From positions 124,001-188,000 of the forward strand of contig NZ_QMEM01000001.1 of the NCBI RefSeq assembly GCF_003390915.1: 64,000 nucleotides of DNA, in the 5' to 3' direction. The notes under the pieces are model-generated. The model was not told the DNA's origin. It searched no databases and saw only the letters and a list, made by a program, of their open reading frames with translations. Shown here piece by piece: positions 1 to 64,000 of this stretch. Source of the DNA: Lewinella sp. IMCC34183. GTDB lineage: Bacteria > Bacteroidota > Bacteroidia > Chitinophagales > Saprospiraceae. Each line of letters opens with the position of its first letter. Position 1 is the first letter of the stretch. The translations under genes and the position numbers were made by a program.

Positions 1-978
1 TACCAGGGCGTCGTATTCCCCTTCCGGGAGGGCTTCAGCAGCGGACTGCTGCGCCTGAACTGGGGACCCGACAACGCCCTGTACGCAGGACAGACGGCCC
101 GCGGCTGGGCCGCGACGGGGGGCAAGGAATTCGCGCTCGAGCGCCTGCAATGGACGGGGGCTACTCCCTTCGAAATGTATAGCGTGCGGGCCACGGAAAC
201 CGGCTTCGACGTCGAGTTCACCAAGCCAATCGCTCCCGGCAGCGTACGTTCCAGCAGCTTCGCCATCCAGAACTTTACCTACCTCTACCACCACAACTAC
301 GGCAGCCCCGTAGTGGACATCAAGTCCAACGCCGTGACTTCGGCCGAGCTCCAGCCCGACGGAAAGACAGTGCGCATCGACATCGAGGGTTTCCGGCCGG
401 GCTACATCTACGAGCTGAAGGTCAATGGCCTGCAGAGTGGCGACGGTACCCCGCTCCTGCACGACTTTGGCTATTACACCCTCAACGCTATCCCCGGGGG
501 CGGTGGCGCTACGGAAGAACAGCAACAGGACCTGGCCGGCGAAGAATCCGCGGCCAAGCGACCTACCGAGATGCCCGCCGACTGGGGCGGCAGCTTTGAC
601 GAGGAGATCGTCCTCGAGTCGGCCCTCGGCATGAAATACAAACAGCAGTACCTGACGACCACGCCCGGCGCCAAGATCAAGTTTACCTTCCGGAACCCGG
701 ATGATATGGAGCACAACTTCGTGCTGACCAGCGGCAAGTTCGGCGATCGCGTCGGACTGGCCGCGCTGGACCTCGGACTGCAGGGCGCCGCCAAGGACTA
801 CATCCCCGATATGCCGGAGGTACTGGTTCACACCGAGCTCGTTGCGCCGGAGACCGAGGATACCATTTACTTCACCGCTCCCACCAAACCCGGAACCTAC
901 GAGTACGTCTGTACCGTACCGGGGCACTACAAGGTGATGCGGGGCGTACTGGTAGTGAAGGGAGCTCCGTCGCGGTAG
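1..978 (+). CDS. C-terminal part of a secreted dehydrogenase-like protein with azurin-type copper domain (5' end outside window)
   Basis: The frame is open from base 1, so the start lies upstream. The first ~150 visible residues resemble the tail of the sorbosone/membrane-bound dehydrogenase proteins common in Bacteroidota. A linker of about 30 acidic and Gly-rich residues follows, then a cupredoxin domain of about 120 residues. Its ligands fit azurin/auracyanin: a His in EHNF and then C-x4-H-x3-M (CTVPGH...M) just before the stop. The protein probably acts in the periplasm or at the cell surface, passing electrons from an oxidised substrate to the copper centre. The copper domain is clear from the ligands; the identity of the upstream enzyme is inferred from a short piece. 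Confidence 0.8.
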   Translation, partial: YQGVVFPFREGFSSGLLRLNWGPDNALYAGQTARGWAATGGKEFALERLQWTGATPFEMYSVRATETGFDVEFTKPIAPGSVRSSSFAIQNFTYLYHHNYGSPVVDIKSNAVTSAELQPDGKTVRIDIEGFRPGYIYELKVNGLQSGDGTPLLHDFGYYTLNAIPGGGGATEEQQQDLAGEESAAKRPTEMPADWGGSFDEEIVLESALGMKYKQQYLTTTPGAKIKFTFRNPDDMEHNFVLTSGKFGDRVGLAALDLGLQGAAKDYIPDMPEVLVHTELVAPETEDTIYFTAPTKPGTYEYVCTVPGHYKVMRGVLVVKGAPSR

Positions 979-985
979 GCCGCGC

Positions 986-2110
986 TTAGCGCAGCCCCAC
1001 CATAACGCTGACGGCGTTGCCGCCGAATCCCGTAGCGTTGACCATGACCCGGCGCGGTGTTCGGGTAGCCGGCGCGTCGAGGTAGGGCGGCAGGTACACC
1101 TTTCCCGTACGAAGCATTTCGAGCGCGTCGGCCAGGGCCAGCGGACCGCTGGCTCCGAAGGTGTGGCCCGTCGCCCACTTCAGCGAGGTGACCAGCGGGA
1201 GGCTATGACCGAAGACCGCGCGAATCGCCGTCCGCTCGGCGGCGTCGCCGCGGGCGGTCCCGGGAGCGTGGGCGATGACCACGTCGGGGTCGCTACCCGC
1301 CATCGTGCGGGCTTGGCGCATAGCCGCCTGCAGGGCGTCGCCGTCGGGGCTGATGCCGGTGGCGCTACCGGCCCGTTCCCGGGCGGCGCCAATCCCCAGC
1401 AACTCGCAGGCGTGTCCGTCGTGCAGGGCTTCCACCGCGAGAAAGGCGGCCCCCTCGCCGAGGACCATCCCCGACGGCGGGTGCGCGAGCGGACGGCAGG
1501 CCGGCAGGGTAGGGGGCGGCATGGCCGCGTAGACGCGTAGCGCTTCCATCTGCCGCAAGGTGTAGGCAGTCAGGGGGGCTTCCGCGCCGCCGACCAGTAC
1601 CCGGCCGGCGAAACCGGCCGACAGCAGGGCCATGCCGTGCTGGAGAGCGTGCAATCCGCTGGAGCAAGTCACGCTCAGTCCCGCGGTCGGCGATGTCGTA
1701 CCGAAATAGTCGCCCACCGCGAAGGCAAGGCTTCCGAGTGTTGTCCGGGGGGAAGTGCGTACCGGCAATCCTTCGCCACTAAGGTGGCGCGCGTGGGTGG
1801 CTTCCCAGCTGACCGTCGGACCGCGCGAGCAGCCCACGAGAACGGTAAAGTTCTCCGCCTCCCATCCGGCCCCCGCTACGGCCTGTCGGGCCGCGTGCAG
1901 CGCCAGCAGTCCCGCCCGGTCGATTTCCCGGTCGTCCGCAAACGCGGAGAGGGCAGGTACTTCGGGCAGGGCGGCCACCGGATACACCGGAAGCCCGGTT
2001 GCGGTATCCCGTCGCCAGGTGATTTCGGCATCCGCGTAGGCGGCGGCCGCCGCGGCGGGTGTTGTACCCGCACTGGATACACTTCCGTAAGCTGCGATTC
2101 CGTACCTCAT
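986..2110 (-). CDS. beta-ketoacyl synthase (KAS I/II-type thiolase fold)
   Basis: This is a 374-residue condensing enzyme joining an acyl-thioester to a malonyl-thioester. The full catalytic set is visible: nucleophilic Cys149 in VTCSSG, His281 in the AHAPGT...GD...E block, and Lys310/His315 in KWATGHTFGASG. It is shorter than FabF (about 410 residues). Its start overlaps the stop of bioF by 4 bp (ATGA), so the two are translationally coupled. From memory, similar KAS genes sit beside bioF in other Bacteroidota, which would suggest a role in making the pimeloyl precursor of biotin. A secondary-lipid role is the alternative. The enzyme class is firm; the pathway is inference. Confidence 0.85.
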   Translation of the reverse strand: MRYGIAAYGSVSSAGTTPAAAAAAYADAEITWRRDTATGLPVYPVAALPEVPALSAFADDREIDRAGLLALHAARQAVAGAGWEAENFTVLVGCSRGPTVSWEATHARHLSGEGLPVRTSPRTTLGSLAFAVGDYFGTTSPTAGLSVTCSSGLHALQHGMALLSAGFAGRVLVGGAEAPLTAYTLRQMEALRVYAAMPPPTLPACRPLAHPPSGMVLGEGAAFLAVEALHDGHACELLGIGAARERAGSATGISPDGDALQAAMRQARTMAGSDPDVVIAHAPGTARGDAAERTAIRAVFGHSLPLVTSLKWATGHTFGASGPLALADALEMLRTGKVYLPPYLDAPATRTPRRVMVNATGFGGNAVSVMVGLR

Positions 2111-3231
2111 TTCAGCTGGAGTAGGTGTACCGCGAGCCGATCCACCAGCCCGTCAATTTCTTCCGGCGTGTTGAAGGCGTGGAGGCAAATACGCAGCCGC
2201 TCCGCCCCCTCGGGCACGGAGGGCGACCGAATGCCCTTGACCAGGTAGCCATCCGCCCGCAGGAGCCGCTCCGCCTCCATCACGGCGCGGTTGCCGGCTA
2301 CGGGAACGAGCTGAATCGGCCCGTCTGCGGTAAGGATCCGGTCGCTCAGCCGGTCCCGCACGCGCTCCCGGTACCGGTCGATCACCCGCCCGAGGGCCTC
2401 GCGCGAAGCCGCGTAAGCCGTCTCGAGCAGGTCGTATACCCGGCCGATGCCGGCCACCTGTTCGGGGCGGGGTGCCGTAGTGAAAATGAAGGGGCGGCTG
2501 TAGTTGATGAGGTAGTTGCGCAACTCGGCGCTGCCCAGCACGGCGGCACCGTGGAAGCCGGGCGCTTTGCCGTAGGTGACCACCGTAGCGAATACCTGCG
2601 GCTGTAGCCGGTAAGCGGCTACCAGACCGCCACCCAGGGGACCGTCGATGCCGATGGCGTGGGCTTCGTCGACGATCAGGTGTGCCCCGTACGCCCGGCA
2701 TAGGTCGGCCAACTCAGCTAGGGGTGCCGTGTCCCCGTCCATGCTGAAGCGGCTTTCGGTGACGAAAAAGGTTTGCCCGCCCCCCGCGGCGCCGGCGGAC
2801 AATAACCTGTCGGCATCCATCAGGTCGTTATGCTTGCACCTGCGCGCCGCCGCCCCGCTGAGCCGCAGGCCGTCGCGCAGGCTGGCGTGGATCAGTGCGT
2901 CGTAAATGACCGTGTCGCCGCGTCGCGGAAGGGCGCTGAGCAGGCCCAGATTGGCCGTATACCCGGTACCGAAAAGGAGGGCGCTCGCGTAGCCGTGGAA
3001 CTCCGAAATGCGCCGTTCGAGGGTGGTCAGGGCGGGCCCGTCACCGGAGATCAGGCGGCTGCCCGGAGCGGTATGCGCCGGGGTGGAATCCACCGGACCG
3101 AGCTGCCGCGAAAAGCCGAGGTAGTCGTTGGACCAGAAGTCCACCCCCGCCGGATCGCCGGGCAGCTCGCGGTACTGCCCGCCGCTCCGCAGCGGCCTGA
3201 GCCGGTCGGTGAGGAAGTCGGAGCCCGCCAA
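2107..3231 (-). CDS. bioF: 8-amino-7-oxononanoate synthase-like aminotransferase (BioF family)
   Basis: A PLP-dependent alpha-oxoamine synthase that would condense pimeloyl-thioester with alanine in biotin synthesis. The PLP site is visible: VDEAHAIG (Asp binding the pyridine N) and the Schiff-base Lys in TYGKAPG before FHGAAVLGS. The N-terminal WSNDYLG is typical of the family. The first ATG in frame (3366) lies deep inside lepB, so I place the start at TTG 3231, three bases past the lepB stop, giving 374 residues, the normal BioF length. The start is uncertain because no ATG or GTG is well placed. The gene lies in a minus-strand run lepB-bioF-KAS. KBL or serine palmitoyltransferase are less likely relatives. 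Confidence 0.8.
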   Translation of the reverse strand: MAGSDFLTDRLRPLRSGGQYRELPGDPAGVDFWSNDYLGFSRQLGPVDSTPAHTAPGSRLISGDGPALTTLERRISEFHGYASALLFGTGYTANLGLLSALPRRGDTVIYDALIHASLRDGLRLSGAAARRCKHNDLMDADRLLSAGAAGGGQTFFVTESRFSMDGDTAPLAELADLCRAYGAHLIVDEAHAIGIDGPLGGGLVAAYRLQPQVFATVVTYGKAPGFHGAAVLGSAELRNYLINYSRPFIFTTAPRPEQVAGIGRVYDLLETAYAASREALGRVIDRYRERVRDRLSDRILTADGPIQLVPVAGNRAVMEAERLLRADGYLVKGIRSPSVPEGAERLRICLHAFNTPEEIDGLVDRLAVHLLQLK

Positions 3232-3233
3232 CG

Positions 3234-4844
3234 TCAGTCGCCCTGTTTGGAAGCCGAGCGGAAAATGCGGTCCCAGTTCACGCCGTTGAACAGGCTGCCC
3301 TCCTTGACGGAGAACCAGATGAAGAGCGGCTTGCCCAGGATGTGGTCCTCGGGGACGAAGCCCCACACCCGGCTGTCTTCGGAGTTGTGGCGGTTGTCGC
3401 CCATCATCCAGTAGTAGTCCTGCCGGAAGGTGTACTCGGTGATCTCCTGGCCGTCGAGGTAGAACTTACCGCCCTGGCGCTCGAAGCTGGGATTGTTCTC
3501 GTACACCTTGATGGGGCGCCAGTATAGCTCGTAGTTGCGTTCGTCGAGGGTGATGGTCATGCCCCGGGCCGGGATGGTGATGGGGCCGTAGTTGTCTACG
3601 GTCCAATCCCCGAAGTACTTGGCACTGTGGGGGTAGAGCCGTACGCCATTGGGTTCGGTCTGATCGTAGAAGTCGATGGACGCGGAGGGGTCACCGGCCC
3701 GCAGGGATTCCAGCTGGTCCTCGTCGAGGTACATCACGTAGCGGGTGGCGGAGGCCTGCTGCCAGTCGTCCTGGCTGATGCCCATGTCGGACCAGTTGGT
3801 CTGGTTGGGCGGGCCGCTGAAGGTGATGTCGTAAAGGAACTGGATGTTCTCGGGATCGGGGATGCGCTCCCCGTTGATGATGAGCTGGCGGTCGCGGATC
3901 TGAAGTGTTTCCCCGGGCAGTCCCACGGCGCGTTTGACGTAGTGATCCTTCTTATCCACCGGGCGGGTGACCAGATCGACGCTTCCGTTGCGGATCTGTT
4001 GCTGGGCGTTGGCGTCGATGTTGCCCATCTCGTAGTCGTTCGCGGAATAGGTGCGGTACGGGAAGATGTAGACGCTGTCGCCGGAGGGGACGTTAAAAAC
4101 CACCGGGTCGTAGCGGTCGATGGCCTCGAGGGCGGGCAGGCGGCGGTAGGGAAGGCCCGCCCCGTCGATGTAGCTTTCGGCGTTGACCACGGGCGCGCGG
4201 TTGTGCACAAGCGGCAACATCAGGATGGTTTCCGGTAGCCGCAGGCCGTAATTGACTTTGGAAACGAAGAGGAAATCACCTACGTTGAGGTTGCCCTCCA
4301 TGGACGGGGTGGGGATGATGTAGCTCTCGATCAGCAGCAAGCGAATGAGGGCGGCGGCAAAAATGGCGAAGATGGCCGCCTCGGTCCAGTCGCGCAGTTG
4401 CGGTTTGGCGAATGGCTCCTGGGCGCGCAGCTTGCGGATCTCGCGCTGGTCCTTGGCCTTCTCCGCTGCGGCAAGTTTGGCTTGCCACTCTCGCTCTTCC
4501 ACGAGGATCGGACCGCGGTAGACAGGCTCCTGGGTTCCCAGCCACCCAAAGTAGCCCCAGCTGGCCACCACGGCCAGTACGTGCTCGAAGAAGCCGAAGC
4601 GGTTGAAGGAGCGCGCCAGGTCCACCATCAGTCCGGCAAACCAGATCATGTTGAAGTAGGGAATCAGCAGCAGCAGGCTGTAGCTGCCCTTGCGGCCCAC
4701 CAGTTCGGCCACTACCCACATATTGTAGCCGGGGATCAGGGCGTGAATGGCCGGGCGGTTGGCGCGCGGAAACAGGCGGTACAGCGCGAGGCTCAGGCCG
4801 ATGTAGCCGAGGAGCAGCACCCACAGTAACCAGGTCATAGGCAA
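3234..4844 (-). CDS. lepB: signal peptidase I, long Bacteroidota form
   Basis: Membrane-anchored Ser/Lys peptidase that removes signal peptides from exported proteins. The N-terminal ~130 residues hold several hydrophobic segments (DUF5684-like), which E. coli LepB lacks. A further membrane segment comes before the catalytic Ser (PTPSMEG, about residue 180). The catalytic Lys is in YVKRAVGLPGE (about residue 302), and the C-terminal box MGDNRHNSEDSR is intact. At 536 residues it is much longer than the usual 250-320 because of insertions between the Ser and Lys boxes and before the last box, as is usual in Bacteroidota. A TACCTTCG -7-like element lies just upstream on the minus strand. Confidence 0.95.
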   Translation of the reverse strand: MPMTWLLWVLLLGYIGLSLALYRLFPRANRPAIHALIPGYNMWVVAELVGRKGSYSLLLLIPYFNMIWFAGLMVDLARSFNRFGFFEHVLAVVASWGYFGWLGTQEPVYRGPILVEEREWQAKLAAAEKAKDQREIRKLRAQEPFAKPQLRDWTEAAIFAIFAAALIRLLLIESYIIPTPSMEGNLNVGDFLFVSKVNYGLRLPETILMLPLVHNRAPVVNAESYIDGAGLPYRRLPALEAIDRYDPVVFNVPSGDSVYIFPYRTYSANDYEMGNIDANAQQQIRNGSVDLVTRPVDKKDHYVKRAVGLPGETLQIRDRQLIINGERIPDPENIQFLYDITFSGPPNQTNWSDMGISQDDWQQASATRYVMYLDEDQLESLRAGDPSASIDFYDQTEPNGVRLYPHSAKYFGDWTVDNYGPITIPARGMTITLDERNYELYWRPIKVYENNPSFERQGGKFYLDGQEITEYTFRQDYYWMMGDNRHNSEDSRVWGFVPEDHILGKPLFIWFSVKEGSLFNGVNWDRIFRSASKQGD

Positions 4845-4887
4845 TCTTTAGTAGCGAAGCGGCGAAGGTACGTTTTTAGGGCAGGGT

Positions 4888-5247
4888 CTAGGGTTCGTTT
4901 TCGACAAATCCTTCGATCCACAGCTTGTGGGCACCTCGGTGTCCGTTGAAGTACACCTTCACGTACTTGCGGTAGTAGCCGGTGACTCCGGCGTCGTAGG
5001 TGACGGTGAGCTGTCCGGTCTCGCCCGGCGCCACCGGCTGTTCCTGCCACTCGGTGGCGGTACAGCCGCAGCCGACCCGTACGTTGTCGATCAGCAGGGG
5101 GGTGTCCGTTTCATTCCGGTAGCGGAAGGTGTAGGTGACCGCCTCGTCGAGGAAGGTGTCGCCGAGCGCTACGGTCTGGGGCTGCAGCCACTCTACGGGC
5201 GATTCGGGAGCGGCAAGGGTAGTGAGAAAGAGTAGAAAGAGAAGCAT
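4888..5247 (-). CDS. DUF1573 domain protein, exported
   Basis: A 119-residue protein with a hydrophobic N-terminal leader (first ~13 residues) followed by one DUF1573 beta-sandwich. The hallmark is the run VRVGCGCT followed by PVAPGETGQLTVTYD. DUF1573 is an ASPM-SPD-2-Hydin-like immunoglobulin fold common in Bacteroidota envelopes; its biochemical role is not established. The ATG lies directly after TACTTTCCC on the minus strand, which resembles a -7 element, so the transcript may have almost no leader. It is upstream of lepB with a 43-base gap and may share transcripts with it. Confidence 0.8.
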   Translation of the reverse strand: MLLFLLFLTTLAAPESPVEWLQPQTVALGDTFLDEAVTYTFRYRNETDTPLLIDNVRVGCGCTATEWQEQPVAPGETGQLTVTYDAGVTGYYRKYVKVYFNGHRGAHKLWIEGFVENEP

Positions 5248-5361
5248 GGGAAAGTAACGTCGGGGCGGCGGCCCTATTTCGTTAAGGAACTCCTATACTT
5301 GGGCCAACGTGCATACACTTGGCCCACGCGGGCATTATTGAGGTACACAATTCATCTCCCC

Positions 5362-5742
5362 ATGAAAAGATTCTTTCTCAGCCTGGCGTTTGTTGCCGGC
5401 TTTGCCGTCACCGGTTTTTCCCAGGTAGTCGTCGACGGCGTCAACATTAACAACCTGCAGGAAGTACAGATGATCCGCATGATCGCCCAGGAGCGCTTCT
5501 TGTCCAACAAGGTGACGATCTTCGTCGACTACGGACAGAGCATCAACGGCGGATCGCGTAACCGCATGGAGGTGATCGATCCCAACAACGGCGACCGCAT
5601 ACGCTTCAACAGCGTCATGCACGCGGTCAACTACCTGATTGCCAACGGCTGGACCTACCAGGAGGCCATGGTACTGCCCAGCGAGGGCAACGCCAGCTCG
5701 ACCGGCGGCAGCACCCAGTACCTCTTCGTCCGTAACCTATAG
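5362..5742 (+). CDS. small secreted protein of unknown function
   Basis: A 126-residue protein with a clean signal peptide (Lys-Arg, a hydrophobic core, then FSQ at about residue 21). The mature part is about 105 residues and matches no family I recognise. It holds an Asn-rich opening (VNINNLQE), a segment FVDYGQSINGGSRNRMEV that looks like a beta hairpin, and a helix-like SVMHAVNYLIANGWTYQEA. I chose ATG 5362 because it gives the signal peptide directly; the longer reading frame adds a non-hydrophobic leader. It stands alone between two minus-strand units and is followed by a very strong terminator, which suggests an abundant single-gene transcript. Confidence 0.75.
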   Translation: MKRFFLSLAFVAGFAVTGFSQVVVDGVNINNLQEVQMIRMIAQERFLSNKVTIFVDYGQSINGGSRNRMEVIDPNNGDRIRFNSVMHAVNYLIANGWTYQEAMVLPSEGNASSTGGSTQYLFVRNL

Positions 5743-5756
5743 GCCCGAAGCGCAAA

Positions 5757-5794
5757 CGGCCGGCCGGGAATCTCCCGGCCGGCCGTTTTTTTTT
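5757..5794 (+). terminator. strong Rho-independent terminator
   Basis: A perfect 13-bp inverted repeat (5757-5769 with 5773-5785, loop ATC) is followed by nine T residues. It lies 15 bases after the small secreted protein gene. On the other strand only a short T run follows, so it acts mainly on plus-strand transcripts. Confidence 0.93.
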
Positions 5795-5807
5795 GCAGGA
5801 CGCTCCG

Positions 5808-7760
5808 CTAGAGCTTCACCTCCAGCACGTGTGCCGGCCAGTAGCCGGGGTCGAGGCGGACGTAGTTGGCGTCCGCGTTCCACCAGTAGGTCGCCCCGGT
5901 GAGCAGGTCGGCGACCTGGAAGCCGGTTTTACCAATGATGTCCTTTGGTACGGCGCAGTAGCCGTCCTGCACGTTATGCTGGTCGAAGTTCACTATAGTC
6001 CAGATGATGCTGGAGCGGTCCTCGCTGTACTTGACGTAGCTCAGCAGGTTGGGGTTATTGGTATCCGTGAAGACGATATTATTCGTCTGCTGCAGCGCCG
6101 CGTGTTCCTTGCGGATCGCGTTGATGCGCTTGTAAGTGTCGGTGATGCGGTTGCGGTACGACCAGTCGTAGTGGCGGGCCATGTACTTTTCGCTGTCGTA
6201 GTATTCTTCTTTGCCGTTAGTGTTGCCGCGGTTTTCCATCAGCTCGTAGCTGGGGCCGTAGACGCCGTAACTGCTGGACAGGGTAGCGGCTAGCAGGAGT
6301 CGCTTCACGAACTGATTTTCGTTAGCGCCCATCATTTCGTAGGCCAGGATGTCCGGGGTATTGGGCCAGAAATTCGGCTGCATGAAGTCGCCGAGCTCCG
6401 TCGTCGTCAGTTCCTCCAGGTACTCCCGCATCTCCGCCGGGGTGTTTCGCCAGGTGAAGTAGGTGTAGCTCTGCTGGAAGCCACGCTTGGCAAGCTCCGC
6501 CATGATGGCCGGCCGCGTAAAGGCCTCGGCCAGGAAGACCACGTCCGGGTAGCGTGCGTTGGTTTCGCGGATGATAAACTCCCAGAAGCGGTAGGGTTTC
6601 GTGTGGGGGTTGTCCACGCGGAAGATCCGCACGCCGGCTTCGCACCAGTACAGTGTCACTTCCAGCAGTTCCTGCCAGAGCGCTTTCCAATCTTCGGTTT
6701 CGAAGTTGATCGGGACGATGTCCTGGTACTTTTTCGGGGGGTTCTCGGCGTACATGATGGACCCGTCGGGCCGCCAGATGAACCACTCGGGGTGCTCCTC
6801 GATGTAGGGGTGGTCGGGGGCGCACTGAAAGGCCAGGTCCAGGGCAACCTCCATACCATAATCGCGGCACTGGTTCATGAGGTGCTGGTAATCTTCCAGG
6901 GTCCCGAGCTCCGGCAGGATATCCTTGTGGCCTCCCTCCTTGGCACCGATGGCCCAGGGGCTGCCGGGTTCTCCCTCCATGGCCTCTACGGCGTTGTTGC
7001 GGCCCTTTCGGTTGCGGTAGCCGATGGGGTGGATGGGCGGCATGTACAGGACGTCGAAGCCGAACTCCTGGATGCGGGGCAGCAGTTGCTCGACGTCACG
7101 GAAGGTGCCGCTACGGTCGAGGTCCGGCGAGGTCGACCGGGGGAATAATTCGTACCAGCTGCTGAAGCGCTCGCGCAGGCGACCGACCTTGATCTTCAGG
7201 CCGGGGTCATAGACGGTCACGTGGCGCCGCAGGGGGTAATGGCGTAGCACCTCGGCGAATTGATCGCTCAGGACGTAGTCTACGGCCTCCTTTTCGTTGC
7301 CCCCCAGTCGCTGGATGGATTCGGTAACGCGGCGGTGGTCCTCACCCGACAACAGGTCGGCCTTCTCGCTCAGAAAGTTGGCGCCGATTTGGAGCTCGAT
7401 GCCCATTTCCTGGCCGTCGGCCTGTTTTTTCTTGAATCCGCGGTACCAGGTCTTGAGGTGGTCGACCCAGGCGACGATGCGGTAGTCGTAATAGCCCTGT
7501 TCGGCGACCGTAAATGCGCCAGTCCAGAGGTCGTTGGCCTCCTCTTCCATCTCGGTGGCCTGCCAGGCCTCGGTACCTTCCTTGCGGTACTCGACAAGGG
7601 CGCGGAGGTAATCGTGGCTGTCGCCGAAGATGCTGGCGGAGACGGCGACGCTTTCGCCCACCACGCGCTTTGCCGGAAATCTTCCGTGGTTTACCTGCGG
7701 TTTGACGTGATCGATTATGGTGCGGTTCTGCATAGGGTCGGGGGGATGGAATAAAGGCAT
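5808..7760 (-). CDS. glgE: alpha-1,4-glucan:maltose-1-phosphate maltosyltransferase
   Basis: A GH13_3 enzyme that moves maltosyl units from alpha-maltose-1-phosphate onto alpha-1,4-glucan chains in the cytoplasm. The N-terminal beta domain opens with the family signature GRFPAKRVVGE. The (beta/alpha)8 barrel shows YMPPIHPIG, the nucleophile Asp in FRVDNPHTKP (about residue 381) and the acid/base Glu in FLAEAFTRP (about residue 411). The length of 650 is normal. ATG 7733 (residue 10) is an equally good start. No treS, maltokinase or branching enzyme lies next to it; a glycogen phosphorylase is 40 kb away at 48213-50771. An AmyA-type amylase is excluded by the GlgE-specific motifs. Confidence 0.93.
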   Translation of the reverse strand: MPLFHPPDPMQNRTIIDHVKPQVNHGRFPAKRVVGESVAVSASIFGDSHDYLRALVEYRKEGTEAWQATEMEEEANDLWTGAFTVAEQGYYDYRIVAWVDHLKTWYRGFKKKQADGQEMGIELQIGANFLSEKADLLSGEDHRRVTESIQRLGGNEKEAVDYVLSDQFAEVLRHYPLRRHVTVYDPGLKIKVGRLRERFSSWYELFPRSTSPDLDRSGTFRDVEQLLPRIQEFGFDVLYMPPIHPIGYRNRKGRNNAVEAMEGEPGSPWAIGAKEGGHKDILPELGTLEDYQHLMNQCRDYGMEVALDLAFQCAPDHPYIEEHPEWFIWRPDGSIMYAENPPKKYQDIVPINFETEDWKALWQELLEVTLYWCEAGVRIFRVDNPHTKPYRFWEFIIRETNARYPDVVFLAEAFTRPAIMAELAKRGFQQSYTYFTWRNTPAEMREYLEELTTTELGDFMQPNFWPNTPDILAYEMMGANENQFVKRLLLAATLSSSYGVYGPSYELMENRGNTNGKEEYYDSEKYMARHYDWSYRNRITDTYKRINAIRKEHAALQQTNNIVFTDTNNPNLLSYVKYSEDRSSIIWTIVNFDQHNVQDGYCAVPKDIIGKTGFQVADLLTGATYWWNADANYVRLDPGYWPAHVLEVKL

Positions 7761-7851
7761 AGAAAGGATTTGGCCCGCTTACGTTCAGTGCCATCACGGT
7801 TATTTTGCCCGACCTTGCTCACGGGCTTCCCGGCCCTTGCCGATTCTCTGC

Positions 7852-7859
7852 TATCTTCG
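7852..7859 (+). promoter_or_regulatory. Bacteroidota -7 element (TATCTTCG) upstream of lpdA
   Basis: TATCTTCG matches six fixed-position expectations of TAnnTTTG with one change. It lies 62 bases before the lpdA ATG. I see no TTTG box at the usual 19-22-base distance, so this is a weak to moderate call. Confidence 0.4.
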
Positions 7860-7921
7860 CGGCGCCAACCAGAACCGGAGCGGGTACGTTTAACCTGCTC
7901 ACTTAAAATTACACCTTGTCT

Positions 7922-9319
7922 ATGGCTTACGATCTTATCGTTGTCGGTAGCGGTCCCGGCGGATACGTGGCCGCCATCCGTGCCGCTCAGTTAGGAATGA
8001 AAGTAGCCGTCGTGGAGCGCGAAAGCCTCGGCGGCATCTGCCTCAACTGGGGCTGTATCCCCACGAAGGCCCTCCTGAAGAGCGCCCAGGTTTTTGAATA
8101 CATCAGCCACGCCGGCGACTACGGTATCACCGTGGCCGAGCCGCAGGCCGATTTCGAGAAAATGATCGGGCGCAGCCGCGGCGTCGCCGACGGCATGAGC
8201 AAGGGCATCAACTTCCTGTTCCGCAAGAACAAGATCGAGGTACTCAACGGTACCGGCAAACTTATCCGCGGCAAGAAAGTGGAAGTGACCGACGAGAACG
8301 GCAAGGCCACCACCTACGACGCCGAGCACATCATCGTCGCCACCGGTACCCGGGCCCGGCAATTGCCCAACCTGGAGATCGACGGCAAAAAGATCATCGG
8401 CTACCGCGAAGCCATGACGCTCCCCGAACAGCCCAAGCGGATGGTCGTGGTCGGTGCCGGCGCCATCGGGGTCGAGTTTGCCTACTTCTATAGCAGCATC
8501 GGTACGGAGGTGACCATCGTCGAGTACATGGAGCAGGGCCTGGTGCCCCGGGAAGATGCCGACGTGAGCAAGGAGCTGACCAAGATCTACAAGAAGAAGG
8601 GCATCAAGACCCTCGCCAACACCAGTGTCGAGAAGGTCGACACTTCCGGCGATATGCTCAAGGTGACCACCAAGAACCGCAAGACCGGTAAGGAAGAGGT
8701 CATCGAGTGCGACATCGTCCTCTCCGCCGCCGGCGTCACCCCCAATACCGAGAACATCGGACTGGAAGACCTGGGCGTCGAAACCGAGCGCGGCATCGTG
8801 CAGGTCGACGACATGTACCGCACCAACGTTCCCGGCATCTACGCGATCGGTGACATCGTCCCCGGCCCCGCCCTGGCCCACGTCGCCAGTGCCGAAGGCA
8901 TCATCTGCGTCGAGAATATCGCCGGCCTCAACCCCGAGCCCCTGGACTACGGCAACATTCCCGGCTGTACCTACTGCTCGCCCGAGGTAGCCAGCGTCGG
9001 GTACACCGAGGAAGCCGCCCGCGAGGCCGGCTACGAGATCAAGGTGGGCAAATTTCCCTTCAGCGCCTCCGGCAAGGCCAGCGCCGCCGGAGCCAAGGAA
9101 GGCTTCGTCAAGGTGATCTTCGACGCCAAGTACGGCGAGTGGCTCGGCGCCCACATGATCGGCGCCAACGTCACCGAAATGATCGCCGAGGTCGTCGCCA
9201 GCCGCAAACTGGAAACGACCGGCCACGAAATCATCAAAACCGTCCACCCGCACCCCACGATGAGCGAGGCGGTGATGGAGGCAGCGGCGGCGGCCTACGA
9301 TGAGGTGATCCACCTGTAA
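7922..9319 (+). CDS. lpdA: dihydrolipoyl dehydrogenase (E3)
   Basis: FAD-dependent disulfide reductase that reoxidises dihydrolipoamide of the pyruvate/2-oxoglutarate dehydrogenase complexes and makes NADH. Visible are the FAD-binding GSGPGGYVAA, the redox disulfide Cys40/Cys45 in GGICLNWGCIPTK, the NAD-binding GAGAIGVEFA, the FAD-contacting YAIGD, and the C-terminal active-site HPHPTMSEA. The length of 465 residues is standard. The frame opens with TTG at 7916, but ATG 7922 is the natural start. No E1 or E2 gene is beside it. A long minus-strand reading frame opposite it is a codon-bias shadow. Confidence 0.96.
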   Translation: MAYDLIVVGSGPGGYVAAIRAAQLGMKVAVVERESLGGICLNWGCIPTKALLKSAQVFEYISHAGDYGITVAEPQADFEKMIGRSRGVADGMSKGINFLFRKNKIEVLNGTGKLIRGKKVEVTDENGKATTYDAEHIIVATGTRARQLPNLEIDGKKIIGYREAMTLPEQPKRMVVVGAGAIGVEFAYFYSSIGTEVTIVEYMEQGLVPREDADVSKELTKIYKKKGIKTLANTSVEKVDTSGDMLKVTTKNRKTGKEEVIECDIVLSAAGVTPNTENIGLEDLGVETERGIVQVDDMYRTNVPGIYAIGDIVPGPALAHVASAEGIICVENIAGLNPEPLDYGNIPGCTYCSPEVASVGYTEEAAREAGYEIKVGKFPFSASGKASAAGAKEGFVKVIFDAKYGEWLGAHMIGANVTEMIAEVVASRKLETTGHEIIKTVHPHPTMSEAVMEAAAAAYDEVIHL

Positions 9320-9362
9320 GCAAAAAGCCTGCTGTCGGTCGACCACCGACAACAGCCAGCGA

Positions 9363-9426
9363 GGGCTTCACCGGGGAGCAGAAGATCCTTCGATCTCTAT
9401 GCAATCTCGGTGAAGCCCTTTTTTTC
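9363..9426 (+). terminator. Rho-independent terminator after lpdA
   Basis: Arms GGGCTTCACCG (9363-9373) and CGGTGAAGCCC (9408-9418) pair perfectly and are followed by eight T. The 34-base loop contains a nested AGATC/GATCT hairpin. A second small hairpin (TGTCGGT/ACCGACA) lies just after the lpdA stop. Confidence 0.88.
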
Positions 9427-9448
9427 TTTTCCCCGCCACCGGACAAGG

Positions 9449-9483
9449 AAAAAGCCCCGCCGGACCTGGTCCGACGGGGCTTT
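9449..9483 (-). terminator. Rho-independent terminator after rpmE2
   Basis: On the minus strand AAAGCCCCG pairs with CGGGGCTTT and T residues follow. It sits about 20 bases after the rpmE2 stop. The sequence also has a weak T run on the plus strand, so it could act in both directions. Confidence 0.8.
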
Positions 9484-9504
9484 ACATTTTTCGGGGCGAA
9501 GAGA

Positions 9505-9825
9505 CTAGGCCTCTTCGGTCTTGGCTTCCGCTTCGGGCTGTGCCTCGGCCTCGGGCTCGTCGATCTTCTTGGCGAAGCGGCTCTTGCCGAACTTCTTGTT
9601 GAACTTGTCGATCCGGCCGGCGGTGTCGACGAACTGCATCTTGCCCGTGAAGAAGGGGTGGCTCTCGCTGGAGATCTCCAGCTTGATGAGGGGGTATTCC
9701 TTACCGTCTTCATAGGTGTCGGTGTCGCGGGTCTTGGCGCACGACTTGCCGAGCCAGTCGACGTTGGCGTTGATGTCACGGAAAATCACCGTGCGGTAGG
9801 ATTCGGGGTGCAGTTCCTTTTGCAT
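9505..9825 (-). CDS. rpmE2: 50S ribosomal protein L31, type B
   Basis: Ribosomal protein L31 of the zinc-independent B type: the CxxC zinc ligands of the A type are absent and the core HPFFTGKMQFVDTAGR is conserved. The core ends at about residue 87; the last ~20 residues are an acidic, Ala/Glu-rich tail (EPEAEAQPEAEAKTEE) beyond the usual end. An A-rich stretch just before the ATG takes the place of a Shine-Dalgarno sequence, as in other Bacteroidota ribosomal genes. The gene is monocistronic with its own terminator. Confidence 0.95.
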   Translation of the reverse strand: MQKELHPESYRTVIFRDINANVDWLGKSCAKTRDTDTYEDGKEYPLIKLEISSESHPFFTGKMQFVDTAGRIDKFNKKFGKSRFAKKIDEPEAEAQPEAEAKTEEA

Positions 9826-9878
9826 CGCTTTTTATTTTTAGGAGCGCAAAGGTAAGGAATCTTTCGGACTTCCAAGCA

Positions 9879-9912
9879 TTTGTTCGTACTTCCGGCGGAC
9901 CCCGTATCTTCG
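9879..9912 (+). promoter_or_regulatory. Bacteroidota promoter for the lamin-tail protein, predicted leaderless
   Basis: TTTG (9879-9882), a 22-base spacer, then TATCTTCG (9905-9912). The GTG start of the next gene is at 9917, four bases after the -7 element, about where transcription should begin. This is the best-formed promoter I found. Confidence 0.55.
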
Positions 9913-9916
9913 CCGT

Positions 9917-11548
9917 GTGCGATCTTACCTGATTCCGCTGGTTTTTTGCTGCCTCTGTGTTGCTTCCTCGGGTGCCCAATCCCTGCAAGTTACCGAGTTC
10001 ATGCCTGATCCGAACCCCCCGGTGGGACTGCCGGAGGCCGAGTATATCGAGCTGTACAATCCGGGGCCGACGGCCATTTCCCTGGAGGGCGTCGCGGTAG
10101 CCAGCGGCGGGCGGGCGGTAGCCGCGGGTGCGGGGTTTCCACCCCTGGATCCTGATGAATACGTGGTTCTGGTCCGGGAACCGTTCGTGGATGGCTTCGC
10201 GTCGCTCGGTATCCGCGTGCTGCCCCTGGCCCTTCCTACCCTTAGCAACGCGGGCGACGCGATCACCCTGTTGCTAGACGGCGATACCCTGGTGCACTTA
10301 ACCTATACTGCCGAGTGGTACCACGATCCAGCCCGCGACGGCGGGGGCTACAGCCTCGAGTATACCGGGAGCGGCGATCCGGCATGCGGCGGCAACTGGC
10401 GGGCCAGCCCCGCCCCCGCGGGCGGTACCCCGGGCCGCCCGAACGCCGCGTACGGGATGCGCGCCGATACGCTGCCACCGCGCCTCCTGAACGCGACCCT
10501 CACGGAGTCCGGCGCCAAAATTCGTTTCGACGAAACTCTGGTGGCACCGCCCTTCTTTTCGCTCGATGACCGTCTGGTATCGGCGAACCCCGTCGGAGAC
10601 CGGGACTACTTCGTTCCGTTCGCGCCGGTCCGGGGGACGGTCTACGCCCTCACAATTCTGGCCGACTACGGCGACTGCGCGGGGAACTTTGCCGAACGCG
10701 ACACGATCCTGCCGCTGTTGCTCGCCGACCCGCCCGGTCCGGGTGAGGTGTACATCAGTGAGCTACTCTTCGATCCCGTGGCCGGTGGCAGTGACTTCGT
10801 GGAATTGTACAACCCCGGTCCCGGAGCGTACGCGCTCACCGGTCTCACGGTCAGCAACCCGAAATCCAGCAGCCGGCCCGTCATCCTTACCACCGGCCGC
10901 TTCATCGCAGCGGAGGAGTATCTGGTGCTTACGCCGGACCCGGATTACGTCCGGCGCAGTTACCCGGGCGTCGACCCCGAACGCCTGGTCACCACCGATC
11001 TGCCGGCCCTGCCCAACGAATCCGGTGCCATCGAACTGCTGGCCCCGGATGGCACCCTGATCGATGCCGTGGACTACACCGCCACGGATCACTCGCCCCT
11101 GCTCCGCTCGGTGGAGGGAGTGACGCTGGAGCGCGAGCCGGGCGGCGATTGGAGCTCAGCGGCGGCCGCGGCCGGTTACGGTACCCCTACCCAGCCCAAT
11201 TCGCAGTCGGCAGGAGGTGGTAGTACATCCACCGTGGTCCTCACCGCACAGGAGACCGTATTCACCCCCGACGGCGATGGCTACCAGGACAACTACTTAA
11301 TAGATTACCGGGAAGCACCGGCGGGCAGTCTGGCCCGGCTGCTGGTCTACGACCTCGACGGGCGGCGGGTGGCAGATACGCCGGCTGCCGACCTGCTGGC
11401 GCGGAGCGGGCAACTTAGCTGGGACGGTAGCGACGCCACCGGCGTACCGGTAGTTCCGGGGCCCTACGTGGTACTGGTAGAGGTATTTACGCCCGATGGA
11501 CTCTCCGAATCCTTCAAACTGGTGGCCGTGGTCGCCGGCGCGCGATGA
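9917..11548 (+). CDS. secreted lamin-tail-domain protein with FlgD-like C-terminal Ig domain
   Basis: A 543-residue exported protein starting at GTG with a signal peptide ending near residue 20 (SSGAQS). It has two lamin-tail (LTD) domains, recognised by VTEFMPDP...EYIELYNPG (residues ~25-140) and ISELLFDP...DFVELYNPG (residues ~278-420). The last ~110 residues (FTPDGDGYQDN...YDLDGRRV...WDGSDATGVPVVPGPYVV) form a FlgD/CHU_C-like Ig fold, often found at the end of gliding or type IX secretion cargo. No enzyme domain is seen, so it is probably a surface or matrix protein. The next gene overlaps by 4 bp. Confidence 0.82.
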   Translation: MRSYLIPLVFCCLCVASSGAQSLQVTEFMPDPNPPVGLPEAEYIELYNPGPTAISLEGVAVASGGRAVAAGAGFPPLDPDEYVVLVREPFVDGFASLGIRVLPLALPTLSNAGDAITLLLDGDTLVHLTYTAEWYHDPARDGGGYSLEYTGSGDPACGGNWRASPAPAGGTPGRPNAAYGMRADTLPPRLLNATLTESGAKIRFDETLVAPPFFSLDDRLVSANPVGDRDYFVPFAPVRGTVYALTILADYGDCAGNFAERDTILPLLLADPPGPGEVYISELLFDPVAGGSDFVELYNPGPGAYALTGLTVSNPKSSSRPVILTTGRFIAAEEYLVLTPDPDYVRRSYPGVDPERLVTTDLPALPNESGAIELLAPDGTLIDAVDYTATDHSPLLRSVEGVTLEREPGGDWSSAAAAAGYGTPTQPNSQSAGGGSTSTVVLTAQETVFTPDGDGYQDNYLIDYREAPAGSLARLLVYDLDGRRVADTPAADLLARSGQLSWDGSDATGVPVVPGPYVVLVEVFTPDGLSESFKLVAVVAGAR

Positions 11549-12102
11549 CGGTAGACTACGCAGTCTTCGACCTGATCAACCGGCAGGCGGCAAACCCCTT
11601 CCTGGATGCCGTTGTGCCCGTGTACCGCGACAAGCTGACCTGGATCCCCCTCTATGCGGGCCTGCTCTGGCTGATTTACCGCCGGATGGGACTCCGGGAC
11701 ACGGTCTACCTGCTGCTCTGCATCGGAGTGGTCATCGCCGTTGCGGACCAGGTTGCCGCCTCCGTGCTCAAACCGTGGGTGGGGAAATTGCGACCCTGTG
11801 CCGATCCCCTGCTGGAGGGTCGGGTGCGTAGCTTGGTTCCCTGCGGCGGCAAGTTCACCTTTCCCAGCAACCACGCCACGAATCATTTCGCCCTGGCTAC
11901 GGTGCTGGCCATGACCCTGGTGCGGCGCTGGTACTGGCAGGTGGTGCTGTTTCTCTGGGCGGCAAGTATTGCGCTCGCCCAGGTGTACGTGGGCAAGCAT
12001 TTTCCGGTGGACGTACTCGCCGGTGCCTCGCTCGGGACGGCGCTGGGCATCGTAGGTGTCTGGATCCTTCGGCATGTTACCTCCCGCGAACCCGTAACCT
12101 AA
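11545..12102 (+). CDS. PAP2-family membrane phosphatase
   Basis: A 185-residue integral membrane phosphatase of the PAP2/undecaprenyl-diphosphatase family; the substrate is probably a lipid (pyro)phosphate. The three motifs are in order: K76-x6-R83-P84, PSNH with catalytic His110, and H152-x3-D156. In the third motif the conserved Ser-Arg before the His is Ala145-Gln146. About five hydrophobic segments are visible. It starts in the stop codon of the lamin-tail gene (ATGA overlap), so it is co-translated. Lipid A phosphatase or undecaprenyl-diphosphatase are both possible. Confidence 0.85.
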   Translation: MTVDYAVFDLINRQAANPFLDAVVPVYRDKLTWIPLYAGLLWLIYRRMGLRDTVYLLLCIGVVIAVADQVAASVLKPWVGKLRPCADPLLEGRVRSLVPCGGKFTFPSNHATNHFALATVLAMTLVRRWYWQVVLFLWAASIALAQVYVGKHFPVDVLAGASLGTALGIVGVWILRHVTSREPVT

Positions 12103-12141
12103 GGGCGGCACGTGACGTTTGCGTTAGCTCACCCGCTCACT

Positions 12142-12873
12142 ATGACTCTCTGGCAGTATGCTCTTTTGTTTTCCACGGCCATCCTCGGCGGAGGGATCGC
12201 CCTGCTCGGCGACGAGCGTTTTCGTCGGGCCCTGCCGGTACTGCTTTCCTTTAGCGGGGCATATTTATTAGGTATCGCGGCCCTCGAGCTAATACCTGAC
12301 GTTTTCGGCGAGGGGTCGACCACGGCGGGCCTTTGGTTATTGCTGGGCTTTTTCGTCCAGCTCCTGCTGGAAGGACTGAGCCAGGGCGTAGAGCACGGCC
12401 ACGTTCACGCCCACCGGGGGCAGGGTACGGGCTTTGCCCTCGGGATCATGTTCGGATTGGGGGTTCACGCTTTCCTGGAGGGCCTTCCGCTCGGTGCCGG
12501 TGCGGTGGTGCCGGCGGGGCACGCCCCCCACGTACACGACGCTCACCTGCTGTACGGGATCGCCCTGCACAAACTGCCGGCCGCCTTTGCCCTCGGACTG
12601 CTGCTGCGCGGGTCGGGGTACAGTAAGGGGTTTGTGTGGACGTGCTTGGCAATATTTGGAATGATGTCGCCCGTTGGCGCCGTATTTGCCGAGACGCTGA
12701 GCATCAACCCGGTATGGCGGGCCCGCATCCTTGCCCTCGTAGTGGGTAGTTTCCTGCATATCTCCACTACTATTCTCTTCGAGGCCGACGGCTCGCACCG
12801 GCATGGCGTATCGTTCGTAAAATTGCTGATTATCGTGGCCGGTATGGGCGTAGCTTACCTCACCGTTCACTGA
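12142..12873 (+). CDS. ZIP-family divalent metal transporter
   Basis: A 243-residue inner-membrane protein with about eight hydrophobic segments. Metal-binding helices are visible in HAFLEGLPLGAG and GIALHKLPAAFALG, the Zrt/Irt-like signature of TM4 and TM5. A His-rich loop (HGHVHAH) comes before them and another (HAPHVHDAH) lies between them. It likely imports zinc or iron. ATG 12142 was chosen; GTG 12112 would add ten non-hydrophobic residues. It follows the PAP2 gene at short distance and precedes an EamA transporter, possibly one transcript. A second ZIP protein at 60246-61070 belongs to another branch. Confidence 0.85.
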   Translation: MTLWQYALLFSTAILGGGIALLGDERFRRALPVLLSFSGAYLLGIAALELIPDVFGEGSTTAGLWLLLGFFVQLLLEGLSQGVEHGHVHAHRGQGTGFALGIMFGLGVHAFLEGLPLGAGAVVPAGHAPHVHDAHLLYGIALHKLPAAFALGLLLRGSGYSKGFVWTCLAIFGMMSPVGAVFAETLSINPVWRARILALVVGSFLHISTTILFEADGSHRHGVSFVKLLIIVAGMGVAYLTVH

Positions 12874-12889
12874 ACCCGCGCTCCGCCGC

Positions 12890-13792
12890 ATGAAGCGTTC
12901 CACTCCACTATCCGCCCGTACCATCGGGATCCTGTGCCTGCTGCTGGGGGCGGTGCTCTTCAGTTCCAAAGGGGTGGTGATCAAGCTGGCCTACGCCTAC
13001 GGCGTCAGCAGCATCAGCCTGCTGGGACTGCGGATGATCTTTTCCCTCCCCCTGTTCCTGCTCATCGGCTACGCGCGGAGGAAGCCTGGACGCCCGCCCC
13101 TCGGACGGCGCGATCTGGTCACGATCCTCCTCCTCGGGGTAGTCGGGTATTACCTGGCGAGCTACACCGACTTCCTGGGGCTCCGGTACATCACGGCCGG
13201 TATGGAGCGGGTGATCCTGTTCACCTATCCGACGCTAGTGCTGATTATCCAGCGCGTGATCTTCGGCACACGGATCCGACCGGTGCAGTGGGCCGCCACG
13301 GCGATGTGCTACCTGGGCATCGTGATCGCCTTCAGCGGGTCGGACCTTTCGGCGGGCAGCGACTTCCTGAAGGGGGCGGGGCTCGTATTTCTCAGCGCAT
13401 TGCTCTACGGCAGCTACATCATTGGCAGCGGGCGGCTGGCCCCCCGGCTGGGTAACGTACGGTTCACCAGTCTGGCCCTCATCACCTCTTCCGTAGCCGT
13501 GATCACCCACGTGACGGTGAGCAGCGAACCGCTGTTCGGACTGCCCACGGCGGTGTATGCCTACGCGGTGCTTATGGCGGTAGCCTGTACGGTCATTCCG
13601 AGTTACCTGGTCACGGAGGGCGTGAAGCGGCTGGGGGCCGGCGACGCGGCCATCGTCGGTGCCGTGGGGCCGGTAGCCACGATCGTACTCGAATACTACC
13701 TCCTCGGCGAGCACATCAACCTGCTGCAGGGGGCGGGCGCCGCCCTGATCATCGGGGGAGTCGTGGTAATCGGCCGCAGCAAGGGGTGGTAA
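12890..13792 (+). CDS. EamA/DMT-superfamily transporter
   Basis: A 300-residue protein with ten predicted membrane segments arranged as two repeated EamA units. The first includes SSKGVVIKLAYAYG and the second closes with GAVGPVATIVLEYYLLGE. Such proteins export or import small metabolites; the substrate cannot be told from sequence. It starts 16 bases after the ZIP gene and probably belongs to the same transcript. Confidence 0.87.
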   Translation: MKRSTPLSARTIGILCLLLGAVLFSSKGVVIKLAYAYGVSSISLLGLRMIFSLPLFLLIGYARRKPGRPPLGRRDLVTILLLGVVGYYLASYTDFLGLRYITAGMERVILFTYPTLVLIIQRVIFGTRIRPVQWAATAMCYLGIVIAFSGSDLSAGSDFLKGAGLVFLSALLYGSYIIGSGRLAPRLGNVRFTSLALITSSVAVITHVTVSSEPLFGLPTAVYAYAVLMAVACTVIPSYLVTEGVKRLGAGDAAIVGAVGPVATIVLEYYLLGEHINLLQGAGAALIIGGVVVIGRSKGW

Positions 13793-13804
13793 AACATTTT
13801 GTTT

Positions 13805-13812
13805 TATCTTCG
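13805..13812 (+). promoter_or_regulatory. -7 element (TATCTTCG) upstream of radA
   Basis: Same octamer as before lpdA and the lamin-tail gene, 21 bases before the radA ATG. No clear TTTG box stands upstream at the right distance. Confidence 0.4.
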
Positions 13813-13833
13813 CGGCAGTAGCAAATCTCGCCC

Positions 13834-15243
13834 ATGGCCAAAGTTAAAGTCGCCTTCTTCTGTACGAATTGCGGAGCCGAAACCCCGAAGTGGATGGGTC
13901 AGTGTCCTTCCTGCAAAGCCTGGAATACCCTCGTGGAAGAGAAGGTCGTCAAAACGAAGAACGATCGCCTCGATAACCAGCCCGACTGGCGTAGTGTGGG
14001 CAACGGGGCCGCCGCCGCGGCGGCCGGTCCGATCGGGAAAGGCCCCAAGCCCGTACGCCTTGACGAGGTGACCGCCGGCGAGGTGCAGCGGTTCATCGCC
14101 CCCGACCGGGAGCTCAACCGGGTACTCGGTGGCGGTATCGTACCGGGCAGCATAGTCCTCTTCGGGGGGCAACCGGGGATCGGTAAGTCGACCCTGCTGC
14201 TGCAACTGGCGCTCCGCACCGACAAGCGGGTGCTCTACGTGAGCGGGGAGGAGAGCGAGGAACAGATCAAGATGCGGGCCGACCGCATCGGCGGATCGAT
14301 GGAAAACTGCTACCTGCTCACGGAGACCAACACCGACAAGCTGCTGAAGCACGCCGCCAATCTGAAGCCCGACCTGGTGATCGCCGATTCGATCCAGACG
14401 CTCAGCAGCCCCCACGTGGAAAGCATGGCCGGCACCGTCAGTCAGGTGCGGGAGTGCGCCGCCGAACTGCAACGCTTCGCCAAGGAGAGCGGTATCCCGG
14501 TGTTTCTCATCGGCCACATTACCAAAGAAGGTAGCATCGCCGGACCTAAGCTGCTGGAACACATCGTGGATGCGGTCCTCCAGTTTGAGGGCGACCGCAA
14601 CTACACCTACCGCATTTTGCGCACGCTTAAAAATCGCTTCGGATCCACCGACGAGCTCGGTATCTACCAGATGGAGGCCGCCGGACTACGTGAAGTGTCC
14701 AACCCCAGCGAGTTGCTGCTCAGCGAGCGCGACGAGAACCTCTCCGGTTCGGCCGTCTGCGCCACCCTGGAGGGGATGCGGCCGATGTTGATCGAGGTGC
14801 AGGCGCTGGTCAGCACTGCGGTGTACGGCACGCCGCAGCGCAGCGCTACGGGCTTCGACCTGCGTCGGCTGTCGATGCTGCTGGCCGTACTGGAGAAGCG
14901 GGCGGGCCTGTCGCTGGGTAATCAGGATGTTTTCCTGAATATCGCGGGCGGACTGCGGGTCGACGATCCGGCCATCGACCTATCGATCATCGCGGCCCTG
15001 CTTTCTTCGGCACAGGATGTCATGGTGTCTCCGGAACTCTGCTTCGCCGGGGAGGTGGGCCTGAGCGGCGAGATCCGGGCGGTGACCCGAATCGAACAGC
15101 GCATCCAGGAGGCGGACCGACTGGGCTTCCGGGGCATCTACGTCAGCAAGTACAACACGAAGGGACTGGATCCGGACCGGTACAGCATTCGTATTCATAC
15201 GGTATCCACCGTACGGGAGCTGTTCGAGGAGCTGTTTGCCTAG
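13834..15243 (+). CDS. radA: DNA repair protein RadA
   Basis: RecA-like ATPase that helps branch migration in homologous recombination. The N-terminal zinc finger is complete (Cys10, Cys13, Cys24, Cys27). The Walker A is GGQPGIGKST, the RadA-specific KNRFGSTDELG motif is intact, and the C-terminal Lon-protease-like domain ends the protein. The length of 469 is normal. Its last 4 bp overlap the end of the convergent HlyD-type gene. Confidence 0.96.
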   Translation: MAKVKVAFFCTNCGAETPKWMGQCPSCKAWNTLVEEKVVKTKNDRLDNQPDWRSVGNGAAAAAAGPIGKGPKPVRLDEVTAGEVQRFIAPDRELNRVLGGGIVPGSIVLFGGQPGIGKSTLLLQLALRTDKRVLYVSGEESEEQIKMRADRIGGSMENCYLLTETNTDKLLKHAANLKPDLVIADSIQTLSSPHVESMAGTVSQVRECAAELQRFAKESGIPVFLIGHITKEGSIAGPKLLEHIVDAVLQFEGDRNYTYRILRTLKNRFGSTDELGIYQMEAAGLREVSNPSELLLSERDENLSGSAVCATLEGMRPMLIEVQALVSTAVYGTPQRSATGFDLRRLSMLLAVLEKRAGLSLGNQDVFLNIAGGLRVDDPAIDLSIIAALLSSAQDVMVSPELCFAGEVGLSGEIRAVTRIEQRIQEADRLGFRGIYVSKYNTKGLDPDRYSIRIHTVSTVRELFEELFA

Positions 15244-16499
15244 AACCCCGACAGTAGTCGGGTAAGCAGCCGTTGGCGGTCGATGATGACGGTAGCTTCC
15301 CCCTGCAGGAAGGGATCGGCCGGGATGGTCTGGCCGGTGCTGGTTACCAACCCCCCGGGAAAGGTGATGCGCACGGGAAGCTTGCCGTCGGCGGGAACCA
15401 TGCCGACCTCCGCGACCCGGCCCTCAACGGAGCCGTATTCCAGGGCCGGCCACTTGGGAAAGGCTATGACCACGCGCTGTCCCGCTTCCACGCGTCCGCT
15501 GCCGCGCACGTCTAGGTCCATGCGTCCCACGGTGGTACCTGCGTCACGCGGCAGTACGGTAGCCAACAGCTTGCCTTCCGCGACGTAGGTCCCCTCCCGC
15601 ACCTCGGGACTGAGGATCACGCGACCCGCCACCGGGCTTTCGGTAGTATAGTTGCGTTTCCAGCGAAGCAGGGCACCGTGCAGGTCATCGTAGGCCGTTC
15701 GCAGTTCGATGGCCGCCTGGCTGCTGCTGCCCTGCTGCCCGGACCGGTAACTTTCGATCTGGTTGCGCATGAGTTCGCTCGCGAAATTGGTGGAGCGCAG
15801 GTTGCCGGTAGTGCGCTGTAGGTCCTCCTCCGCCCGTTCCAGGCGCTCGCGCGCCGCGGTGAGCCGTTCGGTGTAGGCAACTCCGTTGCTGGAAAGCTCC
15901 TCTTCCCGCGCGAGTTCCACCCGGGCGGTGACCACCTGGTCCTTGAGTTGTTCCTGCCGGGAGCGCAGCGCCTTCACGTCGCGCTCGTTGCGGGCGATCA
16001 TGGCTTGCAGCTCGGTGGAGGTGTAGGCGTCGAGGCGGCGGGCCACGAGGTTCCGGTACAGTTCCTGCTTCTCCTGAAAGCGGTAGACCGCGTCCTGCAT
16101 TTCACCCAACACCAGGGTGGCGGGGATCTTGAGTTCAAGTAAGGTTGCGGGCTCCACGCCCGACTGACCGATCAGTTCGTCCTCCAGGTAAAGCACGTGC
16201 TCGAAGCGGGCCTCTCCACGGCGGGCGACCAGCAGGGTCTGACCGGCCTCGACCGTGTCGCCGCTCGCCACCATGACGCGCTGAATGTCAAAGTCCTGTT
16301 TGGCTTCCAGCCGGCGGGGCGGGTCGACGGTCGTCAGCTGAAGTTCCCCGCGCACGGTAGTGGGGTACTGGTAGTTGAGGGTAAGCAGCAGCAAGCCCAG
16401 GAATATGCCGGCGAGCATCCAGGTCCCGTTCCGCGTCAGCCAGGGGGCCGGCGTACCGATTATCTCGTTGACTTCCTGTGAGCGTTCGGTGGTGGACAT
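15240..16499 (-). CDS. HlyD-family membrane fusion protein of a type I-like exporter
   Basis: A 419-residue periplasmic adaptor. One N-terminal membrane segment (about residues 30-46) is followed by a split biotinyl-lipoyl-like domain, a long charged coiled-coil hairpin (residues ~110-270, rich in Glu/Arg/Leu), and a beta-barrel region (ESPVAGRVILSPEVREGTYV). It begins 3 bases after the stop of the peptidase-ABC exporter, so the two form one export machine; an outer-membrane TolC partner is not in the window. The partner gene defines the role; the cargo is unknown. Confidence 0.88.
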   Translation of the reverse strand: MSTTERSQEVNEIIGTPAPWLTRNGTWMLAGIFLGLLLLTLNYQYPTTVRGELQLTTVDPPRRLEAKQDFDIQRVMVASGDTVEAGQTLLVARRGEARFEHVLYLEDELIGQSGVEPATLLELKIPATLVLGEMQDAVYRFQEKQELYRNLVARRLDAYTSTELQAMIARNERDVKALRSRQEQLKDQVVTARVELAREEELSSNGVAYTERLTAARERLERAEEDLQRTTGNLRSTNFASELMRNQIESYRSGQQGSSSQAAIELRTAYDDLHGALLRWKRNYTTESPVAGRVILSPEVREGTYVAEGKLLATVLPRDAGTTVGRMDLDVRGSGRVEAGQRVVIAFPKWPALEYGSVEGRVAEVGMVPADGKLPVRITFPGGLVTSTGQTIPADPFLQGEATVIIDRQRLLTRLLSGF

Positions 16500-16502
16500 G
16501 GC

Positions 16503-18701
16503 TTAGCTCCCTAGCAGGGTTTGGTTCTTGACCAGGCGGTAATAGTTGTTTCGTTCGGCCATCAGGTCAGCGTGGCTGCCGCGCTCCACGACCTTACCTT
16601 CGTCGACGACGATAATGTGATCGGCCTGCTCGAAGGTCGCATAGCGGTGGGCGACAATGACGACCGTCGACCCCCGGAGAAACTCGAACAAGTTGTCCAT
16701 GATGGTCACCTCCGTGAAGGCGTCGAGGCCGCTGGTGGGCTCGTCGAGGAACACGAAGGGCGGCTTGTGGTAGATCGCCCGGGCGATGAGAATGCGCTGC
16801 TGCTCGCCCTTGCTGAGGCTGATGCCGCTGGCCCCGATACGAGTGTGAAAACCCTCGGGTAACCGTTCGATAAAGCGTTCGGCCTGGGCGATCTTGACGG
16901 CCTGCAACAGCCGGTGTTCGTCGATCACCCCTTCTCCCAGGACGATGTTGCGGGCCACGGTATCGCTGAAGATGTAGCCGTCCTGGCTTACGACCCCCAG
17001 GTTCTTCCGCCAGAAGGACGGATCGATGCTTGTTAGGCGGGTGCCGTCGAGAAGAACGTCACCCTCCGTAGGAGGATAAAAGCCGATCAGTAGCTTGAGC
17101 AGGGTAGACTTGCCGCTTCCCGAAGGCCCTACCACGGCGGTAATCTTGCCGGGCGGGATGGTGGCATTGACCTGGGTAAGAACGGGGTGCGCACCGGGGC
17201 TGTTGTAGCGGAACGTTACGTCGCGCAGCTCCAGCTCCCCGTCGCCGGGAATAACGCTCAGGCGGTGGCCGTCGCCGGAGTGCTCGTCTTCCTTGGTATA
17301 GATCTCGTTCATGCGCTCCAGGCTGATGGCGCTTTCCTGGTAGCCGCGGAAGAATTCGCTCAGGTCCTCGATGGGGCTGTTGAGCTGGGCAATGATGTAG
17401 TGGATGGCGACCAGCGCACCGATAGAGAGCGAGCCGTCCACGACGGCAAGCGCGGCGATGAGGGTGATGGCCAGGTTCTTGACGGTATCGATGACGTTTC
17501 CGCCGGTCCGCTGGTACTGATCGAGCTGATTAAGCCGCAGCCGTGTCCGGTAGAGGCCGGCCCGTTTGCGTTCCCAGGCCCACCGCTTGTGGCGGGCCGC
17601 GTCGTTCTGCTTTATCTCCTCGATGCCCTCGATCATTTCGATGAGCTGCTCCTGGTTGGCGGCCGCCTGCTCGAAGTGGCGGTAGTCGAGCGACCGGCGG
17701 CTGCGCTGCAGGTAGCCTACCCAGAGGAAGTTGGCGGCGGTACCCACGATGAAGATGGCGAAAATGGTCAGGTTCCAAAATGCCAGTACGGCGGCAAAAG
17801 CGACAAAATTAAGCAGATTGAACACCCGCAGCAGGGTGGTGCCTGTCATGAAGTCCTGCAGCCGTTGGTGGTCGTTCAGCCGCTGGAAGATGTCGCCCCG
17901 GCTGCGACTGTCGAAAAACTCGAGGGGGAGGCGGGTGAGCTTGCTGATGTAGTCGCTGACCAGGCTCACGTCGACGCGACCGCCGATGTGGGTCAGCATG
18001 TATTGACGCAGGCCCCCCAGGAGGATCATCGTCAGCATAACCACCGCCTGGGCGATCACGACCAGGACGATGAAGTCGGGATCGTTGAGCACGATGCCGA
18101 AGTCGACCAGGCTCCGCAGCAAAAAAGGCATGGCCAACTGCAGCAGCAGTGCCAGGACAAGTCCGCCGGCCAGGTTTGTAAGCAGCCGCCCGTAGTTGAG
18201 CACGTACTGCAGCACGTAGCGGATGCTGCTTTCGTCGTTGCCGACGGGTTGCCGTTGCCGGAAGGCCGGGGTGGGTTCCAGCACCAGCAGGTTGCCGAGC
18301 GGGGTGTTGTCCTCCGTGACGCCGGTAGCCCAGCCCTCCACCAGGGCGAGGCGGTCGAGTTCTACGCGTTCCACCGCCGGATCGGGGTCGGCCACGAAAA
18401 AGGTGTCGCCACGGACCGCGTACAGCACTACGAAGTGGTTGCCGTTCCAGGGGAGGATGCAGGGCAGGGGGATCTCTTCTTCCAGTTGCTGCAGGGAGAC
18501 CGGCAGGGCGAGCGTCTGCAGGCCGATGCTCTCGGCGCCCTCGGAAATACCCAGCAAACTAACGCCCTCGCGGCTCAGGCGGGTGCGTTCGCGCAGTTGT
18601 TCCAGGCCGTATTCCTGCCCGTGGGAGCGGGCCACCATCCGCAGGCACGCCGCCCCGCAGTCCATCTCCTCAAACTGTTGGTAATAGGTGAATGCGGGCA
18701 T
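16503..18701 (-). CDS. peptidase (C39) domain-containing ABC exporter
   Basis: A 732-residue ABC transporter that cuts double-glycine leaders and exports peptides or proteins. An N-terminal C39 peptidase has Cys15 (EMDCGAAC), His89 (NGNHFVV) and Asp105 (VADPDP). A six-helix transmembrane domain follows (~residues 165-460), then the ATPase with Walker A GPSGSGKST (about 525), signature LSKGEQQ (about 632, a variant of LSGGQ) and Walker B FLDEPTSGLD. ATG 18701 places the Cys box at the usual distance from the start; the upstream frame is not conserved-looking. It is divergent from mnmA with 94 bases between. No precursor peptide gene is recognisable nearby. Confidence 0.92.
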   Translation of the reverse strand: MPAFTYYQQFEEMDCGAACLRMVARSHGQEYGLEQLRERTRLSREGVSLLGISEGAESIGLQTLALPVSLQQLEEEIPLPCILPWNGNHFVVLYAVRGDTFFVADPDPAVERVELDRLALVEGWATGVTEDNTPLGNLLVLEPTPAFRQRQPVGNDESSIRYVLQYVLNYGRLLTNLAGGLVLALLLQLAMPFLLRSLVDFGIVLNDPDFIVLVVIAQAVVMLTMILLGGLRQYMLTHIGGRVDVSLVSDYISKLTRLPLEFFDSRSRGDIFQRLNDHQRLQDFMTGTTLLRVFNLLNFVAFAAVLAFWNLTIFAIFIVGTAANFLWVGYLQRSRRSLDYRHFEQAAANQEQLIEMIEGIEEIKQNDAARHKRWAWERKRAGLYRTRLRLNQLDQYQRTGGNVIDTVKNLAITLIAALAVVDGSLSIGALVAIHYIIAQLNSPIEDLSEFFRGYQESAISLERMNEIYTKEDEHSGDGHRLSVIPGDGELELRDVTFRYNSPGAHPVLTQVNATIPPGKITAVVGPSGSGKSTLLKLLIGFYPPTEGDVLLDGTRLTSIDPSFWRKNLGVVSQDGYIFSDTVARNIVLGEGVIDEHRLLQAVKIAQAERFIERLPEGFHTRIGASGISLSKGEQQRILIARAIYHKPPFVFLDEPTSGLDAFTEVTIMDNLFEFLRGSTVVIVAHRYATFEQADHIIVVDEGKVVERGSHADLMAERNNYYRLVKNQTLLGS

Positions 18702-18740
18702 GTTGGGTAAAGATAGCAACTTCGCCCCGCCGCCAACCGT

Positions 18741-18748
18741 TACCTTTG
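18741..18748 (+). promoter_or_regulatory. -7 element (TACCTTTG) upstream of mnmA
   Basis: A full match to TAnnTTTG, 47 bases before the mnmA ATG, in the divergent gap with the ABC exporter. The -33 TTTG box is not evident. Confidence 0.45.
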
Positions 18749-18795
18749 CCTTCCGTTTTGGCCGGGCCCTTGAACCCGCGCGAAAATCTACACGT

Positions 18796-19899
18796 ATGAG
18801 CAAATTAGGACGCGTGCTCGTCGCCATGAGTGGCGGCATCGACAGCACGGTAACGGCGATGATCCTGCACGAACAGGGTTACGAGGTCGTAGGTATAACG
18901 ATGAAAACCTGGGATTATGCCAATTCCGGGGGGACAAAAAAAGAAACGGGCTGCTGTAGCCTGGATTCGATCAACGATGCGCGGTCGGTGGCCGTGCAGA
19001 TGGGCTTCCCCCACTTCATCATCGACATCCGCGACGAGTTCGGCGATCACGTCATCGACAACTTCGTCGACGAGTACATGGCCGGCCGCACGCCCAATCC
19101 GTGTGTACTCTGCAACACCCACATCAAGTGGAGCGCCTTGCTCAAGCGGGCCGACGCCATGGACTGTGAATTCATCGCCACCGGCCACTACGCCCAGCTT
19201 AATCAGACCGACGCCGGGCGGTGGCACGTGCGCAAGAGTGCCGACGACAAGAAGGACCAGAGCTACGTCCTCTGGGGCCTGAGTCAGGAATGCATGGCCC
19301 GCAGTCGCTTTCCCCTGGGACACATGACCAAGCCCGAAGTCCGGCAGCTGGCCTACGATTTCGGTTACGAGGAACTCAGCAAGAAAGCCGAGAGCTTCGA
19401 GATCTGTTTCGTGCCCGACAACGATTACCGCGGCTTTTTGAAACGGCGCGTACCGGGTCTCGAGGCTGAGGTAGCCGGCGGACAGTTCGTCAACACGGCG
19501 GGGGAGGTGATCGGAACGCACGATGGCTACCCCTTCTACACCATCGGCCAACGGAAGGGACTCGGTCAGGCCTTCGGCCAACCCATGTACGTCACCAAGA
19601 TCGACGCCGCGACGAACATCGTGACCCTGGGTCCGGTAGACGCGCTGGTCAAGAACGGCATGCTCGTGGGCGGCATTACCCTCCAGAAGTACCCGCAACT
19701 GCCCGCCGACGGCACCGAGTTGGTCACGAAGGTCAGGTACAAGGACGCGGGCACCCTCAGCCAGGTTTCGCAGCTGTCTCCGAATCAGGTGGCGGTAGAC
19801 TTCTACGCCAACGTGCGTGGCGTGGCGCCCGGCCAGAGCGCCGTATTCTACGAAGGCGACGACGTGGTAGGGGGCGGCCTCATTCACGCCTCCCGCTAG
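18796..19899 (+). CDS. mnmA: tRNA-specific 2-thiouridylase MnmA
   Basis: Thiolates U34 of tRNA-Lys, -Glu and -Gln. The PP-loop ATPase motif is MSGGIDST; the catalytic Cys pair is Cys103 (NPCVLCN) and Cys204 (FEICFVPD); TGHYA and GQRKGLG are also conserved. The length of 367 residues is normal. The frame opens earlier (18688), but the upstream part would lie over the promoter, and ATG 18796 matches the family N-terminus. Confidence 0.96.
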   Translation: MSKLGRVLVAMSGGIDSTVTAMILHEQGYEVVGITMKTWDYANSGGTKKETGCCSLDSINDARSVAVQMGFPHFIIDIRDEFGDHVIDNFVDEYMAGRTPNPCVLCNTHIKWSALLKRADAMDCEFIATGHYAQLNQTDAGRWHVRKSADDKKDQSYVLWGLSQECMARSRFPLGHMTKPEVRQLAYDFGYEELSKKAESFEICFVPDNDYRGFLKRRVPGLEAEVAGGQFVNTAGEVIGTHDGYPFYTIGQRKGLGQAFGQPMYVTKIDAATNIVTLGPVDALVKNGMLVGGITLQKYPQLPADGTELVTKVRYKDAGTLSQVSQLSPNQVAVDFYANVRGVAPGQSAVFYEGDDVVGGGLIHASR

Positions 19900-19905
19900 G
19901 TCGCC

Positions 19906-21339
19906 CTATTTGCGGGCGGGAATCGGGGGTGGGCCGGCGGGCAATATTGCCTCGTAGGTAGCGTTCCCCTTTCGCTCCTGGAACTCTTCCTTCATGGTGG
20001 CTACCGTATCGGGTGAGTTGAACAGGTCATAGGCGGTGAGCGCCAGTGCTTTGGCGGCCATTACCATGCCCTTGTGTCCAATGCTCATGCCGCCGCAGGC
20101 TACCACGGCCCAGCTGTGCCAGGGCGTGCCGATGGGGGCGGTGGTGACGCCCAGGCGTACTTCCGGGACGAGCCAGCTGACGTCGCCCACGTCCGTGCTG
20201 CCGCCGCCGGGGTGTTCCTTGGTATCCGCCAGGGGTTTCACGGTGCCGTCGATGCCTTTCTTTTCCTTACCGGTCGATTCCTGGATACCGTAGGCAAATT
20301 CAATTTCGTCGTCGGTATAGGTGATGGGACCGAGTAACTCAAGGTTTTGCTGCATCACCTCGCCGCCCGTGCGGTTGACGAGCACCTCGTGGAGCCCACT
20401 GACCAGCGAGATCTCGTAGTCTACGTTGGCCATGATGGCCGCGCCACGCGCTATCTCCTTGACCCGCTCGTAGGTAGAAAGCATTCCCTCCCGCTTGGAG
20501 TCGCGGACGCGGACCCAAAATTTGGCGTAGTCGGGTACCACGTTGACCACGTCTCCGGCCTGCTGCATGTGAGTATGGATGCGTACGGTAGGGCGAATGT
20601 GCTCCCGATAGGCATTGATGCCGGCCGACATGAGTTCCATCGCGTCCGAGGCGCTGCGGCCGTTCCAAGGGTCTCCGGAAGCGTGAGCGGCCTGCCCGCG
20701 GAACTCCACGATGAAGTCGACGAGCGCCAGGGAGCTCTGCACGTCCGCCTTGATCTCGTCGGCGGGGTGCCAGTCCAGGCAGACGTCCAGGTCGTCGAAG
20801 AAGCCCTCGCGTGCCAGGAACAGCTTGCCGAAGTACTTCTCCTCGGCGGGAGTCCCGTAGTAGCGGATGGTGCCCTTCACTTCACCGCGGTCCATGGCCT
20901 CCTTTATGGCTACGGCCGCCGCCAGGCTGCCTACGCCAAAGAGGTTGTGGCCGCAGCCGTGTCCGGCCGCACCTTCTTTAAGTGGGTCTTTGGTAGGGCT
21001 TGTTTTCTGGCTAATGCCCGGCAGGGCGTCGAATTCTCCCAGAATGCCGATGACGGGCGTTCCGCTGCCGTATTCGGCGGTGAAGGCGGTGGGCATACCG
21101 GCCAGGTTGCGCTCCACGCGCAAGCCCTGGCTTTCGGCGTAGTCGGAAAGAATTTGTGCGGACCCCGTTTCCTCGAAGGCGGTCTCGGCCAGCGCCCAGA
21201 TCTGGTCGGACATATCGGTCAGCGTCGCGCGGCGTGCGTCGATGGCCGCAATGATTTTTTCCTTGGGGGCGGGGATGTCCTGGGCCTGCAGGACCGGGAG
21301 GCAGAGGAGCAGAATGAGCAGGGGTAGCAGTGTCTTCAT
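19906..21339 (-). CDS. exported M20-family amidohydrolase
   Basis: A 477-residue metal-dependent amidohydrolase/carboxypeptidase-like enzyme of the AbgB/amidohydrolase branch. A signal peptide of about 20 residues comes first. Metal ligands are visible in GHGCGHNLFG, the PAEEKYFGK segment (Glu-Glu) and DWHPADE; the dimerisation domain (SDAMELMSAGINAYREH) and the C-terminal His in SIGHKG follow. The export signal suggests periplasmic hydrolysis of acylated amino acids or peptides. The substrate is unknown. It ends 6 bases from mnmA (convergent). Confidence 0.85.
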   Translation of the reverse strand: MKTLLPLLILLLCLPVLQAQDIPAPKEKIIAAIDARRATLTDMSDQIWALAETAFEETGSAQILSDYAESQGLRVERNLAGMPTAFTAEYGSGTPVIGILGEFDALPGISQKTSPTKDPLKEGAAGHGCGHNLFGVGSLAAAVAIKEAMDRGEVKGTIRYYGTPAEEKYFGKLFLAREGFFDDLDVCLDWHPADEIKADVQSSLALVDFIVEFRGQAAHASGDPWNGRSASDAMELMSAGINAYREHIRPTVRIHTHMQQAGDVVNVVPDYAKFWVRVRDSKREGMLSTYERVKEIARGAAIMANVDYEISLVSGLHEVLVNRTGGEVMQQNLELLGPITYTDDEIEFAYGIQESTGKEKKGIDGTVKPLADTKEHPGGGSTDVGDVSWLVPEVRLGVTTAPIGTPWHSWAVVACGGMSIGHKGMVMAAKALALTAYDLFNSPDTVATMKEEFQERKGNATYEAILPAGPPPIPARK

Positions 21340-21381
21340 ACGGGTAGTTTGGTATGAATTTACACTGTTTTACGCGATGTC

Positions 21382-22533
21382 CTAATCCTCCGCGCTGCCG
21401 CGGTACAGGTCGTAGCGGACAAAACGCGCCTCCACCGGCCCGTTCATAACCGGGATCTTGCGCGCGCTCCGCAGCCCTACGCGCTTGACCGCAGCGGGAT
21501 TCGCGGAAACGAGCCAGGCGGTGTAGCCCGGCCACCGTTGCTTCAGCGTGTCGCCGATCTCGGCGTAGAATTCCTCGATACGGCCGGTCTGCAACCGGAG
21601 TTCGTAGGGCGGATTGGTGACTAACAGTCCTGGCACATCCGATGTCGGTGGATCGAGGGCGGCGAAGGGACTCTCCTCCAGACGGACCGAGGGGAGAACC
21701 CCCGCGCGGTCCAGCGTCGCGCGGCTGATGGCGACGGCTACCCCGTCGATGTCTCCGCCGAGAATGGGGTAGGGGGCCGTCCGAATGCGGTTCAGGGCGG
21801 CCTGGCGGACGGTTGCCCACTCCGCGCGGTCGAAGTCCGGCCACCGCTCGAAACCGAACGAGCGCAAGAGGCCCGGGGCCCGGTGGGTGGCCAGCAATGC
21901 AGCCTCCGCAAGAATGGTTCCTGATCCGCACATCGGGTCGACCAGCGGCTGCTCGCCGCGGTACCCGGCCAGGCCCAGCAGGCCCGCCGCCAGCACTTCG
22001 TTGATCGGTGCTTCGCCCGTACGCCGGCGGTAGCCGCGGCGGTGGAGGCCGTCACCGGAGCTGTCCAGGCTCAGGTCTACCTCCCCGCGACCGTGGATGC
22101 GCAGGTTGATCCGGAGGTCCGGATTGGATTTGTCGACGGAGGGCCGGGCCTGGTACTTGTCGCGAAACTGGTCCACGATGGCGTCCTTGGTCAGTTGCGC
22201 AATGAAGTGGGTATTGCGGAACCACCCGCCCGGGTCCACCACGTCTACAAATAGGCTGCCCTCCACCGGCAGGTAGGGTCGCCAGTTGATGGCGCGCAGG
22301 CGGTCGTAGAGCGACTGTTCGTGGGTGACGGTGAACCGGTCGATGCTGAGCAGTACCCGCACGGCCGTACGCAATTCCAGGTTGGCCCGGTACAGGAGGG
22401 TGCGGTCGCCGCGCGCGGTCACGACGCGCCGGCCGGCCTCCACAGAGGTGAGGCCAAGTTCTGTAGCCTCGGCGGCCAGTACTTCTTCCAGACCGGCAAA
22501 GGTCGGCAGGGCGAGAGATAGATCGTGGGACAT
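21382..22533 (-). CDS. rlmL: THUMP-domain class I methyltransferase, RlmL N-terminal-like (23S rRNA m2G2445)
   Basis: A 383-residue SAM-dependent RNA methyltransferase. The THUMP domain spans about residues 50-165 and the Rossmann domain carries DPMCGSGTILAEAALLA and the N6/N2-type catalytic motif TNPPYE. It corresponds to the N-terminal half of E. coli RlmL/RlmKL and lacks the RlmK half, the common situation outside gammaproteobacteria. It follows ubiX by 24 bases on the same strand. Target specificity is inferred from family, not shown. Confidence 0.85.
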   Translation of the reverse strand: MSHDLSLALPTFAGLEEVLAAEATELGLTSVEAGRRVVTARGDRTLLYRANLELRTAVRVLLSIDRFTVTHEQSLYDRLRAINWRPYLPVEGSLFVDVVDPGGWFRNTHFIAQLTKDAIVDQFRDKYQARPSVDKSNPDLRINLRIHGRGEVDLSLDSSGDGLHRRGYRRRTGEAPINEVLAAGLLGLAGYRGEQPLVDPMCGSGTILAEAALLATHRAPGLLRSFGFERWPDFDRAEWATVRQAALNRIRTAPYPILGGDIDGVAVAISRATLDRAGVLPSVRLEESPFAALDPPTSDVPGLLVTNPPYELRLQTGRIEEFYAEIGDTLKQRWPGYTAWLVSANPAAVKRVGLRSARKIPVMNGPVEARFVRYDLYRGSAED

Positions 22534-22557
22534 GGGCGTATCAGTTGGTTGGGGTGG

Positions 22558-23148
22558 CTAATCGGTGGCGGGCAGGTCATCTCCGCTTCCCCAGCGGTAG
22601 GTATCCTCCAGCTCGAAGCCCGCCAGGTCGAGTACGCGATCGACGATGGTACCCACGATCTGCTCGGCCGTCTGGGCGCCACCGTAGAAACTCGGAACGG
22701 CCGGGCAGATGATGCCGCCCGCCTCGGTGATGGCGGTCATGTTACGCAGGTGGATCAGACTGTAGGGCGCTTCCCGCGGTACCAGGATGAGCCGACGGCG
22801 CTCCTTCAGTACGACATCCGCAGCGCGGGTGATGAGGTCGGTGGAAATGCCCGAAGCGATACGCGCCATCAGTCCCATACTGCAGGGGCACACGATCATC
22901 GTGCCGTACTGTGCCGAGCCGGAGGCAAAGGGCGCAGTGAAGTCGCGCTGGCCGTAATAGTCGAAACCATAATTCCGCCAATCCTCGTTCCCGAGCTCGA
23001 ATTTCCAGTTGTACTTACCGTTCTCGGTAATTACTACTCCAACATTTTCCCAGTTGGCCTGCGTTTCACGCAACCGGTCAAACAGTACCTTGGCGTAAAG
23101 GGATCCGCTGCTGCCGCCGACGGCCACCACGATTTTTTTGCGAGACAT
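22558..23148 (-). CDS. ubiX: flavin prenyltransferase UbiX
   Basis: Makes prenylated FMN for UbiD-type decarboxylases. The 196-residue flavodoxin-like fold begins with VVAVGGSSGSLYA, holds the family core MIVCPCSMGLMARIASGISTD (read in two parts), and the LILVPREAPYSLIHLRNM segment. The protein carries a short insert (GKYNWKFELGNEDW) after the second strand. No ubiD is in the window. Confidence 0.93.
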   Translation of the reverse strand: MSRKKIVVAVGGSSGSLYAKVLFDRLRETQANWENVGVVITENGKYNWKFELGNEDWRNYGFDYYGQRDFTAPFASGSAQYGTMIVCPCSMGLMARIASGISTDLITRAADVVLKERRRLILVPREAPYSLIHLRNMTAITEAGGIICPAVPSFYGGAQTAEQIVGTIVDRVLDLAGFELEDTYRWGSGDDLPATD

Positions 23149-23233
23149 AGCTGCGGATTGACCGGCACTAACCGGCAGGGTAATAAAGTGCGCAAGGTAC
23201 GACGGGCGTCACGGTCGCGCGGTGAGGTTGCGG

Positions 23234-23241
23234 TACCTTCA
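23234..23241 (+). promoter_or_regulatory. -7-like element (TACCTTCA), predicted leaderless start
   Basis: TACCTTCA lies exactly four bases before GTG 23246, the same geometry as at 9905 and 61185. No -33 TTTG is visible. Confidence 0.35.
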
Positions 23242-23245
23242 CGGC

Positions 23246-24016
23246 GTGAGAAGATGCTTTGTCCCGTTCCTTGCCCTGTTTGTGTTTGCGGGCCTGCACT
23301 GCACCGGCGACCCCGCCGCATCCAACTGGCCCCAGGAGGTCGCGTCAGCCGAGCCGGACTGGACCAGCGATTCGGCTTATTTGGCGACTCCCGACGGGCC
23401 CGCCCTGCTGCTGGGGTTCGACTTTTACGATACGCTCATCGCCCCCGCAAGACTACGGCTAATTGTCGACCAGCTGGAGGCGAACGGCGGTAACTACCTG
23501 CGCGTCAACCCGCAGCAGATAGATGATTCAATTGGAGTAGAAGAAGTTTCCCGGGCGGTTGCGCACGGGTTGCTGCTCGATACGACGCAGGCCGGGTGGG
23601 CCGAGCCGGTGGAGGGACCTCGTAGTTTCCACCGTTCCCTGCTTGCCGGGCGGGGGCGGCTGGCCTTTACCTCCTTCACGCAGGCGGCCCTAAACGGCTT
23701 GCGCGGCGTACGGACGGTAGAGCGACACCTCGATTTTCCGGTATTGCAGCCCGATTCAGTGGTCCTCGGAGCTGCCAACCCGACGGGTGCGCGGGCCGCT
23801 TCGGATCCGGCGGGAAACTGCCTGATCTTTATTCCGACCGCGGGCAACGTTACGGTACGGCTTCCGGATCGCCGCCAAGTACCGCGACGTGTCACCGTAG
23901 TGGGGCACCTGGGTACGCAGCGCTCGGAGGTATTGCGTCCGCCTTACGACCGAAGTTTCACTTTGCTTTCGAACGATGCCCGGGGAGGATGGATGATCAT
24001 CGAAGTGATCGAGTGA
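23246..24016 (+). CDS. unknown envelope protein
   Basis: A 256-residue protein starting at GTG with two Arg and a hydrophobic stretch that ends GLHC, which may be a signal peptide or imperfect lipobox. I recognise no domain. The mature part has a motif LLGFDFYDTL, a helix with RLRLIVDQLEANGGNYLRV, and a beta-rich C-terminal half with a possible Ig-like region (GNVTVRLPDRRQVPRRVTVV). The opening frame extends to GTG 23222, but the -7-like element at 23234 favours 23246. It ends exactly where the convergent regulator gene ends (no gap). Confidence 0.6.
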   Translation: MRRCFVPFLALFVFAGLHCTGDPAASNWPQEVASAEPDWTSDSAYLATPDGPALLLGFDFYDTLIAPARLRLIVDQLEANGGNYLRVNPQQIDDSIGVEEVSRAVAHGLLLDTTQAGWAEPVEGPRSFHRSLLAGRGRLAFTSFTQAALNGLRGVRTVERHLDFPVLQPDSVVLGAANPTGARAASDPAGNCLIFIPTAGNVTVRLPDRRQVPRRVTVVGHLGTQRSEVLRPPYDRSFTLLSNDARGGWMIIEVIE

Positions 24017-24517
24017 TCACTTGATCATGGTGAGGAAGGTGGAGAAGAACCAGTTGCTGTCCACCTTCACTAGCGCGGCGAGGGCCGAGTCGGCCTTGTG
24101 GCTGTACAGTTTCAGTTCCTTGATCACCTCCCGGAACTCTTCCGCTTCGGGCGTATTGCCAGAAACGCCGGTCAGGTCATCGAGCAGGCGCAACATGGGC
24201 TCCAGCTCGCGCTTTTTGCGGGCGATGATTATATTCTTGACCACCTTGGACATGTCCTTTTCCCCGATGAAGAATTCTTTGCGTTCCCCGGGGATGAGCT
24301 TCTTGTGCGCCAGCCCCCAGTCGAGCAACATGCGGGTGGTGGTATTGACGTTACCGCGGCTGATTTGCAGCTGGTCCATAATGTCGTCGGTACTCAGGGG
24401 CTCGTTGGCCACGAGCAGGAGTGCGTGGATCTGGGCCATCGTTCGGGTGACGCCCCAGGAGCTGCCCAGGGCCCCCCAGGCCTCGATGAATTTCTCTTTG
24501 CCCTCTTCGATTTCCAT
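24017..24517 (-). CDS. GbsR/MarR-family transcriptional regulator
   Basis: A 166-residue winged-helix DNA-binding protein. The helix-turn-helix is visible as LSTDDIMDQLQISRGNVNTTTRMLLDWGL, followed by the wing (KKLIPGERKEFFI). The C-terminal ~70 residues are helical and charged, fit for dimerisation. GbsR proteins in other bacteria sense osmolytes such as choline; in Bacteroidota the ligands are largely unknown. A terminator separates it from groL, so it is transcribed on its own. Confidence 0.87.
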   Translation of the reverse strand: MEIEEGKEKFIEAWGALGSSWGVTRTMAQIHALLLVANEPLSTDDIMDQLQISRGNVNTTTRMLLDWGLAHKKLIPGERKEFFIGEKDMSKVVKNIIIARKKRELEPMLRLLDDLTGVSGNTPEAEEFREVIKELKLYSHKADSALAALVKVDSNWFFSTFLTMIK

Positions 24518-24556
24518 AGCAGTAATAAAGTAAATGCGGTTGCTCAGGTCACTAAT

Positions 24557-24589
24557 GAGAAAACCCCGGTGGCGGTTGCCGACCGGGGT
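24557..24589 (-). terminator. Rho-independent terminator after groL
   Basis: On the minus strand ACCCCGGT (complement of 24582-24589) pairs with ACCGGGGT (complement of 24563-24570) and TTTTCTC follows. It lies 25 bases past the groL stop. Confidence 0.85.
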
Positions 24590-24614
24590 CTTCGAATTTT
24601 CCAGCGGGGGCTGA

Positions 24615-26291
<1,677 letters not shown>

Positions 26292-26314
26292 TTAGGCGGG
26301 GTGGGGGACGCTTC

Positions 26315-26578
26315 CTAAAGAATGATCAGGATGTCGTCTTCCCGCATGATGAGCAGATCCTGCCCTTCGTGCTTCAGTTCCTGGCCGGCGTACTTGCCGT
26401 AAAGGACGATATCGCCAACACTGACGGTCATCGCGTTACCTTCCTTACCGGGGCCTACGGCGATTACTTCGCCGCGCTGGGGCTTCTCTTTGGCGGTGTC
26501 GGGTACGATAATTCCACCGCTGGTCTTTTCCTCGGCGGGGGCGGGCTTAACCACTACTCGATCGTTGATCGGCTTCAT
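26315..26578 (-). CDS. groS: co-chaperonin GroES
   Basis: 87-residue heptameric lid of GroEL. The mobile loop [19 protein letters not shown] and the closing [14 protein letters not shown] are intact. It is first gene of the groSL operon; I do not see a CIRCE element in the 497-base upstream gap. Confidence 0.97.
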
Positions 26579-27075
26579 GTATTGTTGTTTTGGTTATACA
26601 ATGGGTTTGTTCTGACCCCGAATAGTCTCCGGTGTCACCTCCGAGGGTACACAGACTGTGCCAGCTTAGCGCTACGGTCAAATTGTCAGACCCTTGACAG
26701 TTGTTGTGCGTCAAGGTGTCCGGGGCGGGGTCGCGGGGGCGGTGGCACGGGGAACACGGTACAGCTTGGGTAACGTGTGGCCAGCGGAGTATGTGGTCGG
26801 GTAGACCGGCAGCGACGCAGCTGTCTTTTAATAGAGATATGGCAGCAAAATTCTGGAAGCCGGGAGTTGATTCAGTCGATCTTGCCCTATGTTAACTGTA
26901 GGTTAAGAATCGCGAACTGGTACGTACGGCTACTCGCCGGTCGACTAGCCGCCGGTCCACTAGCCGCCGGTCCACCAGTGGACCGGCGACTTTTCTAGAC
27001 AAGCCTTCGACATACGCAGGACGGACGCGACAGATCGCCATATTTGTCTACTTTTAGGCCCTCATAACCCCCGAC
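26579..27075 (+). other. divergent intergenic region between groS and purL (497 bp)
   Basis: It holds no convincing gene. On the groS side there is a TTGACA-rich patch, including a short inverted repeat TGTCA/TGACA (26684-26699). In the middle is unexplained sequence of lower GC (26815-26910). On the purL side lie three tandem 15-mers with a capping hairpin (separate entry) and a TACTTTTA -7-like element at 27049-27056, 19 bases before the purL ATG. Confidence 0.6.
26935..26996 (+). repeat. three tandem 15-bp units plus capping hairpin and T run
   Basis: Units CGCCGGTCGACTAGC (26935), CGCCGGTCCACTAGC (26950) and CGCCGGTCCACCAGT (26965) follow each other without spacing. The third unit pairs with the next bases: CGCCGGTCCAC (26965-26975) with GTGGACCGGCG (26978-26988), a perfect 11-bp stem, then ACTTTTCT. 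The last part looks like a plus-strand terminator although no plus-strand gene lies before it. Confidence 0.8.
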
Positions 27076-29316
27076 ATGGCCACAGAGAACCAGCCCCCCG
27101 TAGACGTAGAAATCGCCAAAAATCTCGGCCTCACCGCCGAAGAGTTCGACCGTATCGTCGAGATGATGGGGCGAACCCCCAACTTCAACGAGTTGAGCAT
27201 CTTCTCGGTGATGTGGTCCGAGCACTGCAGCTACAAGAACTCGATCATGTGGCTCAAGACGCTGCCGCGTGAGGGCGAGCGGCTGCTCGTCGGGGCCGGT
27301 GAGGAGAACGCCGGTCTGGTAGACATCGGTGAAGGCCTGGCCTGCGCCTTCAAGATCGAATCCCACAACCACCCCTCGGCCATCGAGCCCTACCAGGGCG
27401 CGGCCACCGGGGTAGGGGGGATTCACCGCGACATTTTCACCATGGGCGCCCGCCCGATTGCGTCGCTTAACAGCCTGCGCTTCGGCGACCCCCACCTGGC
27501 GCATACCAAGCACCTCATAGCCGGGGTGGTGAAGGGGATCGGCGACTACGGCAACTGCTTTGGCGTACCCGTAGTGGGCGGGGAAGTCTACTTCCACTCC
27601 AGCTATAACCAGAATATCCTGGTCAACGCGATGTCCGTAGGCGTGGTCCGCGTGGGCGAAACCGTTTCCGCCTCAGCCGATGGCCCCGGCAACCCAGTTT
27701 TCATCGTCGGCTCGGCAACGGGCAAGGACGGTATCCACGGTGCCACCTTTGCTTCGGCCGACCTCACCGAAGACAGTGCCGAAGACCTCCCGGCTGTCCA
27801 GGTAGGTGACCCCTTCCAGGAAAAACTTCTCCTGGAGGCCAGCCTTGAAGTCATCGCCACCGGTGCCGTGGTCGGCATGCAGGATATGGGAGCCGCGGGC
27901 ATCACCTGCTCGACCTCCGAGATGAGTGCCAAGTCAGGCACCGGCATGCGCATCGACCTCGACAAGGTCCCTACGCGACAGGCTGACATGAAACCCTGGG
28001 AGATCCTGCTCAGCGAAAGCCAGGAGCGCATGCTCATCGTCTGCGAAAAAGGACGCGAAGCGGACCTGCTGGCCGTCTTCGACAAGTGGGACCTGGAGTG
28101 CGAGCAGATCGGTGAAGTGACCGACACCGGTCGCCTGGAGTTCTACGCGGGTGGAGAGCTCGTCGCCGACCTTCCCGCCGAACCCCTCGTCCTCGGTGGA
28201 GGCGCCCCGGTCTACGAACGGGAGACGCGCCGCCCCACCTACCTCGACAAGATCGACGCCTTCGACGCCACCCAGGTCGAAGAGCCGGAGGACCTGCTGG
28301 ACGTGGCCAAGCAACTCTTCAAAGCTCCCAGCCTCGTCTCCAAGCACTGGATCACCGATCAGTACGACGGTACCGTGCGTACCAACAGCATTACCGAAAA
28401 TACCCCCTCCGACGCCGCCCTGGTACGGGTGAAGGGGACCAACAAGGCCCTGGCCGTAACCACCGACTGCAACTCGGCCTACGTTTACGCCGACCCCTAC
28501 GTGGGTACGATGATCGCCGTGGCCGAAGCCGCGCGCAACATCGCCTGCTCCGGCGGTGAGCCCGTAGCCATCACCAACTGCCTCAACTTCGGCAACCCCT
28601 ACAATCCCGAAGCCTTCTACCAGTTCGTGAATGCGATCAAGGGCATGGGAGAAGCCTGTCGCGCCTTCAACACCCCCGTCACCGGCGGTAACGTCAGCTT
28701 TTACAATCAGTCGCAATACGAAGGCGGCCGCATCGAACCCGTTTATCCAACCCCGACGATCGGCATGCTCGGCATCGTGGACAATATCAAACGGACCATG
28801 TCCCTGTCCTTCAAGGAGCAGGACGACGTGATCTACTTGGTAGGTGACGTCAAGGAAGACTTCGGTTCCTCGGAATACCTCCGCACTATCCACGGGATCG
28901 AGCACAGCAGCGTGCCCTACTTCGACCTGGCGCAGGAGCAGAAGTTGCACCGTGCCATTTTGGCGGCCATCCGCGGGCAGCACGTCAACAGCGCCCACGA
29001 CGTAAGCGACGGCGGCCTGTTCCAGACGCTCTGCGAAAGCGCCATCGCCGGCGGACACGGGTTCACCATCGAGACGGCCGACACCATCCGCCGCGACGCC
29101 TTCCTCTTCGGGGAGGGACAGGGCCGCGTAGTGGTCACGGCCGACGAGAGCCAGACCGGCGACCTGGAGGATGTCCTGCGCGAACATGGCGTCGGCTACC
29201 GCGTCATCGGCCGCGTCAGCGGCGACGACCTTACCGTCGACGGAGAGGACTGGGGACAAATCATGGAATGGGAGATTCGCCACAACGACACGCTGGCCGC
29301 GATCCTGGAAGGCTAA
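27076..29316 (+). CDS. purL: phosphoribosylformylglycinamidine synthase subunit PurL
   Basis: Fourth step of purine synthesis: ATP-dependent amination of FGAR, with ammonia from PurQ through PurS. The 746-residue small form (as in B. subtilis) shows [11 protein letters not shown] near the N-terminus, the catalytic-site [21 protein letters not shown], and GVGVQDMG-type [11 protein letters not shown]. The C-terminal half repeats the AIRS-like fold ([23 protein letters not shown]). It has no fused glutaminase, so separate purQ and purS are expected elsewhere. Confidence 0.96.
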
Positions 29317-29360
29317 TTCAACCAAAGCCGGCGCAAAATCCTTCCCTTACAAACCCCTCG

Positions 29361-30470
29361 ATGATGCGTACGCTACTGTTTCCGCTGCTTCTTCTCGGTG
29401 CAATTCTGTCGGGCTGCTCTTCCTCCGAAAATAGCGGCGGTACTGTGATCAACGTCCACCTTGAACAGGCCAATGGCTTGTCCGCCAACCTGGATCGGAT
29501 TACGATTGCGGGGGAAAAAGAAATGTTGCGCAGCGCTCCCATCGATGCTGACGGCAACTTCTCCTTCGCATTCGCCGAACCCCTCCCGGACGGACTGTAC
29601 CAGATCCGGGTAGGTGCGCAGAAGGCAACCCTCGCACTCGATGATGCCGACGGCACGGTGAGCCTCACCGGCCCCCTGAGCGGCCTGAGCGCCTACGACA
29701 TCGAAGTGGACGGCTCGGCCACCGCGGCCGAAACGGTACGCGTGATGGATCGAATCCAGGAACTGGGGGGACTCGAGGAATTCGAGGAGATGATCGGCGA
29801 AGTGGAAAACCCCTATACCGCCGCCTACGTAACCTTCATGTCCTTACAGCGGGCCGGCGAAGCCGGCGTAGACCTCCACCGGGCGGCCATCCAGCGGCTG
29901 CCCGAGGGTGACCAAAACCGCCAGAATTACGCCGCCTACCTTGGCGAACTGGAGAAGCAGCTCGCGTTCATGAAGAGCCAGGAGCTCATCCAGCCGGGGC
30001 AGCCCGCGCCCGACCTGCAACTGAAAAATCCCCAGGGCGAGACGGTGTCCCTTTCCGATCTGCGGGGCCAAGTGGTACTTCTGGACTTTTGGGCGGCCTG
30101 GTGCCGGCCGTGTCGCCAGGAGAACCCCAACGTAGTCAGGGTATACAACAAGTACAAAGATCAGGGCTTCACCATTTTTAGTGTCAGCCTCGATGGGGTA
30201 GACGATTCGCAGGCCGCCCGGCTCACGCCCGAGCAAGTGGAAGAGGCACGGGAAACCCAACGGCAAAAATGGGCCGCAGCCATCGAGCAGGACGGTCTGG
30301 TTTGGGAAAACCATGGTAGCGAGTTACGCTTCTGGAGCGGCGACGCCTCCGCCAAGTATGGCGTACGCGCCATTCCGGCCACCTTCCTGATCGACCGCGA
30401 AGGTAAAATCGTAGAGATCGGCCTGCGGGGCGCCGCCTCCATCGAGCGGGCGCTGCAGCAAATCCTCTAG
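29361..30470 (+). CDS. TlpA-type thiol-disulfide oxidoreductase lipoprotein with DUF4369
   Basis: A 369-residue lipoprotein: hydrophobic leader and lipobox LSGC near residue 18. The N-terminal part (~residues 28-130) is DUF4369-like. A thioredoxin/AhpC-TSA domain follows (from about 210) with the redox motif WAAWCRPC and the cis-Pro region RAIPATFLIDREGKIV. It should reduce or exchange disulfides in the periplasm. The ATG at 29361 was chosen because it gives the lipoprotein signal. The start lies 44 bases past purL; the end overlaps galK by 4 bp (convergent). Confidence 0.9.
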   Translation: MMRTLLFPLLLLGAILSGCSSSENSGGTVINVHLEQANGLSANLDRITIAGEKEMLRSAPIDADGNFSFAFAEPLPDGLYQIRVGAQKATLALDDADGTVSLTGPLSGLSAYDIEVDGSATAAETVRVMDRIQELGGLEEFEEMIGEVENPYTAAYVTFMSLQRAGEAGVDLHRAAIQRLPEGDQNRQNYAAYLGELEKQLAFMKSQELIQPGQPAPDLQLKNPQGETVSLSDLRGQVVLLDFWAAWCRPCRQENPNVVRVYNKYKDQGFTIFSVSLDGVDDSQAARLTPEQVEEARETQRQKWAAAIEQDGLVWENHGSELRFWSGDASAKYGVRAIPATFLIDREGKIVEIGLRGAASIERALQQIL

Positions 30471-31636
30471 ATAAAGCGGGTGCCCGCTGTAATGTGTACG
30501 GGATAGAATTCTGGCGTGCGGCCGTACGCTTCCTGGTAGGCCGCGGTGAGCGTATTCTTCAATGCCTCGACCGCGTCGTCCCGCACCAGGTTGATCGTGC
30601 ATCCTCCGAATCCGCCACCCATCTGCCGGGCCCCGGCAACGCCGTCGCTTGCGATAGACCGCTCCTGCAGGAAGTCGGTCTCCGGGCAGGTGACCGCGTA
30701 CTGATCGCGCAGTCCGGCGTGGCTGCGGTTCAGTAACTCACCCATTTCCGTAGGGCTTCCCGCTTCCAGCGCGTTGACGGCCCGGCGTACCCGGGTGTTT
30801 TCCTCGACCACGTAGGTAGCGCGCAGTGCGGCCACCTCATCCATCTCTTCGATTACCCGTCGCAGTTGGTCCGGCAGGGTGGCACTCAGGTGCAGTACGC
30901 GGGGGTACGTCCGCTGGATATATTCAAGCGCCCGCTGACATTCTTTAACGCGTTCCCCGTAGGCACCGTCACTAAGATCGTGGGTCACTTTGCTGTTGGC
31001 CAGGAGCCAGGTGTAGCCGTGGATCTCGTTCTTTACCGGCTCGCTGGTGAGGGTTTCGCAGTTCAGCACGATGGGCCCGTCGGCACTGCCATTCAGGCTG
31101 GCAAACTGATCCATAACGCCCGAGGGAATCCCGAGAAAGGTATTGCTGGAGCGTTGGCAGAGCGCCGCCAGTTCGGGACGGCTGAGTGCCGCGGTGAGCA
31201 ATTCATTCAGCAGGAAAGCCATCCCGCCCTCGAGTGCGGCGGAACTGCTCAGGCCCGAACCCCGCGGCAGGTCACCGCCAAATACGATTTCGAGACCCGG
31301 CAGAAAATGGCCCTGGTCCTGAAACTGGGTACCCACACCGGCCAGGTAGTCGACCCACAATTCGCCGGTCCGGCCGTCCAGCGGCAGGGCGACCGAGGCC
31401 GCGGCGTCGAGGTCCGCGGCGTGAAGTTTCCAGACCGGCTCGTCTAGGGGGCGGGCCAGAAAGTAAATGCTGTAATCGATGGCCGCCGGCAGTACCAGTC
31501 CGCCGGTGTAATCGACGTGCTCACCGATCAGGTTGACCCGACCGGGAGAGCAGATGCGGTACGGCCAGTCGGCCGCTGCGGGAAAGCTGTGTGAAGCCAG
31601 GTAGTCGTGGAGGTGTTGGGGGAGCTGACCGGTCAT
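30467..31636 (-). CDS. galK: galactokinase
   Basis: GHMP-family kinase that phosphorylates galactose at C1 in the Leloir pathway. The galactose-binding signature GRVNLIGEHVDYTGG, the ATP loop GSGLSSSAALEGG and the C-terminal GGGFGGCTINLV are complete; 389 residues is standard. It overlaps the upstream yebC by 4 bp (ATGA), so it is translationally coupled; no galT or galE is near. Confidence 0.94.
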   Translation of the reverse strand: MTGQLPQHLHDYLASHSFPAAADWPYRICSPGRVNLIGEHVDYTGGLVLPAAIDYSIYFLARPLDEPVWKLHAADLDAAASVALPLDGRTGELWVDYLAGVGTQFQDQGHFLPGLEIVFGGDLPRGSGLSSSAALEGGMAFLLNELLTAALSRPELAALCQRSSNTFLGIPSGVMDQFASLNGSADGPIVLNCETLTSEPVKNEIHGYTWLLANSKVTHDLSDGAYGERVKECQRALEYIQRTYPRVLHLSATLPDQLRRVIEEMDEVAALRATYVVEENTRVRRAVNALEAGSPTEMGELLNRSHAGLRDQYAVTCPETDFLQERSIASDGVAGARQMGGGFGGCTINLVRDDAVEALKNTLTAAYQEAYGRTPEFYPVHITAGTRFI

Positions 31637-32358
31637 TCTTCGCTTTCGTCCATAGTGTGGAATACGTTGGCCACGTCATCGTCCTCTTCGAGCATGTCGA
31701 TCAGTCGAATGACGGCCTCGGCCTCGGTATCCGAGAGTTCTTTGGTGTGGCTGGGCACACGGATCAGTTCCGCGTTAGCGACGTTGATCTTGCGTTTTTC
31801 GAGCTCCTGCTGGAAGCTGCCGAAATCTTCGAAAGCCGTGTAGAAGGTAATTTCTTCCTCATCCTGCTCGATGCTGTCCAGGCCGGCGTCGATCAGTTCG
31901 AGTTCCATCTCGTCCAGGTCTTCCTTCAGGTCCTTGCGCTTGACGCGAAACTCCCCCTTCCGCTCAAACATGTAGTCGACGGAACCATTCACGCCCATGC
32001 TGCCGCCGTACTTCGAGAACACGTGACGAATGTTGGCCACGGTGCGGTTGTTGTTGTCACTGGTCGCTTCCACCAGAATCGCGATGCCGTGGGGGCCGTA
32101 GCCCTCAAAGGTCACCTCGTCGTAGTTGGTGGCGTCCTTGTCCGTCGCGCGCTTGATCGCGGCGTCTACGTTCGCCTTGGGCATATTTACGGCCTTGGCG
32201 TTGGCGATGGCCAGGCGCAGGCGGGGGTTGTAGTCGGGGTCGGGGCCACCCTCCTTGATGGCAATATTGATCTCGCGGCCCACTTTGGTAAAGGCCTTGG
32301 CCATGCCGGCCCAGCGCTTCATCTTTCTGGCCTTGCGGTATTCGAATGCTCTTCCCAT
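31633..32358 (-). CDS. YebC/PmpR-family protein
   Basis: A 241-residue member of the YebC family, described as DNA-binding regulators (PmpR) and more recently as translation factors for proline-rich stretches. The N-terminus MGRAFEYRKARK with KMKRWAGMAKAFTK, the central GYGPHGIAILVEATSDNNNRT and the SVDYMFERKG segment are typical. It is the first gene of a pair with galK. Confidence 0.93.
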   Translation of the reverse strand: MGRAFEYRKARKMKRWAGMAKAFTKVGREINIAIKEGGPDPDYNPRLRLAIANAKAVNMPKANVDAAIKRATDKDATNYDEVTFEGYGPHGIAILVEATSDNNNRTVANIRHVFSKYGGSMGVNGSVDYMFERKGEFRVKRKDLKEDLDEMELELIDAGLDSIEQDEEEITFYTAFEDFGSFQQELEKRKINVANAELIRVPSHTKELSDTEAEAVIRLIDMLEEDDDVANVFHTMDESEE

Positions 32359-32438
32359 GGTAATAGGGTGATTTTCGGCAAATATACACCCTTCACCCAG
32401 TCGCCCAAGGTTGGCGGCCGCTAATGCGCGGGGTGACT

Positions 32439-35318
32439 TCAGCCCGACTGCTCCAGCACCTCACTGGGGAGCTCGCCGAACTGCTGGCGGAAGGTTTTCG
32501 CGAAATAGCTTTGGTTGGAATAGCCCACCCGGTAGGCGATCTCCGATACCGTACCCGTCCGCTTCTCCAGCAGCCGCCGGGCTTCGTGAAGCCGCATTTC
32601 CGTGATCAGCCGGTTGGGGGTTTTCCCGGTCAGTGCTTTGAGCTTGCGGCTCAGCTGAGAACGGCTATAGCCGACCTCGCGGGCCAGGGTATCGACCGAG
32701 AGCGTTTCGTCGCCAAGGTGGCGCTTGATTGTGCCGATAACGTCTTGCAGGAATTGGTCCTCCACCGACCTGCCGTCCACCTCCGGTAGTAACGTCAGAT
32801 CGAGTCGCTGGAAATGCTCCCAAATGCGCTCCCGGGCCTCCAGCAGATTACGGACGTGCAGGCGCAACTCCTTCGGATCGAACGGCTTGGGCAGGTAAAC
32901 ATCAGCGCCCAAGTTCAGCCCCTCGAGGGTAGACTGTTGGTCCGCCTTTGCCGTGAGCAGTAAGAAGGGTATGTGGCTGGTCTTCTGGTTGCGCTTCAGC
33001 GCGTTACAGAGGGCGAAGCCGTCCTTGCCCGGCATCATGACGTCACTGATCACCACGTCGGGCACATGCTCGAGGGCCATGCGCTCGCCGGCCATTCCGT
33101 CCGGTGCCTGTAGTATGCGGTACCGCGGGTGCAGTAGGGATACGATGAATTGCCGCAGTTCGGTACTGTCCTCGACGACTAATACAGTTGCCGCCTGCTC
33201 GTCCGGATCGGTCGTACCGGTTGCAGCCGGTGCTACTTTCACCGGATCACGTTCTGTCTTCGCCACGGAACCGGTGTCCCCTTCCGCCGGATCGGCCATG
33301 ACACCCCGCGGCGGCGTTTCCAGCGAAGTAGGCAGCCGGAGGCGGAAGGTCGTGCCGCGGCCCGGCGCGCTGTGTACGGAGATGGTGCCCCCATAGACTT
33401 CGACCAGTTCCTTGGTCAGGGCCAGACCGATACCCGAACCTTCGACGCCCGTCCCCTCGACCCGGTAGAAGCGATCAAAGATTTGCTCGAGCTGCTCCGG
33501 TGGGATCCCGGGGCCGTCGTCCGTTACTTCCACCGTCACGTGGTCCGGTTCATTACGCATGACCACCGAGACGCGGCCGCGATCCGGTGCGTACTTGATC
33601 GCGTTGGCGATTAGGTTGACGAGGATCGTCTCCAGTTTGTCGGCATCGTAGAAGGCGTCGGGCCGCTCGTCGGGAAAGCTGCTGTCCAGGCTCACGTTGG
33701 CCTGCTCCGCCAGGCTTGAGAAGGAGAGGGCCAGCGTCCGGACAAACGCCACCATTCCGCCCCGGCGGAGCTTCAGAAACAACTGACCGCTGTCGAGGCT
33801 ACTGAGTTCCAATAATTGTTCCACCAGTTTCTTCAGGCGGTCAATGCTGCCGTGCATCACGGCGTGATCCTGTTCCGTCAGGCTCACCTGACCCGTCCGT
33901 CCGGCGCGCTCCCGGGCCAGCGCGAGCGGGCCGGCGATCAGCGAAAGCGGCGTACGGAACTCATGACTCACGTTGGCGAAAAAGCGGCTCTTCACTTCCT
34001 CCAGGTCGCGCATGCGCGCCACTTCATTCCGGTCCTGCAGGGCGGATAGCTCCGCCTCCCGTACCTCCTGCCGTTGCAGGTAGCGACGGTAGGCGATGCC
34101 CACCGAATACACCACGATCTGCAACAGGATGGCGGTACCGAAGGGATCGAACGGCACCTGTACGTAGCGCATCGCCCACAGACTACCGATCGCAATGCAG
34201 GCCGACCCCAGCAGTGCCCCTAGCCCGAAGACCCGCGCCAGGACGTCACTGCGGGTGATCAGCGCAACCGCCACGCCGCAGCCAACGAGCGCATATACCA
34301 GGATTCCCGGGTAGTGGTACCCAAACCGCGTAAGCATGATCGGGGGATCGTACAGATTCACGTACAGGATTTCCACCACCAGTTGTAGGGTCATCACCAC
34401 GGGCAGGCCCAGCATCCAGCGGTCCAGCACGGGGAACCGGCGGGCGCTATCGGTAAAGGCCCGGCCAAACAACCAGAAGGCGAACAGCATGCTGTTGGGG
34501 ATCAGCAGCCACACGGTGAAGCGTGCGTGGCCCCCCGTAAGTCCCAGCCAAGCAGCGGGTTCCAGGCCTACGGTCATGCCCTGGGTGATCGCGCCGAGTA
34601 GCAGCCAGAGCGAGAACCATCCGTACACCCGTTCGCGGAGAAAGGCAAAGAGCAGGAGGTGATACAGAAAGATGATCGCCGTGAGGCCGAAATTGAACGC
34701 GTTGTAGATCGGGCCGCGGGGATACAGGGGCTGGTGGTGCAGGTAATCCGGGGCGCGTAAACTAAGGTTCAGGTTGGGCATTATTCCCAGTCCGTTGCCG
34801 CTTGCGGTCAGGTAGACGGTCGTCACGGTATCCGGTGGAAGGCCGAACCGGACCCGGTCCAGTACCTGCGGCCCTTCCAGGTCGCGGTCGGCCACGTCCG
34901 CCCCCGTGACGCGGTGCCAGAGTTCGCGGTTTTCGGCAAACGCCCATACGTCGATGCGTCCGTTGCCGCGAATCCACGCGATGTCCTCGTGCAGCCCATC
35001 CTCCCAGTGCAGCTGCCAACCGGCCAGGTCCTCCGCTCTGCGCAACCGCAACCGTGCGTGGTAGACTTCGCCCGGATCGAGCAGGGCCGGAAAGTCCGCC
35101 CGCGGGCTCCAATCCAGCGTACCGTCGGTGCGCAGATCCTCCACGGTGAGCTGCCGCCCCGCATCGGCGACCACCTCGAGGCGGTCGCCGAGTGGATGTA
35201 CCGGGTACGCGGGGTCGATATAGTAGACGGACTGTCCGGGCAGGGCCCGGACGGCGCAACTTACCAGTACGGCAAGCAGCCACCTCCAGCGTGGCAGATG
35301 AGGTAAGGTGAGGTACAT
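32439..35318 (-). CDS. hybrid two-component regulator: 7TMR-DISM sensor, histidine kinase, receiver, AraC output
   Basis: A 959-residue one-protein signalling system. A signal peptide and a periplasmic 7TMR-DISMED2-like domain (~30-195) come first, then seven membrane segments (~205-400). The kinase has the phospho-acceptor His in SHEFRTP (about 452), the N box NAIKYAPD and G boxes DDGPGIP and GSGIGLALTK. The receiver (~718-830) carries the Asp of ISDVMMPGKDG (about 756). A C-terminal AraC HTH pair (~855-955) binds DNA. Unlike typical HTCS it has no Reg_prop propeller. No sugar-utilisation locus is beside it, so its targets are unknown. Confidence 0.92.
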   Translation of the reverse strand: MYLTLPHLPRWRWLLAVLVSCAVRALPGQSVYYIDPAYPVHPLGDRLEVVADAGRQLTVEDLRTDGTLDWSPRADFPALLDPGEVYHARLRLRRAEDLAGWQLHWEDGLHEDIAWIRGNGRIDVWAFAENRELWHRVTGADVADRDLEGPQVLDRVRFGLPPDTVTTVYLTASGNGLGIMPNLNLSLRAPDYLHHQPLYPRGPIYNAFNFGLTAIIFLYHLLLFAFLRERVYGWFSLWLLLGAITQGMTVGLEPAAWLGLTGGHARFTVWLLIPNSMLFAFWLFGRAFTDSARRFPVLDRWMLGLPVVMTLQLVVEILYVNLYDPPIMLTRFGYHYPGILVYALVGCGVAVALITRSDVLARVFGLGALLGSACIAIGSLWAMRYVQVPFDPFGTAILLQIVVYSVGIAYRRYLQRQEVREAELSALQDRNEVARMRDLEEVKSRFFANVSHEFRTPLSLIAGPLALARERAGRTGQVSLTEQDHAVMHGSIDRLKKLVEQLLELSSLDSGQLFLKLRRGGMVAFVRTLALSFSSLAEQANVSLDSSFPDERPDAFYDADKLETILVNLIANAIKYAPDRGRVSVVMRNEPDHVTVEVTDDGPGIPPEQLEQIFDRFYRVEGTGVEGSGIGLALTKELVEVYGGTISVHSAPGRGTTFRLRLPTSLETPPRGVMADPAEGDTGSVAKTERDPVKVAPAATGTTDPDEQAATVLVVEDSTELRQFIVSLLHPRYRILQAPDGMAGERMALEHVPDVVISDVMMPGKDGFALCNALKRNQKTSHIPFLLLTAKADQQSTLEGLNLGADVYLPKPFDPKELRLHVRNLLEARERIWEHFQRLDLTLLPEVDGRSVEDQFLQDVIGTIKRHLGDETLSVDTLAREVGYSRSQLSRKLKALTGKTPNRLITEMRLHEARRLLEKRTGTVSEIAYRVGYSNQSYFAKTFRQQFGELPSEVLEQSG

Positions 35319-35371
35319 GGGGTACGAATGCCTGGCTTAAGATAAGCATCTGTCCGGAGCGGCCGGGCGGT

Positions 35372-36154
35372 CTACTGCAGGGTCAGGTCGGTCAAACCTA
35401 CCCGGTACACGTTCGCGGCGGCATCGTAGTGCACTGCGTAGCTGGCGGGGAAGTATCCGGGGCGGCCGAAGGTTTGCGGCAGGCGCAGGGGCGCGGATAC
35501 GTCGGGCTGCGTCCGCAGGAAGCTTTCGGCCACCATCGGCTCTAGGAAGTTGAGCTCGCCGGCGTACTTGCCGTAAATGAAGGTGTGCGTGAAGGGGCCG
35601 GAACCGTTCACCTCGGGACTTTCCAGGTCGATCACGTGGGCGCCCATGCGGGGCACGCCGCCCGGTGTCTCCAGGTACATAGGTGCCAGCTGCTCCGCCG
35701 GCAGCGGTGCGTTGAATTCGGTCGTGTCATTGGGACCGATGAAGTCGCGCTCCGCCTGTGAAATGAAGTAGAAGTGCACGTCGAAGTGGGGGACGTCGTA
35801 CACCCCGGGCGGGGCGTGGCCGTGCTCGTTCCAGTCCAGAGTAGCATGATCGTAGGGCGGCACCCCGGCGGCGGCGGGCAGTGGCAGGAGGAATTCGTGG
35901 GCGTGGGCGTGTCCGGTCGGCAGGTTCTCCAGGGCGCCGGGCGTCATCACCACCCACACCGCGTTGGGTTCACCGTCCGCGGCGAGCGTCACTTCGGTCC
36001 AGGCTTCCCCGTCGCCGACGGATTGGGGTGATCCCGTCAGGACGGTGGACTGGGGAGTAAGGGAATCGTCGTCCTCGCAGGCCGCGAAGGAGAGGGCCAG
36101 GAGAATAAGGGGTAGGGTAGCCCACGCGGAGCGGGCGGATAGAAAGGTTTTCAT
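35372..36154 (-). CDS. DUF5602 (TTHB210-like) lipoprotein
   Basis: A 260-residue lipoprotein with lipobox SFAAC after a leader of about 23 residues. The mature part has the His-rich pattern GHAHAHEFLLPLP and DWNEHGHAPPGVYDVPHFDVH, which I associate with DUF5602/TTHB210-like domains; function unknown, metal binding plausible. ATG 36154 gives the lipoprotein signal; TTG 36181 would overlap nothing useful. It lies 19 bases downstream of the secreted cupin gene on the same strand. Confidence 0.75.
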   Translation of the reverse strand: MKTFLSARSAWATLPLILLALSFAACEDDDSLTPQSTVLTGSPQSVGDGEAWTEVTLAADGEPNAVWVVMTPGALENLPTGHAHAHEFLLPLPAAAGVPPYDHATLDWNEHGHAPPGVYDVPHFDVHFYFISQAERDFIGPNDTTEFNAPLPAEQLAPMYLETPGGVPRMGAHVIDLESPEVNGSGPFTHTFIYGKYAGELNFLEPMVAESFLRTQPDVSAPLRLPQTFGRPGYFPASYAVHYDAAANVYRVGLTDLTLQ

Positions 36155-36173
36155 AGTGGGTAGACTAGGCGAA

Positions 36174-36716
36174 TTAGACAAAGGAGATTCCGTAGCGGCC
36201 GCAGATCTCGGCCACCTTGCTCAGGTCGGGCGGGCCACCGGTCAGCTTGCCCAGTTCCTCGAACATGAACTCGATGCCGGAGGGGTTGGCCAGCATGATG
36301 CTGCGCGCCGGCTTGTCACCAACCACCCGCCAGCTGTGGGGAATGTTGCGCGGGGCAAAGGCAACGTCGCCCGCACCCAGCACCATCGTTTCTTCGCCGA
36401 GTACGAATTCCACCTGCCCCTCCAGGACGCGGAACACCTCATCCTCCCGGGTGTGGACGTGCAGCGGAATGCCCACGCCCGGCGCGTTGTGGTCCTCGAG
36501 CATGGTCAGGAAGCCGTAAGTGTCCGCGCCCGTCAGCTTGAGGGTCACCTCGGATCCGAGCACCTTATGGAAGGCGCCCTTGCCGGAGGCTACCACCTTG
36601 GCGGGGAGGATAACGTCCGATTCGGGGTGGAGCGGCCGGTGGCCGGCGGAGAGGGTAGTGGTGGCCAGGCCTGCGGTAGCGGCCAGACCGGTGCGGAGAA
36701 AGGATTTGCGGTTCAT
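36174..36716 (-). CDS. exported cupin-domain protein
   Basis: A 180-residue protein with an N-terminal export signal (MNRKSFLRTGLAATAGLA, resembling a Tat signal with RK instead of RR). One cupin_2 domain covers ~55-150: metal ligands in PLHVHTREDEVFRVLEG (His, His, Glu) and NIPHSW (His). It may be a dioxygenase-like enzyme or binding protein; substrate unknown. ATG 36716 was chosen over 36746 since it starts the signal directly. It pairs with the DUF5602 lipoprotein downstream. Confidence 0.82.
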   Translation of the reverse strand: MNRKSFLRTGLAATAGLATTTLSAGHRPLHPESDVILPAKVVASGKGAFHKVLGSEVTLKLTGADTYGFLTMLEDHNAPGVGIPLHVHTREDEVFRVLEGQVEFVLGEETMVLGAGDVAFAPRNIPHSWRVVGDKPARSIMLANPSGIEFMFEELGKLTGGPPDLSKVAEICGRYGISFV

Positions 36717-36892
36717 AAGGCAATGCGTTTGGATGGAGCCGGGCACTATGCTTCCGGCGATGACCCAAACGTAGCGGCATCATGCCTCCCGTACCGCGCC
36801 CGATCCGGGCCGATGCTGCCACATTTCACGCATGCCACATCTGATGCGCGCTTTGTAGCACGCGGTGCGCCGATAGTTCTACCGGCGGCAGC

Positions 36893-38035
36893 CTACATTC
36901 CCACGAATTCCACGATCTCGAGCCCGTACCCCTCCAGGCCCACGCGCTGCTTCGGGGCGTTACTCAGTACGCGGAGCTTGTTGACGCGCAGGTCGCGGAG
37001 GATCTGTGCGCCGATTCCGAAGTCACGCTGCTCCTCGCTACGCAGTTCCGGGGGCTGAACGGATTTGCCGTCCTGCATGCGCGACTTGAGCAGCCGGAGT
37101 CCGGCAATGATGTCGTTGGCATCCTGATGGGGGCGCATGAAGAGCAGGATCCCCTTGCCCGCCTCCGTGATCTTTTCGAGTGGTCCGTGCAGTCCTGTAC
37201 TGTAACCACTTAGCAGACTGTGCAATAGATCGCGTGAGCTGGTGCTGCTGTGTACGCGCGTCAGGACGGGCTCGTCCAGTTGCCATTCCCCGTGGGTCAG
37301 GGCGAGGTGGACATCCTCGTTCGTGGTTTGCCGGTAGGCGTGGAGGCGGAAGGGGCCGTACCGGGTTTCCAGGTCCATGCTGAACTCGCACTCCACCAGC
37401 CGTTCGGTGCGGAGGCGGTAGGCCACCAGGTCCTCGATGGTGACGATCTTCAGGTCGTGCTTCTTGGCCAGGTCGAGCAATTCCGGCATCCGGGCCATGG
37501 TGCCGTCGGGCTTGAGGATTTCCACCACCACGCCGGCGGGGAACAGGTTGGCCATGCGGGCCAGGTCGACGGCCGCCTCGGTGTGGCCAGTCCGGCGGAG
37601 CACCCCGCCATTCACGGCGCGCAGGGGGAACACGTGCCCCGGGCGGGCGAAGTCGGAGGGGCGGGCACTGCGCTCGGTCAGGCGGCGCATGCAGGTGGCC
37701 CGGTCGTAGCTGCTGATGCCGGTGGTACAGCCGTGGCCGATCAGGTCGATGCTCACCGTGAAGGCCGTCTCGTGGATATCCGTATTGGTGTTGACCATGC
37801 GGGGCAGGTCGAGTTCGTCGGCGAGCGTCTCCTCGATCGGCGTGCAGATCAGTCCGCGGCCGTGGGTGGCCATGAAGGTGATGATGTCGGGCGTGACCCG
37901 CTCAGCCGCGCATACGAAGTCCCCTTCGTTCTCCCGGTCCTCGTCGTCGACCACGATCACCACCTTGCCGGCACGGATGTCGGCTACGGCCTCCTCAATG
38001 GTATTGAGCTGCTTGCGTATTTCAGTTTGCTCCAT
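36893..38035 (-). CDS. ribB: 3,4-dihydroxy-2-butanone-4-phosphate synthase with degenerate GTP cyclohydrolase II half
   Basis: Makes the four-carbon precursor of riboflavin from ribulose 5-phosphate. The RibB half (~1-205) is intact: DDEDRENEGDF, the HGRGLICTP segment and RPGHVFPLRA...RTGHTEAA. The second half (~210-380) has the length and fold of RibA, but where RibA has the zinc-binding Cys triplet (SEC...RCDC) the sequence reads HSSTSSRDLL...GYSTG, with no Cys. It should therefore not hydrolyse GTP. ATG 38035 overlaps the upstream glycosyltransferase by 14 bp; ATG 38068 would overlap by 47. Confidence 0.9.
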   Translation of the reverse strand: MEQTEIRKQLNTIEEAVADIRAGKVVIVVDDEDRENEGDFVCAAERVTPDIITFMATHGRGLICTPIEETLADELDLPRMVNTNTDIHETAFTVSIDLIGHGCTTGISSYDRATCMRRLTERSARPSDFARPGHVFPLRAVNGGVLRRTGHTEAAVDLARMANLFPAGVVVEILKPDGTMARMPELLDLAKKHDLKIVTIEDLVAYRLRTERLVECEFSMDLETRYGPFRLHAYRQTTNEDVHLALTHGEWQLDEPVLTRVHSSTSSRDLLHSLLSGYSTGLHGPLEKITEAGKGILLFMRPHQDANDIIAGLRLLKSRMQDGKSVQPPELRSEEQRDFGIGAQILRDLRVNKLRVLSNAPKQRVGLEGYGLEIVEFVGM

Positions 38036-39188
38036 CCTGGGGCTGTCGGTGAGAAGGTTGCCAGACATTCGTTCGTATTCCGTTTACATAATCGATCCAG
38101 CCCAGTAACAGGGCTACGTTCATGGCCGCAAAGTAGCGCAGGGCGGGTACGCAGGTGCAGAGAACGGCCACCAGGAGCACAACCCCCAGGGTAGCGTAAT
38201 AGTTGCCCGTTAACACCCCGAGCGCCAGCACGCAAGCCAGTCCGAGCAGCAGCAGGTGGGGCGTTACCCACCGCAGTACCTTGTGGCTGAAGAAGGCGAA
38301 GGCAAAGCCGTTGCGCAGCGGCGGCCACCACAGCCGGCGGAAGTGTACCAGATTTTGCCAGTTGCCCGCCCCAATCCGCCGCTTGCGGCGAAACTCGTCG
38401 GCCAGCAGCTGCCCCACGCCCTCGCGTACGGTGGCCCGCGGGCTGCTTACGCCGCGCCAGCCGCGGGCGTAGGCCGCCATGCAGAGGAAAAAATCATCGA
38501 CCAGGTAATTGGCCGGCACCGGCGTGTATAGCTCCGCCCGCAAAGCCCAGCACCCCCCGAACGGACCCACGAAGCGGCCGAAAAGGCAGGTCTCCGCCTC
38601 CTTCAGTGCCACCTCCCCGCGGATGTAGCGGTCTTCCAGGTGGCTGATCTCCCCGCTGTCCGTGCCCGTATGCACCACCCGCGCGTCCGACAGTCCGACC
38701 CGCGGATCGTCGACCAGGGGCCGTACCAGCTCGGTCACGGTATTGGGTTGCAGCAGCACGCTCGCGTCGGTAAGCACCAGCACGCCGGTGGGTGCGGTCA
38801 TGCCGGCCACTAGCCGGTTGATGGTGGCCGGCTTTCCACGGCGCCGGTCGTTGCGGACGATCCGGCAATCGCCGGGGGCGCGGGTGGCGGCGAACGCCGC
38901 GAGTAACTCGTCCGATCCGTCGGAGCTGCGGTCGGATCCGAACAGGAAGCGTAACTCACCGGCATAGTCCTGGGAGGCCAGGGACGCCAGCTTCTCCGGG
39001 AGCACGGTGGCTTCGTTGTGGACCGCCATGACTACGGTAACCCGCGGCCACTCTGTCTCCGCCCGACGGGGAACCGGGGCATCACCGCACCTGCGCGCCG
39101 CCGCCCGGCGCACCGCGAAAGGATAAACGAGGTAGGTATGCAGCACCCCCAGCAGACAAAGCAGCAGTAGCGACAGGAAAAAGATCAC
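38022..39188 (-). CDS. membrane-bound family 2 glycosyltransferase
   Basis: A 388-residue processive-type GT2. One N-terminal membrane segment is followed by the GT-A domain: VVMAVHNEATVLPEKLASL, GSDRSSDGSDE, the metal-binding TDAS (DxS in place of DxD), FVGPFGGCWALR and the VDDFF/RRKRRIGAGNWQ stretch (equivalent of the QxxRW region). Three or four membrane segments close the protein (~280-375). It resembles poly-N-acetylglucosamine or hyaluronan-type synthases, but the product cannot be stated. It is upstream of ribB, coupled by overlap. Confidence 0.86.
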   Translation of the reverse strand: MIFFLSLLLLCLLGVLHTYLVYPFAVRRAAARRCGDAPVPRRAETEWPRVTVVMAVHNEATVLPEKLASLASQDYAGELRFLFGSDRSSDGSDELLAAFAATRAPGDCRIVRNDRRRGKPATINRLVAGMTAPTGVLVLTDASVLLQPNTVTELVRPLVDDPRVGLSDARVVHTGTDSGEISHLEDRYIRGEVALKEAETCLFGRFVGPFGGCWALRAELYTPVPANYLVDDFFLCMAAYARGWRGVSSPRATVREGVGQLLADEFRRKRRIGAGNWQNLVHFRRLWWPPLRNGFAFAFFSHKVLRWVTPHLLLLGLACVLALGVLTGNYYATLGVVLLVAVLCTCVPALRYFAAMNVALLLGWIDYVNGIRTNVWQPSHRQPQDGAN

Positions 39189-39224
39189 GCCGTAAAGGTA
39201 GCTAGCCGCGAAGGGGGCGGGGGA

Positions 39225-40298
39225 CTAGCCCAGCCGGTCGATGCAATTAAGGTCTTCGAAGGCTTCCTTCAGGCGGGCCTTGAAGCTATCCTCGGCCTTC
39301 CGGAGCCAGTTGCGGGGATCGTAGAACTTTTTGTTGGGCTTTTCATCGCCGTCGGGGTTGCCGATCTGGGCCTGGAGGTAGTCGTGGTGTTGGGCGTCGA
39401 AGTCGCGTACCCCCTTCCAGTAGGCCCACTGGAGGTCGGTGTCGATGTTCATCTTGATGGCGCCGTAGCTCAGGGCTTCGCGGATCTCCTCCTTGCTGGA
39501 GCCGGAGCCGCCGTGGAAGACGAAGTGGATGGGATCTTCCTCCACGTTCAGCTTTTCCTTAACATATTCCTGGCTGTTCTTGAGGATGATGGGCGTGAGC
39601 GACACGTTGCCCGGCTTGTACACGCCGTGAACGTTGCCGAAGGCGGCGGCAATGGTGAAGCGGGGGCTGACCGTGCTCAGGGCCTGGTAGCTTTCGTAGA
39701 CCTCCTCGGGCTGGGTGTATAGGCGGCTGCTGTCGATGCCGGTGTTGTCGACGCCGTCTTCCTCACCGCCGGTGACGCCCAGCTCGATCTCGATCGTCAT
39801 GCCGATCTTGGCCATGCGCTCGAAGTACTTCTTGCTGATCTCGAGGTTCTCCTCCAGCGGCTCTTCGCTGAGGTCGAGCATGTGGCTGGAGTAGAGGGGA
39901 AATCCCCGCTTGGCGTAGAATTTCTCGCCCGCGTCGAGCAGGCCGTCGATCCAGGGGAGGAGCTTCTTGGCGCAGTGGTCGGTGTGCAGAATGACGGGCA
40001 CGCCGTAGGCCTCGGCCATGGTGTGTACGTGCATGGCGCCGCTGAGGCCGCCGGCGATGGAGGCCTGCTGCTTGTCGTTGGGCAATCCCTTGCCGGCAAA
40101 GAACTGGGCGCCGCCGTTGCTGAACTGAATGATCACGGGACTATTGACGTCGCGCGCCGTTTCCAGGACCGCGTTGACCGTGCTGCTACTCGTCACGTTG
40201 ACGGCCGGCAGGGCAAACTGGTTGGCCTGGGCGTAGTTAAAGAGTTCGGTCACTTCATCGCCGTGAAGGACGCCCGCGCGGAAGGATTGCTTAGCCAT
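39225..40298 (-). CDS. fbaA: class II fructose-bisphosphate aldolase
   Basis: Zinc-dependent cleavage of fructose 1,6-bisphosphate in glycolysis and gluconeogenesis. The 357 residues match the class IIA (E. coli FbaA) type. Zinc ligands are in LHTDHCAKK, the His of GNVHGVY and the HGGSGS loop; NIDTDLQWA binds substrate phosphate. ATG 40298 gives the family N-terminus; the frame extends to 40331 without conservation. Confidence 0.95.
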   Translation of the reverse strand: MAKQSFRAGVLHGDEVTELFNYAQANQFALPAVNVTSSSTVNAVLETARDVNSPVIIQFSNGGAQFFAGKGLPNDKQQASIAGGLSGAMHVHTMAEAYGVPVILHTDHCAKKLLPWIDGLLDAGEKFYAKRGFPLYSSHMLDLSEEPLEENLEISKKYFERMAKIGMTIEIELGVTGGEEDGVDNTGIDSSRLYTQPEEVYESYQALSTVSPRFTIAAAFGNVHGVYKPGNVSLTPIILKNSQEYVKEKLNVEEDPIHFVFHGGSGSSKEEIREALSYGAIKMNIDTDLQWAYWKGVRDFDAQHHDYLQAQIGNPDGDEKPNKKFYDPRNWLRKAEDSFKARLKEAFEDLNCIDRLG

Positions 40299-40343
40299 AC
40301 GTTGGGTAGATTTTGATTGGGTGGGCGACAAAGAAACGGAAAC

Positions 40344-41189
40344 TTAAACAATGTAGTCATCGTCGCCCGCCGGGATGATCGCCCGCGCCCGGCCGTCGTC
40401 GATGAAGTGGCGCACGGCGGCCCGCCCCTCCTCGCCCAGGTCGAGGGTGTAGTCGGTGACGTAGAGGTCGATGTGCTGGCGGGTGACCTCGGGGTCCATT
40501 TCCTGGGCGTGACTGCGTACGTAGTCCGCGCTGGCGTCAGGATGGTCGAAGGCGTACTGCACGGATCGGCGGAGCACCCGGTCGACCTTCTCCTGCACCC
40601 CGACCGACAGCGAACGGCAAACCGCGATTCCTCCCAGGGGGATGGGTAGCCCCGTCCGGTCTTCCCAGAATTCCCCCAGGTCGGCGATTTTCTCGAGGCC
40701 CCGCTCGGCGTAGGTAAAGCGGTTTTCGTGGATCAGCAGTCCGGCCTCGACCTCCCCGCGGAGCACCGCCCCCTCGATCTCGCTAAACACCAGTTCCTCC
40801 TTGCGGGGAATGGCGGGGTAAGCGAGGTCAAGCAAATAATTCGCCGTGGTGAAGTGGCCGGGGATGGCAACCGATTGGGGGATATATTTTACTCCTCCGT
40901 AATTTTCCTTACCTGCTTTTTTTACCAACAACGGACCGACGCCCCGACCGAGAGCACTCCCCGCATTAAGCAGCCGGTAGGTGGCGGCCAGGTGGCCGAA
41001 GGCGTTGAAGCTGAGCTTGGTGACGTTCAATTTGCGCCGGAAGGCCAGTTGGTTGAGGGCCTCCACGTCGGCGAGGTGGGGCTCGAAGGTGAGTCCTTCG
41101 GTATCGATCCGGCCGTTGACGAGGGCGTCGAAGATGAAGGTATCGTTGGGGCAGGGACTGAAACCCAGCGTGATGGTGCGATTCTCCAC
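40344..41189 (-). CDS. mqnD: 1,4-dihydroxy-6-naphthoate synthase
   Basis: Last known dedicated step of the futalosine route to menaquinone: turns cyclic de-hypoxanthinylfutalosine into 1,4-dihydroxy-6-naphthoate. The periplasmic-binding-protein-like fold opens with LGFSPCPNDTFIFDAL, and KLSFNAFGH, GLLIHENRFTY and PLGGIAVCR follow. The start is uncertain: GTG 41189 matches the family N-terminus and sits just after TATCTTCC on the minus strand; GTG 41249 would add 20 residues. About 281 residues, normal. Confidence 0.9.
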   Translation of the reverse strand: MENRTITLGFSPCPNDTFIFDALVNGRIDTEGLTFEPHLADVEALNQLAFRRKLNVTKLSFNAFGHLAATYRLLNAGSALGRGVGPLLVKKAGKENYGGVKYIPQSVAIPGHFTTANYLLDLAYPAIPRKEELVFSEIEGAVLRGEVEAGLLIHENRFTYAERGLEKIADLGEFWEDRTGLPIPLGGIAVCRSLSVGVQEKVDRVLRRSVQYAFDHPDASADYVRSHAQEMDPEVTRQHIDLYVTDYTLDLGEEGRAAVRHFIDDGRARAIIPAGDDDYIV

Positions 41190-41196
41190 GGGAAGA

Positions 41197-41204
41197 TATT
41201 TTTG
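41197..41204 (+). promoter_or_regulatory. -7 element (TATTTTTG) in the mqnD/pseudouridine-synthase divergent gap
   Basis: Exact match to TAnnTTTG, 68 bases before the pseudouridine synthase ATG. On the other strand the overlapping TATCTTCC lies one base before the mqnD GTG, so the two divergent genes may share a compact promoter region. Confidence 0.45.
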
Positions 41205-41271
41205 CGTCGGGGCTAACGTTACCCCCCGGTGGGCGTTACTTCGCCACACCGGCCAAAAAACAGACGCCTAC

Positions 41272-41970
41272 ATGCAGCTCCAGGTTCTATTCGAAGACAA
41301 CCACTTTATCGCCGTTAACAAGCCCGCGGGATACCTCAGCCAGGGGGACGCCACCGGCGACGTGACCGTCATGGACCTGGTCAAGGAATACATCAAGGTG
41401 CGCTACAACAAGCCAGGAGACGTATTCCTCGGTTCCATCCACCGGCTCGATCGCCCGGTGTCCGGCGTCATCCTCTTCGCGCGGACCTCGAAGGGGCTTT
41501 CCCGCATGACCGAGCTCTTCCGCGAACGCAAGGTGACCAAGAAGTACTGGGCTATCGTCTCCGAGCAGCCCAGCCCCATCGAAGGCCGACTGGAAGGCTT
41601 CATTTACAAGGACGCCAAGAAGAACATCAGCAAGGTGCTGCCCAAGGCCAATTCCAACCGCCACCCGGGCGCCAAGAAGGCCGTGCTCGACTACCGCCTG
41701 CTGGGCCGGGTCGGCTCGAATGTATTGCTGGAGGTAACTCCCGAAACCGGCCGCCCCCACCAGATCCGCGTACAGCTGGCGCAGCAACTGAATAGCCCGA
41801 TCCGCGGCGACCTGAAGTACGGCTTCCGGCAGGCCAACGAAGACGGCAACATCAACCTGCACAGCCGCAGCCTGGAGTTCCTTCATCCCATAAAGAAAGA
41901 GCAAGTGCTCATCACGGCGGAGCCGCCGCGCAACGACCAGTTGTGGCAGCTGTTCCGCGGCATCGAATAG
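41272..41970 (+). CDS. RluA-family RNA pseudouridine synthase
   Basis: A 232-residue pseudouridine synthase without an S4 domain. The catalytic Asp is in SIHRLDRPVSGV; the KKYWAIV and TGRPHQIRVQL motifs follow. Being short and lacking S4 it resembles RluA/TruC-like enzymes; its target (rRNA or tRNA) cannot be assigned. ATG 41272 is the family-like start. Confidence 0.93.
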   Translation: MQLQVLFEDNHFIAVNKPAGYLSQGDATGDVTVMDLVKEYIKVRYNKPGDVFLGSIHRLDRPVSGVILFARTSKGLSRMTELFRERKVTKKYWAIVSEQPSPIEGRLEGFIYKDAKKNISKVLPKANSNRHPGAKKAVLDYRLLGRVGSNVLLEVTPETGRPHQIRVQLAQQLNSPIRGDLKYGFRQANEDGNINLHSRSLEFLHPIKKEQVLITAEPPRNDQLWQLFRGIE

Positions 41971-41989
41971 ATCGCGCGGGGACGGAACC

Positions 41990-43642
41990 CTAGTCCATGT
42001 CCGCCGGGCGGTCGCGAGCCGCAGCCAGCGGATCGGAATTCTGTAGCAGGCGTAATGCCTCCTGCACCGTCTCGTCGGCACGGTTGTACACCTCATAGTA
42101 GGCCGCGGTGCCAAACAGTTGCCGGCCCAGCCGGGCCTCGAACTGCCGCCGCAGCTCGTCGCGCAGGTGGCGCGGGAGCTCGGGACTAACGTCGGGGTAA
42201 TCGCGCCGCGCCAGTGCCGCCAGGTCCTCCGTGATGGCCTCCATATCAGGACGGAAGCGACGCACCAGGTCCGTGGCGTCGGCGTAGTCCTGCACGGCGG
42301 GGTGGGCGCGTACGTAAGTGAACATGTAGGGGACGATCTGCTGCCGGAGGCGCAGGAAGTTTTCGTTGTTGAGGCTGCTGTCGATCGGCACGAAATGGTC
42401 CGGCGTGATGCCGCCGCCACCGTACACCGGGTAGCCGTTGTCGGTGTAGTACACCAGCGAGCTGTCGACCTGGATGGCCGTACGGCCAGTCAGTTCGCCG
42501 CTTTCGAAGCGCCGGTTGAGGTCGCCGCGGTAGTCCTCATCGCCCTCGTAGCTGCGCTGGATGCTGCGGTCACTGGGGGTGTAGTAGCGCGCCACGGTGA
42601 GGCGCAGGGCGGAGCTGTCCGCCAGCGGATACTGCTCCTGGACGAGCCCCTTGCCGAAGGTTCGCCGTCCGACGATGATGCCGCGGTCGTGGTCCTGTAC
42701 GGCACCGGCCACGATCTCGCTGGCACTGGCCGAGCCGCCGTCTACCAGAATGGCCACCTTCTGGATGTTGTACTGGGCGCGCCCGCTGGAGCGGTACGGC
42801 TGCCGGCTGCTGTTGCGCCCTTCGGTATAGACGAGCAGGACGCCCCGCTGTACGAAGAGCTCGCTGAGCAGTTTGGTGGCCTCCTGCAGGTAGCCGCCGG
42901 GGTTGCCGCGCAGATCGATGATGAGGTTCTTGGCACCGGCTTTCTCGAGGTGCTCCTCGAGGGCCTTCATGAACTCCGAGTAGGTGTTCTGGCTGAAGCG
43001 GTTGATCTTGACGTAGGCGGTTTCCGGATCGATGGTATAGGCGGCGTCCACGCTGTAGACGGGGATCGGGGCGCGGGTGATGGCGAACTTGATGAGCCCG
43101 TCCTGCCCCGGGCGGTGAATCCGCACGTTTACGTCGGTGCCGCCCTGACCGCGCATGAGGCTGGCGGGGTCGATGCCGCGCTCCTCGACCTGGGTGACCA
43201 GGCTGTCCTCGACGTAGATCACCTGGTCGCCGGGCAGTAGTCCCGCCGTCTCCGAGGGGCCGCCTGGCAGGGCGCTGACCACCGTAATGGTGTCGTCAAC
43301 GACAAGGTACTCGATGCCGATGCCTTCGAAGTTTCCCTCCATGGATTCGGTGAGGGCCTGCATTTCCTCCTTGGGGATGTAGCTCGAGTGGGGGTCGAGC
43401 TCGCTAAGGATGGCCTCGATGGCGGCTTCGTAGAGCCCCTCGGTATCCGGGGCATCGACGTAGCGGGCCTCGATGTAGCCCATCAGCTGTTCGACGCGTC
43501 CGCTCCCTTCGCCGCCGGTACTGCCGCGGCCGATGGAAAGCAGCGGGGCGTCGTTGGCGAGCAGGTAGCCGGTCAGCAGGCCTACGCCGAGTAGCAGGCT
43601 ATAGGTCAGGGGCGTCCAGATGGTTCTGCTCTCGTTCTGCAT
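41990..43642 (-). CDS. S41-family C-terminal processing peptidase with PDZ domain
   Basis: A 550-residue tail-specific-type protease. One membrane segment lies near residue 15-30, then a helical region, a PDZ domain (~90-170: GIGIEYLVVDDTITVVSALPGGPSE) and the S41 domain. The catalytic Ser is in DGGSASASEIVAG (about 305) and the Lys in RRTFGKGLVQEQ (about 330). A C-terminal extension of ~170 residues is typical of Bacteroidota members. It probably processes or degrades periplasmic proteins. Confidence 0.93.
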   Translation of the reverse strand: MQNESRTIWTPLTYSLLLGVGLLTGYLLANDAPLLSIGRGSTGGEGSGRVEQLMGYIEARYVDAPDTEGLYEAAIEAILSELDPHSSYIPKEEMQALTESMEGNFEGIGIEYLVVDDTITVVSALPGGPSETAGLLPGDQVIYVEDSLVTQVEERGIDPASLMRGQGGTDVNVRIHRPGQDGLIKFAITRAPIPVYSVDAAYTIDPETAYVKINRFSQNTYSEFMKALEEHLEKAGAKNLIIDLRGNPGGYLQEATKLLSELFVQRGVLLVYTEGRNSSRQPYRSSGRAQYNIQKVAILVDGGSASASEIVAGAVQDHDRGIIVGRRTFGKGLVQEQYPLADSSALRLTVARYYTPSDRSIQRSYEGDEDYRGDLNRRFESGELTGRTAIQVDSSLVYYTDNGYPVYGGGGITPDHFVPIDSSLNNENFLRLRQQIVPYMFTYVRAHPAVQDYADATDLVRRFRPDMEAITEDLAALARRDYPDVSPELPRHLRDELRRQFEARLGRQLFGTAAYYEVYNRADETVQEALRLLQNSDPLAAARDRPADMD

Positions 43643-43771
43643 ATGCTCAAGTGAAGGGGCAAAGGTAAATATTAGTTTTAGGGTAGCACGAATTGTTGAT
43701 GTTTCGCGGGTGGCCGACGCCGCCCCGACCGGCCCGTTTTTCCTATTTTGCCGCCCACCCGCCTCCTGCCT

Positions 43772-46054
43772 ATGCCCCTGCTGGCCCTAGCCTATACCCA
43801 CGAAGACCTGTCCGCCGCCCAGCGTATCGCGGCCGCCGTGGCCCCCGCCGTGGAATTTGAGCACTACGCCGTAGGCCGTGCCAACGACGGCGAGCTGCTG
43901 GCCGACCTGCTCCGCAAGAACCGCCTGCCGGTAGTGCTGCTGGTCAGCGACAGCCTGCTTACCAACCCCAACGCGATGCTGCACGGCGTCGACCTGCTGC
44001 CGGCCGACCGCCGCGTATTGCCGGTGATCATCGACGCCCACCGGCCCGGGCCCGAGGAAGGGGAGGTGATCACGGTACACACCACCCTGCACGACCGCTC
44101 CGACATCACCCGCTACGTGAGCCACTGGCAGGACCGCTACATCGAGCTGCGCCGGGGCGGCAGCGACTACCCCGATGCGGTGGGCCAGCACGCCTTCCGC
44201 AACTACCTGGGCAAGATCCGCGAAACCAGCATCGGGGTCGAGGAAGTCCTCGAACGCATCCTCACCCGCCAGCCGGTGACGGATGCCGACCTGCGCGGGG
44301 ACGCCTACGCCCCCCTGTACCGCTTCGCCGGCACGAGCCTCCCGGACCCAGGCGGGGACGCAGGTGCGGAGCCTTTCGAACCCGAACCAACCGAAACCAT
44401 GCAAGAAACTCTTACCGAAGAGCCGCTACAGCAGCACGTCCGCGACTGGATCGCCCAGGCCTGGGAGATGTCCGACGCCGGCAAGACCCCCGCCGCGCTG
44501 GAGCTGCTGCACCACAGCCTGGAACACCAGCCGGAAGAGCTGGAACTACACTACCAGTACGCCCTGATGCTGGCCCTGGCCGCCGACCGGCTGCCGGCGG
44601 CCCGGCTGGAGATCGACTCCCTCCTCGACAACGACCCGCACTATCCGGAAGCCCTCTTCCTGAGCGGAGAACTGTACCTGGCCGAACAGCGCTACCAGGA
44701 GGCGCGCGACGACTGGGAACGGCTCTACGACGTCCAGGCCGACTACCCCGAGCTCAACCAGCGGCTGGGCTTGCTGCTGGCCGAGCGCTTCCCTGCCGAA
44801 TCCGCGGAGGCGGCGGCCTACCTGCGCGTCGCCTGTAAGCAAGAGGATGCCACGGCCCAGGTCCTCTACCGCTACGCGGAACTGCTCGCCGGGCCCCTGC
44901 AGCGGGAAGAAAAAGCCATCAGCATGCTCTACCGGGCCGTCCACCGCGATCCGGACCACGCGCCCGCCCATTACCGGCTGGCCGTGAGCCAGTTCGACCG
45001 CGGCGAGAACGGCGAAGCGCGCAAGCACTTCCTCCGCGCCGCGGAACTCGAACCGGAATACGACACGCCGGCCAACCGCCGCGCCTTTCTGGGCCGGGTG
45101 ACCCCGGCGAGTGGTGCCATGGCAGCCTCCTCGCCGCCGCCCACGACAACCGGCACGGCGACCGGCGATGCCCTGGTCGCCCTGAAGCAGAATATCGCCG
45201 ACCTCGAGGCCATGCTGGCGGCCCGTACCGACCCCGCACCCGCGGCCCCGCCCCGCCCCGGCGAGGGCAAAACCGTACTGTTGACCGGCGCCACCAGCGG
45301 TATCGGCCTGGCCACCGCCCGCCGGCTCGCCCCGGACGGCTACCGCCTCATCATCGCCGCCCGCCGCACCGAACGCCTGGAGCAGCTGGCCGAAGAACTC
45401 CGGGACGCCCACGGCACCGAAACGCATCTGCTGACGCTGGACGTAGCCGACCGCGAGCGGGTAGGGGAGGCCATCGCCGGCCTGCCCGAGGCGTGGAGCA
45501 ACATTGACATTCTGCTCAACAACGCCGGCAAGGCGAAGGGATTCGACCCCATCCACACCGGCGACCTCGACCACTGGGACGAGATGATCGACGTCAACCT
45601 GCGCGGCCTGCTCTACGTCACCCGCGCGGTCACGCCCGGCATGGTGGCCCGGGGTACGGGGACCATCGTCAACGTCGCCAGCACCGCCGGCAAGGAGGTG
45701 TACCCGAACGGCAACGTCTATTGCGCCACCAAGCACGCCGTGGATGCCCTGACCTACGCCATGCGGCTCGACCTGGTGCAGCACGGCATCCGCGTGGGGC
45801 AGATCTGTCCGGCCCACGTGGAGGAGACGGAGTTTGCCGTCGTCCGCTTCGACGGCGACCGCGAACGGGCCAGGATTTACGAGGACTTCCAGCCGCTACG
45901 CTCCTCCGACGTTGCCGAAACCATTCACTACATGATCAGCCGCCCGGCCCACGTTAATATTATGGACGTCGTGCTGCAGGGCACGCAGCAGGCCAGCTCC
46001 ACCGTGGTGGACCGCAGTGGTCGGGAGCGCTTTGCACCCCGCGAAGAAGAATAG
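43772..46054 (+). CDS. three-domain fusion: TIR-like, TPR array, short-chain dehydrogenase
   Basis: A 760-residue cytoplasmic protein. Residues ~1-150 fit a TIR-like fold: LALAYTHEDL at strand A, VVLLVSDSLL at strand D and RVLPVII. The catalytic Glu of NAD-cleaving TIRs (in SxxWCxxE) is not seen; the aligned stretch reads TNPNAMLHGV. A short acidic linker leads to a TPR region (~218-426, e.g. ALELLHHSLEHQPEELELHYQYALML). A second linker precedes a complete SDR (~504-740): TGATSGIG, an RRTER patch favouring NADP, NNAG, a Ser in NVAST and the YCATK catalytic pair (Tyr about 650). It starts 130 bases from the divergent S41 gene; tmk begins one base after its stop. Catalytic substrate unknown. 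Confidence 0.85.
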   Translation: MPLLALAYTHEDLSAAQRIAAAVAPAVEFEHYAVGRANDGELLADLLRKNRLPVVLLVSDSLLTNPNAMLHGVDLLPADRRVLPVIIDAHRPGPEEGEVITVHTTLHDRSDITRYVSHWQDRYIELRRGGSDYPDAVGQHAFRNYLGKIRETSIGVEEVLERILTRQPVTDADLRGDAYAPLYRFAGTSLPDPGGDAGAEPFEPEPTETMQETLTEEPLQQHVRDWIAQAWEMSDAGKTPAALELLHHSLEHQPEELELHYQYALMLALAADRLPAARLEIDSLLDNDPHYPEALFLSGELYLAEQRYQEARDDWERLYDVQADYPELNQRLGLLLAERFPAESAEAAAYLRVACKQEDATAQVLYRYAELLAGPLQREEKAISMLYRAVHRDPDHAPAHYRLAVSQFDRGENGEARKHFLRAAELEPEYDTPANRRAFLGRVTPASGAMAASSPPPTTTGTATGDALVALKQNIADLEAMLAARTDPAPAAPPRPGEGKTVLLTGATSGIGLATARRLAPDGYRLIIAARRTERLEQLAEELRDAHGTETHLLTLDVADRERVGEAIAGLPEAWSNIDILLNNAGKAKGFDPIHTGDLDHWDEMIDVNLRGLLYVTRAVTPGMVARGTGTIVNVASTAGKEVYPNGNVYCATKHAVDALTYAMRLDLVQHGIRVGQICPAHVEETEFAVVRFDGDRERARIYEDFQPLRSSDVAETIHYMISRPAHVNIMDVVLQGTQQASSTVVDRSGRERFAPREEE

Positions 46055-46055
46055 T

Positions 46056-46676
46056 ATGGAACGTCCCCTCTTTATCGTAGTGGAAGGCCTGGACGGCAGC
46101 GGCAAGACCACCCAGGTCGAGCGGCTGCGCCATTATTTCCAGGCCCGCGGCGCGTCCTGCCACCTGACCGCCGAGCCCACCGAATTACCCACCGGGCGCC
46201 TGATCCGGAGCATCCTGCAGAAGGAGCATGCCGTCGATCCGCGTACCCTGGCCGCCCTGTTCGCGGCCGACCGGGTGGAGCACATCTTTCATCCCGACAG
46301 CGGTATCCTGGCACAGCTGGCCGCCGGTCACCACGTCATCGCCAGCCGCTACTACTTCAGTAGCCTGGCCTACCAGAGTGAGTTCGTCGATCCCGGCTGG
46401 ATCGCCGCACTGAACCGGGAAGCGAAGCGTAGCCTGCCCGCGGACCTGACCCTCTTCCTCGACCTGCCCCCCGAAGTGAGCATGGAGCGAATCGCCAGGC
46501 GGCCGGGTAACGACGAACTGTACGAGACCCTGGAGAAACTTACCCATGCCCGGGAGAGCTTTCTGCAGGCCTTTCACTACTTCGGGGAGGGGGAGAACAT
46601 CGTGTCCGTCGATGCCACCGCTTCGGTCGAAGACGTGGGCGAGGCAATCATTCGCGCAGTAGAAGAGGTCGCCTGA
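46056..46676 (+). CDS. tmk: thymidylate kinase
   Basis: Phosphorylates dTMP to dTDP. The 206-residue P-loop kinase has VEGLDGSGKTTQ, the DR-type motif AADRVEHI, the YYFSSLAYQ segment and a LID with RIARRPGNDELYE. It starts one base after the stop of the TIR/TPR/SDR gene, so it is surely co-transcribed. This ties an unusual fusion protein to nucleotide metabolism, though the link may be only transcriptional. Confidence 0.94.
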   Translation: MERPLFIVVEGLDGSGKTTQVERLRHYFQARGASCHLTAEPTELPTGRLIRSILQKEHAVDPRTLAALFAADRVEHIFHPDSGILAQLAAGHHVIASRYYFSSLAYQSEFVDPGWIAALNREAKRSLPADLTLFLDLPPEVSMERIARRPGNDELYETLEKLTHARESFLQAFHYFGEGENIVSVDATASVEDVGEAIIRAVEEVA

Positions 46677-46700
46677 TTACTCATTTAACATTTTCTTTTT

Positions 46701-47600
46701 ATGGTAACCACACTTGACCTTCACTTCCTCGGTAGTCCGTCCTCGATCGCCTCATTTGCTATCGCCGATGCCGACGGGTATACCCTGGTAGAGTGCGGGC
46801 CGTTCAGTACCCACGATAAGTTGCTGGCGGCGCTCAAGGCCGAGAACATCGACCCGGCACGGGTACACACGCTACTGCTTACCCATATTCACTTCGATCA
46901 CGCCGGCGCCGCGTGGTGGTGGGCCCGGCAGGGTACCCAAGTATACGTACATCCCCGCGGGCTTCGCCACATGATCGACCCGGAGCGACTGTACGATTCG
47001 GCCCGGCAGATCTACGGCGACCGGATGGAAAAACTCTGGGGGAAAATGGAAGGGATCGACCCGGAGCGGATCGCGGCGGTCGGCGACCGGGAACCCCTGG
47101 AGATCGGCGGCCGGAAGTGGACCGCCCACCATACGCCCGGACACGCCAGTCACCACATCGCCTGGCAACTGGACAACGTGGTCTTCACCGGAGACGTCGG
47201 CGGGTGCCGTATTCACGGCGGTCCGGTAGTGCCGCCCTGCCCGCCTCCCGATATCGACGCGGAAGCGTGGCGAGAATCCATCGACCGGCTGCGCTCGCTC
47301 GACGCCGAGGCGTTTTTCCTCACTCACTACGGCCGTATTACCGATACGACGGCCCACCTCGATGCGCTGGGCCAGCGACTGACGCGCTACGTAGCGTGGA
47401 TCGAACCGTACTATCGCGACGGATCGGAGGCGGCAACGATCGAGCCGCTCTTCAAGAAATTCTACACCGACGAGCTGCGGGCCGCCGGGGTGGGGGAGCA
47501 GGACATAGCCTCCTACCTCGCCGCCAACCCACCGTACATGAGCGTGACCGGCCTGCTGCGCTGGCTGCGGGTGCGCGACGAGCGGGCCGCCGGTAACTAA
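46701..47600 (+). CDS. metallo-beta-lactamase-fold hydrolase
   Basis: A 299-residue binuclear-metal hydrolase of the MBL superfamily. The metal motif LTHIHFDHAGA, the later His in HHTPGHASHH, the Asp in FTGDVGG and the His in FLTHYG are all present. The C-terminal ~90 residues are helical. No signal peptide, so cytoplasmic. The substrate is unknown. It lies 24 bases after tmk, likely the third gene of that transcript. Confidence 0.88.
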   Translation: MVTTLDLHFLGSPSSIASFAIADADGYTLVECGPFSTHDKLLAALKAENIDPARVHTLLLTHIHFDHAGAAWWWARQGTQVYVHPRGLRHMIDPERLYDSARQIYGDRMEKLWGKMEGIDPERIAAVGDREPLEIGGRKWTAHHTPGHASHHIAWQLDNVVFTGDVGGCRIHGGPVVPPCPPPDIDAEAWRESIDRLRSLDAEAFFLTHYGRITDTTAHLDALGQRLTRYVAWIEPYYRDGSEAATIEPLFKKFYTDELRAAGVGEQDIASYLAANPPYMSVTGLLRWLRVRDERAAGN

Positions 47601-47601
47601 G

Positions 47602-48204
47602 CTAGTGCATGCGGTCGCCCCGCACCTCCAGTTTTGTCATCAGGTCGGCTTCGAAGGCCAGGTACTCCTTCCAGCGGGCGTCCACTTCTTCCCGGGGGAA
47701 GTACTTGCGGGCCAACTCGATGAACAGCACGTAATGGCCGGCTTCAGCCACCATGAACTTGTGGTACCACTTGCGCAGGTCCTCGTCGGACACGTAGAGG
47801 CTCATCAGGCGGAAGCGTTCGCAGCTTCGCGCCTCGATCAGCGCGAAGATGAGCAGGCGCTCGAGAAGGGCGGCGTCGCGACCGCCGCCCTTCCGTGAGA
47901 AATTCATGAGCGCGTTGACGTACTCGTCCTTGCGTTGCCGCCCCAGCTTGAGTCCCCGCCGGTCCAGTTCGGCGAGCACGGCACGGAAGTGCCCCCACTC
48001 TTCGGTGACGATGGGCGCGAGCTCCCGTACCAGTTCCTCCCGGTCTGGGTAACCCTGGATGAGCGAGATGCAGCTGGTTGCCGCTTTCTGCTCGCAGTAG
48101 GCGTGATCGGTGAGGATCTCGCCGAGGTCCATCTCCGCGAGGTCCACCCACCGGGGGTCGGTGGGCAGGCGGAGGTTCAGCATCTGTACGGTGGCGGATT
48201 CCAT
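47602..48204 (-). CDS. miaE: tRNA-(ms2io6A37) hydroxylase MiaE
   Basis: Di-iron monooxygenase that hydroxylates the isopentenyl group of ms2i6A37 in tRNA. The 200-residue four-helix bundle has the ligands in DHAYCEQKAA (Glu), EEWGHF (ExxH), EARSCERF (Glu) and EAGHYVLF (ExxH). Two starts are possible (48204, 48183). It follows glgP by 8 bases on the same strand. Confidence 0.92.
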   Translation of the reverse strand: MESATVQMLNLRLPTDPRWVDLAEMDLGEILTDHAYCEQKAATSCISLIQGYPDREELVRELAPIVTEEWGHFRAVLAELDRRGLKLGRQRKDEYVNALMNFSRKGGGRDAALLERLLIFALIEARSCERFRLMSLYVSDEDLRKWYHKFMVAEAGHYVLFIELARKYFPREEVDARWKEYLAFEADLMTKLEVRGDRMH

Positions 48205-48212
48205 GGGTCGGC

Positions 48213-50771
48213 TTAGATCCAGTAGACCAGGTTGAGGTCCTGGGCGTGGGGCATCAGGTCGTGGGTGGGGCGCAGGCGGAAGCCGTACTCGTAGACGCCG
48301 GCCAGGCTGGGGTCGATCTCCACCGTGAAGGTGGCGGTGCCCTCCGTCTGGGCTACCCGCTGGAAGGGCTCGGCCCGGCGCAGGACGATCTTATCCTCGT
48401 CGATGCGCTGGTAGAAGAGAGCCTCGAGCACGAGGTGGTCGGGGTCGATGCCGTTGGTCGAGACCACCACTTCGGCCGCGAAGGTGTCGCCGACGGGCAG
48501 GGCGTGGTTGACGGTATCGTAGCTATTATTCTCGATGGTCTCGATACCGTCCCACTTCTCGGCGGTCGCCTCCTTCCAGGCGGCGTACTCCTTGCCGGGC
48601 TTCATGTCGTCCTTGCGTACGGCGGCGGCGCTTTTGGCCAGGGGCAGGTAGAAGCGTTCGTAGTAATCGTCCATCATCCGCTTCATCGTGAAGGTCGGCG
48701 CGACCTCGGCGATGATCTGCTTGACGTAGCTCATCCACTCGGTGCTGATGCCGCGCTCGTCGCGCTTGTAGTAGATCGGAATGATCTCCTCCTCCAGGAT
48801 GCGGTACATCGTTTCGGCGTCGAGCTCGTTCTGCAGGTGCTGGTCGTCGTAGGTGCGTTCCAGCGGCAAGGCCCAGCCGGCATCGGGGCGGTAGCCCTCG
48901 GCCCACCAGCCGTCGAGGACGGAGAAGTTGACCGATCCGTTGAGTGCGGCCTTCATGCCCGAGGTGCCGGAGGCTTCCAGCGGACGGGTCGGGGTGTTCA
49001 GCCAGATGTCGACGCCCTGGGTCAGCAGCTTGGCCATCTCCATGTTGTAGTCCTCCAGGAAGATGATTTTGCCGGCGAAGTCGGGCTCCTTGCTGATCTG
49101 GACGATCTGCCGGATCAGGTCCTGTCCACCCTGGTCGGCCGGGTGGGCCTTGCCGGCGAAGAGGAAGATGACGGGCTGGTCCTTGCGGTTGACCAGCTCG
49201 CGCAGGCGGTCGCGGTTGGTGAACAGCAGCGTGGCGCGCTTGTAGGTGGCGAAGCGGCGGGCGAAGCCGAGCACCAGCGCCTTGTCGTTGATCTTGCTGA
49301 GGATGTCGAAGGTGGTCCGGGGGCTTTCGCCGCGCCGCCGCATATCGTGCTCCAGCTTTTGCTTCACGTAGTTGATCAGGCGCACCTTCAGCGCGTGACG
49401 GGTGGTGAAGAGCTTCTCGTCGTCGATCTTGTGGACGTTGCGCCAGATGTCCTTATTGCTCTGGTCGCGCACCCAGTCCTTGCCGAACTTGGTCGAGAAG
49501 AGTTCGTGGATGCTGTCGGCGATCCAGGTAGGGTAGTGGACCGAGTTGGTGACGTAGCCGATGTGTACCTCCTCGGCGGTATAGCCGGGGTAGAGGTTGG
49601 TGAACATCTCCTGGCTTACCTGCCCGTGCAGCTTGGACACGCCGTTGACGCGCTGCGACAGCCGGATGCTGAGCTTGGACATGTTGAAGTCCTCGTGCTC
49701 GTCGTTGGCGTTGAACCGGCCCAGGGCCATGAACTCCTGCCAGTCGATGCCGAGCTCGTCGGCGTAGTTGTATAGGTAGTTACGCATCAGGTACTCGGGG
49801 AAGTGGTCGTGCCCTGCGGGTACCGGCGTGTGGGTGGTATAGAGACTGGAGGCCCGTACTATTTCCCGCGCTTCGGGGAAGTCGAGTCCGCCGGCCACGT
49901 AGTTCTTGAGGCGTTCCAGCGAGAGGAAGCCGGCGTGGCCCTCGTTGAGGTGGTAGATGTCCGGATTGAGGCCCATCTCTTCGATGGCGCGCACGCCGCC
50001 GATGCCCAGCAGGATCTCCTGCTTCAGGCGGTGCTCGTTGTCGCCGCCGTAGAGCTGGTGGGTGAGGGCGCGGTCTTCGGGGGCGTTGTCCTCGTGATCC
50101 GTATCCAGCAGGTAGAGCTTGATGCGGCCGATGGCCAGGCTCCACACCTTGGCCTGTACGATGCGGCCCTGGATGCCGACCGAGATCTTGAGCCAGTTGC
50201 CGTCGTCGCGGCGGACCGGCTCCACGGGCAGCTGGGTGAATTTCTGGGCGGGGTAGTGGTGGATCTGGTCGCCGTTGAGGCTCAGCCCCTGGTTGAAGTA
50301 GCCGTAGCGGTAGAGCAGGCCGACGCCGAAGAGGTCGACGTTGCTGTCACTCGCTTCCTTCAGGTAGTCACCGGCCAGTACGCCCAGTCCGCCGCTGTAC
50401 AGCTTGAGGCTGATGTGCAGGCCGTACTCCATACTGAAGTAGGCGATCCGGGGCAGGCCCTCCTTCCGGGGCTCCGCGAGGTAGGCGTCGAAGGCCTGTT
50501 CGGCGGCGTTGACCCGCTTGATAAAGTCCTTGTCGTTGGCCAGTTCCCTGAGGCGGGCCGGGGAAAGCTGCTCCAGCAGGGCGACGGGGTTGTAATTCAA
50601 CTCGACAAATTCCTGCGGGTCGATGCTCATGAAGACCTCCGAAACCTGGGGCATCCAGGACCACAAAATATTGTGGCTCATGCGGTGCAGGGGAGTGAGA
50701 ACTTCGGGCAGCTGGTTCTGAATGAAGATGCGCTTGAGCTTCATCTGGGTGCTCGTGGAGGTGATAGTCAT
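48213..50771 (-). CDS. glgP: alpha-glucan (glycogen/maltodextrin) phosphorylase
   Basis: Releases glucose 1-phosphate from alpha-1,4-glucans. At 852 residues it is of the alpha-glucan-phosphorylase type. It shows YFSMEYGLH, GGLGVLAGDYLKEASD, YTTHTPVPAGHDHF and the PLP-Lys box SGTSGMKAALNG. ATG 50771 gives the family N-terminus; the frame extends back to 50942 over low-complexity sequence. It could act on the glucan made by GlgE at 5808-7760, a functional link by inference only. Confidence 0.95.
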   Translation of the reverse strand: MTITSTSTQMKLKRIFIQNQLPEVLTPLHRMSHNILWSWMPQVSEVFMSIDPQEFVELNYNPVALLEQLSPARLRELANDKDFIKRVNAAEQAFDAYLAEPRKEGLPRIAYFSMEYGLHISLKLYSGGLGVLAGDYLKEASDSNVDLFGVGLLYRYGYFNQGLSLNGDQIHHYPAQKFTQLPVEPVRRDDGNWLKISVGIQGRIVQAKVWSLAIGRIKLYLLDTDHEDNAPEDRALTHQLYGGDNEHRLKQEILLGIGGVRAIEEMGLNPDIYHLNEGHAGFLSLERLKNYVAGGLDFPEAREIVRASSLYTTHTPVPAGHDHFPEYLMRNYLYNYADELGIDWQEFMALGRFNANDEHEDFNMSKLSIRLSQRVNGVSKLHGQVSQEMFTNLYPGYTAEEVHIGYVTNSVHYPTWIADSIHELFSTKFGKDWVRDQSNKDIWRNVHKIDDEKLFTTRHALKVRLINYVKQKLEHDMRRRGESPRTTFDILSKINDKALVLGFARRFATYKRATLLFTNRDRLRELVNRKDQPVIFLFAGKAHPADQGGQDLIRQIVQISKEPDFAGKIIFLEDYNMEMAKLLTQGVDIWLNTPTRPLEASGTSGMKAALNGSVNFSVLDGWWAEGYRPDAGWALPLERTYDDQHLQNELDAETMYRILEEEIIPIYYKRDERGISTEWMSYVKQIIAEVAPTFTMKRMMDDYYERFYLPLAKSAAAVRKDDMKPGKEYAAWKEATAEKWDGIETIENNSYDTVNHALPVGDTFAAEVVVSTNGIDPDHLVLEALFYQRIDEDKIVLRRAEPFQRVAQTEGTATFTVEIDPSLAGVYEYGFRLRPTHDLMPHAQDLNLVYWI

Positions 50772-50962
50772 ATGATATTGCGGTTTGTAAAGAGGGCGCG
50801 CACGGGTTGCGGGGACGCAGGTGCGGCGGTTGCCGACGGAGGGTAGTGAGGAGCGGTTTCGGAGTGGAAGCACGTCTCGGTGACCCCGCGGAGGGGCCCG
50901 GACGCCTAAGGCAAACCGGAAACCTGGGCGCGGCGGCCCCAAAAATGCGACATAATTATGGT

Positions 50963-51008
50963 AATAACAAAACGGGCCCGTCCCCCTGTATAGGGAAACG
51001 GGCCCGTT
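50963..51008 (-). terminator. Rho-independent terminator after the M57 protease gene
   Basis: Arms AACGGGCCCGT (50971-50981) and ACGGGCCCGTT (50998-51008) pair perfectly. Read on the minus strand a T-rich stretch (TTTTGTTATT) follows. It sits 17 bases after the M57 stop. Confidence 0.88.
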
Positions 51009-51025
51009 ACCGGCTTATTTTACGA

Positions 51026-51901
51026 TCAGTAAAGGTACTCGAGCGCTACCCGGTCGTAGTAGCCGAATTCGCCGTCCTCACCGCTGCTGAAGCAGGAGAG
51101 CATCACGGAATTGGGGTCAAATCCGCTCGGGGTTCCGGGGATGCGAATGGCACCGTCCGAACCGGCCGACTCGCCCGACTGTCCGCACGATTCCCGGCTG
51201 AACCAGTCGGTGTGCCGCAGGCCCATGGCGTGGCCGATCTCATGGGTGATGACGTGCTCGTTGGTATTCGTGTCGTAGTTGCTCATGCCGTTGTAGATCT
51301 CCACCCACTTGTAGGGCTGTCCGCCGCTGGGGAAGCCCGCCACGCCACCGGCTCCGTTGTTGCTCACGTTGCGGAAGACCACGATGTCGGCCGAGGTGCT
51401 GGCGCCGAAGGTCAGGGTGAAGCGCCTGCTGGTGTTGAGGGCGTTGTAGTTGTCTACGGCCCACTGCAGGGCGGTGCGCATGGTGCTGGTGAGGGCGTAG
51501 CCGCTGCCGGTGTAGCCGATCACGCTGATGCTGTTGTCGCTGACCAGGTTGTTGGTCCGGTACTGCTTTTCGAGCGCGGCATCCATGGCGCGCAGCTCGC
51601 GGAGCTGGTCTTTGGTGAGGGCGATGTCGTCGTCGACGAGATACATCGTCTCGGTGGTCCCGTCGGGGAAGGATTTGGTCACCATCTCCGCATCGGCGTA
51701 TTTGGCCGAGTGGCCCTGCAGGTGATCCACGATGGGCCCCGCCAGCCCCAGGTCGGCTACGGCCACGTGGCCGTCCTCATCCTGGTCGACCAGGAAGGAA
51801 GTGGAGGGGGTGAGTGCTTCGGAAGCCAGCGGGCCGTCTTCGGAGCAGGAGGTCAGGCCGATGGCCAATACGAGAGAAAGAAAGGGTAATACAGGTTTCA
51901 T
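51026..51901 (-). CDS. M57-family metalloprotease, lipoprotein (dual-action HEIGH type)
   Basis: A 291-residue secreted zinc protease. Leader and lipobox LTSC near residue 19. A pro-like segment (~20-130) is followed by the catalytic domain with HEIGHAMGLRHTDW and the late Met of PNSVMLSC. This is the form often annotated dual-action HEIGH metallo-peptidase in Bacteroidota. Monocistronic, with its own terminator. Confidence 0.9.
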   Translation of the reverse strand: MKPVLPFLSLVLAIGLTSCSEDGPLASEALTPSTSFLVDQDEDGHVAVADLGLAGPIVDHLQGHSAKYADAEMVTKSFPDGTTETMYLVDDDIALTKDQLRELRAMDAALEKQYRTNNLVSDNSISVIGYTGSGYALTSTMRTALQWAVDNYNALNTSRRFTLTFGASTSADIVVFRNVSNNGAGGVAGFPSGGQPYKWVEIYNGMSNYDTNTNEHVITHEIGHAMGLRHTDWFSRESCGQSGESAGSDGAIRIPGTPSGFDPNSVMLSCFSSGEDGEFGYYDRVALEYLY

Positions 51902-52288
51902 AGGTTAGATTAAGTATGGGTTAGTCCGGCACGGACACGGCATACCCGGTCGGAAGGAAGCTTCCTGGGCACACCCCGTTCGGGGCCGAAAGTGAAAAGC
52001 AGACAGAAAATGACGGAAAGCGTCGCGCCGGTTAGGTCAGGACTGAGGTAGAGGCGCGGTAATGGGGGTGTAAAAGGTTTAGGTGATCGCAAGTTACTAC
52101 CGCATCTTGCTTTACCAAATATTTGGACAACTTTTGTCCTAACAATTAGTATCAGACAACTACCTGGTATTTTTACCAGATACATATGGTAAAAAGGGCT
52201 ATAAGCCAATTTAAAGATTGTCGCTTTGACCTTTATTGCACCCCGCCGCCCGGCGAACCACCTACCCGGGTAACGAGGTTCCATAGAT
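51902..52288 (+). other. divergent intergenic region with clustered inverted repeats (387 bp)
   Basis: Lower-GC gap between the M57 protease (minus) and the sugar dehydrogenase (plus). A 140-residue minus-strand frame covers part of it but has no protein-like character. The notable content is the palindrome cluster at 52115-52191; near 52214-52233 lies TTTG followed by an AT stretch that may be a promoter for the dehydrogenase. Confidence 0.6.
52115..52191 (+). promoter_or_regulatory. cluster of inverted repeats, candidate operators
   Basis: CCAAATATTTGG (52115-52126) is a perfect palindrome and runs into GGACAA-CTT-TTGTCC (52125-52139). Next comes CTGGTA-TTTT-TACCAG (52164-52179), whose TACCA arm can also pair with TGGTA at 52187-52191. 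The cluster lies between divergent genes, as expected of regulator binding sites. Confidence 0.55.
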
Positions 52289-53566
52289 ATGAAAACTACG
52301 TTTCTCCTGGCCGCCGCCCTGATCGCGGCCACCTCCTCCTGCGTTTCGCAGGTCAGCAGCGAAAGAAAGGCCGAGCTGAGCGACCAGCCGCCCGTAACCG
52401 TGGAAACCGCGGTCGGACCCCTCGAACTGCCGAGCCCCTATACCACCGAGTCCGCGGTCAAGCTCAGCGAAATCACCGACTGGCCCGCCGACCGTACACC
52501 CCAGGCGCCCGAAGGCTTTACCGTCAATCGCTTCGCCGACGACCTGCAGCACCCCCGCTCGGTCTATGTGTCTCCCGCCGGGGAGATCTTCGTGGTGGAG
52601 TCCAACACCCGCAACAGCGCCAACCGCATCCAGCGGCTGACCGATACCAACGGCGACGGCACCGCCGACAAGCGCGAGGTCTTCGCGACCGACCTCAACC
52701 AGCCCTTCGGCATGCTCGTCCTCGACGGCTACTTCTACGTCGCCAACACCGACGCCACCTGGCGCTATCCCTACGAAACCGGCCAGGCCACCCTCGATGC
52801 GTCCGCCGGCGAGCAAATCCTCAAGACCCCACCCCAGGGATACAACAACCACTGGACCCGCAACCTTCTCGCCGCTCCCGACGGCGACAAAGTCTACGTT
52901 TCCGTCGGTTCCGGCAGTAACGTCGGCGAGAACGGCATGGAGAACGAGACCAACCGCGCCACCATCCTGGAGATCAACCCCGACGGCAGCGACATGCGGG
53001 AATACGCCACCGGCCTCCGCAACCCCGTCGGCATGGACTGGAACCCCGTCACCGGTGCGCTCTGGACCGCGGTCAACGAGCGCGACAAGCTCGGCGACGG
53101 CCTCGTCCCCGACTACCTGACCAGCGTGCAGCCGGGTGCCTTCTACGGCTGGCCCTACAGCTACTACGGGCAGATCAACGACCCGCGCTGGGCCGACGAT
53201 CCCCACCAGTCGCTGGTGGACGCCGCCGTCGTTCCCGACGTACCCCTCGGCCCGCACACGGCCTCCCTCGGCCTGGTCTTCTATACCGCCGATCAGTTCC
53301 CCGCCCGCTACCGCAACGGTGCCTTCGTGGGGCAGCACGGCAGCTGGAACCGCTCGGAGTTTTCCGGTTACAAGGTGGTCTTCGTGCCCTTTGATGCCGA
53401 CGGAGCGCCGCAACCACCGGAGGATTTCCTTACCGGCTTCATCGCCGACGCTTCCAGCGGTAAGGTTTGGGGACGCCCCGTGGGCGTAACCGTACTGCCC
53501 GACGGAAGTCTGATCGTAGCGGACGACGACGCCGGAATCTTGTGGCGCGTCGCCACCGCCAAGTAA
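52289..53566 (+). CDS. PQQ-dependent sugar dehydrogenase-like lipoprotein
   Basis: A 425-residue six-bladed beta-propeller of the glucose/sorbosone dehydrogenase family. Lipobox TSSC near residue 18 places it on the periplasmic side of a membrane. Visible are LQHPRSVYVSPAGEIFVVE, DTNGDGTADKREVF, SGSNVGENG, GLRNPVGMDWNP and QHGSWNRSEFSGYKVV. It likely oxidises an aldose with PQQ; substrate unassigned. It is of the same superfamily as the fragment suspected at 1-978. Confidence 0.9.
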   Translation: MKTTFLLAAALIAATSSCVSQVSSERKAELSDQPPVTVETAVGPLELPSPYTTESAVKLSEITDWPADRTPQAPEGFTVNRFADDLQHPRSVYVSPAGEIFVVESNTRNSANRIQRLTDTNGDGTADKREVFATDLNQPFGMLVLDGYFYVANTDATWRYPYETGQATLDASAGEQILKTPPQGYNNHWTRNLLAAPDGDKVYVSVGSGSNVGENGMENETNRATILEINPDGSDMREYATGLRNPVGMDWNPVTGALWTAVNERDKLGDGLVPDYLTSVQPGAFYGWPYSYYGQINDPRWADDPHQSLVDAAVVPDVPLGPHTASLGLVFYTADQFPARYRNGAFVGQHGSWNRSEFSGYKVVFVPFDADGAPQPPEDFLTGFIADASSGKVWGRPVGVTVLPDGSLIVADDDAGILWRVATAK

Positions 53567-53598
53567 GCTCGCACTATTTATCACGTAGCACCCTCGCC

Positions 53599-53850
53599 AT
53601 GCCACTACTGATTCTTCTGCTGGGATTCTTTTTCCCCCGCCTCGTCATCGTCCTGCTATACTTCCTCACCGGCTGGTTCGCCCGGGCGTTCGACGGCTTC
53701 ATCCTTCCGCTGCTCGGCTTCTTCTTCCTGCCGCTGACCACCCTGTGGTACGGCATTTCAGAAACCTACTTCGAGAGCGCGCAGACCGTCGGCATGATTA
53801 TCGCCGTCCTGCTTGACCTGGGCATCATCGGCAGCCGCCTTCGGAAGTAA
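53599..53850 (+). CDS. small membrane protein
   Basis: An 83-residue protein with two or three hydrophobic segments (FFFPRLVIVLLYFLTGWF, then LPLLGFFFLPLTTLWYG). I recognise no family by function; similar short proteins are widespread in Bacteroidota. It starts 32 bases after the sugar dehydrogenase and ends where the convergent carboxylase gene ends. Confidence 0.7.
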   Translation: MPLLILLLGFFFPRLVIVLLYFLTGWFARAFDGFILPLLGFFFLPLTTLWYGISETYFESAQTVGMIIAVLLDLGIIGSRLRK

Positions 53851-55389
53851 CTAGAGCGGAATGTTACCGTGCTTCTTTTTAGGGAGCACGGTGACTTTCC
53901 CCTCTAGGCTGGCGAAGGCGCGGATCAGCTTCCTGCGGGTGTCCTGCGGGTAGATGACCTCGTCGATGAAGCCCCGCTGAGCCGCCCGGTAGGGGTTGGC
54001 GAATTTCTCTCCGTACTCGGCTTCCTTCTCGGCCAGTTTGGCCGCCGGATCTTCGGCCTTCTTGATCTCGCGGCGGAAGATGATCTCGCTGGCTCCCTTC
54101 GCACCCATCACGGCGATCTCCGCGCCGGGCCAGGCGAAGTTGAAGTCGGCCCCGATGTGTTTGGAGTTCATGACGTCGTAGGCGCCGCCGTAGGCCTTGC
54201 GGGTGATCACGGTCACCCGCGGCACCGTCGCCTCACTCAGGGCGTAGAGCAGCTTGGCCCCGTTGGTGATGATGCCGTTCCACTCCTGGTCGGTGCCGGG
54301 CAGGAATCCGGGCACGTCGACCAGCACGAGCAGCGGCACGTTGAAGCAATCGCAGGTCCGCGTGAAGCGGGCGGCCTTTTTGGAGCTGTCCACGTCGAGC
54401 ACGCCCGCCAGGCTGTACGGCTGGTTGGCGATGATGCCGATGCTTTTGCCAGCCAGCCGGGCGAAACCGACCACGATATTCTCGGCGTAGCGATCGTGGA
54501 TCTCCAGGAAGCTTTCCGGATCGATGATCCCGCGGATCACCTCACGCATGTCGTAGGGCTGGTTCGGATTCTCGGGCACGATGCCGAGTAGTTCTTCCCG
54601 CACCTCGGTGCCCAGGGTGTAGGGCAGGTCGGCGGGCTTCTCCTCGCAGTTTTGGGGCAGGTAGCTGAGCAGGGCACGTAGCTGCTTCAGGCAGAGTACG
54701 TCGTTGGCGGCGGTCAGGTGGGTCACGCCGCTCTTGGTCGAGTGAGTAGAGGCTCCGCCTAGTTCCTCGCTGGTCACCTCCTCATTCGTTACGGTCTTAA
54801 CCACGTTGGGACCGGTGACGAACATGTAGCTCGTGTGCTCCACCATAATGGTGAAGTCCGTCATGGCGGGAGAGTAGACGGCCCCGCCGGCACAGGGTCC
54901 CATGATGGCCGACAGCTGCGGGATGACCCCGGAGGCCTGGACGTTGCGGTAAAAGATGTCCGCGTAGCCGCCCAGGGAGCGTACGCCCTCCTGGATGCGG
55001 GCCCCGCCGCTGTCGTTGAGCCCGATCAGGGGCGCACCGGTCTTTACGGCCATGTCCATCAGCTTGCAGATCTTCTCTGCGTGGGTTTCGGAGAGCGAAC
55101 CGCCGAAGACTGTGAAGTCCTGGGCGAAAACATACACCAGCCGGCCCGTGATCGTCCCGTAGCCGGTGACCACGCCGTCGCCGTAGAACACCTGGTCCTG
55201 CATATCGAAGTCGGTGGTGCGGTGGGTGACCAGCGCGCCGACCTCCTCGAAGCTGCCCGGGTCGAGCAGCAGGTGCACGCGTTCGCGGGCCGTCAGCTTT
55301 CCTTTCTCGTGCTGCTTGTCGACGCGGTGGGCGCCGCCGCCCTCGCGGGCCTGCTCCAGTTTATCCTGTAGAATCTCGAATTTTGTCAT
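53851..55389 (-). CDS. acyl-CoA carboxylase, carboxyltransferase (beta) subunit
   Basis: A 512-residue biotin-dependent carboxyltransferase of the PccB type, moving CO2 from carboxybiotin to an acyl-CoA (propionyl-CoA most likely). The N domain has [10 protein letters not shown] and [12 protein letters not shown]; the C domain has [22 protein letters not shown] and [11 protein letters not shown]. It is the last gene of an operon with biotin carboxylase and biotin carrier, 15 bases downstream of the carboxylase. Confidence 0.92.
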
Positions 55390-55404
55390 GGCGGGGCTAG
55401 ATTA

Positions 55405-56868
55405 TCAGTGGCGGCTGAGCCAGGCGGGACTGCCGGAGGCGGGTACGCTGAGTTGCTGCGTACGCTGGTGATAGAGGTGGGCGGCGAAGAGGGCCGCGAC
55501 GCGCGAGACCTCCGCGTCCGCTTCCGCAATGGCCTCCGGGGTGAAGTGCCGCTGTACGAATTTGGTGTCGAAGTCGCCGGAGCGGAACGGTTCGCTGGTG
55601 AAGACGAAGCGCCCGAAGGGCAGGGTGGTTTCGATGCCCTCGATGTGGAACTCTCCAATCGCGTCGAGCATCTTCTCGATCGCCTCGGCGCGGGTGGCCC
55701 CGTGGGTGATCAGCTTGGCGATCATCGGGTCGTAGTGGATGGGGATGTCCATTCCCTCCTCAAATCCGCCGTCGACGCGGGCGTGCTCCGGTACTCGGTA
55801 GGTCGTCAGCCGCCCGATGCTCGGCAGGAAGTTGTTCTGCGGGTCTTCGGCGTATACCCGCAGCTCCAGGGCGTGGCCGTCGATCCGGAGGTCGTCCTGG
55901 GTAAAGGCCAGTTCTTCCCCGCGGGCCACGCGGATCTGCTGCTCCACCAGGTCGATGCCGGTGATGAGTTCCGTGACGGGGTGCTCCACCTGCAGGCGGG
56001 TATTCATCTCGAGGAAGTAGAAGTTGTGCTCCTCGTCGAGGAGGAACTCCACGGTGCCCGCCCCGACGTAATCGCAGGAGCGTGCCACTTTCACCGCGGC
56101 CTCGCCCATCCGGCGGCGGAGCGCGGGTGCAACGACGGCGGAGGGCGCCTCCTCCACGACCTTCTGGTGCCGCCGCTGGATGCTGCAGTCGCGCTCGAAG
56201 AGGTGCACGCAGTGGCCGTGGGTGTCGGCGAGCACCTGCACCTCGATGTGGCGGGGCGAGCCGATGTACTTCTCGATGAAGACCGACCCGTCGCCGAAGG
56301 CATTTTTGGCTTCGCTGATCGCGCGCTGCATCTGCTCCTCCAGTTCCTCCGCGTTTTCGACCACCCGCATGCCCTTGCCACCGCCGCCGGCGGCGGCCTT
56401 GATGAGGATGGGGAAGCCTACCTCGGCGGCCACCTCCCGGGCGCGGGCGGGGTCGTCGACGGCCTCGTCCAGTCCGGGCACCATCGGGATGTCATAGCTG
56501 CTCACGGTATCCTTCGCGGCGAGTTTGTTGCCCATCACCTCGATGGCGTGGGGCTTCGGACCGATAAAGATGATACCGGCGTCCGCCACGCGGCGGGCGA
56601 ATGCGGCGTTCTCGCTCAGGAAGCCGTAACCGGGGTGGATGGCATCGGCCCCCGTATCCCGGGCGGCGGCGATGACCTTGTCCATGTCCAGGTAGGACTG
56701 CGCGGAGGGGGCGGGACCGAGGTGCACCGCCTCGTCGGCGAAGCGTACGTGGGGCGCGTTGCGGTCGGCGTCGGAGTACACCGCTACGGTAGCGATGCCC
56801 ATGCGGCGGGCGGTACGCATCACGCGCAGGGCGATTTCGCCGCGGTTGGCGATCAGGATCTTCTTCAT
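55405..56868 (-). CDS. acyl-CoA carboxylase, biotin carboxylase subunit
   Basis: A 487-residue ATP-grasp enzyme that carboxylates biotin with bicarbonate. It shows IANRGEIALRVMRTARRMG, HPGYGFLSENA, the glycine loop KAAAGGGGKGMRVV and EMNTRLQVEHPVTE. It lacks a fused carrier domain; the carrier is the next gene upstream, overlapping by 4 bp. Together with 53851-55389 it forms an acyl-CoA carboxylase. Confidence 0.94.
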   Translation of the reverse strand: MKKILIANRGEIALRVMRTARRMGIATVAVYSDADRNAPHVRFADEAVHLGPAPSAQSYLDMDKVIAAARDTGADAIHPGYGFLSENAAFARRVADAGIIFIGPKPHAIEVMGNKLAAKDTVSSYDIPMVPGLDEAVDDPARAREVAAEVGFPILIKAAAGGGGKGMRVVENAEELEEQMQRAISEAKNAFGDGSVFIEKYIGSPRHIEVQVLADTHGHCVHLFERDCSIQRRHQKVVEEAPSAVVAPALRRRMGEAAVKVARSCDYVGAGTVEFLLDEEHNFYFLEMNTRLQVEHPVTELITGIDLVEQQIRVARGEELAFTQDDLRIDGHALELRVYAEDPQNNFLPSIGRLTTYRVPEHARVDGGFEEGMDIPIHYDPMIAKLITHGATRAEAIEKMLDAIGEFHIEGIETTLPFGRFVFTSEPFRSGDFDTKFVQRHFTPEAIAEADAEVSRVAALFAAHLYHQRTQQLSVPASGSPAWLSRH

Positions 56869-57344
56869 TGCATTTCGATTAGCAGCTGTCGCTTGTCGAC
56901 GGCCTCGCCTTCCGTTACATGGACGGTCTTCACCGTGCCGGATCCCTCGGCCTTGATGACGTTCTCCATCTTCATGGCCTCCAGTACCAGCAGGGGGGTG
57001 CCGGCCTCGACCTCGTCTCCCTCCGCTACCATCAGCTGCAGGATCAGCCCCGGCATGGGAGCGGTGACGTCGTCGTTCTGCTGGCTGACGGAGGTGGCCA
57101 GTCCCAAGCGGGCTACGGTGCGGTCGTAGGCGTCCGCCAGTTGGACGGTGAACCTCTGGCGGTCGACGCTCACCGTCACCATCTTCCGGTAGGGGTCGGC
57201 GTCGATCAGTTCGCAGACGTAGCTGCGGCCGTCGAGCAACAGGTGGTACTTGCCGGCAAAGGGGCCGCTGAGATCGATATTGGCCAGCACCTCGCCCGGC
57301 ACATCGTAATCGGTCTCCGCAACCGTAGCGGTATAATTTTCCAT
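56865..57344 (-). CDS. biotin carrier protein of acyl-CoA carboxylase
   Basis: A 159-residue protein whose C-terminal ~70 residues form a biotinyl domain with the biotinylated Lys in LEAMKMENV. The N-terminal half resembles the BT (carrier-linker) domain of propionyl-CoA carboxylase alpha chains. It overlaps the biotin carboxylase by 4 bp (ATGA). Confidence 0.92.
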   Translation of the reverse strand: MENYTATVAETDYDVPGEVLANIDLSGPFAGKYHLLLDGRSYVCELIDADPYRKMVTVSVDRQRFTVQLADAYDRTVARLGLATSVSQQNDDVTAPMPGLILQLMVAEGDEVEAGTPLLVLEAMKMENVIKAEGSGTVKTVHVTEGEAVDKRQLLIEMQ

Positions 57345-57389
57345 AGAGGGGAACCTAATTCATTTGACAAACAACGGCAAATTCGCCCA

Positions 57390-58160
57390 TCAACGTGCCT
57401 GCATCCGGATGCCGGCGTCCATACGTACGGTCGTACCGTTGAGGTAGTTGTTCTCCACGAGTTGCTGCGCCAGTTGCGCTACCTCGTCGGGCTTGCCGAG
57501 GCGGGTGGGGTAGAGCGGTTGCTGCGACAGGGAGTCGAACACCTCGGTGGGAAAGGCATCGAACATGGGAGTATGGATGAGCCCCGGAGCGATAGCGTTG
57601 ACGCGGATGCCGTTGCGGGCCAGGTCGCGGGCCATGGTGAACGTCATACTCACCACGCCGCCCTTCGAGGCGCTGTAGGCCGCCTGTCCGATCTGCCCTT
57701 CGTAGGCTGCTACGGAGGCGGTATTGATGATGACCCCACGGCTGCCGTCGTCGTCGAGCGGCTCGTTGTTGGCCATGGCGTAAGCCGCGATGCTGGCGAC
57801 GTGGAAGGTGCCGATGAGGTTGATGGAGATCACCTTGGCAAACATGGCGGGATCGCCGGGGCCGTCGCGGCCGATGGTCTTGACGGCCGGCGCGATACCG
57901 GCGAAGTTGCAGCAGACGTGCAGGGCGCCAAAATCGGCCACCACCGCGTCTACCGCGGTTTGTACGGACGCGGCGTCGGTCACGTCGACCCGGTAGAAGG
58001 CGGCCCGCTCGCCGAGCTCGTCGGCAATTCGGGTTCCGGCGTCCTGGTTCAGGTCGAGCAGCGCCACGCGTGCGCCGAGCCGGTGAAAGCGCCGGGCGGT
58101 CGCCTCGCCGAGGCCGGAGGCGCCGCCGGTAATGAGGGCGGTAGAGTCCTTTAGGTTCAT
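57390..58160 (-). CDS. SDR-family 3-hydroxyacyl-CoA dehydrogenase (HSD10-like)
   Basis: A 256-residue SDR. NAD-binding TGGASGLGEA with Asp in LLDLNQ (favours NAD), a CNFAG in place of NNAG, catalytic NTASVAAYEG and YSASK. The sequence resembles type-2 3-hydroxyacyl-CoA (2-methyl-3-hydroxybutyryl-CoA) dehydrogenases. As first gene of the acyl-CoA carboxylase run (45-base gap) it suggests isoleucine or propionyl-CoA breakdown. Confidence 0.87.
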   Translation of the reverse strand: MNLKDSTALITGGASGLGEATARRFHRLGARVALLDLNQDAGTRIADELGERAAFYRVDVTDAASVQTAVDAVVADFGALHVCCNFAGIAPAVKTIGRDGPGDPAMFAKVISINLIGTFHVASIAAYAMANNEPLDDDGSRGVIINTASVAAYEGQIGQAAYSASKGGVVSMTFTMARDLARNGIRVNAIAPGLIHTPMFDAFPTEVFDSLSQQPLYPTRLGKPDEVAQLAQQLVENNYLNGTTVRMDAGIRMQAR

Positions 58161-58350
58161 GGCCGCAACCTACGAAAACTAACGCCGACGGCGGCGGAAG
58201 GCGGAAAATCGGACCGTGTTCACGGCGGGACACATTAAGTCGGAGCTAATGTCGCTTCGGCAAGGCAGCCTACGCTTGGGTAATAAATTCTCAACGTCGG
58301 CAATCCAGCCCCCCCTTCCCTCCGTACTTACCCACAAACCAAAACGCCTT

Positions 58351-59052
58351 ATGAAGACACCAACTTCTACATCGCGGGTCGTAGCCGACCGGGACCCCCA
58401 GGGTCGCCGGCGCTTCCTGCGTACCTCCGGGATGACCCTCGCCGCCGCCGGCCTTTTCCTCGCCGGATGCGCCGACGACGACGATCCGATCATGATGAAC
58501 GAAACTGTTAACCTCGGCTCCGGGGATATCGGGATCCTCAACTACGCCTACGCCCTCGAGCAACTCGAGGCCGCCTTCTACGCCCAGGTACTCCAGGGAG
58601 ATTACTACGCCAGCGCCGACAACGAAGAGAAGGACATTCTGGCCGATCTGGAAGCCCACGAGCGCGCCCACGTCGACTTCTTCCGTGCCGCCCTGGGTTC
58701 CTCGGCCATTCCCGGACTGGAAGTGGACTTCAGCAGCATCGATTTCAACAGCCGCAGCAGCGTACTCGGCACCGCCCAGGTCTTCGAGGACCTCGGCGTA
58801 TCGGCCTACAACGGTGCCGGCCGCCTGATCATGAACCCCGACTACCTGGTAGTCGCCGGCAAGATCGTGAGCGTCGAAGCCCGCCACGCCGCCGCCATCC
58901 GTAGCATCAATATCGGTACCCCCACCGCCTTCGCCAACAGCGACGTGGTGGACAGCAACGGGCTCGATGTTGCCCGGACCCCCAGCCAGGTCCTCTCCAT
59001 GGCCGGTTCCTTCATCCTTACCCCCATCGACGCCAGCGGACTGCCGCAGTAG
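58351..59052 (+). CDS. ferritin-like domain lipoprotein with Tat signal
   Basis: A 233-residue exported protein. RRRFLRTSG followed by a hydrophobic stretch and lipobox LAGC combine a Tat signal and a lipoprotein signal. The mature part is a four-helix ferritin-like domain: YALEQLEAAFY, EAHERAHVDFF (ExxH), VFEDLGVSAY and VSVEARHAAAI (ExxH), the carboxylate and His ligands of a di-metal site. It lies 19 bases before a paralogue. Related to dessication-associated/ferritin-2 proteins; function unknown. ATG 58351 is chosen for the signal. Confidence 0.86.
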   Translation: MKTPTSTSRVVADRDPQGRRRFLRTSGMTLAAAGLFLAGCADDDDPIMMNETVNLGSGDIGILNYAYALEQLEAAFYAQVLQGDYYASADNEEKDILADLEAHERAHVDFFRAALGSSAIPGLEVDFSSIDFNSRSSVLGTAQVFEDLGVSAYNGAGRLIMNPDYLVVAGKIVSVEARHAAAIRSINIGTPTAFANSDVVDSNGLDVARTPSQVLSMAGSFILTPIDASGLPQ

Positions 59053-59071
59053 TCGCCCCAAATAAACGACC

Positions 59072-59866
59072 ATGAAACTCCTCAAGCTTTTCAACCAATT
59101 CGAATCCCTGGCCAGCGCCGAAGCGGCCCCGACCACCCGGCGGGCGGCCTTCGGTGAGGTCGGACGTACGCTCGGCAAGGCGGCCACCGTGGCCCTGCCC
59201 CTGGCGGCCTTCCTGAAGCCTACTACGGCCTTCGCTCAGACGAGCGGCAACTCCGTTATCGAGGTGCTGAACTACGCCCTTACCCTCGAGTACCTCGAAG
59301 CCGAGTTCTACCAGATGGGACTGGACGCCAACAGTCTGCTGACCGGTGACATGCGCGAAACCGTAGCCCTCATCGCCCGGCACGAAGCCGACCACGTGAA
59401 CTTTCTCCGTACCGCCATCAGCGGATCGGGTGGTACTCCCATCGACAAGCCCGAATTCGACTTCACCGCCGGCGGCATGTTCCCCACCTTCTCGGATACG
59501 CCCACCTTCCTGGTCCTTGCCCAGGCTTTCGAGGACACCGGCGTCCGGGCCTACAAAGGTCAGGCCACCAGCCTGATGGGCAACGGTGACGTACTCACCG
59601 CCGCCTTGCAGATCCACTCCGTCGAGGCGCGCCACGCTTCCGAAATTCGCCGGATGCGCGATTCCAAGGGCTGGATCACCGGCAGCATGAACTCCACCGG
59701 AGTTGCCGCCGCCGACGGTGTGTACGCGGGCGAGAATAACGTCACCCACCTCGGTCTCGACGTGACCACGGTAACCCAGGTCAACCGCGACCGTGTCACC
59801 CAGGCCTGGGACGAGCCCCTCACCATGGAGGCCGTCCTAGAAATCGCCAATCCTTTCCTGGCCTGA
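59072..59866 (+). CDS. second exported ferritin-like domain protein
   Basis: A 264-residue paralogue of the gene just upstream. A Tat-like TTRRAAFGEVGRTL is followed by a hydrophobic stretch ending AFAQ. Ferritin-like ligands: YALTLEYLEAEFY, ARHEADHVNFL (ExxH), AFEDTGVRAYKG, IHSVEARHASEI (ExxH). Folding before Tat export would allow metal loading in the cytoplasm. It ends with a strong terminator. Confidence 0.86.
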   Translation: MKLLKLFNQFESLASAEAAPTTRRAAFGEVGRTLGKAATVALPLAAFLKPTTAFAQTSGNSVIEVLNYALTLEYLEAEFYQMGLDANSLLTGDMRETVALIARHEADHVNFLRTAISGSGGTPIDKPEFDFTAGGMFPTFSDTPTFLVLAQAFEDTGVRAYKGQATSLMGNGDVLTAALQIHSVEARHASEIRRMRDSKGWITGSMNSTGVAAADGVYAGENNVTHLGLDVTTVTQVNRDRVTQAWDEPLTMEAVLEIANPFLA

Positions 59867-59888
59867 TCCGACGAGTAACCTGATGATA

Positions 59889-59927
59889 AGCGCGCGTCGC
59901 CCCCCGGGGTGGCGCGCGCTTTTTTTG
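59889..59927 (+). terminator. Rho-independent terminator after the ferritin-like pair
   Basis: A GC-rich stem (AGCGCGCG...CGCGCGCT with inner GCC/GGC pairing) is followed by eight T. It lies 22 bases past the stop. Confidence 0.88.
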
Positions 59928-60245
59928 TCCGGACCTGCCTGCCGGGCCGGGATTTCGGGTGAAAAAGCAGCAAAAGCGGGGTGTTTGATCGGATAGTGCA
60001 ACACCTAGCGCGTAAAGTACTATCGCCCGTGGGCGAAAAGAATACACCTTAGCTGCTGATCCGCGGGCAGGGTCAGGTGGCAACCCACCGGGCCGCCACT
60101 ACCGCGGATCGACCGCGTGTGTAAGCGGATTTACTGGATGTTCTTAAAAACTTCTAACATGCATTTTCGCGCGCCGGGCCTTATGCCCGTCGCGCTTTTT
60201 CGTTTACAGAAGTTCACCGCACCCGCGCGCCGCCGCCGCACCTGT
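59928..60245 (+). other. intergenic region between convergent genes, foldable segment
   Basis: It holds no convincing protein gene. The segment 59980-60110 has several inverted repeats (separate entry). From 60120 to 60245 the sequence is low in structure with a short hairpin GCGCGCCGGGC...GCCCGTCGCGC near 60168-60198 followed by TTTTTCGTTT, perhaps a plus-strand terminator. Confidence 0.55.
59980..60198 (+). ncRNA. candidate structured RNA, family unknown
   Basis: GGTGTT (59980-59985) pairs with AACACC (60000-60005); GATAGT (59992-59997) pairs with ACTATC (60019-60024), interleaved as a possible pseudoknot; CGCC/GGCG near 60024-60035; and GATCCGCGG (60058-60066) pairs with CCGCGGATC (60102-60110), enclosing GGTGG-CAAC-CCACC (60076-60089). 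A terminator-like hairpin plus T run near 60198 could end it. Strand is a guess from that hairpin. It fits no family I know; the GGTCAGGT stretch recalls SRP RNA, but the conserved AGCAGC is missing. Confidence 0.3.
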
Positions 60246-61070
60246 TTATCCGCCCAGTCCGACGTCGAGGGTCATCATCACGATGAAACCCAGGACGAAG
60301 CCCAGCGTGGCGATGTCGGTGTTGCTCTCGAGCTGGGTCTCGGGCACAACCTCCTCGATGACCACGAAGATCATCGCGCCCGCCGCGAAGGCCAGGGCGT
60401 AGGGCAGCAGGGGCGTGAAGAAGCTGACGGCTACCGCACCGGCCACGGCCGCCACGGGCTCGACGGCCGCGGAGAGCTGTCCGTACCACCAGCTCTTGAA
60501 GGGCGAGACCCCCTGCCGCCGCAGGGGCATGGACACGGCCAGTCCCTCCGGAAAGTTCTGAATACCGATGCCCAGCGCCAGGGCCACGGCCGCCCCGATG
60601 GAGGCCCCGGGCATACCCGCCGCCACGCCGCCGAAGAGCACCCCGACCGCCAGCCCCTCGGGAATATTGTGCAGGGTGATGGCCAGCACGAGCAGGGTAG
60701 TGCGCCGCCAGGGGGATTTGACGCCCTCCTTCTCGGTTTCGTCGAAGTTGATGTGCAGGTGGGGCAGCACCTTATCCAGTCCGAAGATGAATAGCGCGCC
60801 CAGCGCAAAGCCCACCGCCGCGGGCAAAACCTTGGCAAAGCCCTCGCCCGGACTCATCTCGATCCCCGGCGCGAGCAAGCTCCAGAAACTGGCCGCCACC
60901 ATCACGCCGCCGGTAAAGCCCAGGGCACCGTCGAGCAGCGTCCGGTTCATGCCCCGGAAGAAGAACACCAGCGCCGCCCCCGCCGCGGTGAGGATCCAGG
61001 TGAAGAGGGAAGCGTACAACGCCGCCAGGATGGGATCGATGGCGGTCAGGTAGTCGACAATGGCTTGCAT
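60246..61070 (-). CDS. ZIP-family metal transporter (ZupT-like)
   Basis: A 274-residue protein with eight membrane segments. Metal motifs are HNIPEGLAVGV (TM4) and QNFPEGLAVSMPL (TM5); a loop with HLHINFDETEKE lies before TM4. It likely takes up zinc, iron or manganese. It is convergent with the ferritin-like pair, a neighbourhood consistent with metal handling. Confidence 0.9.
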   Translation of the reverse strand: MQAIVDYLTAIDPILAALYASLFTWILTAAGAALVFFFRGMNRTLLDGALGFTGGVMVAASFWSLLAPGIEMSPGEGFAKVLPAAVGFALGALFIFGLDKVLPHLHINFDETEKEGVKSPWRRTTLLVLAITLHNIPEGLAVGVLFGGVAAGMPGASIGAAVALALGIGIQNFPEGLAVSMPLRRQGVSPFKSWWYGQLSAAVEPVAAVAGAVAVSFFTPLLPYALAFAAGAMIFVVIEEVVPETQLESNTDIATLGFVLGFIVMMTLDVGLGG

Positions 61071-61184
61071 ACGGCGAATGGGGTTATGCTACAAATCTAA
61101 GTTAATAGTTTGATAAGGCTAACACTTGGAGGTCACTTTTATACCACGTTACGGCGGCGGGTGGCGGTTGCCTCCGGAACTTCC

Positions 61185-61192
61185 TATCTTTG
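61185..61192 (+). promoter_or_regulatory. -7 element (TATCTTTG), predicted leaderless start
   Basis: A full match to TAnnTTTG. GTG 61197 begins exactly four bases later. A TTG at 61168-61170 is closer (14 bases) than the usual -33 box. Confidence 0.5.
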
Positions 61193-61196
61193 TGGC

Positions 61197-61673
61197 GTGC
61201 GACAGCAACCCATCCGCTCAGTTTACTGCCGGTTTCGGACGACGGTACGCGTCGGCTGGCTGGCGGTCCTCACCGCGGTGCTGACGGGCTGTAACGACTG
61301 TGACGATTGTGAGCCGATGCCGACCTACGCCTTTTCGGTGGTCAATACGACCGATCAACCGCTGGCGTTAATCTTTTACCTGGACCCGCAACTCGTTCCC
61401 GCCGGACGGGAGCGGGTGGTAGTGCCCGCGACCGGCGAAGTGCGCTTGTTGGACATCGTGTCATTTAGCGCCGGCGGTGCCCTCACCTTTTTTCCGGCGG
61501 AAATCACCGGTGGGCGGGGAACCTACGACAGCCTGGCCATCGAAAGCATCACCGACCGGACGGTTCTCGACCCGTTCAGGTGTGAAGATCCCCGTAACGC
61601 ACTCTGCATCGAGAACTACGAGCGTACGGAGAGTGATAAGGTGGTTAGCTACAACCTGTACCTCGGGGATTAA
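61197..61673 (+). CDS. lipoprotein of unknown function
   Basis: A 158-residue protein from GTG with a hydrophobic leader and lipobox LTGC at about residue 35. The mature N-terminus is Cys-rich (CNDCDDCE). The rest looks like one beta-sandwich (TYAFSVVNTTDQPLALIFYL) with no family I recognise. The frame extends to 61110 but the -7 element at 61185 argues for GTG 61197. Confidence 0.75.
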   Translation: MRQQPIRSVYCRFRTTVRVGWLAVLTAVLTGCNDCDDCEPMPTYAFSVVNTTDQPLALIFYLDPQLVPAGRERVVVPATGEVRLLDIVSFSAGGALTFFPAEITGGRGTYDSLAIESITDRTVLDPFRCEDPRNALCIENYERTESDKVVSYNLYLGD

Positions 61674-61709
61674 TCCCTTGGTCGTGGCAAGCATCCGCTC
61701 CGCAAAATT

Positions 61710-63119
61710 GTGGCGCACAACTTTTGCGCCCTTACTTACCCAATCAATTCGTCCCGCATCCGCTACCCATCCCAACGTACCGCCCTCTCTTTGCTGGTCG
61801 TTGCGGGGGTGCTTCTTTGGACGGTCAACCTCGCGTACGCCCGGCCGCTATTCCTAGACGAGGCCAACGTCGCCCGCAACCTCTACGACCGGGGTTTCGC
61901 GGGGCTGTTTCTTCCGCTGGACCACGAACAGTACGCTCCACCCCTCTACCTGGTACTTACCAAAGGGCTGGCGGAACTCTTCGGTTACGGGGAGACCGTG
62001 CTGCGGTTACCGGCCTTCGCGGGGGGATTGCTGGCGATCTACGGGCTGTACCGAGCGGCCCACTCCCTGGGGCTTGGCTACTGGACGCTCCTCCCGCTGG
62101 CGCTGCTGTTCACCAACCCCACCGTACTTCGCTTCGTGGGCGAAGTGAAGCCCTATGGCCTCGACCTCGGGATCGCCGCCTGCCTGTTGGCGATGTACTT
62201 AGGGGGGCGGCCGCGCTGGCAGTGGTTGGTTGTGGGCGTGGTTTCCCCGTGGTTCTCCCTGCCCGCCGCGTTCGTGCTGGCGGCCGTCGGACTGGCGGGG
62301 CTGGTGCACGACCGCCGGTGGGTCGTACCTATCGGAGGGTGGCTGGCGTCCTTCGCCATACTGTACTTCAGCGTGCTGCGGCAGTCGGTCGGGAGTACGT
62401 ACCTCGACGATTTCCACGCCGTCTATTTCTTTCCCCTGCTCCCCACCGTCGGCAATCTCCAGATCGCCGGCGATCAGGCGTGGAACCTGCTGCGGTTGTT
62501 GTTCGGATACACGGCGGTGTCGCTGCTCTGGGGCGGATTGCTGGTCGTTGCGGGCGTGCTGCGGTTCCGCCTGCGTTACCTTTTTCTGGGGCTGCCGCTA
62601 CTGTTCGCGGTCGCGTCTTCAGCCTTTCACTTCTACAGCCTCATCGACCGCTTGATGTTATTTGCCCTGCCGGGCCTGTGGTTGCTCATCGCGCTCTCTG
62701 CCCGCAGCCTGTACCGGCAGTTGCCGAGCGTGCTGCGGATTGCCTTCCTGGCGGCATCCCTGGTCGCGCTGGGCGGTACGAACGTGGTAGGCGCCTACTA
62801 CCGCCCGCTGACCTTCGGCGACGGCCGGGCCCTGGCGGCCCTGGCGGAGGCCCATCCCTACCGGGCGAATTCGTTGGCCAGGCCGGTCCTGGACTATTAC
62901 CTGCGGATCCATTCCGCGGCTCCGGGTGAGCGTGCGCCGGCGCGGCCGGGGGATACGGGAGAAGTATACTGGCTGTACGACGTAGCTACCGCTCCGGCAG
63001 TACGCGCAACCCTCACGGCCGACAGCCTGCGGCTGACCGGTCGTGGGTGCGTGCTGACCAAAATCGAACTGTTTCGTGCCGCCGTACTGCGGGTGCGGTG
63101 TCCGCCGGGGGAGGAGTAA
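61710..63119 (+). CDS. GT39-like polytopic glycosyltransferase
   Basis: A 469-residue integral membrane protein with about nine to eleven hydrophobic segments. After the first segment it reads RPLFLDEANVARNL, the acidic (DE) loop expected in dolichyl/undecaprenyl-phosphate-sugar transferases of the GT39/ArnT fold, followed by YAPPLYLVLTK. The C-terminal ~110 residues are soluble. Donor and acceptor are unknown. The GTG start at 61710 is uncertain, since no ATG precedes the first membrane segment. Confidence 0.75.
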   Translation: MAHNFCALTYPINSSRIRYPSQRTALSLLVVAGVLLWTVNLAYARPLFLDEANVARNLYDRGFAGLFLPLDHEQYAPPLYLVLTKGLAELFGYGETVLRLPAFAGGLLAIYGLYRAAHSLGLGYWTLLPLALLFTNPTVLRFVGEVKPYGLDLGIAACLLAMYLGGRPRWQWLVVGVVSPWFSLPAAFVLAAVGLAGLVHDRRWVVPIGGWLASFAILYFSVLRQSVGSTYLDDFHAVYFFPLLPTVGNLQIAGDQAWNLLRLLFGYTAVSLLWGGLLVVAGVLRFRLRYLFLGLPLLFAVASSAFHFYSLIDRLMLFALPGLWLLIALSARSLYRQLPSVLRIAFLAASLVALGGTNVVGAYYRPLTFGDGRALAALAEAHPYRANSLARPVLDYYLRIHSAAPGERAPARPGDTGEVYWLYDVATAPAVRATLTADSLRLTGRGCVLTKIELFRAAVLRVRCPPGEE

Positions 63120-63227
63120 GGGTGTTCCGCTCCGTCGATAAGCCGGGGGTGGATATAAGCCCTCCGACGCCCTGCCTGGGCAGAAAACCGCAACGGGTAC
63201 ACCCCCTCCGGTACTGCGGTGATGCAG

Positions 63228-64000
63228 CTAGTAGACGATACGCCGGCAACTGCTTGCCCCGACCAGCCCCCGCCCCTCCTCCAGGTTGTTGGCCACCGTG
63301 GTCGGTTCCGCGAAGGGATTGTCGTTGTTGTTGCGGATGGCTTCCAGGGTCAGCAGGTAGTCGTAGGTCGCCTGGGTAATCTGGCAGACGTTGATCGTTA
63401 ACTCATAGCCGTTAGCGGACGTCCCGGCGAACGACTCGCCGGTGAGGGTGGGCCCCAGGACATCGCGCCCGTGGATGAAGTCGTAGATGTCCCGCTGCAC
63501 GTCGTCGGGCTGGGTTTCGTATACCTGATCCCGGAACAGCATATAGTAATCGTCCTCCCCGGGCCCGTTCGGCCACAGCGGCCGGACGCGCCGTTCCTGG
63601 TCGTTGCTCACGTCCTCCAGGACGATGGAGTCGCGCGCGATCGCCAGTTCCGGGATGGTGGTCCGCCCCCGTGCGGTGAGCCCGTCCCACTCCGCGACCA
63701 CCTCGTAGGTCGCTCCGGCCTCCAGGGTGAACCCCTCCACCGGGAGTACGTAGCAGTTAAAGCCGCCCAGCGCCCGGAACGTCAGGGGGAAACTGCCCGT
63801 CGGCCCGTTCAGGGTTACCCGCGCCTCCGTGACCAAGCCGCCGCGGGGGTAGTCCGCGGGTGGATCGCCCACGGCGGGGGCGGTGACGTAAACGTCGGCG
63901 CGGACAAAGGAGTCCTGAGGAAACAGAATCGTCTGCAGCACCAGGCTACGCGCGAAGGGCAGCTCGTCCAATTCGATCTCCCGTTCGAAGAACTGGGTGC
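63228..64000 (-). CDS. DUF4249 domain protein, 5' end outside window
   Basis: The frame is open to the right edge: residues TQFFEREIEL come before the first possible start at 63971. About 257 residues are visible. They fit DUF4249, an outer-membrane-associated family of Bacteroidota usually encoded next to a TonB-dependent receptor. Typical pieces are SFVRADVYVTAP, the GATYEVVAEWDG stretch and two Cys near the C-terminus (VNVCQI, SSCRRI). The receptor would lie to the right of the window. Confidence 0.82.
   Translation of the reverse strand, partial: TQFFEREIELDELPFARSLVLQTILFPQDSFVRADVYVTAPAVGDPPADYPRGGLVTEARVTLNGPTGSFPLTFRALGGFNCYVLPVEGFTLEAGATYEVVAEWDGLTARGRTTIPELAIARDSIVLEDVSNDQERRVRPLWPNGPGEDDYYMLFRDQVYETQPDDVQRDIYDFIHGRDVLGPTLTGESFAGTSANGYELTINVCQITQATYDYLLTLEAIRNNNDNPFAEPTTVANNLEEGRGLVGASSCRRIVY

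Follow-up and report, generated by a model that had tools for sequence, protein, structure and literature searches.

A single gene of the marine bacterium Lewinella sp. IMCC34183 encodes, in one chain, a TIR domain that lacks the glutamate for NAD cleavage, a TPR array and an apparently active short-chain dehydrogenase (SDR), and its GTDB family shows the same order of domains in 75 of the 150 genomes searched. The reading proposed for this fusion is that a scaffold-type, non-NADase TIR serves to cluster an active NADP(H) dehydrogenase or to dock it; the scaffold step is one that we infer, and the proposal as a whole is made tentatively, at somewhat less than even chances. The window analysed is a stretch of 64,000 nucleotides (contig NZ_QMEM01000001.1), and the positions of the gene, its parts and its neighbors are listed in Table 1.

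Table 1. Features of the fused gene and its neighbors, with positions in the window
Feature	Position	Strand	Basis
Whole gene, from TIR and helical extension through linker, TPR array and helix to SDR	43772..46054	+	ORF and Pfam; same order in 75/150 family genomes
TIR core, residues ~1-95	43772..44056	+	Profile matches: Pfam TIR_2, MyD88, ordinary TIRs
His71, catalytic-Glu column of ordinary TIRs	43982..43984	+	Family alignment and hhalign
Helical extension, residues 96-165	44057..44266	+	Conservation; helices in low-confidence model
TPR array, residues ~219-440	44426..45091	+	Pfam TPR models; helical repeats in model (its better-predicted part)
Linker helix ahead of SDR, residues 463-485	45158..45226	+	Predicted model, helix at low pLDDT
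SDR domain, YdfG-like, residues 498-760; catalytic N609, S637, Y650, K654	45263..46051	+	Pfam/NCBIfam, structure matches, alignment
tmk (dTMP kinase); neighbor, outside the architecture	46056..46676	+	TIGR00041, 152.9 bits against cut-off 83.25
Divergent S41 C-terminal processing peptidase gene; neighbor of fused gene	41990..43642	-	

Domain architecture of the fused gene

The frame of 760 codons starts with ATG and includes no internal stop, and several TPR models exceeded the Pfam cut-offs in the window protein. The original prediction, made from this one sequence, was of an unbroken TIR-TPR-SDR chain; besides the open frame, the same order was recovered from four named Neolewinella/Lewinella genomes and, when sought more widely, from the 75 family genomes. 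A mis-join or frameshift, including a sequencing error that joins separate genes, is ruled out as the source of the three-domain chain, since its order recurs in so many genomes. The linker helix ahead of the SDR is 58-71% identical inside the genus and 12-46% outside it among the rows compared, and a DIPG-like linker motif was matched by pattern in 17 of 45 members. A term-based search of the open-access literature, in which other wording would be missed, gave no description of this architecture, and none of the terms dehydrogenase, SDR, TPR and Rossmann came up when a survey of TIRs (PMC7075850) was searched for them.

The N-terminal domain is identified as a TIR by sequence profiles. The window protein alone matched no TIR family of Pfam at E<=1, and its whole genome gave no TIR_2 match; therefore, the identification rests on the family. 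A call from the single window sequence failed, and profiles were needed. Residues 1-183 were searched in the 150 family genomes, 77 of which matched, and 45 N-domains (the window, four named loci and 40 of the 76 other matching genomes) were aligned (alignment A1). When these were scanned singly, 23 of the 45 matched TIR_2 (PF13676) at E<=0.001, and none had a match to a different Pfam family; by loosening the level to E<=1, TIR_2 was matched by 39 (best E 6.7e-10) and TIR by eight. The TIR_2 cut-off of 28 bits was exceeded by some fused relatives (32.1 in G001) and missed by others (27.8 in L047, 25.3 in L066). The profile of all 45 rows gave MyD88 TIR chains as the best PDB match (E 1.1e-4), and hhalign comparison of the family with 24 ordinary TIRs of relatives gave a probability of 97.0 (E 1.2e-10, 91 columns); these 24 were aligned out of 30 loci fetched, L170-L173 and the near-copies L164 and L177 being left out. 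The TIR-like N-terminus of the prediction is borne out by these three lines of matches. An AF2 model of the N-domain built from five sequences (mean pLDDT 60.8) had a strand and helix order compatible with TIR, and a second model, which takes in the TPR array and the linker helix and was also built from five sequences, reached a pLDDT of 58.8; a Foldseek search of PDB with the low-confidence N-domain model returned nothing within E<=0.001, and none of the 50 matches listed was a TIR. The span of residues 1-150 originally given to the TIR was somewhat too long, because the core ends near residue 95 and the rest is a conserved helical extension.

The prediction had also noted that the Glu needed for NAD cleavage is not seen, and this holds for the whole family: the catalytic-Glu column holds Glu in none of the 45 members, as against 21 of the 24 ordinary TIRs, so that the residue by which NADase or cyclase TIRs are recognized is lacking. 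The column is instead occupied by Gly (14 members), Arg (nine), Gln and Asn (five each), Lys (four), His and Asp (three each), Ser and Leu (one each), the window having His71. Cleavage of NAD(P) through another acidic residue might be considered from the three members with Asp in this column and from the acidic residues common at other positions (D60 in 40 of 45), but as Glu is missing from all 45 rows and the column holds G, R, Q, N, K, H, S or L in 42 of them, such residual cleavage is extremely improbable. Bacterial NADase TIRs such as Thoeris ThsB belong to the same superfamily, and one family member gives a weak ThsB match; they differ from the present family, which lacks the catalytic Glu in 45 of 45 members and for which no defence context was found.

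The loss of Glu, yet with much of the TIR core retained in 45 of 45 rows, might also be read as the mark of a ligand sensor, whose pocket would bind a nucleotide such as NAD(P), ADP-ribose or one of its cyclic forms without cutting it and would switch the SDR via the TPRs; the partner SDR would use a related cofactor. Invariance in the N-domain, however, is highest at Y115, W119 and R127, identical in all 45 members, so that conservation peaks in the helical extension and not in the core, and a sensor of this type is considered rather unlikely.

The SDR domain looks active as judged by its catalytic residues. Pfam adh_short was matched at residues 500-689 (E 8.7e-55), and the motifs TGATSGIG, NNAG and Y650xxxK654, by which SDRs are defined, are all present in the window. 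The closest solved structures, 2nwq (E 3.9e-56), 3asu (E 6e-56) and also 3rku, which we take to be the P. aeruginosa-type enzyme, E. coli YdfG and yeast YMR226C, respectively, are aligned across almost the whole domain including the catalytic residues. The window SDR differs from these YdfG-type enzymes in being fused to TIR-TPR and in its score against the YdfG equivalog NF007829, which at 222.6 bits is below the curated cut-off of 411 and yet is the best of the NCBIfam families listed. In alignment A2 (42 full-length rows; L055, L071 and L072 of the 45 were omitted as running off the contig or locus), the catalytic N609, S637, Y650 and K654 are kept in 41, 42, 40 and 41 members, the exceptions being L057 with a decayed SDR and L075 with Phe for the catalytic Tyr. 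An Arg pair after the second strand is usual for NADP use, and at this place R531 is kept in 41 and R532 in 40 of the 42. An intact NADP-type SDR, as originally described, agrees with both sets of residues, and the protein is a YdfG-type SDR, predicted to be NADP(H)-dependent, its probable substrate being a 3-hydroxy acid or the semialdehyde of it.

Three further observations concern SDR copies. L057 (5581-8019, minus strand) is an open-frame fusion that retains TIR and TPR, its SDR being without the active-site YxxxK region, and may represent a pseudoenzyme. Two genomes (G046 and G137) carry a second, stand-alone SDR (L206/L207) beside the fused one, the fused copy in G046 being L075. In the window itself, a further SDR paralogue is located at 57567-58145 on the minus strand, with 31% identity to the SDR domain.

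Distribution and inheritance of the fusion

With the TIR profile at E<=0.001, a total of 91 of the 150 family genomes were matched, of which 87 were counted as carriers; the other four were set aside, their sole match being weak and in another protein. Among the 87 carriers, 75 have the SDR in the frame of the TIR on the same contig, two (G048, G148) have it as an adjacent separate gene, and one (G059) has it on the same contig in another frame. Seven carriers (G138, G008, G123, G022, G110, G132, G010) have a TIR frame that is short or close to the end of its contig, and either no linkage was visible or the SDR was on another contig; in two (G045, G102) the SDR is decayed or was not found. Another 45 of the 150 family genomes have the stand-alone SDR only, with no TIR-TPR.

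Across the class, the TIR profile matched 11 of 395 genomes, strongly in only three, all of its own family, while the SDR was found at E<=1e-40 in 156 of 198 genomes of the class, including two from the same family. Among the SDR matches listed outside the family, the gene is single-copy, the identity is 44-62% and no open frame exceeds 493 amino acids; this stand-alone Bacteroidota orthologue is evidently the same SDR, and it differs from the fused form in being without TIR-TPR. Since the SDR is widespread without the fusion in the class and the TIR is strong only in its own family, the stand-alone SDR is the widespread state, to which TIR-TPR was added within one family of Bacteroidota.

In the SDR tree, from which L057 and three paralogues were omitted, the labels clustered strongly, with seven changes for the 42 fused rows against a mean of 32.7 after shuffling, but support of the deep branches was weak. 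A single origin of the fusion is not singled out by this tree; given the weak deep support, one gain followed by losses and several gains both fit. Across 34 members from outside the genus, the pairwise identities of TIR plus extension correlated with those of the SDR (Spearman 0.50), none of 2000 permutations being as high; this is as expected for a unit inherited together, and shared descent alone would give the same.

Gene neighborhood and the question of defence

The ATG of tmk, at 46056, is one base behind the TAG stop of the fused gene (46052-46054), exactly as originally noted. Coupling to tmk as part of the function was not supported by the comparison, since tmk follows directly in all 20 genus genomes examined and in none of 38 loci outside the genus; with the pairing confined to the genus, tmk is rejected as a functional partner as a general rule.

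Outside the genus, the neighbor is a different one. A lipoprotein-like gene of about 450 codons is located directly upstream of the fused-type gene in 37 of the 38 loci (L045-L082), the one exception being L066, in which the sequence ends close upstream. The product, read as a lipoprotein from its N-terminus, has in its full-length form a C-terminal AhpC-TSA/redoxin domain (E 3.4e-11) with weak ResA/TlpA-type matches, and its N-terminal part has no Pfam match. Among 37 loci with a stand-alone SDR (L097-L133), 33 also have this gene ahead of it, overlapping the SDR start or lying a few bases from it (median 5; 14 of 31 overlapping). The redoxin-like lipoprotein gene and the fused gene thus stand in what reads as an operon-like context outside the genus. 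No lipoprotein gene was found beside the SDR in 23 class loci outside the family, which is a further difference of the stand-alone orthologue; homologues of the lipoprotein gene are nonetheless present in the order beyond the family, in eight of 15 genomes. In the window genome, the gene is on another contig (C56), and lipoprotein gene, fused gene and tmk in a row were seen only in G549 among the 20 genus genomes.

Variants of this region were also observed. A short lipoprotein-like form without the redoxin part is present in L067 and L074, the L067 version having no Pfam match. At position -2 of many loci, in 22 fused-type clusters, a conserved protein of about 175 amino acids is encoded upstream of the lipoprotein gene (L056, 9433-9957, minus strand, and equivalents); it has no Pfam or NCBIfam match.

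In L094 and L095, lipoprotein, TIR-TPR and SDR are three separate genes in this order, and in L096 lipoprotein and TIR-TPR are followed by no SDR. Together with L057, in which TIR-TPR is kept with a decayed SDR, these loci would suit an independent adaptor, in which TIR-TPR serves the branch of the redoxin-like lipoprotein or another partner and the SDR was captured through its operon position. Against this, fusion is seen in 75 genomes, and the SDR is the best conserved part, its identity to the four closest relatives being 81-85% versus 54-71% for TIR core and TPR, with catalytic residues in 40-42 of 42 members; capture of this kind is held to be decidedly unlikely.

As to defence, the window protein matched none of the PADLOC families at E<=0.01, and among three relatives one gave weak matches (ThsB at E 0.0039, and TPR models). 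No relatives were found on viral contigs (query P0001), on plasmids (the N-domain of the window) or in phages (the N-domain of L047), and a mobile element or defence island is rejected on this basis. The domain is single-copy in most genomes matched and is present in 20 of 21 genus genomes, including all 19 near-complete ones. The defence-like sensor that the prediction had offered as one possibility is not supported by this distribution, and the best reading is a vertically kept core gene rather than a defence island. Remote TIR relatives in the class (L086, L087, L088, L089, L092) have AlbA_2, dynamin, STAND NTPase or COR/EAD11 domains attached to the TIR, combinations that are common in conflict systems. 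An anti-phage or other conflict module with the SDR as effector or sensor could be argued from these relatives and from the weak ThsB match of the one member, but the single copy, the genus-wide presence, the stable neighbors and the lack of plasmid, phage, viral-contig and PADLOC matches as given above make it very improbable.

Possible role as a scaffold for the dehydrogenase

As the TIR is without the known NADase chemistry, a role in scaffolding or docking is the most likely one, and the docking module that the prediction had proposed for the reductase is a plausible form of it. In a review (PMC8635717), TIR assemblies are divided into scaffold and enzyme types, MyD88 and MAL belonging to the scaffolds. 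The window family resembles them in being a TIR by profile with MyD88 as the best PDB match, and the printed alignment shows no Glu at the matching place in MyD88 either; it differs in being bacterial, with its own helical extension and with a chain that also carries TPRs and an enzyme, in place of the death domains or kinases of MyD88/MAL. What is seen here is the missing Glu and the match to MyD88; assembly would follow by analogy. TIR-TIR contacts, aided by the conserved helical extension, may assemble several copies or dock them onto a partner; the TPRs, repeats that usually bind proteins, would bind a partner or client; and the SDR might thereby be clustered, placed or regulated.

The scaffold reading is favored by the TIR identity with MyD88 as best PDB match, the missing Glu, the retained catalytic residues of the SDR, the fusion of TIR-TPR to the SDR in half of the family genomes, the adjacent genes of L094/L095, the correlated identities of the two parts and the presence in all 19 near-complete genus genomes. 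Against it are the low-confidence models with no TIR among the Foldseek matches listed, the fact that shared descent would give the same correlation, and the Phe of L075 in place of the catalytic Tyr. Also against it are the 45 family genomes without TIR-TPR, and L057 and L096, in which TIR-TPR is retained and a working or detectable SDR is missing; from these two groups, it follows that neither half strictly needs the other, and TIR-TPR kept without SDR also fits a role of its own.

A bolder form of the scaffold proposal is possible, albeit unlikely: catalytically dead TIRs would polymerize and in this way build active NADP(H) dehydrogenase into a switchable, higher-order scaffold, conflict-type TIRs having been domesticated into core metabolism as a bacterial counterpart of the TIR signalosome.

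Most discussion of bacterial TIRs treats them as enzymes that consume NAD, and here a bacterial TIR is without the catalytic Glu throughout a lineage. This Glu-less TIR sits in cis on an enzyme of a well-characterized and assayable type, and TIR scaffolding outside immunity in bacteria is therefore directly testable, with fused, split, SDR-less and TIR-less relatives as natural controls in one family. The family gives a hint that bacteria, too, may use TIR domains to scaffold metabolic enzymes.
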